Origin: Flavobacteriales bacterium
GTDB lineage: Bacteria; Bacteroidota; Bacteroidia; JACJYZ01
Assembly (NCBI GenBank): GCA_020435415.1
Contig: JAGQZQ010000032.1
Location: 1-33,011, forward strand
DNA: 33,011 nucleotides
Direction: 5' to 3'
Under the pieces are notes generated by a model. That model was not told the DNA's origin. It did not search any database and was given only the letters and a program-made list of their open reading frames with translations. A program made the position numbers and the translations under genes. This document shows, piece by piece, positions 1 through 33,011 of this stretch (positions within the stretch are counted from its first letter, which is position 1; each line of letters begins with the position of its first letter).

Positions 1-1
1 T

Positions 2-1102
2 AATGAAGTAAAAACCACGGTCACCAGCAAGGGACGTTCAGGATACAACCTGCCTGATCAATTGGAAGGGCTGGGCTTTGTTTACAAAGACAGTTCTTTG
101 GTATATGAGATGGGGTTGATGATCGGGACCTCAACAGGGCCTAATGTTTCTGACAATGTCAGAGGAGAAACGGCCGGTAACACGGATGAAGACTTTGCAC
201 CGGTTATCCCGGTCTATCAGATCAACCCACCGGTAAAATCACATTTCGATCTGACGGGACAGTTTAATGACGATCCTGCCGGCGCCATGATGTTAAATGC
301 ACAGGTCAGTCATAAATCATTTGCGTGGAATGAGACCGGTCACACCAAATATGTGATCCTCGAATACACCATCACCAATATGAGTGGAAGCACATGGACG
401 GCCTTTCATGCGGGAATATTTGCGGATTGGGATATCATGGATTACAACCAGAACTATGCTGCGACCGATGCCGCGACCAAATTAGGCTATGCATACAGCA
501 GTCAGACCGGAGGTATATACGCCGGAATACGCCTCCTGACATCCGGTCCGTTCATACACTATGCCATCGACAACGACGGCACGGGCGGAGGTGCCAACAT
601 CTATGACGGCTACCCTTCTTCCGAAAAATACACCACCCTCTCCACCAACCGCAGCGATGCAGGTATGCGCGATATTGCTTCGGTCGTTTCATCGGGACCA
701 CACACCTTGAATGCCGGGGACTCCATCGTGGTGGCCTTTGCCCTCATCGCCGGAGACGACCTGAATGACATTATCACCAGTGGCAACAATGCACAGGATA
801 AATATGACCATCTTACCTATGCCTGTTATCTGCCTGAACGTGATGTGCAGTTCGGAGAGGTATTCCCCAACCCCACCGACGGAAATGCTTCCATCGCTTT
901 TAACCTGAAGGAAAGAAGCCTGATTGAACTGGATATTATGAATATATCCGGACAAGAAATGATGTCGTTGGGGCAATACCAGTTGCAGACCGGTTCCCAC
1001 CAGCTACCCCTTCCCGTTGCCTTGCTCAAACCCGGCATATACTTTCTGAAAATCAACCAGAACGGGCACCGGATCATCCGAAAATTTATCGTTTCGGATT
1101 GA
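2..1102 (+). CDS. Secreted protein with type IX secretion C-terminal sorting domain (5' end missing)
   Basis: The frame is open from base 2 with no stop, so the gene begins before the window; the first in-window start-like codon (TTG at 62) is not a convincing start. The last roughly 85 residues form a type A T9SS sorting domain: a VFPNPTDG motif, then beta-rich sequence with the typical MNISGQEM and LKPGIYFLKI elements, ending in a basic IIRKFIVSD tail. In this family the tail directs export through the type IX secretion system and is cleaved or anchored at the cell surface. The upstream part has many aromatic, Gly, Asn and Asp residues, as in extracellular beta-sandwich proteins, but I do not recognise its catalytic class. 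It may be a protease or adhesin whose active region lies left of the window. The frame and the sorting domain are certain; the function is not. Confidence 0.85.
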   Translation, partial: NEVKTTVTSKGRSGYNLPDQLEGLGFVYKDSSLVYEMGLMIGTSTGPNVSDNVRGETAGNTDEDFAPVIPVYQINPPVKSHFDLTGQFNDDPAGAMMLNAQVSHKSFAWNETGHTKYVILEYTITNMSGSTWTAFHAGIFADWDIMDYNQNYAATDAATKLGYAYSSQTGGIYAGIRLLTSGPFIHYAIDNDGTGGGANIYDGYPSSEKYTTLSTNRSDAGMRDIASVVSSGPHTLNAGDSIVVAFALIAGDDLNDIITSGNNAQDKYDHLTYACYLPERDVQFGEVFPNPTDGNASIAFNLKERSLIELDIMNISGQEMMSLGQYQLQTGSHQLPLPVALLKPGIYFLKINQNGHRIIRKFIVSD

Positions 1103-1176
1103 GGTTCGGTATCATTTCGGATTAAGGATGGTCTTGATCTTCCTCATTTATGCGCTGTGAAATAAAAGTCATTTAC

Positions 1177-1184
1177 TACATTTG
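1177..1184 (+). promoter_or_regulatory. Candidate Bacteroidota -7 element for the DUF5606 gene
   Basis: TACATTTG matches the TAnnTTTG -7 consensus of Bacteroidota primary sigma factors exactly. It lies 20 nt before the ATG at 1205. The -33 partner is poor: CTG ends at 1157, 19 nt upstream, where TTG would be expected. A short 5' leader of about 12-15 nt would result. Sequence match only. Confidence 0.4.
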
Positions 1185-1204
1185 CGTATAAACAAAGAGA
1201 AAGT

Positions 1205-1789
1205 ATGGATTTAACTGAAATCATTTCTATCACCGGCCAGGGAGGATTGTTCAAGATTATTGCAAGGCATAAGAACCGTATGATCGTGGAATCACTTGTT
1301 GACGGAAAACGTATTCCGGCATATGCCCACCAGAAAATTACAACGCTTCACGATATCAGTATCTATACGAATGATGAGGACCGGCCTCTGAAAGAGGTCT
1401 TTGCCGCCATTCTGAAAAAAGAAAACGGAGGCCCGGGTCCGGACAGCAAATCGGATTCGGAAACTTTGATAAAATACTTTGAGGAAGTCGCACCCGGCTA
1501 TGACCGTGACAGGGTATACATCTCTGACATCAAAAAGGTGGTGACCTGGTATAACCTGCTTCGCACAACAGACTACTTAAAGGAGAAGGAAGAGGAAGCA
1601 GAAAGCAAGGAAGAAGGAGATAAGAAATCAGCAGATGCTGAAAGCAAGCCCAAAAAAGCGTCCAAGCCTGCTGCAGAGAAAAAAGCAAAAAAGCCCGCTG
1701 CCGGACAAACTTCAAAAGCACCAAAAACTTCCACCGCCAAAAAGAAAGCCTCCCCAAAAGCGACGGTTAAAAACAAAACCGGCAAGTGA
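1205..1789 (+). CDS. DUF5606 family protein with Lys/Ala/Pro-rich C-terminal tail
   Basis: Residues 1-125 match the conserved Bacteroidota-specific DUF5606 domain: an N-terminal MDLTEIISITGQGGLFKII segment, the motif RMIVESLVDGKR.PAYAHQKI, and a second half ending in KKVVTWYNLL. The biochemical role of the family is unknown. From about residue 130 the protein becomes charged and low complexity: a Glu/Lys-rich linker, then a tail of repeated KKA, PKK and AAEKKAKK units resembling the tails of histone H1-like or nucleic-acid-binding proteins. That suggests, but does not prove, DNA or RNA contact. The start is supported by a candidate -7 box 20 nt upstream and by family alignment. The peptidase gene that follows starts 28 nt after the stop on the same strand, so the two may be cotranscribed. 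Confidence 0.85.
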   Translation: MDLTEIISITGQGGLFKIIARHKNRMIVESLVDGKRIPAYAHQKITTLHDISIYTNDEDRPLKEVFAAILKKENGGPGPDSKSDSETLIKYFEEVAPGYDRDRVYISDIKKVVTWYNLLRTTDYLKEKEEEAESKEEGDKKSADAESKPKKASKPAAEKKAKKPAAGQTSKAPKTSTAKKKASPKATVKNKTGK

Positions 1790-1817
1790 TCCTGATCGTA
1801 GCCGGTCTCTCAGGCGA

Positions 1818-3581
1818 ATGAAAGAACTTCTTCACACCCCTTCACATTTATTGAACCGGCAGTATTTGGATTCTGATTTCCGGGTCAATACCTGGGATGA
1901 TATTGACGGGCTTTTTAAAGAACTGCTGGAACGGGAAATTCCGGATGAAGCCGCCCTTCGTCAATGGATCATGGACCGCAGTGAACTGGATTCTGCTATT
2001 GCGGAAGAACAGGCGATCCGTTATATCAACAAATCGCGGTTTACCGGAAACGAAGAAATCCAACAGCGCCTTTCCGACTTCTTCACCGGAATCAACCCCA
2101 GGCTTTCCAGTGTAAATGACGCCCTCAACCGTAAACTTTGTGACTCTCCCTTTGTAGGTGCATTTGAGAACACAACCCTGAAAAACTATATCCGGTCTGT
2201 TAAAAGTGATGTGGCTTTATTCCGGGAAGAGAACATTCCCGTGTACTCTGAACTTGAGGTGGCCGAACAGACTTTCGGCACCATCAGCGGCGCCATGACC
2301 ATCCGGTGGGAGGACAATGAGATCACATTACAGCAGGCCTCAACCCATTTGAAGTCTACCGATCGCCATACCCGCCAGGAGGTATTTGAGTTGATTGCCA
2401 AAAGAAGATCACAGGATACAAAAGAACTGGAATCCAATTTTGAACAGCTGCTCGACCTGAGACATCAGCTTGCCTCAAATGCAGGCTACCGGAATTACCG
2501 TGATTATGCATTTGTTGCCAAGCAACGCTTTGACTATACCGCAGAAGACTGTCTCCAACTGCATGAATCCATCGAAAAGTTTATTGTTCCGCTGGTCGAA
2601 GAGATGGACCACATCAGAAAAGATCAACTAAAGGTAGATAACCTGCGACCGTGGGATATGGAGGTTGATGTGAACGGGCTTCCACCTATACGTGCATTCG
2701 GGAACGGTGATGACCTGATCCGGGGCACCATACAATGCTTTAAAGAAATTGACCCGCTTTTCTCAGAAACCCTTGAAATCATGGAGAAAAGGGGACTCCT
2801 GGACCTTGATTCCCGAAAGGAGAAATCACCGGGAGGATACAATTACCCCCTCATTGAAACCGGGCTGCCATTTATTTTCATGAATGCAGTCGGAACCATG
2901 CGCGATGTGGTGGTCATGACCCATGAAGGCGGACATGCCGTGCACTCTGTGCTGTGCAATAACCTTCAGCCGTTATTCCTGAGGATTGTGCCTCATGAGG
3001 TGGCAGAGCTTGCATCCATGAGCATGGAACTTTTTGCATCTGCTTATTGGCAGAAAGGTTTTGGACTTTCCGATGATGATTACCGGAGAGCAATGCACGA
3101 ACACCTTGAGCACATTATAAGGCTATTGCCGTGGATCGCAACCATCGATGCATTCCAACATTGGCTGTACACACATCCGGACCACACAAGGGAAGAACGC
3201 AAAATAGCGTGGCTGGAAACACGGAGTCGCTTTCAAAGCAAAGTAGTGGATTGGTCCGGATACGAAAACGACCATGAAACCATCTGGCAAAAACAGGGAC
3301 ACCTTTTCTACGCCCCGTTCTATTATATTGAATATGCCATGGCGCAGCTGGGCGCACTATCGCTTTGGAAGGATTATCTGAAGGATCCAAAATCAACCAT
3401 AGAGAAATATAAAACGGCACTGGCCTCCGGATATATAAAAAGTATACCGGAAACATATCAATTGGCAGGTATTCCATTTGATTTCGGAGCGACCGCACTG
3501 CGGAGCCTTATGGGGTTTGTGCAGGAACAGCTGAAGAATCTGGCACCGATGGAGCCTTCAACTCCGCCATCAATGCCATAA
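1818..3581 (+). CDS. pepF: M3 family oligoendopeptidase (PepF-like zinc metallopeptidase)
   Basis: The 587-residue product has the size of oligoendopeptidase F. These cytosolic zinc peptidases cut short peptides during peptide turnover. The zinc site is visible as HEGGHAVH (His369, Glu370, His373), with a third ligand likely at Glu397 in VAELAS about 24 residues on, as in thimet/M3 enzymes. An FIFMNAVGTMRDV segment precedes the site, and the helical C-terminal part (YIEYAMAQLGAL) is typical. The frame stays open upstream to 1635, but that part is an out-of-frame reading of the Lys-rich tail of the preceding gene. The ATG at 1818, which begins MKELLHTPSHLL, fits the family. The last 12 residues (APMEPSTPPSMP) go beyond the usual family end and lie antisense to the 3' end of dacB, a 74-bp convergent overlap. 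Confidence 0.92.
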   Translation: MKELLHTPSHLLNRQYLDSDFRVNTWDDIDGLFKELLEREIPDEAALRQWIMDRSELDSAIAEEQAIRYINKSRFTGNEEIQQRLSDFFTGINPRLSSVNDALNRKLCDSPFVGAFENTTLKNYIRSVKSDVALFREENIPVYSELEVAEQTFGTISGAMTIRWEDNEITLQQASTHLKSTDRHTRQEVFELIAKRRSQDTKELESNFEQLLDLRHQLASNAGYRNYRDYAFVAKQRFDYTAEDCLQLHESIEKFIVPLVEEMDHIRKDQLKVDNLRPWDMEVDVNGLPPIRAFGNGDDLIRGTIQCFKEIDPLFSETLEIMEKRGLLDLDSRKEKSPGGYNYPLIETGLPFIFMNAVGTMRDVVVMTHEGGHAVHSVLCNNLQPLFLRIVPHEVAELASMSMELFASAYWQKGFGLSDDDYRRAMHEHLEHIIRLLPWIATIDAFQHWLYTHPDHTREERKIAWLETRSRFQSKVVDWSGYENDHETIWQKQGHLFYAPFYYIEYAMAQLGALSLWKDYLKDPKSTIEKYKTALASGYIKSIPETYQLAGIPFDFGATALRSLMGFVQEQLKNLAPMEPSTPPSMP

Positions 3582-5130
3582 GTTTTTCAAAGTGGTGCCG
3601 CATGGCTATCGGTGAACACTCGAAATTATTGGCCATCATCGCAAAAGCAACGAGGTCACCGTCTTTTGTGGTCACATACCCGGCATAACTTCTTACCCTG
3701 CTCATATAACCGCTCTTGGCATGAACATTCCCTTCAGCTGCGGTTCCGAAACACAATCCCCTTAATGTTCCCGTGCGTCCCGCAACCGGCAGGGTACCGT
3801 AAAACTGCTTGAACAGCGTGGTGTCTTTTCCATAACTTCTTAACATGGAAACCAGTTGTTTTGGCGTGATGGCATCAAACCGCGACAGGCCGCTGCCATC
3901 ATACTGATAGAAACCTCTCAGATCGAGTCCCCTCCTTCTCCAATATCTTTGGATCACCTCGGTTCCGCCAACGGTACTTCCGAATCCTGTTTGTTTGTAT
4001 GAAAGATATTTTAGCAGCGATTCCGCGTAGAAATTATGGCTCACCGTATTGGTATACTGGATCATTTCCAGTATTGTCGGCGACTTCCAGGTTTGTATGG
4101 TGACCCTCGAAGGTTGCTTGCTACCCAACCGCCCCAGTCTACGATGGGTACTTGCAGAATCCCGAACATGGATGCCCTTTTTTTTCAATGCCTTGAACAA
4201 GCTGTATGCGCATAAGTAGGCGGGATCCGGGACCTGGCATTTGATCCCGAATTTCGTGGAATCGGGGGATACATATCCATGAACAAAGCACTTATTCATA
4301 TACGGGGCACCCGATACCCAGATCGCATTTCCAGGTGCATCCTGTCCGGTTTTCAACTGGCTCACCAACTGAAAATCCGGAATGTCCATCTCCGTTGACA
4401 TCAGGAATGTATCCGGTTTGGCTTCTACCATGATGTGGTACACATTCTCAACGAAAGAAAGACCGCTTGCACCAGCACAATATCCGCTCTGCATATCTTC
4501 CCAGGCCCAGCCGGATGGGATCATGTCATACTCGAATGCCCTGGCATCGCCGATCACCGCTCCTTGTATGGAATCTATACCTGCATTTCTGATCGCCTTT
4601 ACCCACCTCCGCAATACCGAATCCCTGACGCAACCGCCGAAAACATCCGATCCCAATGATGGATCACCGCTGCCACGGATATAAATGTTGCCCCTGAGCA
4701 CACGCTTCTGGGTATCGATCACACCGTCATACTGCAACAATGTTTCGATACGTGTATCGGCGCCGAGCAGGTCCAGGACAACGCCGGTCGTCACGACCTT
4801 CATCGTAGAGGCCGGAACCATGCTCAGGTCGCTGTTGTAGTGAGCCAGCAATGAATCACGATGCACGTACGCCGCATAAACCCCCCAGGAGGCATGCGTC
4901 AATTCGTTGGACATGGCCAATTGTGAGATGTATTGATTAAGCGCAGACACACCATCGGAATCCTGAACCAGGATGATGTCGCTGATCGGAATATAATATT
5001 CTGAAGAATCTACGGTATCCGTGGAAGCGGTATCGTTAACAGGAACTTCCTGTTGCGAAGTTGGCTTAAGCAAAAAAACAACAGCTGCCAACAGCGCTAT
5101 TGCCGCCAATACGATAACACCCCTCTTCAT
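3508..5130 (-). CDS. dacB: D-alanyl-D-alanine carboxypeptidase/endopeptidase, PBP4 type (peptidase S13)
   Basis: A serine enzyme that trims or cuts peptidoglycan cross-links in the periplasm. The 540-residue product starts with a signal or anchor sequence (MKRGVIVLAAIALLAAVVFLL). The three penicillin-binding motifs are present in order: SxxK as STMK (Ser108-Lys111), SxN as SHN (364-366), and KSG (472-474) in place of KTG. The long insertion between the first two motifs is what separates PBP4/DacB from smaller carboxypeptidases. A DGSGLSR motif (411-417) is also characteristic. The family-like part ends near FEKLMALMAEL; the remaining Pro/Ser/Ala tail overlaps pepF on the other strand. Upstream it is divergent from yjbQ, with candidate promoters on both strands in the 61-nt gap. 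No other murein genes adjoin it. Confidence 0.93.
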   Translation of the reverse strand: MKRGVIVLAAIALLAAVVFLLKPTSQQEVPVNDTASTDTVDSSEYYIPISDIILVQDSDGVSALNQYISQLAMSNELTHASWGVYAAYVHRDSLLAHYNSDLSMVPASTMKVVTTGVVLDLLGADTRIETLLQYDGVIDTQKRVLRGNIYIRGSGDPSLGSDVFGGCVRDSVLRRWVKAIRNAGIDSIQGAVIGDARAFEYDMIPSGWAWEDMQSGYCAGASGLSFVENVYHIMVEAKPDTFLMSTEMDIPDFQLVSQLKTGQDAPGNAIWVSGAPYMNKCFVHGYVSPDSTKFGIKCQVPDPAYLCAYSLFKALKKKGIHVRDSASTHRRLGRLGSKQPSRVTIQTWKSPTILEMIQYTNTVSHNFYAESLLKYLSYKQTGFGSTVGGTEVIQRYWRRRGLDLRGFYQYDGSGLSRFDAITPKQLVSMLRSYGKDTTLFKQFYGTLPVAGRTGTLRGLCFGTAAEGNVHAKSGYMSRVRSYAGYVTTKDGDLVAFAMMANNFECSPIAMRHHFEKLMALMAELKAPSVPDSSAVPAQTP

Positions 5131-5144
5131 AGTTTACGGTAGTC

Positions 5145-5176
5145 TTGCGAAAGGTATATGGATTTCCCCATCTTTG
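5145..5176 (+). promoter_or_regulatory. Candidate promoter for yjbQ
   Basis: TTG at 5145-5147 and CATCTTTG at 5169-5176 are separated by 21 nt. This fits the Bacteroidota TTG/TAnnTTTG arrangement with one mismatch in the -7 box. The -7 box ends 15 nt before the ATG at 5192. It overlaps the candidate dacB promoter on the other strand. Confidence 0.35.
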
Positions 5177-5180
5177 CAAA
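5149..5180 (-). promoter_or_regulatory. Candidate promoter for dacB
   Basis: On the minus strand TTTG (complement of 5177-5180) is followed after 20 nt by TACCTTTC (complement of 5149-5156), a 7-of-8 match to TAnnTTTG. The element ends 18 nt before the dacB ATG. The two divergent promoters would share almost all their bases, so polymerase binding may be mutually exclusive. Confidence 0.35.
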
Positions 5181-5191
5181 GCAACACCCTA

Positions 5192-5602
5192 ATGATCACA
5201 CAAAAAGAAATAAGTCTCCCCCCTTTCCCCCGTGGCTGGCACCTGATCACCGACCAGGTGGAACGTGTATTGGCGGACCTTCCGGAAACCGGCATCCTGC
5301 ACATTTTCATCAAACACACATCCGCAGGGCTCGCACTGAACGAGAATGCCGACCCCACCGCCAGACATGACCTCGAAGTTTTCATGGATGATCTGGTATC
5401 GGAAAACAACCCTACCTATACCCACACGCTGGAAGGAACAGACGACATGCCCGCACATATCAAATCCGTATTGACAGGACACACGCTGACCATACCTATC
5501 AGTAAAGGTCGCCTGAACCTGGGCACCTGGCAAGGGATATATCTTTGTGAATTCAGAGACAGGGGCGGATCCAGAAAACTTGTTCTCACCGTCATCTCCT
5601 GA
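5192..5602 (+). CDS. yjbQ: YjbQ/UPF0047 family protein
   Basis: The 136-residue product covers the whole compact YjbQ fold. Recognisable segments are HIFIKHTSAGLALNENADP, the acidic and His-containing middle (ARHDLEVFMDDLV; EGTDDMPAHIKS), and the C-terminal block GRLNLGTWQGIYLCEFR. Some members have weak thiamin-phosphate synthase activity in vitro and the family is often annotated as a secondary thiamine-phosphate synthase, but the true cellular role is unsettled. The start at 5192 (MITQKEISL) gives the normal family length; the frame continues upstream through the promoter region and into dacB antisense, which is not coding. It lies 5 nt before the PHP-domain gene, so the two are probably cotranscribed. 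Confidence 0.88.
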   Translation: MITQKEISLPPFPRGWHLITDQVERVLADLPETGILHIFIKHTSAGLALNENADPTARHDLEVFMDDLVSENNPTYTHTLEGTDDMPAHIKSVLTGHTLTIPISKGRLNLGTWQGIYLCEFRDRGGSRKLVLTVIS

Positions 5603-5607
5603 ATCAC

Positions 5608-6816
5608 ATGATCAGAAAATCATTCAAAATCATTTTCCGGACCCTGGCAGCAATCGCCTCATTCTTCGCGCTGATCTATACCGGATGCAACACCGGAAAC
5701 AACATCTATATGTTTCCGAAAGAGGCGTCATTTACCGGCGATCAATATTACAATCCTTACCGCGGGTGGGATCATGAAAAAACACGCTTGTGCAATTTTC
5801 ACGCACACGCCAGGGCATGGGGTGGCATCACCAACGGGCATGACAGCCGGGAGTATATCAGGGAGCGCTACAAGCAGGCAGGATATGACGTGTGTGAAGT
5901 TTCGGACTACTTCCACATGTCCGAAGAAGAAGAACCCAATGCCATTATCTCAGTGTATGAACATGGCCTGAACGTAGGCAAACACCATCAGCTGGTGCTT
6001 AATGCACCTGAAGTGAACTGGAAGGAATTTCCCCTGGCACAGTCCATCCATAACAAACAAACAGTTATTAATTCAATCCGGGAAGACACCCAGGCCGTGG
6101 TTGCATTGGCTCATCCGGCATTCACCGTCGGTTATTCTGAAGATGACCTGAAAAAATTGACCAACTATCACCTGATCGAAGTCCTGAATCACCGGAAATT
6201 TTCCTTTAAAGAATGGGATGCTGCCTTATCTGCGGGCAGACCTGCATTTCTGATCGCCGATGATGATATACATGACCTGAGCAGCATGAGCTACTTCACC
6301 CGGAACGCCACCCTCATTTCATCGCCTACCCTTGAAAAAGATTCTTTGCTTAACAATCTGACCCGGGGAAATGCCCTGGGTGTTGAAATATACATGGGTG
6401 ATGGGGAAACACTGGAAATGCGGCGGCAAAAGATACTTGACATGGAACAACTGATATCCGCAAAAATGGCAGGAGACACATTCAAGGTAAGTCTTTCACA
6501 CGTGGCAGACACGGTGAGGTTTTATGGTAGGGAAGGTCACCTGATGAAGCGATTGCACAACACCAAACTTGCAGATTATCCTTTCGATCCGTCAGACCCA
6601 TACATTCGAACGGTGATCGACTTTCCATCCAGGAACCAGATGTACCTGAACCCGGTTCTCAGAACCACCGGTGGAAAACCCACCATGCCAACGGTTCAGA
6701 CAGACCGGCTCAATACACTGCTATACCGGACGATGATGTTTCTGGCTTTTGCCAGTATCCTGATCCTTTGGATTCGCTGGTTGAGAACGAAGTTTAAAAC
6801 GAAGGGCAAAACATAG
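5608..6816 (+). CDS. Membrane-tethered PHP-domain metal-dependent hydrolase
   Basis: A 402-residue protein with a PHP (polymerase and histidinol phosphatase) fold. Metal ligands appear in the expected order: HAH (His65, His67), Asp100/His103 in SDYFHM, Glu135 in LNAPEVNW, His169 in LAHPAF, and DIH (Asp220, His222). PHP enzymes generally cut phosphate esters with two or three metal ions; the substrate here is unknown. The N-terminus has one hydrophobic stretch (residues 11-26, LAAIASFFALIYTGC) that is either a membrane anchor or a poor lipobox ending at Cys27. A second hydrophobic segment near residues 375-392 ends in basic residues. The catalytic domain is thus probably held in the periplasm by one or both ends. 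Transcription probably continues from yjbQ. Its 3' end overlaps the convergent PorP gene by 23 bp. Confidence 0.78.
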   Translation: MIRKSFKIIFRTLAAIASFFALIYTGCNTGNNIYMFPKEASFTGDQYYNPYRGWDHEKTRLCNFHAHARAWGGITNGHDSREYIRERYKQAGYDVCEVSDYFHMSEEEEPNAIISVYEHGLNVGKHHQLVLNAPEVNWKEFPLAQSIHNKQTVINSIREDTQAVVALAHPAFTVGYSEDDLKKLTNYHLIEVLNHRKFSFKEWDAALSAGRPAFLIADDDIHDLSSMSYFTRNATLISSPTLEKDSLLNNLTRGNALGVEIYMGDGETLEMRRQKILDMEQLISAKMAGDTFKVSLSHVADTVRFYGREGHLMKRLHNTKLADYPFDPSDPYIRTVIDFPSRNQMYLNPVLRTTGGKPTMPTVQTDRLNTLLYRTMMFLAFASILILWIRWLRTKFKTKGKT

Positions 6817-7759
6817 TCCGGAATTTCTTCGGTCGGTTTTTACACTCAAATAAAAACGACAGTGATAATTCATGAGCGCCTGCACTGAAAGTGGCCAGTT
6901 TGCTTATGGTAGCATCATATGTATAACCGAGCTGGTACTTATCTCCCTTTAAACCAACGGTTAGAATGACTGCATCACGTTCGATCATGCGCGACCAGAT
7001 GCCAAAGACCAAAGGTTCCTTATCCCAATACAACCCCATATTCAGTTGCTTAAAATCTCCCTGGCGTTGGTAGATCACATTCGGCGACAAACTTGGCCGT
7101 TTGTTCCCGTGTTGATAGAAATTCATACCGGCGTGGATGGTGTACTTCATGGGAAGCTTGCTTTCACCAAGGTTCATAAACGCTTCATCGGGTTCCGTCA
7201 GGTGATGCACGGCCACACCACCAAAAATGTGTTTGTTATTGATCACGATGCCGGAGGAAATATCCACCATGCTTTTTGAATCCACCGGGCGCTGCTCCTT
7301 TGTGTTCCACATCAATCCCATCTTTGGATCCAATTGATCTCCAAAGATCAGCTTATCCCAATCCAGCGTGCGCTGAATAAATGCAGCCTGAACTCCGAAC
7401 TGAACTTTTGTACTCCGTGTGATATCCTGGTGGTACGAATACATGGCCGCTGCCTGATGTACCGTGTAGGTCGACTGTCCCGCCTGGTCACGCAGAATAT
7501 AAAACCCCAATCCACCTTCGGCAGACTTTACATACTGATCATAACTGGCGGATGCGGTCACGAAATTACCCGACAATGCAGGCCACTGATTGCGGTAATT
7601 CATATGCAGCGAAGGACATCGAGAAGAGCCTGCCATGGCAGGATTCAGGTATAGTGGATTCGCATAGAACTGGGAAAAATGGGAGTCCTGGGAATAACAT
7701 TCGCTCCGGAAGGCCATAGTCATTATAACAGCCGCCCCCAATAAGTACATCTTCTTCAT
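6794..7759 (-). CDS. PorP/SprF family outer-membrane protein (type IX secretion-associated)
   Basis: The product begins with a signal peptide (MKKMYLLGAAVIMTMAF, cleavage probably after ECYSQ). It continues with the diagnostic PorP/SprF opening DSHFSQFYANPLYLNPAMAGSS, then alternating beta-strand-like segments ending near the C-terminal aromatic SLSFLFECK, as expected for a barrel. Family members work with T9SS components or in surface export and attachment of particular cargo such as SprB. No gldKLMN or other secretion genes lie nearby, so this is an orphan copy that may serve one cargo. The frame extends to an ATG at 7783 and a TTG at 7786, which would add MKTKICVL before the signal peptide; I prefer 7759 because it gives a standard n-region. 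Confidence 0.87.
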   Translation of the reverse strand: MKKMYLLGAAVIMTMAFRSECYSQDSHFSQFYANPLYLNPAMAGSSRCPSLHMNYRNQWPALSGNFVTASASYDQYVKSAEGGLGFYILRDQAGQSTYTVHQAAAMYSYHQDITRSTKVQFGVQAAFIQRTLDWDKLIFGDQLDPKMGLMWNTKEQRPVDSKSMVDISSGIVINNKHIFGGVAVHHLTEPDEAFMNLGESKLPMKYTIHAGMNFYQHGNKRPSLSPNVIYQRQGDFKQLNMGLYWDKEPLVFGIWSRMIERDAVILTVGLKGDKYQLGYTYDATISKLATFSAGAHELSLSFLFECKNRPKKFRTMFCPSF

Positions 7760-7918
7760 AAGAACGCAAATTTTGGTTTTCATCAATCACTCATAATAAA
7801 GGTCCGGGCGTTAGTGATATTCCACAAACAACACGACATCTCATGGGAAATCGCTGGTTTTCAATCTGTATACCATTGGTTATGAAGAGGCTGATAACGG
7901 TATTATCCGATTTTTAGA

Positions 7919-7926
7919 TATTTTTG
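7919..7926 (+). promoter_or_regulatory. Candidate -7 element for the sigma/anti-sigma operon
   Basis: TATTTTTG matches TAnnTTTG exactly and lies 51 nt before the ATG at 7978. I see no TTG at 19-21 nt upstream, so either the promoter uses another sigma factor (autoregulation is common for ECF operons) or this is a chance match in AT-rich DNA. If real, it argues against translation starting at the TTG at 7924. Confidence 0.3.
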
Positions 7927-7977
7927 CGTTTGGTATGGAAAGGAAGTCAATACCTTCCCGTAAGAGAAATTGGGATT

Positions 7978-8538
7978 ATGTCTAAACGTTCACCTGTTTC
8001 AGATCAGGAACTGATCGAAATGTACAGGAACTCCCACGACCTGAAATACGTCGGAGAGTTGTACCAGCGATATACCCATATCATAACCATCATCTGTCTG
8101 AAATATCTCAAGAACCAGGATGATGCCCAGGATGCGGCCATGGACTTGTTTGAGGTCCTATGCAGAGATCTGAAAAAACACCAGGTAAAGCAATTTAAAT
8201 CCTGGCTCGCCACCGTCACCAAGAATTTATGTATCAAGAAGTTACGCCGATCCAGCCACGATGATCTCAAGGAAGGGATGGCCGTTGCGGAAGAAACGGT
8301 TGTGGAAATCTCAGGTGTCATGGACCCTAATGTTATCAAAGAGGAGCAGTTGAGCCGGTTGGAAAAGCTGATTGAGGAAATTCCCGCAGAACAGGCCACA
8401 TGCATTAAGCTGTTCTATCTGGAAGAAAAGAGTTATGAAGACATTGCGGGTATCACCGGATACTCCATGAATGAGGTCAAAAGTTATTTACAAAACGGAA
8501 AACGCAACCTTAGAATAAGAATGCAAAAGCCCTCCTGA
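7978..8538 (+). CDS. ECF-type RNA polymerase sigma factor
   Basis: The 186-residue product has sigma region 2 at about residues 22-92 (LYQRYTHIITIICLKYLKNQDDAQDAAMDLF, then FKSWLATVTKNLCIKKLRR) and region 4 at about 125-182 (LEKLIEEIPAEQATCIKLFYLEEKSYEDIAGITGYS, a helix-turn-helix). Regions 1 and 3 are absent, as in extracytoplasmic-function sigma factors. The acidic linker at residues 94-125 is normal. The frame reaches back to a TTG at 7924, but the ATG at 7978 gives a standard N-terminus (MSKRSPVSDQELIEMY). The stop codon shares one base with the ATG of the next gene (TGATG), so the sigma factor and its membrane partner are translationally coupled. Confidence 0.9.
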   Translation: MSKRSPVSDQELIEMYRNSHDLKYVGELYQRYTHIITIICLKYLKNQDDAQDAAMDLFEVLCRDLKKHQVKQFKSWLATVTKNLCIKKLRRSSHDDLKEGMAVAEETVVEISGVMDPNVIKEEQLSRLEKLIEEIPAEQATCIKLFYLEEKSYEDIAGITGYSMNEVKSYLQNGKRNLRIRMQKPS

Positions 8539-9623
8539 TGCAGGACGCACTGAAGAACATATTAACCGATAGGTCTTGCCTGAATATGGAGGAGTTGTAT
8601 GGCTATGCACAAGGCACGCTCTCCCCTGAAATCAAGCACAGCGCAGAATCGCACTTATTGGATTGTGTACTATGTAATGAAGCGCTTGACGCAATCAAGG
8701 AAGTAAATCAGGCAGATGCGGATCTTCTTTCACAAAAGGTGAACCAGGCCATTGAGAAACAAAGTGGATTCTCTCAGGGTGGTTTTGACGTCAGGAATAA
8801 AAGCTGGTTATGGATCGGGTTGGCGATAGTGGCAGGGATGGCATCCCTTCTATCGTTGTTGCCTGACGGGGGCGACACAGATGATACCGTCCCTGAATTA
8901 AACAAACCTTACTATGTAGATCGCGCTTCGCGAGAAAACCATCTGGATGACTTCGCCGACGAATGGACAATTACAGATACTTCTGCCATTAACGCAAGTG
9001 ACAGTCTGCAAGACCCAACGCCATCCGAAACCGGAATGGTTGAGCAGTCCGACCAAAAAGAAATTCAATCTGAAAAGGCCACTGATGCCAATGACAAGAA
9101 AAACAAGAAAAATCAGGCCAGCTTAGAAGGTACCGGGCAACAGGTTACAGAAAAAGACCAGGCAGACAATACGTCGATCAATTATATCCAGGAGATTGAC
9201 ATATTCAGAAGAGAAAACCTTGATAAACGCAAGATCAAAAAAGGAGAAGAGGATACGGCGGGAGGCAAAGCATATTCCGTACTGTTTGAAGAACCCGACT
9301 CCTATAATGCCGAAGGTATGCCTGCGTTTAAAGGAGGTGACGGCCGTCTCAAACAATACCTGGAAGGAAAAATCACACCAACGGAATCGATAACCGCAAA
9401 AGGTCAACCCGGATCCGCCATTGTAAGTTTTGTAATCAATCCGGAAGGACAACTATCTGAAGTCACCCTGATGAAGGGGATCGATAGCGACTATGACCAA
9501 CAGATACTGAAGGCCATCAAAGAAATGCCATCCTGGGAACCGGCAACCAGAAAGGAAAAAGAAGGGTGGGCAAAATACACCCTGATGTTCAAAATCCAAA
9601 AGGAAAATACATCCCGGCAATAG
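8538..9623 (+). CDS. Membrane anti-sigma factor with zinc-binding N-terminus and TonB-like C-terminal domain
   Basis: The N-terminal region contains a Hx3Cx2C motif (His39, Cys43, Cys46), the signature of zinc-associated anti-sigma domains that sequester an ECF sigma factor in the cytoplasm. One transmembrane helix follows (about residues 90-108). Then comes a long, polar, low-complexity periplasmic linker (about 110-260, rich in Asp, Lys, Gln and Thr). The C-terminal 95 residues resemble the TonB C-terminal domain: MPAFKGGDGRLKQYLEGKI, GSAIVSFVINPEGQLSEV, and MPSWEPATRKEK. This topology (inside zinc domain, one helix, outside TonB fold) suggests that contact with an outer-membrane partner could signal release of the sigma factor. 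That mechanism is inference. The gene starts within the sigma stop codon; no TonB-dependent receptor is present nearby. Confidence 0.82.
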   Translation: MQDALKNILTDRSCLNMEELYGYAQGTLSPEIKHSAESHLLDCVLCNEALDAIKEVNQADADLLSQKVNQAIEKQSGFSQGGFDVRNKSWLWIGLAIVAGMASLLSLLPDGGDTDDTVPELNKPYYVDRASRENHLDDFADEWTITDTSAINASDSLQDPTPSETGMVEQSDQKEIQSEKATDANDKKNKKNQASLEGTGQQVTEKDQADNTSINYIQEIDIFRRENLDKRKIKKGEEDTAGGKAYSVLFEEPDSYNAEGMPAFKGGDGRLKQYLEGKITPTESITAKGQPGSAIVSFVINPEGQLSEVTLMKGIDSDYDQQILKAIKEMPSWEPATRKEKEGWAKYTLMFKIQKENTSRQ

Positions 9624-9654
9624 GCCGCCGATAACGGCCCACACGCTACCAAGC

Positions 9655-9717
9655 CCTACTGCATCAATTCGTAGCTTTTCCCGAGGTACTTAATATTAAC
9701 CCAACTTATGCAGTAGG
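9655..9717. repeat. 10-bp perfect inverted repeat, 43-nt spacer
   Basis: CCTACTGCAT at 9655-9664 is the exact reverse complement of ATGCAGTAGG at 9708-9717. The right arm also overlaps an alternative imperfect stem (AACCCAACT at 9698-9706 with AGTTGGGGTT at 9749-9758, one bulge). The two pairings are interleaved and could form a pseudoknot or compete. Confidence 0.5.
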
Positions 9718-9769
9718 AGGTGAGGAACGAGCCGAACTATCTGTATTTAGTTGGGGTTATCCCGATTTA

Positions 9770-9819
9770 GAAAATCACTTTTCGGATGCACGAAGTACAG
9801 GCCGGAAAGGCTGATTTTC
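9770..9819. repeat. Imperfect stem-loop
   Basis: The arm at 9770-9785 (GAAAATCA then CTTTTCGG) pairs with 9802-9819 (CCGGAAAGG then CTGATTTTC) with small internal mismatches and a 16-nt loop. It falls in the 401-bp interval between the anti-sigma gene and the GH3 gene. Confidence 0.45.
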
Positions 9820-9826
9820 TTAATCG

Positions 9827-9856
9827 CTATGCATTAGAAAATTTTCTATTGCATAG
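9827..9856. repeat. 30-bp near-perfect palindrome
   Basis: The left arm CTATGCATTAGAAAA (9827-9841) and right arm TTTTCTATTGCATAG (9842-9856) are reverse complements with a single mismatched pair and no spacer. It could be a dimeric operator, a cruciform-forming site or the stem of a transcript hairpin. No T-run follows the right arm, so it is a poor intrinsic terminator on the + strand. Confidence 0.6.
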
Positions 9857-9925
9857 TTTGGGATTAAATGTCGTACTTTTAGCCTCATATCAACACGGTA
9901 CATGATCCGTCAAAGCATTCATTCA

Positions 9926-10011
9926 TTACCGAACCCGGTTGTTTCAAACGGTAAATTACCATCTGCTATGGATTGGCTCACTTCATTGTGCCGATAGCCA
10001 ATTATCTATGG
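9926..10011. repeat. Competing short hairpins and flanked inverted repeat upstream of the GH3 gene
   Basis: TTACCG (9926-9931) can pair with CGGTAA (9949-9954), which can instead pair with TTACC (9956-9960): two mutually exclusive stems. Next, ATTGGCT (9972-9978) and AGCCAAT (9996-10002) form a 7-bp inverted repeat with a 17-nt loop, flanked by CTATGG on both sides (9966-9971 and 10006-10011). The whole set ends 13 nt before the GH3 ATG. It may be a regulatory leader, though each repeat is short enough to occur by chance. Confidence 0.3.
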
Positions 10012-10024
10012 ACGGAAATTAGGA

Positions 10025-11563
10025 ATGGCTTTCATTGGAACCATATTACAGGAATCCATCAAACTTAAACAGTCGATGGCTTCAGGCCGCACGAAGGCCA
10101 GTCCGTTGCTTCAACAATACAAAACCCTTGAGAAGCTTATCACCTATTCCAAGGACACTGCCTTCGGGGAGGACTTCTCTTTCCCGGATCTGTTAAAGGA
10201 AAAGGATCTGATGGATGCCTACAGGTCATCCGTCCCGGTGTTCAACTACGAAAGCATGCTTAAGACATACTGGTCCCGGATTCTTGAGGACCAGGAGAAT
10301 ATCTGCAGACCCGGAAAGACAAAATTCTTTGCCCTTACCTCCGGAACGTCCGATTCCGCAAGTAAACGTGTGCCTGTTACCACAAGCATGATCAAGGCCG
10401 TACGAAAAACAAGCATACGTCAGATGCTTACACTTTCCCAGTTCGACCTGCCCGGTAATTTTTATGAAAAGGGTGTGTTGATGTTGGGAGGAAGTACCAA
10501 ACTCCAAAAGATAGGGCAACATGACGAAGGTGATCTTAGCGGTATTCTTGCCGGAAATATCCCCCTGTGGTTTTACAGGTTTTATAAACCGGGAAGAAAG
10601 CTTGCGATGGAGCGCGACTGGCAATTAAAACTGGACAACATCACCAAAGAAGCAGCCTCGTGGAATATCGGTATCATTGCAGGTGTTCCGGCATGGGTTC
10701 AAATCCTCATGGAACGTATCATCGATCATTATAAGGTAAAACACATCCATGAGATCTGGCCAAACCTGAAGTTCTTTGTTCACGGAGGCGTATCGTTTGA
10801 ACCCTATCGCAAGGGATTCAACGCACTGCTGGGCGAGGAGATCAACTACCTGGAAACTTACCTTGCAAGTGAAGGCTTCCTTGCCTTTCAGAATGGCACA
10901 TGCCCTCATATGCAGCTTGTGCTGGACAACGGCATCTACTTTGAGTTCATCCCCTACAACGACAACAATTTTGATGATTCCGGCAATCTGAAACCCGGAG
11001 CCCGGTCACTGCACATCAATGAGGTGGATACAAAAACCGACTATGCCATCATCATTACCACATGTGCAGGAGCCTACCGCTACCTGATCGGTGATACCAT
11101 CCGTTTCATTTCCACCGAGACCTGTGAGATAAAGATCACCGGGCGCACCAAACATTTTCTGAGTCTCTGCGGAGAACACCTCTCTGTAGACAATATGAAT
11201 ACCGCAATCAAGCGTCTTGCCGAAGAAACCGGGCAAGTGATCAGGGAATATACCGTGACCGGCATTCCGTATGAAGGAATGTTCGCCCATCAATGGTATA
11301 TCGCCATGGAAAACCCAACCAATATAGAACAAGTGCAACAACAGCTCGACCGTATTCTATGCCAGATCAACGATGATTACGCCGTTGAAAGAAAGGCTGC
11401 ACTAAAAGCAGTGATGGTAAAGCCATTGCAAACCACCACCTTCTACCGGTTCCTCAAAACCCTTGGCAAAGAGGGAGGCCAAAACAAGTTTCCGCGGGTG
11501 CTTAAAGGCGCATTGGTAGAAAAATGGCAGACCTTCCTAAACAACGACCCCGATGCCCGTTGA
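10025..11563 (+). CDS. GH3-type acyl-adenylase (GH3 auxin-responsive promoter family)
   Basis: The 512-residue product has the size and layout of the GH3 branch of the firefly-luciferase-like adenylate-forming enzymes. The ATP-binding loop is FFALTSGTSDSASKRVP (about residues 101-117). A YLASEGFLAFQ segment, and GAYRYLIGDTIRF followed by IKITGRTKHFLSLCGEHLS, correspond to the adenylate-binding and hinge regions. Plant relatives attach amino acids to jasmonate or auxin; the bacterial substrates are mostly unknown, so acyl-adenylation is as far as the sequence goes. The ATG at 10025 gives a natural N-terminus. Its 3' end overlaps the LysE-family gene by 11 nt, implying one transcript. A 401-bp structured intergenic region precedes it, the only long gap in the window, where its promoter or leader control should lie. 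Confidence 0.88.
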   Translation: MAFIGTILQESIKLKQSMASGRTKASPLLQQYKTLEKLITYSKDTAFGEDFSFPDLLKEKDLMDAYRSSVPVFNYESMLKTYWSRILEDQENICRPGKTKFFALTSGTSDSASKRVPVTTSMIKAVRKTSIRQMLTLSQFDLPGNFYEKGVLMLGGSTKLQKIGQHDEGDLSGILAGNIPLWFYRFYKPGRKLAMERDWQLKLDNITKEAASWNIGIIAGVPAWVQILMERIIDHYKVKHIHEIWPNLKFFVHGGVSFEPYRKGFNALLGEEINYLETYLASEGFLAFQNGTCPHMQLVLDNGIYFEFIPYNDNNFDDSGNLKPGARSLHINEVDTKTDYAIIITTCAGAYRYLIGDTIRFISTETCEIKITGRTKHFLSLCGEHLSVDNMNTAIKRLAEETGQVIREYTVTGIPYEGMFAHQWYIAMENPTNIEQVQQQLDRILCQINDDYAVERKAALKAVMVKPLQTTTFYRFLKTLGKEGGQNKFPRVLKGALVEKWQTFLNNDPDAR

Positions 11564-12170
11564 AGCCATCGCCAAAGGCGCGGGCATGGGATTTCTGTTA
11601 AGTCTGATGGTTGGTCCGGTTTTTTTCGGACTGATCGAGACAAGCATCAAGAAGGGTTTCTGGTCGGCACTTTTTTTTGCCATTGGCATCCTGGCCGGGG
11701 ATGCATCCCTGATATTCATCGCATACAAGGGTTCATCCCTGATCTCCATTTCAGATGATGCTCATTTTGCTTTTAAGATCATCGGAGGCTGTCTGATGAT
11801 GGGCTTAGGCCTTTTTAAAATCTTTAAAAGAACGCACAGCACACCTGAAAACGAAAAGGTCTTCACCATCGAAAGTGAACATTTTATGCGATCTATTATC
11901 AAAGGTCTATTTCTGAATGCCATCAATCCTGCCGTCATGTTCTTCTGGGCAGGGATGGTGGTAGTCGCAAAATCCGAGTTCCCTGCAAAGGAGGACTCCA
12001 TCACCTTCTTTCTGTGTATCCTTGGAACCTTATTTTTTACCGATACACTGAAAGCATTTCTGGCGAGATACCTGAGAGCGCTGGTCACACCGAAACTTGT
12101 TAACATGGTATCACGGGGTGTCGGCGTAGTTTTTGTTATTTTTGGGGTGTGGATGATGGTCCGGAAGTAG
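11553..12170 (+). CDS. LysE/RhtB family amino-acid or small-metabolite exporter
   Basis: The 205-residue inner-membrane protein has about six hydrophobic helices and the family N-terminal signature: a glycine-rich GAGMGFLLSLMVGPVFFGLIETSIKKG segment, then FAIGILAGDASLIFIAY. A later NAINPAVMFFWAGM motif is also typical. Members export amino acids or related compounds by proton exchange. The start lies inside the 3' end of the GH3 gene (11-nt overlap), so translation is probably coupled. Export of the GH3 product or its amino-acid partner is a reasonable but untested idea. A 39-nt gap separates it from the YeeE/YedE pair. Confidence 0.88.
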   Translation: MPVEAIAKGAGMGFLLSLMVGPVFFGLIETSIKKGFWSALFFAIGILAGDASLIFIAYKGSSLISISDDAHFAFKIIGGCLMMGLGLFKIFKRTHSTPENEKVFTIESEHFMRSIIKGLFLNAINPAVMFFWAGMVVVAKSEFPAKEDSITFFLCILGTLFFTDTLKAFLARYLRALVTPKLVNMVSRGVGVVFVIFGVWMMVRK

Positions 12171-12209
12171 TTTTCCAACTTCGGGTCATTGTCATTGGAA
12201 TGCCGCGTC

Positions 12210-12791
12210 ATGACAGATTTTATTGATTTCCTCCGACAACCTATGCCCTGGTATATTGCAGGGCCACTTATCGGTTTAATGATACCACTGCTGCTAATCA
12301 CAGACAACCGTAAATTCGGTATTTCATCTTCATTCAGGCACATTTGCGCGGCCTGTCTCCCCAAAGTAAGCGGGTATTTCAAGTATGACTGGAAAGAAAA
12401 AAAGTGGAACATGATTTTTGCAGTCGGCGTGATAGCCGGTGGCTTTATCGGTGGTTTTGCATTTGCAAACCCTGAGCCCATCAGGTTATCCAATGAAGCC
12501 ATTGCCATGTTTGCAGAATGGGGCCTCCCCCAACCGGATCAGGCGCTGATTCCTTCTACCCTGTTCAGCTGGAACTTCCTTGCTACCTGGAAAGGAATGA
12601 TTCTCATCGTTGCCGGTGGGTTTCTGGTGGGTTTCGGAACACGGTATGCAGAAGGCTGCACTTCCGGACATTCGATCACCGGCTTGTCTCTCCTGCGTTA
12701 TGAGTCATTAATCGCCACCATTTTTTTCTTTGCAGGAGGCATGCTCATGTCTAACCTGATCCTGCCATGGATCCTTAAATCCGGGTTATGA
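12210..12791 (+). CDS. YeeE/YedE family membrane protein, larger half (sulfur-compound transporter)
   Basis: The 193-residue protein has about four or five transmembrane helices and the family motif GFGTRYAEGCTSGHSITG, in which the conserved Cys is thought to handle thiosulfate or another sulfane-sulfur species. Full-length TsuA/YeeE carries two such halves in one chain; here the second half is the next gene, overlapping by 4 nt (ATGA). The frame reaches a TTG at 12189, but the ATG at 12210 (MTDFIDFLRQPMPWYIAG) gives the usual N-terminus. A pair of extra cysteines (ICAACLPK) lies in the loop after the first helix. Uptake of thiosulfate or persulfide-type sulfur is the likely role, inferred from the family. 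Confidence 0.87.
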   Translation: MTDFIDFLRQPMPWYIAGPLIGLMIPLLLITDNRKFGISSSFRHICAACLPKVSGYFKYDWKEKKWNMIFAVGVIAGGFIGGFAFANPEPIRLSNEAIAMFAEWGLPQPDQALIPSTLFSWNFLATWKGMILIVAGGFLVGFGTRYAEGCTSGHSITGLSLLRYESLIATIFFFAGGMLMSNLILPWILKSGL

Positions 12792-13198
12792 TGAAGACAC
12801 GTATGTTTTTTCTGGGCCTTATCTTTGGTACGATCCTGACCAAATCGGAGGTGATCTCATGGTACCGGATTCAGGAGATGTTCCACTTCCAGTCATTCTA
12901 TATGTACGGTGTTTTTGCAACGGCTATTCCCGTCGGAATCATCACCACCCAACTCATGAAAAAGTTCGGGACCAAAACCCTGAACGGAGACCCCATTCGC
13001 TGGCCGGAATATCATTTTACAAAAGGCCATGTGATCGGAGGCTTCCTGTTCGGTCTCGGCTGGAGCATGACCGGGGCATGCCCGGGACCGCTGTTTGCAT
13101 TAGCAGGCGGAGGATATACGGTGATCATTGTAGCCCTCGTAAGCGCTATTCTGGGCACTTACGTTTACGGTTGGTTGAGCGACAAACTACCACAGTAA
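12788..13198 (+). CDS. YeeE/YedE-type small half (DUF6691 family)
   Basis: The 136-residue membrane protein has four likely helices and the companion motif GLGWSMTGACPGPLFALAGGG with its conserved Cys. Together with the preceding gene it should rebuild a full sulfur-compound transporter pore. The ATG at 12788 overlaps the preceding stop by 4 nt; a second ATG follows directly at 12791, and either is possible. Its stop is followed by a single base before the ATG of the antiporter gene, so the three membrane genes form one unit. Confidence 0.86.
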   Translation: MMKTRMFFLGLIFGTILTKSEVISWYRIQEMFHFQSFYMYGVFATAIPVGIITTQLMKKFGTKTLNGDPIRWPEYHFTKGHVIGGFLFGLGWSMTGACPGPLFALAGGGYTVIIVALVSAILGTYVYGWLSDKLPQ

Positions 13199-13199
13199 C

Positions 13200-14561
13200 A
13201 TGGATATCTCCCTTGTCATTGTAGTCCTGGGTTTGCTGATCTTTTCAGCTTACATTTTCAACGGCCTCTTCAGTTACACCCGCGTTCCGAACGTACTGTT
13301 ATTGTTGATTGTGGGTTTGGTCGTTGGCCCCTTAACATCGTGGATCAAGCCTTATCAGTTCGGAGAAATGGGGCCGGTATTTACTTCGGTGACCCTGGTG
13401 CTGATCCTTTTCGAAAGTGGCACCAAGCTCAAGCTGGATGATCTGGCAGCCTCCATCGGTTCCGCATCCCTGCTTACGCTGGTAAACTTTCTCATCGGCA
13501 GTCTGATTGCCGGTTTTGTCGCATACCTGTTCATGGGGCTTTCCTCCATTGGCGCAGCGTTCTTTGGCACCATTGTTTCCGGTACGTCTTCCGCTATCGT
13601 GATCCCCATGGTGAACCAAATGGGGTTGAACAAGAAGGCAGGATCCATACTCCTGCTCGAGTCGGCCATCAGTGATGTGCTTTGTCTGGTTGTCGGTTTA
13701 ACCTTGCTGCCCGCTATGAAGGCAGGATCTTTTGATCTTTCCGTGATCCTGGGAAAGATTTGGAAATCGTTTCTTCTGGCCCTGTTGATGGGTAGCGTTA
13801 CCGGGCTGGCATGGTCGGTGATTCTCAAATGGATCAGAACCATACGTAACCCATTATTCTCCAATCTCGCATTTGCTTTTATTCTTTACGGCGTCACAGA
13901 AAAGCTGGGATTGAACGGGGGGATGGCGGTATTGGGATTCGGTATTGTACTGGGCAATGCATACACTCTCCAAAAAAGCAGACTGAGTGTACTGATCCCC
14001 GCCCAGGAATTAACCGAGAATGAGAAGGGTTTCTTCTCGGAACTGGCTTTTATCACCCAAACATACTTCTTTGTTTATGTGGGCATCCACATGCAGTTCG
14101 GTGGCCCCACGCCGTATATCGCAGCCCTGCTGATCATTGCAGGCATCCTTTTCGCCCGGCCCTGGGCGGTGCGGTTTCTCACCCGTGGAAAGCTTCCGAT
14201 GAAAGACCTGGCAACCATGTCGTTGATGTCACCCAAAGGACTGGTACCCGCCATCCTTGCCTCCCTTCCCCTGCAAAGAGGTATTGCGGAAGGAAGGGCC
14301 ATCCAGGATCTCGCCTATGCCCTGATTCTTCTGAGCATCGTACTCTGCACCTTGTTTATGGTATTGACAAATCGCTATCCGAAACTGCGCGACCGGTGGT
14401 TTGCCATGCTAAAAGTAAAGGCATCACCGGAAGAAGAGACCGAGGAGCAATCTCAGGAAGTTGAGGCTGTCATGGTCGAAAATGCACCCGCTGAAACCGA
14501 TACCTCCTTACCTGAATCAGACCAGAACACCGAAGGGACCTCCGGTACAACTAGCCCCTGA
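13200..14561 (+). CDS. Cation:proton antiporter (CPA family)
   Basis: The 453-residue protein has about 12 hydrophobic segments across residues 1-400 and the CPA core: LILFESGTKLKLDDL in the early part, the SGTSSAIVIPM segment (equivalent to the unwound helix 4), and ESAISDVLCLVVG in helix 5. The last carries Ser-Asp where the classical antiporters have Asn-Asp or Asp-Asp. It exchanges Na+ or K+ for protons at the inner membrane. No TrkA-N or TrkA-C regulatory domain follows; instead there is a short acidic, Ser/Thr/Pro-rich cytoplasmic tail (about 404-453). It is the last gene of the + strand run, and its 3' end overlaps the convergent glycosyltransferase gene by 11 bp. Confidence 0.88.
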   Translation: MDISLVIVVLGLLIFSAYIFNGLFSYTRVPNVLLLLIVGLVVGPLTSWIKPYQFGEMGPVFTSVTLVLILFESGTKLKLDDLAASIGSASLLTLVNFLIGSLIAGFVAYLFMGLSSIGAAFFGTIVSGTSSAIVIPMVNQMGLNKKAGSILLLESAISDVLCLVVGLTLLPAMKAGSFDLSVILGKIWKSFLLALLMGSVTGLAWSVILKWIRTIRNPLFSNLAFAFILYGVTEKLGLNGGMAVLGFGIVLGNAYTLQKSRLSVLIPAQELTENEKGFFSELAFITQTYFFVYVGIHMQFGGPTPYIAALLIIAGILFARPWAVRFLTRGKLPMKDLATMSLMSPKGLVPAILASLPLQRGIAEGRAIQDLAYALILLSIVLCTLFMVLTNRYPKLRDRWFAMLKVKASPEEETEEQSQEVEAVMVENAPAETDTSLPESDQNTEGTSGTTSP

Positions 14562-15693
14562 ACATTTCAAGGTACTTTTCAGCGAGGTCTTTCACATCCG
14601 TATGAATCCGGTAATAGCGAAATGCGGAAGACATCATTTTATCAAATGCGCCCTGATCCCAGTTCATCGCCTCGATAATGGCACGGCAAAAACCGGCCTC
14701 ATCTTTCATGTCCAGATCCCAACCCACGCCTTCCTCCTGTAGCTTTCTCCATGGTGTTCTATCCGTGATAAGCACGGGGCAACCGGCAGCCATGGACTCC
14801 AGTATCGTATGCCCATAGTTCTCTCCGGTTGTTGGTAGAAATAACACATGACACTCCAGAAGTTTAGCTCGCAAATCTGCCGGTGATAGGGCTCCGATAA
14901 AATTCACCTTTACGTGATCAGGAAGTTTATTCGCCAAATCCTTGCACGCTGCGTAATAGGATGGACTGTAAATCTCGCCTACGACATCCATTTCAATTCG
15001 CCCTGAAGAAATCCCCTGCAACACGTGCAATGCACCTTTCAGGTTTTTCTCCTCAGCGATCCGACCTACGAATATCATCTTCAGGGATCCGGGAGATTTT
15101 ACCCTCGATATGGGTTCTTCCTTCACCACCGTCGGAAAATTGGGCAACATGGATACCCGGCTTTTGGCCCCGATATGCTTTCTGATCTGAACGACCTCTT
15201 CGTGACTTGTAGCATGAAACTCAACGTGTCTGAACATCCCGGACATGCGACTGGCCAGCAAAAAAATATGCTTCTTCACAGGCTTTACCGAAAGCGAACC
15301 TGGCGACAGCATTCCGCGGGGGGCAAGGATAATCTTTACTCCGGCTTTCGCAAAATACTGAAGTGGTCTTAATGCAAATGGCACCGAGAACATGCTGTTC
15401 AGGTAAATGACATCCGGCCGAACATGTTTCAAGACTTCAGCAAACAACGCATTGTTCAATAAATCCGGCGGGGTATAATACACCTTCTCCCCTGAAGGTC
15501 CGGCATTCCATTCACCTATATTCACCCCTTCATAGGATGTGGCCGACTGGTAGTCTGCATGACCGGTCACCACAAACACCTCCGCCTTTCCGGAGATCGA
15601 TGAAGACAGATTCGCAAGCGAACGGATCGGGCCTCCGGCTTTAAATCCCGGCAGATACCAATCCGTAAATATCAGGATGCGAGGATCAGACAT
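14551..15693 (-). CDS. Glycosyltransferase family 4 (GT-B), last gene of the polysaccharide cluster
   Basis: The N-terminal Rossmann-like domain starts RILIFTDWYLPGFKAGGPIRSLANL, the glycine-rich acceptor loop of GT4 enzymes. The C-terminal donor-binding domain has KMIFVGRIAEEKNLKGAL and the E-x7-E pattern in GENYGHTILESMAAGCPVL. It adds a sugar from a nucleotide donor to the growing lipid-linked repeat unit at the cytoplasmic face. The frame extends to 15732, but the ATG at 15693 starts directly before the beta-strand and overlaps the asnB stop by 8 nt (ATGTCTGA). The upstream part would duplicate the AsnB C-terminus. Confidence 0.9.
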   Translation of the reverse strand: MSDPRILIFTDWYLPGFKAGGPIRSLANLSSSISGKAEVFVVTGHADYQSATSYEGVNIGEWNAGPSGEKVYYTPPDLLNNALFAEVLKHVRPDVIYLNSMFSVPFALRPLQYFAKAGVKIILAPRGMLSPGSLSVKPVKKHIFLLASRMSGMFRHVEFHATSHEEVVQIRKHIGAKSRVSMLPNFPTVVKEEPISRVKSPGSLKMIFVGRIAEEKNLKGALHVLQGISSGRIEMDVVGEIYSPSYYAACKDLANKLPDHVKVNFIGALSPADLRAKLLECHVLFLPTTGENYGHTILESMAAGCPVLITDRTPWRKLQEEGVGWDLDMKDEAGFCRAIIEAMNWDQGAFDKMMSSAFRYYRIHTDVKDLAEKYLEMFRG

Positions 15694-17530
15694 CAACATC
15701 GTGTTTATCCAACCAATAGGCCAGGACAACAAGCGGCCATATCCGTGTCCAGGTCACCCCTCCCCTTTGGGCGAGAAAATCTTTCCATACCCTGTCCAAA
15801 CCTTGCTTATCAAAGCCCCTCTGATCTCCAAGAAGATTCAGGTGTTGTTCTGAAAAGTCCTTCAATTCATTCTTCATCCAACGTTCCCAGGGAAATGTAA
15901 AACCCATTTTAGGCCGGTTTGAAATATCTTCGGGAATGAGTTCTCCCAGGCTGTCGGTGAGCAATTTCTTAGGGGTTGAGGGATATTTGTGCTTGTCAGG
16001 GACCTGAGCTACGAACGACACCAATTCATGATCCAGGAACGGGACCCGCACTTCAAGGGCATGGGCCATACTCATCTGATCGGTATCCCTGAGCAACACA
16101 TTCTGCATGTAGGTAAACATCTCGGCCCTGGACACTTTTGTCAGGAAGGGTCTGCCATTGTTAAATTCCGGACGTGTGATCTCCTCCACAGTGTTTTCAA
16201 ACCAATTACCGGAGTATAGCGAATACAAATCCTCATCCGACCAGAGCTGTCGGCCGAGTGCATAAGCGGCGGCAGGATCATAGGTTTTCATCGTCAGCAG
16301 GCGTGCCATCTTCTGACGCTGAACACTGCCCTGCAGTGCGGATGCCGTTACCTTGCGCAACACCCGGGGAACATGATACAACCAGGCATTGGCATTTAAT
16401 TTATAGAGGCGTTGAAAAACGGGGTAGCCGGCAAAAACCTCATCGCCACCCAACCCGGAAAGCGCCATGGTAATTCCGGCCTGTTTGGTACGTTTAGAGA
16501 CCGTATAGGTATTGGGACCATCACCTCCGGGGTGGTCCATGGCATTCAAAGCATCAGGCAATTCATGCAGAAAATCTTCCGGTCTCACCCTGATCTCATG
16601 ATGATCGGTTTGATATCGCCTGGCAATCAGACCGGCATATTTTTCTTCGCTGAAGTCCTGTTCTTCAAACACGACGGAAAAAGTTTTTACCGAAGTATTT
16701 GACAACTGCGACATAGCAGCAACCACTGCAGTAGAGTCAATCCCTCCGGAAAGAAAAGCACCGAAAGGAACATCCGCCACCAGTCGTTTTTCCACCGCTT
16801 TGAAAAACCGTTCGCGGACACCCGTACAAGTTTGCTCATAGGTCAGGGCAAGTGATTCACCTGCGGGTTCATTTGCATATGACTCTATGGTTGTCTGGCC
16901 ATTGGCGCAGGTCATATACGATCCGGGCATCAGCATATTCACATTGCGGATGATGGTTCGGGGTGCATGTACGGTCTGATACCGAAGGTAATCCAGCACA
17001 GATGCCTCATCTGCTTTCCTCGGCACCAATTCGGATGCCAGCAAAGACCTTATCTCCGAAGAGAATAACAACTGTTTACCGTTGAGATGGTAGTATAACG
17101 GTTTGATGCCCATCCGGTCCCTTGCGATCAACAATTGTTTCTTCTCTTTATCCCAGATGGCGAAAGCGAACATTCCCTGGAAACGTTGGAGGCAACCTAC
17201 CCCCCATTTGGCATATGCAGCCAGGATCACTTCGGTATCGGTTTCCGTTGTGAATGGATATTCAGCCAATTCCTTTCTCATTTCCCGGAAATTGTAAACC
17301 TCACCGTTGTGTGCGATCACATAGCGACCGTCATAACTGACCATAGGTTGATTTCCGGCTGAGGAAAGATCCAGAATCGCCAGGCGCCGATGCCCCAATC
17401 CGGTATGACCATCCCAGAATATCCCTTCGTGATCCGGCCCGCGATGTTGTATGGCAGAGGTCATCCGTTGAAGAACCTCCTGCTGGTTACTCAGCGGATC
17501 TGCCAATATCATTCCTGCTATCCCACACAT
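15686..17530 (-). CDS. asnB: Asparagine synthetase (glutamine-hydrolysing) of polysaccharide cluster type
   Basis: The 614-residue enzyme has an N-terminal class II glutaminase domain: Cys2 in MCGIAGM is the nucleophile, with RGPDHEGIF, HRRLAILDLS and HNGEVYNFRE (about 1-190). It has a C-terminal ATP pyrophosphatase-type synthetase domain whose P-loop is SGGIDS (261-266). The standard product is asparagine. In polysaccharide clusters such AsnB-like enzymes are often thought to amidate a uronic acid or another cluster-specific acid, and its position among glycosyltransferases favours that reading here. Length is normal for AsnB. It starts 4 nt after the stop of the upstream glycosyltransferase. 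Confidence 0.93.
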   Translation of the reverse strand: MCGIAGMILADPLSNQQEVLQRMTSAIQHRGPDHEGIFWDGHTGLGHRRLAILDLSSAGNQPMVSYDGRYVIAHNGEVYNFREMRKELAEYPFTTETDTEVILAAYAKWGVGCLQRFQGMFAFAIWDKEKKQLLIARDRMGIKPLYYHLNGKQLLFSSEIRSLLASELVPRKADEASVLDYLRYQTVHAPRTIIRNVNMLMPGSYMTCANGQTTIESYANEPAGESLALTYEQTCTGVRERFFKAVEKRLVADVPFGAFLSGGIDSTAVVAAMSQLSNTSVKTFSVVFEEQDFSEEKYAGLIARRYQTDHHEIRVRPEDFLHELPDALNAMDHPGGDGPNTYTVSKRTKQAGITMALSGLGGDEVFAGYPVFQRLYKLNANAWLYHVPRVLRKVTASALQGSVQRQKMARLLTMKTYDPAAAYALGRQLWSDEDLYSLYSGNWFENTVEEITRPEFNNGRPFLTKVSRAEMFTYMQNVLLRDTDQMSMAHALEVRVPFLDHELVSFVAQVPDKHKYPSTPKKLLTDSLGELIPEDISNRPKMGFTFPWERWMKNELKDFSEQHLNLLGDQRGFDKQGLDRVWKDFLAQRGGVTWTRIWPLVVLAYWLDKHDVDV

Positions 17531-17534
17531 AGTT

Positions 17535-18632
17535 CTAAAGTTCGGATATCAGATTTTTTACATGATCCAGATAGGTGGCATAACCAAAGGCCGCATTAAC
17601 CTCTTGCATGCGTTGCTGTTTGGCCTGTTTAGTTCTCAAGGCATCATTTTTCAAATGCGAGATCAGGGCCTCCTGAAGTGCCTGCGGATCATCGGGGTCA
17701 ATCAATGTTCCGAGTCGTCCGTCGTCCAGTGCATCCACACTACCATCCTTGTTTCCTGCGATCACAGGTATGCCATATGCCATGGCCTCGATAAAGACAA
17801 TTCCGAAACCTTCATTAACAGAAGGCATGGCAAACACATCTCCCAACCTGAAATGATCAGCGACCGCATCTCCCGGAATAAATCCTGTGAATATCACACG
17901 TCCCTGCATACCTTTTCTGATGATCAATTGATCAAGGCGTTCCTTCTCTTTCTGGTCATATTTTCCTACAAGCAAATAGATGGTCTCCGGCACCTGTTCA
18001 ACCACCGCAGGCAGCACCGAGATCACCTTATCGTATCCTTTGTAGGCTTCACCTGAGACCATTCTTCCCACGGTCAGTATGACTTTGTTTTTGGTTGTCA
18101 GTCCATACTTCCGGAGCCATGTTTCATTCTTCTCAAAGATATCTTCCAGAATAAAGTGTCTGCCGAGCGTATTGGGCAATCTTCTCACCACGTTATCATC
18201 CACACCAAAGATTTCCTTCAGTCTTTGTATCGTATGCCGGCTGACGGCAAAAATGCGGTGCGCATGTTTTATCACATGCTTACCCATGAATGACATCGGT
18301 TGCCAAACCTCAATTCCATGTGTAATAAGCACGACCTTAAGTCGCGGGCGAAATAGTCTTGCCAGAAAAGCAACCGGAGCAAGGTTCACGTGTCCGAGAA
18401 TAAGTACATCAGCAGACATTGCCGCGCGTATCGTTTCAGACATATAGCTAATACGACGACCGGCATAACCTTTACTGAATTGAGCGGATTCCTCGGACAT
18501 TGCATCATCATGAAGCGAATAAATGTGGAGGTCATCCGCGCATTCCGCCAAAGCAGACATAAACGCCTGGTTGAATTTTTCCAGTCCACCGTTGCCTGTA
18601 TAAGCAGTCAGATAAGTAAAGACGATTCTCAA
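17535..18632 (-). CDS. Glycosyltransferase family 4 (GT-B) with TTG start
   Basis: The 365-residue product has the GT4 plan: RIVFTYLTAYTGNGGLEKFN at the N-terminus, VILTVGRMVSGEAYKGYDKVI at the start of the donor domain, and EGFGIVFIEAMAYGIPVIAG containing the E-x7-E sugar-nucleotide motif. The first codon appears to be TTG at 18632-18630: the first beta-strand begins at residue 2, and this codon overlaps the TGA of the polymerase gene (TTGA), mirroring the ATGA couplings elsewhere in the operon. The next ATG falls in the middle of the acceptor-binding helix, so an ATG start would destroy the fold. Confidence 0.9.
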   Translation of the reverse strand: MRIVFTYLTAYTGNGGLEKFNQAFMSALAECADDLHIYSLHDDAMSEESAQFSKGYAGRRISYMSETIRAAMSADVLILGHVNLAPVAFLARLFRPRLKVVLITHGIEVWQPMSFMGKHVIKHAHRIFAVSRHTIQRLKEIFGVDDNVVRRLPNTLGRHFILEDIFEKNETWLRKYGLTTKNKVILTVGRMVSGEAYKGYDKVISVLPAVVEQVPETIYLLVGKYDQKEKERLDQLIIRKGMQGRVIFTGFIPGDAVADHFRLGDVFAMPSVNEGFGIVFIEAMAYGIPVIAGNKDGSVDALDDGRLGTLIDPDDPQALQEALISHLKNDALRTKQAKQQRMQEVNAAFGYATYLDHVKNLISEL

Positions 18633-20023
18633 ACCCGGGCTTGTTGAGGGATGGATTGAAACTTTGCTTCCCGGTACTCCCTTGGGACCGGGATAAGCCG
18701 GTGCATAATGTTGATCACGAGATAGGCCATGAATGCGGATTTCATCACCTGATTGATGGCTGTTGCAAAATCATTCTCAGCCTTTACACAGTAGAAAAAC
18801 AGAAACGGAAGCCACAGCACCAGTTCAGGGTATTTCATTGACTTTTTCATGGTGAAGGTCATGGCCCAATTAAAGAAGAAGCCCAACAGAAGCATGAAAG
18901 CAATACCACCCCACCGGCCAAAATTGGCATAGGCCTCACCCACAATACTCAGGTCCATGCTGGTACCTTCTCCCGTGTAATAACCGGTAAAACGGTGGAA
19001 GTTCGCCTGTCCTCCCGACTTCGCCTTATTGGGATTTAATATCCGAGGAATAAAGGCTGCCTGAAGGCCGTCAAGGATGGTTTCTCCCAGCGCATAAGGT
19101 TCGTCATCCGGCACCGTGCAAATGATCCGGGCAATGATCCATCCCTGGTTGATCCGATCCACAAAATCCTGCATGGTGGTTTGTTCGGTCAGTTCCTGCG
19201 ACTCATCCAGCTGTTGTCCGACAAGTCCACCGGCTGCCTCAATACGATCCATGGTAGACAGACCCTGGTCTTCATTAACCATAGACCTGAGTTCACTCTT
19301 AATGGATTGAAGAAGGAAAATCCCGATCAAAGCGAAAACAATCATGATCACCCTTTTGGACAGGGAGACTTTATTTACGAATGTATAGAGTATAAAAAAG
19401 TATCCGCACCAAAGCAGGAGATCATGGAAGATGGTACTGCTCACAGCCGCAAGCACCTCACCCGTAAAGGCCGCTATGATCCAGACCCATTTGGAGGTGG
19501 ATGTGCTAAGGAATAAATAAAAGGCGCCTACAAACTTGAGGTAGGAAAGCAATAGCATAAAATATTTCAATCCACCCGGAACCACACCAATAAGCAGATT
19601 GGCTAACAGGCCTGCAATTACGAGGGTTTTACCATGCGTCAGATAATACTTTCCGGCGATGAACATCCTGTTCACACTGTCAAGATCATATTTCTTTGAG
19701 CGGCTTCTCCCGGTCATCAACCCCGCCGAGAAAGCAAGGATGGCAGGAAAGACATAGCCCATATAATCTTCCTCATCCACACTCATCGCATAAAACTGGC
19801 TTTCTGGTAAAAAGTAGTAGGCCATGATCGGAGCGACAATCCACTGTGTGAAAGCAACCAGCAGGATCAGCAAACGAAGCGGAACACCTGAAGAAAGTTC
19901 CAGCATGAATGCCGTAAAGATCATGGTAAACAGGAATATTCCGGCAAGACCAAATATTGACATTTCCGGATAAAGGGCCAGGAAATACAAGACCGGCAAA
20001 AGCGCGAGCACGATCCTCTGCAT
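18629..20023 (-). CDS. Wzy-like oligosaccharide repeat-unit polymerase (multispanning)
   Basis: The 464-residue integral membrane protein has roughly 11-13 hydrophobic segments and one large hydrophilic loop (about 245-345 from the chosen start), as in O-antigen and capsule polymerases. Sequence conservation in Wzy proteins is too low for motifs, so the call rests on topology and on the position among glycosyltransferases. An Arg- and Asp-containing loop and a C-terminal helix cluster fit that family. I chose the ATG at 20023 because GGGAGG (complement of 20034-20039) stands about 10 nt before it and hydrophobicity begins immediately; starts at 20056 and 20071 would add a polar leader. An O-antigen ligase is the main alternative. 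Confidence 0.7.
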   Translation of the reverse strand: MQRIVLALLPVLYFLALYPEMSIFGLAGIFLFTMIFTAFMLELSSGVPLRLLILLVAFTQWIVAPIMAYYFLPESQFYAMSVDEEDYMGYVFPAILAFSAGLMTGRSRSKKYDLDSVNRMFIAGKYYLTHGKTLVIAGLLANLLIGVVPGGLKYFMLLLSYLKFVGAFYLFLSTSTSKWVWIIAAFTGEVLAAVSSTIFHDLLLWCGYFFILYTFVNKVSLSKRVIMIVFALIGIFLLQSIKSELRSMVNEDQGLSTMDRIEAAGGLVGQQLDESQELTEQTTMQDFVDRINQGWIIARIICTVPDDEPYALGETILDGLQAAFIPRILNPNKAKSGGQANFHRFTGYYTGEGTSMDLSIVGEAYANFGRWGGIAFMLLLGFFFNWAMTFTMKKSMKYPELVLWLPFLFFYCVKAENDFATAINQVMKSAFMAYLVINIMHRLIPVPREYREAKFQSIPQQARV

Positions 20024-20097
20024 ATTTAGATTGCCTCCCATGGTCGCCTCAGTCATTTTGGCGTGATACAAAGAAAAGCATTAAAACGTTAATCGTA

Positions 20098-21222
20098 TCA
20101 TGCTTCTACGAAGGTGCGAAGAGCTTCGAAGTTCGTCTCAAATGAATGTACCTTGTTTACCCTTCCCAACGCGTCTGCCAATCCCGGACCAGGATGGCGA
20201 CAAGCATGGGTAGCCTCGGAAATTTTTTGTGCTAGGGCATCCACATCTCCCGGAGGGTAAGTCCAGCCGCTGCCCTTGCCATCAATCATATCCGGTACAC
20301 ATCCACAAAGTTCTGAAACGATGGCAGGTATACCACAAGCCATGGCTTCGTTCACCACCAGGCCCCAGGTTTCCGACAGACTGGTCATCACCAGGCAATT
20401 GGTTTTTTGGTACAAGGGCAACAACTCCGTTTGATTCTTGAATCCGACCCAGGAAATGCGGTCGGAGCCGGCAGATAATTGCTCACATTTCTTTCGCAAT
20501 GGCCCATCTCCTACCATGATACATCGGATATCAGGATCTTTTCCCGAAGCCTTGAGAAATGCCCGTACCATATCTTCAGGTCTTTTTATATCCACCATCT
20601 TTCCTACCCAGAGAAATGTTATGACTTCGGATTCTTTTTTCTGTAGAGGATCAGGATGCCAGAAAGCCTGATCCACTGCATGCGGTGCATAAGCAAGTTG
20701 AGTTTCCTTTGCACCATGTGCCTCCAGGTATTCACGGTTCAGCTTACCCACATAAAAGGTGGTGCTGTATTTTCTGATGAGCCATGGATAAAGCATTTTT
20801 TTGATGGTGTCCTTTATCGGATGCCGGGTTGCACCAAATTGACTGTCGCCCCGCACCGCCACAGGCAATTTCAGCTGGCGGGCCGCCCTCAGCGCCTGGA
20901 GGTATGACTTCAGGTACCAGCCGAATATCAGCACATGGGTAACCTGGTGTTGTAAGAACATCTGCTTTACATCCGGTGTATCACATCCGTTGTATTTCAC
21001 CAGGGAAGGATGTGCTGAAACGTTTTTCAAAAAAACATGCTCATAACCGGAAAGCAGATCGGTGTCCCACTTGAAATCCAGACCGAACCCTTCTCTGCCC
21101 ACTTCATGACCCGACGGATCGTGTGCGTAGAAAACCACGACATCCATACGTTCTGCCAGATAACGGAACATGGGTGAGAAATACTGGATGGGATGGCTTA
21201 CAACAATGGCCAGTCGTGACAT
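20098..21222 (-). CDS. Glycosyltransferase family 4 (GT-B)
   Basis: The 374-residue enzyme starts MSRLAIVVSHPIQYFSPMFRYLAER, an opening common in a subset of GT4 enzymes from polysaccharide clusters. The donor domain begins at FLWVGKMVDIKRPEDMV and contains SETWGLVVNEAMACGIPAIVS with the E-x7-E motif and then a CGCVPDMI stretch. It is expected to add a hexose or deoxysugar to the repeat unit. It lies 10 nt after the FkbM methyltransferase stop. Confidence 0.9.
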   Translation of the reverse strand: MSRLAIVVSHPIQYFSPMFRYLAERMDVVVFYAHDPSGHEVGREGFGLDFKWDTDLLSGYEHVFLKNVSAHPSLVKYNGCDTPDVKQMFLQHQVTHVLIFGWYLKSYLQALRAARQLKLPVAVRGDSQFGATRHPIKDTIKKMLYPWLIRKYSTTFYVGKLNREYLEAHGAKETQLAYAPHAVDQAFWHPDPLQKKESEVITFLWVGKMVDIKRPEDMVRAFLKASGKDPDIRCIMVGDGPLRKKCEQLSAGSDRISWVGFKNQTELLPLYQKTNCLVMTSLSETWGLVVNEAMACGIPAIVSELCGCVPDMIDGKGSGWTYPPGDVDALAQKISEATHACRHPGPGLADALGRVNKVHSFETNFEALRTFVEA

Positions 21223-21232
21223 TAGCTCTGAT

Positions 21233-22120
21233 TCAGAATCGGTGATTCAGTACATTGATCTTATCCGCGGATCTGATCCGGTCGCGCACAACTTCTTCAT
21301 TCCGGATATAGATCACGTTATCCCCTTTCCATGTTTCATCCACGGAAAACAGATTACGGGACAAGGGTTCGTAGTAATGCGGTTTGAAACCGTAGCCTTC
21401 CAGACGCTCCTTAATTTGTTTATCCTCAATTCCGTAACGCCTTCCACTTCCGTTCAACTCAATGATAATGGCAGAAAGAGTCGGATTCTCCATCACCCTG
21501 GTGGCACCATTGATCACCTGGTATTCGAAACCCTCCACATCTATCTTCATAAGAAAAGGAAAGCGCGGAGCTATGCTTACATCCAACCGGTCTACCTTCA
21601 CGGGAATCGTGTCTTCCGTATTCACGGGGTTCATCACCACATGGTTCACCGAGTCCAGGTTTTTGGTAAAATGGATGGTAGAGCTTTCCTCACCCAGGCC
21701 CATGTTCAACGCTCTGACCTTTTGCGTCATTTTATTCACGCGCACATTCTCTTCCAGCCAATGAAAAGTTTCGGGTACAGGCTCAAAAGCCACACTATCG
21801 GCACCGGCCACAGCAGATGCCAACACGGTAAACACGCCCACATTTGCACCGGCATCCACAAAAAGATCTCCCGGCCTGAGCACGTGTAAGAGAAAACTCA
21901 TTTCAGGAAACTCCGCCAGGCCTACATAAATATTTCCGGTAGCTCCCACCATACCTTTCTTTACAACCAGGCGACTGTCTCCCACAAAAGGAACCTCCAA
22001 TCTTTCCCTGAGTCTGCTCATCACCTGCCAACGGGCAAAACGGAACAAGGCCGATGTGGAATGGCCTCTGGTAAGGGGATGTTCTTTCAGGAAGTTGTAT
22101 ATCTGTCGGATTTCTTTCAC
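21233..22120 (-). CDS. FkbM family SAM-dependent methyltransferase
   Basis: Motif I is LFVDAGANVGVFTVLA, followed by AFEPVPETFHWLEENV (acidic ribose-binding strand), and the family-typical LMKIDVEGFEYQVINGA block. The C-terminal part YFFEPLSRNLF-like segment (YYEPLSRNLFSVD) is also usual. FkbM enzymes transfer a methyl group to a hydroxyl; in surface-glycan clusters they commonly O-methylate a sugar of the repeat unit. The 295-residue length is normal. The ATG overlaps the preceding GT-B stop by 4 nt (ATGA), so the two are coupled and may act in sequence. Confidence 0.9.
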   Translation of the reverse strand: MKEIRQIYNFLKEHPLTRGHSTSALFRFARWQVMSRLRERLEVPFVGDSRLVVKKGMVGATGNIYVGLAEFPEMSFLLHVLRPGDLFVDAGANVGVFTVLASAVAGADSVAFEPVPETFHWLEENVRVNKMTQKVRALNMGLGEESSTIHFTKNLDSVNHVVMNPVNTEDTIPVKVDRLDVSIAPRFPFLMKIDVEGFEYQVINGATRVMENPTLSAIIIELNGSGRRYGIEDKQIKERLEGYGFKPHYYEPLSRNLFSVDETWKGDNVIYIRNEEVVRDRIRSADKINVLNHRF

Positions 22121-23373
22121 TGCTTTTCTATAATTGAATTGATTTGATCAACCAGGGCCTTGGCGGAAGCCCATGAGGAATATGATTTCAGGGCGTCATA
22201 TGCCGGAGACCAGACTTCGTTCCCTGAAAGAAAACGCTGCACCGCATCGGCTGTTTCTTCCTGCAACACCTCTTCAGACGCATCTTCTTTATAGCGCACC
22301 AGGTAATTATCCGCATGAATATCCGTTAACACGGCTGCGGCCGAACTTTGATCGTGAAACATGGCCAGCACCGGTCTTTTGGACAGCACTGCCTGGAATG
22401 TTTTTGAGGCGGTGTAGTGCGCTTCCGTGCTTCCGATCACCATGACCCCTTTCGCTGCTGACAACATATGAAGAATGACGAGAAACGGAAAACGGTCCCT
22501 GATCTCAACCACATGTTGCGAGATACCGGCCTGCCTGGCATAATCTGCGATCGTTTCTCCGGAATAGAATCCGGTACCTACAAAATACAACCTGATGCGG
22601 TCGCGACGTGACGTATCCTGTTTATTCAACCATTCATTAAATACCTTGAACAGCACCTGCATGAAGTACCTGGACTTCGGCAGGAAAGCGCCTGCGTAGA
22701 TATAGACCTCTTCATCTTTGCCCCAGGGGAGCTCCACCCCTTCAATCTTCACTTCATGGTCGTGGGGATCAAAACCATAAGGCATTCCCACATACCGCAC
22801 CTGCCGGCCGTTAGAGAAATTCCGGTCAAGCACCGGTTTAAAATACGGCACCGACACGCCACTGATCAGAGATGCTTTTTTCACGCAATAAGGCTCTAGA
22901 ATTCTCGCCACCTGGTTACTCATCCAGTCTTTGGAAAGCACCTTCCTTCCATGTGTAAAGCCATCCACCCAGGGATCGATGTAATCAATTCCATACGGGA
23001 TACCCGTTTTGTCATGTAATTGCCTGCCGAGTAAAGCGGTATAGAACGATGGAATCGGGATCCACAGAAAATCCGGGTGTTCATCACGGATAATTTCCAG
23101 CGCTTTTTTCCTGAGGTAAGGAAGGGCCCGCAATCCCAGATCACCTATAATTCCTTTCTTACTTCTTGCAGGCACATGATGCACTTCCACGTCAGAAGCC
23201 ACGAGTTTGTTCATATCGTTGTCGGGCGCTTCATCGTAGAATGACGGATCAACCGCCAGAATAATCGGGTGCCAACCAAACTCCTTTAAAAAATTGGAGA
23301 TAAGCCTCGGACGATGCACGCCAGCCAGATTTGACGGGGGCCAATGGGGATAGATGATCAACAGTTTACGCAT
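22117..23373 (-). CDS. Glycosyltransferase, GT-B fold, divergent GT4-like
   Basis: The 418-residue product starts MRKLLIIYPHWPPSNLAGVHRPRLI, a recurrent opening of Bacteroidota glycosyltransferases, with GWHPIILAVDP closing the first Rossmann unit. The C-terminal half has VYIYAGAFLPKSRYFMQVLF and TEAHYTASKTFQAVLSKRPVLAMF, where the usual E-x7-E is replaced by a Lys/Thr-rich version. The donor and acceptor are unknown. The frame continues upstream to 23400, but the ATG at 23373 overlaps the previous stop by 8 nt (ATGCGTAA) and gives the standard N-terminus. Confidence 0.83.
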   Translation of the reverse strand: MRKLLIIYPHWPPSNLAGVHRPRLISNFLKEFGWHPIILAVDPSFYDEAPDNDMNKLVASDVEVHHVPARSKKGIIGDLGLRALPYLRKKALEIIRDEHPDFLWIPIPSFYTALLGRQLHDKTGIPYGIDYIDPWVDGFTHGRKVLSKDWMSNQVARILEPYCVKKASLISGVSVPYFKPVLDRNFSNGRQVRYVGMPYGFDPHDHEVKIEGVELPWGKDEEVYIYAGAFLPKSRYFMQVLFKVFNEWLNKQDTSRRDRIRLYFVGTGFYSGETIADYARQAGISQHVVEIRDRFPFLVILHMLSAAKGVMVIGSTEAHYTASKTFQAVLSKRPVLAMFHDQSSAAAVLTDIHADNYLVRYKEDASEEVLQEETADAVQRFLSGNEVWSPAYDALKSYSSWASAKALVDQINSIIEKQ

Positions 23374-24598
23374 GACGGGCTTGGTTGGTCCATCGTTCAA
23401 TTAATTCTGACAACTTTCCGCACTCATTCTCCCAGCACACATCATCCGCCAATTTATATCTTTCATCTTTACCGCTTCGGATGCGCGTCTTGTCTTTCAC
23501 CAGTTCTGCCATCGCCGAAGACAAAGCTTCCACAGACTGTCCACAAACCACGCCATGCCTGGCATGCTCATCCATAAAACGCTTCTGGGCTTGCGTGTCC
23601 GTCGCAAGGATATAAAGTCCGGACTGTAAATATGCGAATATCTTGTTGGTCAGACACAAATTGCGGTTTTCATCGGCGGTGGATAGTTCCATGGCCAGTC
23701 CCACATCGTAGTTCATGAGTGACCGGTGCAATTTTTCCTGCGGCATAGGCAAATGGGTATGAATAAACTTCCGGTTCGGAGCGATCCATTCTCTTTCAAA
23801 ATCCTGGACCAGGTTTCCGATCAGATGCAATTCCACTTCATCCTGCAAGGGTGCAATAGCCTTGATCACTTCTTCCAATCCCCGTCCTCCATCAATGTTT
23901 TGGGAGAACCATACCAGCTTTATTCTTCCGGTCAGCTCCTTGTCAGGAGGAACAAACTCATGACGTGAAAAGCAGTTATTGAGCACCGATGACGACTTCA
24001 GGGAGACCGGTAATCCTTTCACCGCTTCACCAATCAATGGTGATGCGAAATGTACGTGAGAAGCACCGGGTAAGAGTTCACGCATCAGGGTTATCCGACG
24101 CTTTTTTTCAAATCCTCCATCTTCCGGCATGGCTTCTCCGGGATGAAAATCCTCTACATCAAAGACCCAGGGCACCGGTGTACCTTGCAGCCATCGCCAC
24201 GCGGGGTATAAAGCCCCAAGGGTATGTACCAATACCAGATCAAAATCCTTCGGGCGATATTTTCGCAAGCTTCTCCACAACAGCACGGCCCTTTTATTTG
24301 ACGCCCATGCCTTCATCCTGATCCCGGCCAAACCTACCCTGTCCATCAGACCCGCCAGCTTGCTGATCATGGTTGCATAAACGAACGGCCAACCTGAGGC
24401 GCGCGATGCAGGGATATACCGGACAAGTGACACCCATTGCTCCTTTGCACCACGTTCTGTTTCCAAGGTATCGCTCCAACCCAGGTCTGAAAATGCGATG
24501 ACCTGCACTGCATGATCTTGTCTGAGTTTCAGGAATTCCTTTTGCAGCCTTGGGTTGGTGGTAAGGTTCTGGGTGGTTATCAAAAGGATATTCGCCAT
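23366..24598 (-). CDS. Glycosyltransferase, GT-B fold, divergent GT4-like
   Basis: The 410-residue product opens MANILLITTQNLTTNPRLQKEFLKLRQ, a family-like beta-strand and helix. It contains WVFDVEDFHPGEA, resembling the central motif of GT-B enzymes that act on nucleotide sugars, and LTNKIFAYLQSGLYILATDTQAQ in the donor-binding half. It resembles its downstream neighbour (22117-23373) in plan, and both lack the classical GT4 E-x7-E. They may be paralogues adding successive sugars. The 53-nt space between this start and the preceding gene is one of the two largest inside the cluster. Confidence 0.82.
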   Translation of the reverse strand: MANILLITTQNLTTNPRLQKEFLKLRQDHAVQVIAFSDLGWSDTLETERGAKEQWVSLVRYIPASRASGWPFVYATMISKLAGLMDRVGLAGIRMKAWASNKRAVLLWRSLRKYRPKDFDLVLVHTLGALYPAWRWLQGTPVPWVFDVEDFHPGEAMPEDGGFEKKRRITLMRELLPGASHVHFASPLIGEAVKGLPVSLKSSSVLNNCFSRHEFVPPDKELTGRIKLVWFSQNIDGGRGLEEVIKAIAPLQDEVELHLIGNLVQDFEREWIAPNRKFIHTHLPMPQEKLHRSLMNYDVGLAMELSTADENRNLCLTNKIFAYLQSGLYILATDTQAQKRFMDEHARHGVVCGQSVEALSSAMAELVKDKTRIRSGKDERYKLADDVCWENECGKLSELIERWTNQARHA

Positions 24599-24651
24599 AG
24601 CTGGAGTCGGACGGGTTACTCCTTGTTTTTAAGATCGCGCTAATTTACGAT

Positions 24652-25590
24652 TTAAGTGGAAGGAAGGCCTCTGTTTTTCCGTTTGGCCCTTAACCAGATC
24701 CAGGGCATCACCAAGCGCATTTTGGGATGTACGTCTCCCCAAAAAATTTGCTTGTACGCAATCACCTCCGGTGGCACAAGGTCAGGAAAGTAATAATGTG
24801 TCACCAGCATCTGGGTTTGTAGAATGGCAATGTAGTGGTCCCTCCGGCCCTTCTCCAGCGCCGTTGAATCGCGAAGTTTTTGGATCAACTGGCTTGTGAG
24901 TTTCAGCGTGAGCTCACTTCGTTTATGGAAATCCATCTGTGAAATGGATTCCGGATTACGTCGGATATATTCACAAAAACAACCTGCCTCATAGACAAAA
25001 ACATGACCACGGATACCTGCCAGGGTAAAGTACTCGCGGTCCTGCGCCACTTTTGTGTTGACATTCCAACCTCCTGCCAATGCCAGATCATCGGCGCATC
25101 TTTTAGTCATCAGATAGCTGTTGTTGGCCGACCAGCGGTCGCGGAGAAGTGCTTCCAGGTAGTCCGTGATACCAGAACGCACCTCCAACGTGCGGACTTC
25201 ATTCCCATCCGCATTGCACTTCACATGCATCCAGTCGCTGTATGCGATGGCAGCTTCTGAATCCTCCAGCGCCCGGATTTGTGCCTTGAACTTCCCGGTG
25301 AGCAAAAGGTCATCCGCATCCAGCCATTGCACATAGGTACCGGTAGCATGAGCCAGGCCATGGTTACGCGAAGCATTGGCCCCTTTGGATGGGTTCCGGA
25401 GCCAACGAATGTGGCTTCCATGTTTTTTAATCAGGATCTCCACCACCTCCCTGCTGTTATCTTCCGAGCCGTCATCCACAATGATCACTTCCTTCAGAAA
25501 GTCAGATCCCTGCAACAGGCAGCTTTCGATGGTTTGGGGAAGCCATTCTGCGGCATTAAAACAAGGTATGATCACCGAGACCTGTGACAT
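24652..25590 (-). CDS. Glycosyltransferase family 2 (GT-A)
   Basis: The 312-residue enzyme has the GT2 core: VSVIIPCFNAAEWLPQTIESCL, EVIIVDDGSEDNS (first nucleotide-binding Asp pair), GANASRNHGLAHATG, and the metal-binding DxD as QWLDADDLL. The following segment contains the acceptor site and catalytic base region (DREYFTLAGIRG). No membrane helix is seen, so it is cytosolic or peripheral. The frame reaches 25614, but the ATG at 25590 lies 1 nt after the previous stop and begins directly before the first beta-strand. Confidence 0.92.
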   Translation of the reverse strand: MSQVSVIIPCFNAAEWLPQTIESCLLQGSDFLKEVIIVDDGSEDNSREVVEILIKKHGSHIRWLRNPSKGANASRNHGLAHATGTYVQWLDADDLLLTGKFKAQIRALEDSEAAIAYSDWMHVKCNADGNEVRTLEVRSGITDYLEALLRDRWSANNSYLMTKRCADDLALAGGWNVNTKVAQDREYFTLAGIRGHVFVYEAGCFCEYIRRNPESISQMDFHKRSELTLKLTSQLIQKLRDSTALEKGRRDHYIAILQTQMLVTHYYFPDLVPPEVIAYKQIFWGDVHPKMRLVMPWIWLRAKRKNRGLPST

Positions 25591-25591
25591 G

Positions 25592-26800
25592 CTATTCACC
25601 GGTTTGATTTGCATTTCCGTATTTCACCCCGAGACCTGTTTTATTTAGAAAATCAGATGCGAGCACCTTCCAATCAAAATTTTCCCGGATACGTCTTCTT
25701 GCCTGATCACATGCCTGCCTGAATGCATCCGTATCCTTTCTTGCATGCAGCGTGGACAGCAGATCGCTCAGCGCATCCTCCACGCCCGGCTCATCAAAAT
25801 TCATCATATAACCATTCCCTTCATCGCCGATTGATTCGGGGACGCCACCGTGCTTACCTCCAATCAAGATATTCCCAAAATAAGCAGCCTCCAGAAAGCT
25901 GATGCCAAATCCTTCAAAATCCTTATCTCCCAAACTCCTTGTTGGCATTACAAAAACATGACTCATCTCCAACACGCGAAACTTCTCGGCTTCATCCACC
26001 CTACCCGAAAACTTCACGGCATCCCGAATACCCAGATCCGATGCAAGCTCCTCCAGGGCATTTCTTTCCGGGCCATCCCCAACAATGATATATCTTGCTT
26101 CCGGGTCATGTTCGGCGATATTCCGAAAAGCACGCAAGGCGATGTCCAGGCCTTTTCTTTTCACCAGGGTGCATACAGATGTCATGACAAAACCACCTTT
26201 CTTATCGTCGCTGTCAGGAGTCATCATCTTTCCGGGATCAACGCCTGGATACAATACATATTGATGATCCGGAGCAACAGAAGTCCTTTCACGAAACAGT
26301 TGCGCGGTTGCATTTGAGTTGAAGATCAGCAGATCAGCGTGCCGGCAATGCTTAACAAAGGAAGATTTATCCCGATCTGTATTTCTGATAATATCCAGTC
26401 CATGCAGAACGATGGCATACGGGATCGAATAAGTTTTCAGCCAACGGATGAATACCGGCGTCTCATCATCATAGTATGCGGTGATAATGACGTAAGGTTG
26501 ACGGTCCTCACTTTTCAGTCTCCGCGCTTCCTTCCGGGCTTCTCTGTTCAGAACAAAAAAATGCCACAGTGTATTTATCTTCCGGAATATCGGATAGCCG
26601 TCACCGCTTCTCTGATGCAGATTTCTTTGATGTTTTATGAATGATGAGTCAACCGGAAACGGTAGCGGTGATTTCTGAACCGCAGAGGTAATCACTTTTC
26701 CCAGAAGGCCGTGGTGATGCAGTTGAGCAGCCAGGTTAGCTGAATAATCCGCCACCCCTCCGAACATGGGTAAAAAATCGTTGGTGTAGAGGTAGATCAT
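25592..26800 (-). CDS. Glycosyltransferase family 4 (GT-B)
   Basis: The 402-residue product starts MIYLYTNDFLPMFGGVADYSANLAAQLHHHG with the GT4 glycine-rich loop. Donor domain: VMTSVCTLVKRKGLDIALRAF, RYIIVGDGPERNALEELA, and the E-x7-E region KDFEGFGISFLEAAYFGNILIGGKHGGVPE. This is a well-preserved retaining GT4. Its ATG overlaps the stop of the GT39-like gene by 4 nt (ATGA). Confidence 0.92.
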   Translation of the reverse strand: MIYLYTNDFLPMFGGVADYSANLAAQLHHHGLLGKVITSAVQKSPLPFPVDSSFIKHQRNLHQRSGDGYPIFRKINTLWHFFVLNREARKEARRLKSEDRQPYVIITAYYDDETPVFIRWLKTYSIPYAIVLHGLDIIRNTDRDKSSFVKHCRHADLLIFNSNATAQLFRERTSVAPDHQYVLYPGVDPGKMMTPDSDDKKGGFVMTSVCTLVKRKGLDIALRAFRNIAEHDPEARYIIVGDGPERNALEELASDLGIRDAVKFSGRVDEAEKFRVLEMSHVFVMPTRSLGDKDFEGFGISFLEAAYFGNILIGGKHGGVPESIGDEGNGYMMNFDEPGVEDALSDLLSTLHARKDTDAFRQACDQARRRIRENFDWKVLASDFLNKTGLGVKYGNANQTGE

Positions 26801-28701
26801 TCGGTACGGGGAAGATGAATAATGGCGTGACGGTCTTTCTGAAACACCACATCCAGTCTGGGAGCTCTCTGCATCTCGTCGCTGAAATCCTTCCAGTAAA
26901 TACCGGTCAGTTTTTTAAAGGCGGTGGTATCGGTGATCATCCATGCACAACCTGTTTCATTGAAAAAACCTGCAAGATCGTGGTACTCATATGCTGCTTT
27001 CAGGTCGCTGTAGCGGTGATGGTTCACGAGGTCACCCACCATATGATAGCCATGCTCCTGGTAGTAGTATTTCATATGCGTCAGTCCCACACTATAGATG
27101 TCTCCTTCCGTGGTGTATTTTTTCAGCTCATCAATCAGCTCCAGGGCGCTGGGATCCCCATAATCAACAAAGGCTCGTTTCTCCCTCTCACCGAATGGAA
27201 TCGGTCTGGCGAAATTTTGCAGGTAATATGAGAATGCCAGATGTGAAGGCCCCACCAGGGTCAGAACCACAAAAATCCCAAACAGGCTCTGCAGCCAAAA
27301 GCCTTGCATATGAGACGTCAACCATCGTCGTACCGTCTCCCAACCGAGCCCGGCCAGCACAGCTGCCAAAGGAAGAAAATGCATGTAGCGGATGAGCGGC
27401 GATAAAAACAGCCACATCAGAGCTGCCGGTATCAGGAAAGCCCAAAGAATCCATATGCGTTTCTGTTTCCATTCTTTCAGGCATAGCAGTGACATCGGAA
27501 ATAAAAGCACATAGGCCAATACAGGCCAATCCCGCAGCATTCCCTTTTCATTGCCGAGAAAAAGCGCTTTGAACATGGGAAGACCAAAAGTGATTCCTCC
27601 TTTGATGTCCGTCATGATCATTTGATAGTCCGCCTCAGTCCAGAAAAGATCCTCCCTGCCCAACATCATATTCAGCGAAGGCGGGATCGGATCACCATCG
27701 ATCACGACATTCCGGAGATACCAGAACGCACCGGGAACACCAAAAGCGAGCAGGAACGCCCCTGCCTCCGCAGACCACTTTCTTTTTAGCAGGACGAAGG
27801 CGACCAAGAGGATAACCGGAACGATCAGAGCACCGGTTGTTTTCATCCCAACAAACATGGCGCATACAAGTCCTGTAGCGATAGCCATCCGCACATTTCC
27901 GGAATCGGCAGACCAAAGGATAAGCATATAAGCTGTAAAAAACAGGAACAGCATCAAGGGTATATCCAGATAGCCCACGTTGAGATAGCGCTGCACAAGG
28001 GGCGTGAAAAAGAATGCCAGTGCACAGGCCGTCGCCAGCCAGTCCGTCACCTTCATCCTGGTCAGCAGCGACCTTATACCCAGGGCAGCCAGCACACCTG
28101 AAAACCAGCTCAGCAAATGCACAAAGGGGGTATAATCAAAGAGCAGACCCAATGTATGAAGCATGTGAAAATTAAACGTGTAAAGTGGGTATCGCATGTA
28201 TGGATCAACTGTGAATCCACCCGCTTCCACCCATTGCATCACATAAGGCAAATGGTAAGAGATACTGTCCCATCGAAAGGGCGGCATCAGCGAGGGCAAA
28301 GAGGTGATGGCAAACAGGGTCCACCAAAGTGGATACCTTGAGACCAATTCACGCCACATCTTCATAAAACCATGTATCGCTGGCAGCTTCCCATTGGAGA
28401 ACCACCCGATCAACACGAGGAACAACATCCACCCTGCTGTTCTTTCCGGGGTAAGCATTGAGAAGACTCCCAGAATGATCATACCGAATGCCATCACGGA
28501 CATTCCGGTAAGCGTAGACACCAACCATTTCTCCAGCACAGTATCAAAATCAAAGTGGTCATTTAAGAAAAATCCGATCCAGGAAGCAACAACTGCAAAT
28601 AAGAAAATACCCAGCAATGCCAGGAACCAATGGCCATAGAGAGCCGGGTCGGTGAAATTTTCCCAGGCGATGAATGATATCTTATCTGTGATGAACTTCA
28701 T
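26797..28701 (-). CDS. Multispanning glycosyltransferase, GT39/ArnT-like
   Basis: The 634-residue inner-membrane protein has about 11-13 hydrophobic helices up to residue 480 and a soluble C-terminal domain of roughly 150 residues (from about ARPIPFGEREKRAF). An acidic first periplasmic loop with PFRWDSISYHLPYVMQWVEAGG resembles the catalytic Asp motif of the GT39/ArnT/PMT fold, whose members take sugars from polyprenyl-phosphate carriers on the periplasmic side. I see no specific motif beyond that, so the exact substrate is open; many relatives are simply annotated as hypothetical membrane proteins. The preceding gene encodes a GT2 of the kind that makes polyprenyl-phosphate sugars, which supports a donor-user pairing. 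The start is 32 nt after that gene's stop. Confidence 0.7.
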   Translation of the reverse strand: MKFITDKISFIAWENFTDPALYGHWFLALLGIFLFAVVASWIGFFLNDHFDFDTVLEKWLVSTLTGMSVMAFGMIILGVFSMLTPERTAGWMLFLVLIGWFSNGKLPAIHGFMKMWRELVSRYPLWWTLFAITSLPSLMPPFRWDSISYHLPYVMQWVEAGGFTVDPYMRYPLYTFNFHMLHTLGLLFDYTPFVHLLSWFSGVLAALGIRSLLTRMKVTDWLATACALAFFFTPLVQRYLNVGYLDIPLMLFLFFTAYMLILWSADSGNVRMAIATGLVCAMFVGMKTTGALIVPVILLVAFVLLKRKWSAEAGAFLLAFGVPGAFWYLRNVVIDGDPIPPSLNMMLGREDLFWTEADYQMIMTDIKGGITFGLPMFKALFLGNEKGMLRDWPVLAYVLLFPMSLLCLKEWKQKRIWILWAFLIPAALMWLFLSPLIRYMHFLPLAAVLAGLGWETVRRWLTSHMQGFWLQSLFGIFVVLTLVGPSHLAFSYYLQNFARPIPFGEREKRAFVDYGDPSALELIDELKKYTTEGDIYSVGLTHMKYYYQEHGYHMVGDLVNHHRYSDLKAAYEYHDLAGFFNETGCAWMITDTTAFKKLTGIYWKDFSDEMQRAPRLDVVFQKDRHAIIHLPRTE

Positions 28702-28733
28702 ATCCGGACCGGTTGCTTGTCAGCCTCCCGCAT

Positions 28734-29696
28734 TTATCCCGCAGGTTTGGAATAGGAGATGGATGCGATCGGGTGAACGGGTAGGTTATTCACATCGAAA
28801 TGAATGGCCGCGATGAGTGACTGGAAACCGATGATGACTGGCAACGCGGATAGCATTACTGTTCCACTTGAAGCCAGAATGTTGTATGTCACGCTAAGAT
28901 ACCAGTGGTAAGCACCAATGCCGCCCCCGATCAGCAGCAGCAACATTCCGATGATCAGCTCTACAGAGCCCACATTAAAATCCCTAAGAAAATAATTGTA
29001 AAAGATCCTTTTCAGAAACCTTGAGAACAGCTTGGGTGGAAATGAAAACAACACCTTCGTTACGCTAAGGCTGCTTGTCTCATCGTCGTATCGTGCAGCA
29101 AGCGGGACATCCTTTACCACGGCACGAACGGTTGACAATCTGAAAAGCATATCGCTTTCAAAAAAATAGCGGTCGGCGATCTTATCGAGTGGAAGTTGTG
29201 ATAAGGCTTCTTTGCGTATAGCGGTAAAGCCGTTGGTCGGATCCATGATGTTCCAGTAACCGTTCGCAGCCTTATTGATAAACGACAGGCCCGCATTGCC
29301 GAAAAGTCTGATCTTAGGCATCGGTTTCAGGTAGTCCATCGCAAAGAAACGGTTGCACTTGGTATAATCGGCCTCGAGACGCAACAGTGGCTCCACCAAT
29401 CGGGGAATCTCGTTGGGATCCATCTGACCGTCGCCATCTACCTTAACACAAATATCCGCACCGATGGACAGGGCATGTACATACCCTGTTTTCACTGCTC
29501 CGCCAACACCTTTGTTTTGTTTGTGTGTGAGCACCACTACCCGCTCATCACGGTTATGTTCCGTCACAAACTTTCCGCTGGCTTCCGGGCAGGCGTCATC
29601 CACCACAATAATTTTATTGACTTCCGGACCGATGCCGGCTATCACCCCCAGTATATGAGACTTTACCCGATACGCAGGTATGATCACTGCGATCAT
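28734..29696 (-). CDS. Glycosyltransferase family 2, polyprenyl-phosphate sugar synthase type, with two C-terminal membrane helices
   Basis: The 320-residue product has MIAVIIPAYRVKSHILGVIAG, NKIIVVDDACPEASG, KGVGGAVKTGYVHALSIGADICVKVDGDGQMDP (with the DxD-type DGDGQMDP) and DPTNGFTAIRKEAL, the pattern of dolichol/undecaprenyl-phosphate mannose or glucose synthases. Two hydrophobic segments follow (about 245-263 and 275-295). Such enzymes load a sugar on polyprenyl phosphate at the cytoplasmic face for later use in the periplasm. The start overlaps the preceding RmlD-like stop by 4 nt (ATGA). Confidence 0.9.
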   Translation of the reverse strand: MIAVIIPAYRVKSHILGVIAGIGPEVNKIIVVDDACPEASGKFVTEHNRDERVVVLTHKQNKGVGGAVKTGYVHALSIGADICVKVDGDGQMDPNEIPRLVEPLLRLEADYTKCNRFFAMDYLKPMPKIRLFGNAGLSFINKAANGYWNIMDPTNGFTAIRKEALSQLPLDKIADRYFFESDMLFRLSTVRAVVKDVPLAARYDDETSSLSVTKVLFSFPPKLFSRFLKRIFYNYFLRDFNVGSVELIIGMLLLLIGGGIGAYHWYLSVTYNILASSGTVMLSALPVIIGFQSLIAAIHFDVNNLPVHPIASISYSKPAG

Positions 29697-30544
29697 TTTA
29701 CGGTCGACTTAGAAGTATTTTGGGTCATCCATTGGCGGAGTGATTCCAGCTGCTGCCGGAGTGGAACTGAAACCACATCAGGTATTAACCTCCTATCCAC
29801 AGTCACATCCGTCTTCACAGATTCTATCTGGTGTTTTGTTTCAAATAACTCCTGAAACAGCATAAGCATTTCATACTTGGTCAGATGATCTGCGGTACCC
29901 CATTGGATCACTTCAGCCGATTCGCATCCATCCGGATGTTGCCGGATCCACTCATCCACCAGCCGGCACCATTCCAGGGTTGTGATCCCATTCCAGAGGT
30001 GGTTTTCAAAACCTTTCAACTGGCTTCCTTTCGGTTGGGTCAGGAACCAGTTAAGCAATCCTTTGCCCGCTGGATTTTCATCCGGACCGATAATGGACAC
30101 CCTGGGGATCAGGGTATTTTTTCTGTGAACCAGGGCCGCATCTCCCAGGGCTTTTGACCAGCCGTACTCATCACCGGCATCTGTCTTGTGAGAGGTAGCA
30201 TATGGCGCACCTGTAGCTCCGTTGTATACGCAATCCGTACTGGGATGAACGATTAAGGTTGACTCAGGCAAGCGATGAGACAGCTCGAGGGGCAGAATGG
30301 CATTGGCCCAAAGAAGGTCATGCAACTGATTGGTCTTTTGTTTGATGCGTCCGATGCAATTCACCACGATCCCGTTGGGGTGTTCGAGTAATACATCTGT
30401 GAGTGCTGTCCATCCGTTATTTTCAAACCGTTCGTCAACCGCTATCACATTTCTTCCGGTCTGCCGAAAATACTTCATGACCGTTTGACCAAGCATTCCG
30501 CGCGGTCCCAATACAAGAACAGGGCTATGTTGGTAGGTCGTCAT
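29693..30544 (-). CDS. RmlD-like sugar-nucleotide reductase (extended SDR)
   Basis: The 283-residue protein has the NAD(P)-binding VLVLGPRGMLGQTVMKYF (G-x2-G-x2-G), NCIGRIKQ, HPSTDCVYNG and catalytic YGWSK (Y-x3-K), the layout of dTDP-4-dehydrorhamnose reductase. No rmlA, rmlB or rmlC is seen; the partner is a UDP-GlcNAc 4,6-dehydratase immediately upstream. An RmlD-like reductase next to a CapE/WbjB-type enzyme matches the known route to UDP-N-acetyl-L-rhamnosamine and L-quinovosamine (WbvB-WbvR-WbvD type), so reduction of a UDP-4-keto-6-deoxy-L-HexNAc is likely. The start adjoins the previous stop with no gap. Confidence 0.82.
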   Translation of the reverse strand: MTTYQHSPVLVLGPRGMLGQTVMKYFRQTGRNVIAVDERFENNGWTALTDVLLEHPNGIVVNCIGRIKQKTNQLHDLLWANAILPLELSHRLPESTLIVHPSTDCVYNGATGAPYATSHKTDAGDEYGWSKALGDAALVHRKNTLIPRVSIIGPDENPAGKGLLNWFLTQPKGSQLKGFENHLWNGITTLEWCRLVDEWIRQHPDGCESAEVIQWGTADHLTKYEMLMLFQELFETKHQIESVKTDVTVDRRLIPDVVSVPLRQQLESLRQWMTQNTSKSTVK

Positions 30545-31540
30545 CTAGTCATAAAAGGCCATATCACCCATTCTATCCAGGAGATCGCTGATGGATTGAT
30601 CTGTGGTGAGTTGTTCAGTATTCTCGGAAGTATATTCATACCCCGGCGTATAATTCGTATTGGTCTTGTTTTCACGGTATTCGGGAACCACCTCGAAATA
30701 TCCTTCGGACTCCACCGCCCGTGTCATTTCATACTCATTCACCAACACCTCATGCTTTTTCTCTCCAGGCCTGATGCCCACATTCTGAAGGCGTCCCTGG
30801 TCGCCGTCGCCATACTTCGACAACATGGCTTTTGCCAGGGCTTCCACTGTGGTGGCAGGTGCTTTCTTCACAAACACCTCACCACCGGATGCATGCAACA
30901 TGGCGTGCAGCACCAATTCCACGGACTGTCCCAGGGTCATGAGAAACCGGGTCATATCCGGATCGGTAATGGTCAGGTTCTGTCCTTCGTCGATCTGTTT
31001 TTTAAAAAGTGGGATCACGGAGCCGCGGGACCCCATCACATTGCCATAGCGCACACAACAGAACACCGTATCCACCTTCTGCTGATTCTGAGAACACACG
31101 ATCTTTTCCATCATGGATTTGGAGATTCCCATGGCGTTGATTGGCTTTACCGCCTTATCGGTACTCAATGCCACCACCTTCTCAACCCCATTCCTGATGG
31201 CAGTTTCTGTGACATTATATGATCCATAAATGTTTGTCTGCACAGCTTCCATGGGTGACTCTTCGCAGGAAGGTACCTGTTTGAGTGCGGCTGCGTGAAA
31301 CACATAGTCCACGCCTTTCATGGCCCTTCCCAGACGTCTTTCATCCCTGACATCTCCAATAATATATTGGTAGTCGGGATGATCTTTTCTCATCTCGTAT
31401 TGCTTCTTCTCATCCCGGCTGTAGATCATGATATTATCCGGCTGCTGCTCGGACAGGTATCTGGCCACATGATTTCCGAAAGACCCTGTTCCTCCCGTGA
31501 TAAGTATGGTTTTACCTTTCAGTAGTCCGTTTACGGGCAT
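30545..31540 (-). CDS. capE: UDP-GlcNAc 4,6-dehydratase/5-epimerase, CapE/WbjB/FnlA type
   Basis: The 331-residue extended SDR begins KGKTILITGGTGSFGNHVARYL (G-x2-G-x2-G). It has FHAAALKQVPSCEESPMEAVQTNI, STDKAVKPINAMGISKSMMEK and RYGNVMGSRGSVIP, followed by TRFLMTLGQSVEL. The catalytic Tyr of the SDR family is replaced by Met in MGISK (M-x3-K), the mark of the CapE/WbjB/FnlA group rather than PseB, which keeps YxxxK. Those enzymes turn UDP-GlcNAc into UDP-2-acetamido-2,6-dideoxy-beta-L-arabino-hexos-4-ulose, a precursor of L-FucNAc and L-QuiNAc. The C-terminal extension with GYEYTSENTEQL also matches. Start chosen at 31540, 1 nt after the methyltransferase stop; a TTG at 31549 is possible. 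Confidence 0.88.
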   Translation of the reverse strand: MPVNGLLKGKTILITGGTGSFGNHVARYLSEQQPDNIMIYSRDEKKQYEMRKDHPDYQYIIGDVRDERRLGRAMKGVDYVFHAAALKQVPSCEESPMEAVQTNIYGSYNVTETAIRNGVEKVVALSTDKAVKPINAMGISKSMMEKIVCSQNQQKVDTVFCCVRYGNVMGSRGSVIPLFKKQIDEGQNLTITDPDMTRFLMTLGQSVELVLHAMLHASGGEVFVKKAPATTVEALAKAMLSKYGDGDQGRLQNVGIRPGEKKHEVLVNEYEMTRAVESEGYFEVVPEYRENKTNTNYTPGYEYTSENTEQLTTDQSISDLLDRMGDMAFYD

Positions 31541-31541
31541 A

Positions 31542-32240
31542 TCAGGCAATTTTGCACTTGAAAATAAACTGATAACTCTTTTCCAGGGGAAGACTGGAAA
31601 GCTGATAGCGCTTGATGAGTCCCTGAATAAACTTCACCGGTTTCCTCTTCGGCAGGGGCACCCAATTCACGGGCCATTTATCCGGAAACACCTTCACGAT
31701 CTCCAGTCCGTTGGTTTGCAGCATATCTTTCCATTCATCCAGAGAGAGCAGGGTTTCTTTGATATCCTGCTGATTCGTGCCGGTCCAGTTAGGAAAGTTC
31801 ACATTGGGTACCATGATCAGGAGGCGTGCATTCGCTTTTGATACACGTATCATTTCTGAGATGGCTTTAGGCTGATCCAGGAAATGCTCCAGAGACCCCA
31901 GGCAGGTGACAAAATCAAACGTATTATTTTCCCACGGCAATGCTTCTGCAACACCATTCTTCACATCAAAGGAGGGATATTTTTTAGACGTATATTCTAC
32001 GATCGCATCGGAGATATCCACGCCCGCACATCGAAGTCCCATCCCGGATGCATGAAACAGGACATCTCCTTTGCCGCATGCGATATCGAGTATGGCTTTT
32101 CCTTTATCAGATGGACTGACGCCCAACATATCCAGATAAGTCTTGTAATGAGATAGCGGTCTTCCGGATGCGCTTACATCCTTGTAATATTCAGAATTAT
32201 AATATGCTCTGACCTGACCATGGTCTACCATTTCCTTCAT
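31542..32240 (-). CDS. Class I SAM-dependent methyltransferase (Methyltransf_11 type)
   Basis: The 232-residue protein contains motif I ILDIACGKGDVLFHASG, acidic-loop CAGVDISDAIVEYTSKKYP, and LGSLEHFLDQPKAISEMIRVSK near motif III/IV. It is a small soluble enzyme. In a glycan operon it may methylate a sugar or a terminal residue, but family membership alone does not give the substrate. The start is probably 32240, with an alternative ATG at 32231. It sits 6 nt downstream of the GT2 gene. Confidence 0.87.
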   Translation of the reverse strand: MKEMVDHGQVRAYYNSEYYKDVSASGRPLSHYKTYLDMLGVSPSDKGKAILDIACGKGDVLFHASGMGLRCAGVDISDAIVEYTSKKYPSFDVKNGVAEALPWENNTFDFVTCLGSLEHFLDQPKAISEMIRVSKANARLLIMVPNVNFPNWTGTNQQDIKETLLSLDEWKDMLQTNGLEIVKVFPDKWPVNWVPLPKRKPVKFIQGLIKRYQLSSLPLEKSYQFIFKCKIA

Positions 32241-32246
32241 GCGTAT

Positions 32247-33011
32247 TCAATTGGCCTGTACCGTGTATACAGGGGTATTGTTCAATAATTTCATGATCTG
32301 TTCGTCACTCTGCACGGATGCTTTCGAAGCCTTTTTCCTGGCCTTCAGAATAGCGCTCAGCGAACCCAGAACGCTTTTCATCGCAAAGTAATAATTCCGG
32401 TTGTATATATAAAAGTAAACTAGCCTGTATGGTAAATAAACAAAGAATTTGAGCAGGAAGGCCGGGGTATGGATATTCTTCAGATACCAGGCCATGGTAT
32501 TGCGTGTGATCTTCCGTATCAGAGCGCTGTTTTCGAACTGGATCTGGATGGTTGCTCCCTCACGGTGATACAGGATGGCTTTAGGGGCATACACCGTTGG
32601 CCAGCCCATCTTCCAGGCCCTGTAACCCAGGTCAAGATCTTCCGCATAGGCAGGGCGAAACAACGGGTCAAAACCTTCCAGCTGGTTGTACTTCTGAACA
32701 CTGAAAACCGCTGATCCACCACCAGGGTACAAGGTGTGATACAACTTCTCCTTATCTGCCTTCTGATCGCTCCAGTAAGAAGTTGCCGACCCTTTGGTGA
32801 TCCTGAACCTCCTCAAACCATGCGTTTCTTCTGTGCCTTCCCAATCATTCACGTTACAGGTAATTGCAAACAGGTTGGGATCGGCAGCCATGACGGGCAG
32901 TAACTGCATGAACACGTCCGGCGCCAGTTTCATATCATCATTCAGGATAAAAACCCAGTCGTCCCGGCAATCTTTTACATAAGGATTCAGGGAGAACAGG
33001 TAGTCATTCAC
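32247..33011 (-). CDS. Glycosyltransferase family 2 (GT-A), N-terminus beyond the window
   Basis: The frame is open to the right edge of the window, so the first nucleotide-binding strand lies outside; the leading codon there (GTG) is just the boundary. The part seen has DWVFILNDDMKLAPDVFMQLL (DxD-type metal site), a GGGSAVFSVQKYNQLEGFDPLF acceptor loop and YAEDLDLGYRAWKMGWPTVY with the ED catalytic motif. A hydrophobic stretch near FLLKFFVYLPYRLVYFYIY may be a membrane-associated helix. It probably transfers a deoxysugar or hexose to the repeat unit. First visible gene of the - strand cluster. Confidence 0.88.
   Translation of the reverse strand: MNDYLFSLNPYVKDCRDDWVFILNDDMKLAPDVFMQLLPVMAADPNLFAITCNVNDWEGTEETHGLRRFRITKGSATSYWSDQKADKEKLYHTLYPGGGSAVFSVQKYNQLEGFDPLFRPAYAEDLDLGYRAWKMGWPTVYAPKAILYHREGATIQIQFENSALIRKITRNTMAWYLKNIHTPAFLLKFFVYLPYRLVYFYIYNRNYYFAMKSVLGSLSAILKARKKASKASVQSDEQIMKLLNNTPVYTVQAN

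Follow-up and report, generated by a model that had tools for sequence, protein, structure and literature searches.

Some zinc anti-sigma factors sense redox; the C-terminus of ChrR is cupin-like, a kind of domain that RsiW does not have. According to the available portion of one report (PMC7406223), a class I anti-sigma gene accompanies only 6% of the ECF sigma genes of Bacteroidetes, and the control of the remaining Bacteroidetes ECFs is left open. Dma1 and Dma2 of Bacteroides consist of an anti-sigma domain, a helix, a disordered tether and an envelope domain; as the accessible text describes them, their sigma gene is adjacent and they are found in Bacteroidota only (PMC13088901). A TolA/TonB-like fold has been described in VreA of the Pseudomonas PUMA3 system, which the excerpted source presents as a separate periplasmic signalling protein (PMC2729926). 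Here, we describe a gene pair from a Flavobacteriales bacterium that is best explained, with a probability of roughly 0.6, as a sigma/anti-sigma switch whose inhibitor has a built-in TonB-domain envelope sensor.

The window, by which we mean the whole stretch of 33,011 nucleotides that was analysed, carries a sigma gene at 7978..8538 on the + strand. Its 186 aa product is an ECF sigma factor with regions 2 and 4, matching Sigma70_r2 (35 bits, cut-off 24) and Sigma70_r4_2 (43.1 bits, cut-off 25.7) in Pfam and TIGR02937 (73.1 bits, cut-off 42.9) in NCBIfam. The adjoining ORF (8538..9623, + strand) shares its first base with the end of the sigma stop codon, a one-base overlap, and encodes a membrane anti-sigma factor of 361 aa with a TonB-like C-terminus, as assigned from the ORF and its domain matches. 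Following a gap of 401 bases, a GH3-family gene (PF03321; 10025-11563) lies 3′ of the pair. The same genome (G000) has a second pair on contig C49 (L057, 2164-3931), in which a sigma factor of 193 aa, 43% identical to that of the window, overlaps by 8 bases an anti-sigma factor of 397 aa that reaches 16.2 bits for TonB_C, under the cut-off.

When the window protein was searched against 395 genomes of the class, full-length matches were among those listed, and the sigma gene was directly upstream at all 13 of the first loci fetched, which came from relatives and from the window's own genome. A scan of a genome-contig collection with the same protein found no relative. At E <= 1e-5, a profile of the N-terminus matches at least 149 of the 395 class genomes sampled and at least 34 of the 296 genomes of a phylum sample that overlaps the class sample. 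The family examined comprises 152 loci, 139 of them distinct; one locus, L254, has a broken anti-sigma frame and resembles L098, with the same motif letters, so it is not independent of L098, which was counted as not TonB-tailed. A sigma ORF (profile E <= 1e-3) lies upstream on the same strand in 138 of the 139 distinct members, all of which had been retrieved with the anti-sigma protein as query rather than with sigma. The two genes overlap in 107 of the 138 pairs, and 133 pairs are spaced within −35 to +40; an overlap of exactly one base occurs in 10, so there is nothing special about the one-base overlap that the sequence-only reading had singled out as noteworthy. The combination of an anti-sigma domain with a TonB domain, which the same reading had thought worth a look, is common in the class and not rare. 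The pair belongs to a large modular family and is not an oddity.

Further evidence that each inhibitor is matched to its neighbour came from the co-variation of the two proteins. Distances among sigma factors correlate with distances among anti-sigma N-termini (rho 0.49; none of 500 permutations exceeded 0.16). Moreover, a sigma factor fitted its own anti-sigma factor better than one swapped in from the same genome in 21 of 21 comparisons from 19 genomes, although these comparisons are not independent, many of the genomes being from one family. The swap test and the sigma tree covered 119 of the 139 pairs. Together with the upstream sigma gene, this cognate pairing upholds the earlier proposal of an anti-sigma factor coupled to its own sigma factor, and the co-variation would fit binding and inhibition of that sigma factor by residues ~10-76.

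The anti-sigma label would be weak from the window protein alone, since its N-terminus reaches only 12.3 bits (E 0.19) against zf-HC2 in Pfam, below a cut-off of 22.2 that is the detection threshold of a 35-position model and not a defining property of the class. The same model matches 8 of 14 aligned proteins at E <= 0.1, the window protein not being among the eight, and the L057 paralogue scores 18.1 bits (cut-off 22.2). It is the family, together with a fold match to ChrR, that establishes the N-terminus (residues 10-76; 8565..8765, + strand) as a class I zinc anti-sigma domain, as had been read from the sequence. In a model predicted from 44 sequences, a block at residues 21-50 has pLDDT 93-95. 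The best of the VIA-align comparisons of this N-terminal model is with ChrR (2z2s_F; Z 8.2, rmsd 3.8, 63 aligned residues), ahead of RslA (3hug_B; Z 6.8) and RsiW (5wuq_C; Z 5.7); such Z values are middling by themselves for a small helical domain, and the assignment is carried by the motif together with the gene pair and the family.

The likely zinc ligands span 8577..8675 on the + strand: C14 (8577-8579), H39 (8652-8654), C43 (8664-8666) and C46 (8673-8675). We take these to fit the four-ligand pattern of zinc anti-sigma factors, as in the ligand sets of RsrA and ChrR. Only His39, Cys43 and Cys46 had been named in the sequence-only reading; their positions were right, and its zinc motif was incomplete in overlooking Cys14. 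All four residues, along with Y23 and E37, never vary in an alignment of 14 proteins that includes the window's. Across the family, position 14 is C in 107 of 139 members and H in 11. The arrangement Cx20-28Hx3Cx2C was found in 42 of the 51 TonB-tailed members, and Hx3Cx2C is absent from 5 of the 51. Zinc is therefore not required throughout the family, in agreement with the mixing of zinc and non-zinc members among class I anti-sigma factors noted in the portion of PMC7406223 available to us.

Past the zinc domain, the protein has one hydrophobic helix only (residues 90-108; 8805..8861, + strand), with a KD mean of 2.06. Basic residues precede it and acidic residues follow, and a single helix with these surrounding charges places the N-terminus inside. 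The predicted model has the helix at 89-106, so the single membrane helix proposed from the letters is borne out, as is the polar linker of about 150 residues behind it. This linker (residues 111-258; 8868..9311, + strand) is mostly predicted to be disordered, with pLDDT mostly below 50, and its composition is polar. Within it, two models predict a beta strand at residues 216-228 (9183..9221, + strand), ahead of the TonB-like domain; this strand could be a built-in mimic of a TonB box that pairs with the TonB-like sheet. One of these, the second fold model, used 44 of the 51 TonB-tailed proteins.

The C-terminal domain itself (residues 259-357; 9312..9608, + strand) scores 31.2 bits for TonB_C (PF03544; cut-off 24.6), and the domain was found by the genome search as well. 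Its model matches TonB from the FoxA complex (6i97_D) with Z 9.2 and rmsd 2.1 over 89 aligned residues, and a block of pLDDT 87-97 extends across residues 261-350. The TonB-like C-terminus suggested by the sequence-only reading is thus supported by profile and by fold, while a profile check of both ends gave a divided answer, with TonB_C over its cut-off and the N-terminus under that of zf-HC2.

A rival reading of these parts is that the TonB domain is a working arm, coupling to ExbB/ExbD and both energising and reporting on outer-membrane receptors. The domain keeps P-x3-GG and the MPxWxP common to TonB-like tails, and its top structural match is a TonB from a receptor complex. The membrane helix tells against this. 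A His and FE[WFYIL] signature in the helix was used as a proxy for docking to ExbB/ExbD, and neither element occurs in the helix of any TonB-tailed member for which one is predicted, 48 of the 51 in all. By the same proxy, FE[WFYIL] is present in 7 of 11 TonB-like ORFs at other loci that have an early helix (within the first 45 residues) and a proline-rich stretch (>=9% Pro in residues 51-150). The linker, with 5 Pro in 148 residues, is not the proline-rich linker of TonB. Moreover, the window's genome carries two separate TonB-like genes with the signature, L001 and L004, the second of which has FE[WFYIL] and 7% Pro and is additional to the 7 of 11. We regard a working energy arm as very improbable; it was dropped as the leading idea on the helix and the linker, and with the signature missing in 48 of 48 members and so few prolines, the earlier suggestion that the protein needs no separate energy transducer is not supported. 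TonB-dependent receptor plug domains occur at 19 places in the genome, and none of these is on the window's contig (C32) or on C49. The helix, the linker and the lack of a receptor plug on the contig lead us to read the TonB domain as a binding domain rather than a motor-driven arm.

The architecture search across genomes showed that the zinc anti-sigma domain recurs with a TonB tail, which a locally built profile finds in 51 of the 123 members of at least 200 aa; Pfam by itself finds it in 42 of the 123 (E <= 1e-3). This classification left out the 16 members, of 139, that are shorter than 200 aa, among which are anti-sigma factors of ~120-135 aa consisting of the domain and helix only (L059, L064, L065, L066, L069 and L070); Hx3Cx2C is absent from 8 of the 16. 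Of the TPR models, TPR_2 is the one met most often among the 72 long members that have no TonB tail, half of which (36) match it; L105, L117 and L144 are examples of long sister anti-sigma factors in which the local profile finds no such tail. CarbopepD_reg_2 occurs in 6 of the 123 long members. It is not one of the 25 families, out of 27, that were shown for the 72, and it therefore accompanies TonB tails in most or all cases. On the sigma tree of 119 pairs, a quick tree with many weak inner branches, no fewer than 10 changes of the TonB label are required, and starred branches force 3 of these; shuffled labels require 36.9. The TonB tail is therefore clustered on the tree, yet it was gained or lost more than once.

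In an alternative reading, the tail serves as a structural tether or for dimerisation, and the signal enters elsewhere, for example at a cytoplasmic zinc/thiol site. The C14/H39/C43/C46 arrangement is compatible with such a site, TPR replaces TonB in related pairs, the 16 short members do without a long tail, and the consulted part of PMC7406223 ties cytoplasmic zinc anti-sigma factors to redox sensing. The same part of that report also argues for a possible structural role of zinc in the membrane-bound members (PMC7406223). In addition, no part past the helix is better conserved than the TonB-like domain, and in all 51 TonB-tailed proteins this domain stops no more than 16 residues short of the C-terminus; a mere spacer would not need a TonB-like domain so conserved and so fixed in place. 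A passive tail thus appears unlikely, and we favour a tail that senses.

Evidence on what the sigma factor might control came from the regions upstream of the sigma genes, scanned for 135 of the 139 members. Close relatives of the window have TRTGGAA-N15-CCCT in common. A strict form, TGGAA-N14..16-CCCT, occurs upstream of sigma on the forward strand at 9 of 50 TonB-tailed loci and on the opposite strand at 11 of the 50, where shuffled sequence gives 0.16 and 0.20, respectively; the other 70 long members have 0 forward and 1 reverse copy, and the 15 short members none. The strict form is confined to the 14-member sigma clade to which the window belongs, being found in 12 of the 14 and in 0 of 121 loci outside; in the quick tree, this clade has an SH-aLRT of 94, not enough for a star from the tool. 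A relaxed form that admits N16 is found in 14 of 14 and in 1 of 121, and on both strands in 10 of the 14, window included; this pattern was broadened after the window had been seen, and the 121 loci outside the clade are its control. The window's own copies carry N16, so the strict motif is not present there. Between the two genes of the window, over 251 bases, the relaxed motif has 2 copies (shuffle mean 0.006), and it has 5 in the window as a whole.

The two copies may be promoters that face in opposite directions. The candidate promoter of the sigma operon, TATGGAA-N16-CCCGTA (7934..7962, + strand), has a −10 part that differs from CCCT, and its leader would be very short. The other, TGTGGAA-N16-ACCTTT (7798..7826, − strand), faces a divergent gene of the PorP/SprF family (6794..7786, − strand; PF11751, 205.6 bits), which is a candidate target. 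From its sequence pattern, we consider the clade-specific motif to be the predicted promoter of the sigma factor. Genome-wide scans for TRTGGAA-N15-CCCTWW gave 30 copies in ten f37 genomes, 19 of them at the sigma locus and 11 elsewhere; since a reversed pattern gave 9 copies in the same ten genomes, the off-locus copies are near background. The clade's predicted regulon is therefore almost confined to the locus, and a wide regulon, sought by this pattern scan of the ten f37 genomes, was not found. Six genomes outside the clade have 7 copies. One of three copies is at the locus in G030, and G102 has one copy, off the locus. No match to the TRTGGAA-N15-CCCTWW pattern was found genome-wide in the window's own genome.

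A PorP/SprF gene is likewise divergent from the sigma pair in G102 (L207, 4236-5405), which belongs to a different family from the window, and a motif copy with N15-ACCTAA faces it. The PorP/SprF proteins of the window and of G102 are of the same subfamily and are mutual second-best, not best, matches. PorP/SprF is a plausible target by analogy with Porphyromonas gingivalis, where an ECF sigma factor acts on type IX secretion genes, as stated in the part of PMC4800418 available to us. At the ten f37 loci (L197-L206), the opposite-strand motif instead precedes a divergent gene that, as read from sequence, encodes a small peptide resembling a lipoprotein, in which a PSC/ASC-type cysteine occurs together with C(D/E/G)AY, such as LPSCK with CDAYQGS or CEAYS; examples are L200 7580-7870 and L203 6078-6329. 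Beyond the small peptide gene, L203-L206 have an apparent sensor kinase and response regulator, also divergent. Apart from PorP/SprF in G102, the neighbourhood is not kept past close relatives: no neighbours conserved across families were found in 20 neighbourhoods and the window, one of the neighbourhoods (L215) holding no member.

The switch that we propose draws on the domains, fold, coupling, cognate co-variation, recurrence, tail exchange and clade-specific motif found by computation. The zinc domain (residues ~10-76) would bind the ECF sigma factor and keep it at the inner membrane, and the helix and the flexible tether of ~150 residues would place the TonB-type domain in the periplasm, where its ligand may be a strand or a peptide from some partner in the envelope. 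With the signal running inward, altered binding of the partner would loosen the hold on sigma or lead to proteolytic cleavage of the inhibitor. The freed sigma factor would then be active at promoters like TRTGGAA-N15/16-CCCT, which would point towards the sigma operon itself on one side and, on the other, towards a divergent envelope gene, in the window that for PorP/SprF.

A more specific version can be offered, tentatively and with considerable doubt, in which the un-energised TonB domain competes with the real TonB for TonB boxes or envelope strands, so that the busyness of the outer membrane sets the release of sigma. With TPR domains standing where TonB does in related pairs, this would be a modular envelope-sensing family of the Bacteroidia, and the clade's sigma factor would drive little besides the sigma operon itself and a single divergent envelope gene.

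The order of parts also invites comparison with Dma, in which case the anti-sigma factor would be tethered across the periplasm to the outer membrane and freed by strain or by a missing partner. The part order is the same in the available text of PMC13088901, and release by strain would be an inferred step. Dma, however, ends in a beta-barrel, and the window protein in a TonB fold; any contact with the outer membrane must therefore go through a partner. A Dma-like strain release seems improbable on these grounds, and the sensor reading, with a TonB domain that binds an envelope partner, is preferred.

No description of a zinc anti-sigma/TonB fusion was found in a literature search by title and beginning of abstract that took in few subscription papers; within the literature so searched, the family is undescribed. 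It is a class I anti-sigma family matched in at least 149 of 395 genomes of one class, with interchangeable TonB or TPR sensor ends, and it offers a testable candidate route for Bacteroidia to sense their own envelope. The clade-specific motif and the divergent target gene make the sigma switch directly testable by reporter.

The closest described systems each share part of this arrangement. Like ChrR, RslA and RsiW, the window protein has an N-terminal helical zinc domain and adjoins its ECF sigma gene; unlike them, it has a TonB fold as its periplasmic end, past a tether of ~150 residues. Its C-terminal domain resembles that of the TonB energy transducer in sequence (PF03544) and in fold, but the protein adds a cytoplasmic anti-sigma domain, its helix is without the signature, and its linker is not rich in proline. 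It resembles Dma, as described in the accessible text of PMC13088901, in having an anti-sigma domain, one helix, a disordered tether, an envelope domain and an adjoining sigma gene, and differs in ending in a TonB fold where Dma has a C-terminal beta-barrel. No FecR domain appeared among the Pfam matches of the window protein to E 10, a search in which HMMER filters drop weak matches. With FecI/FecR-type signalling and with VreA of PUMA3, as far as the excerpted PMC2729926 describes it, the pair shares an ECF sigma factor, a membrane regulator and the involvement of a TonB/TolA-like fold. In PUMA3, that fold sits in the separate protein VreA, whereas the window protein carries the TonB fold itself.
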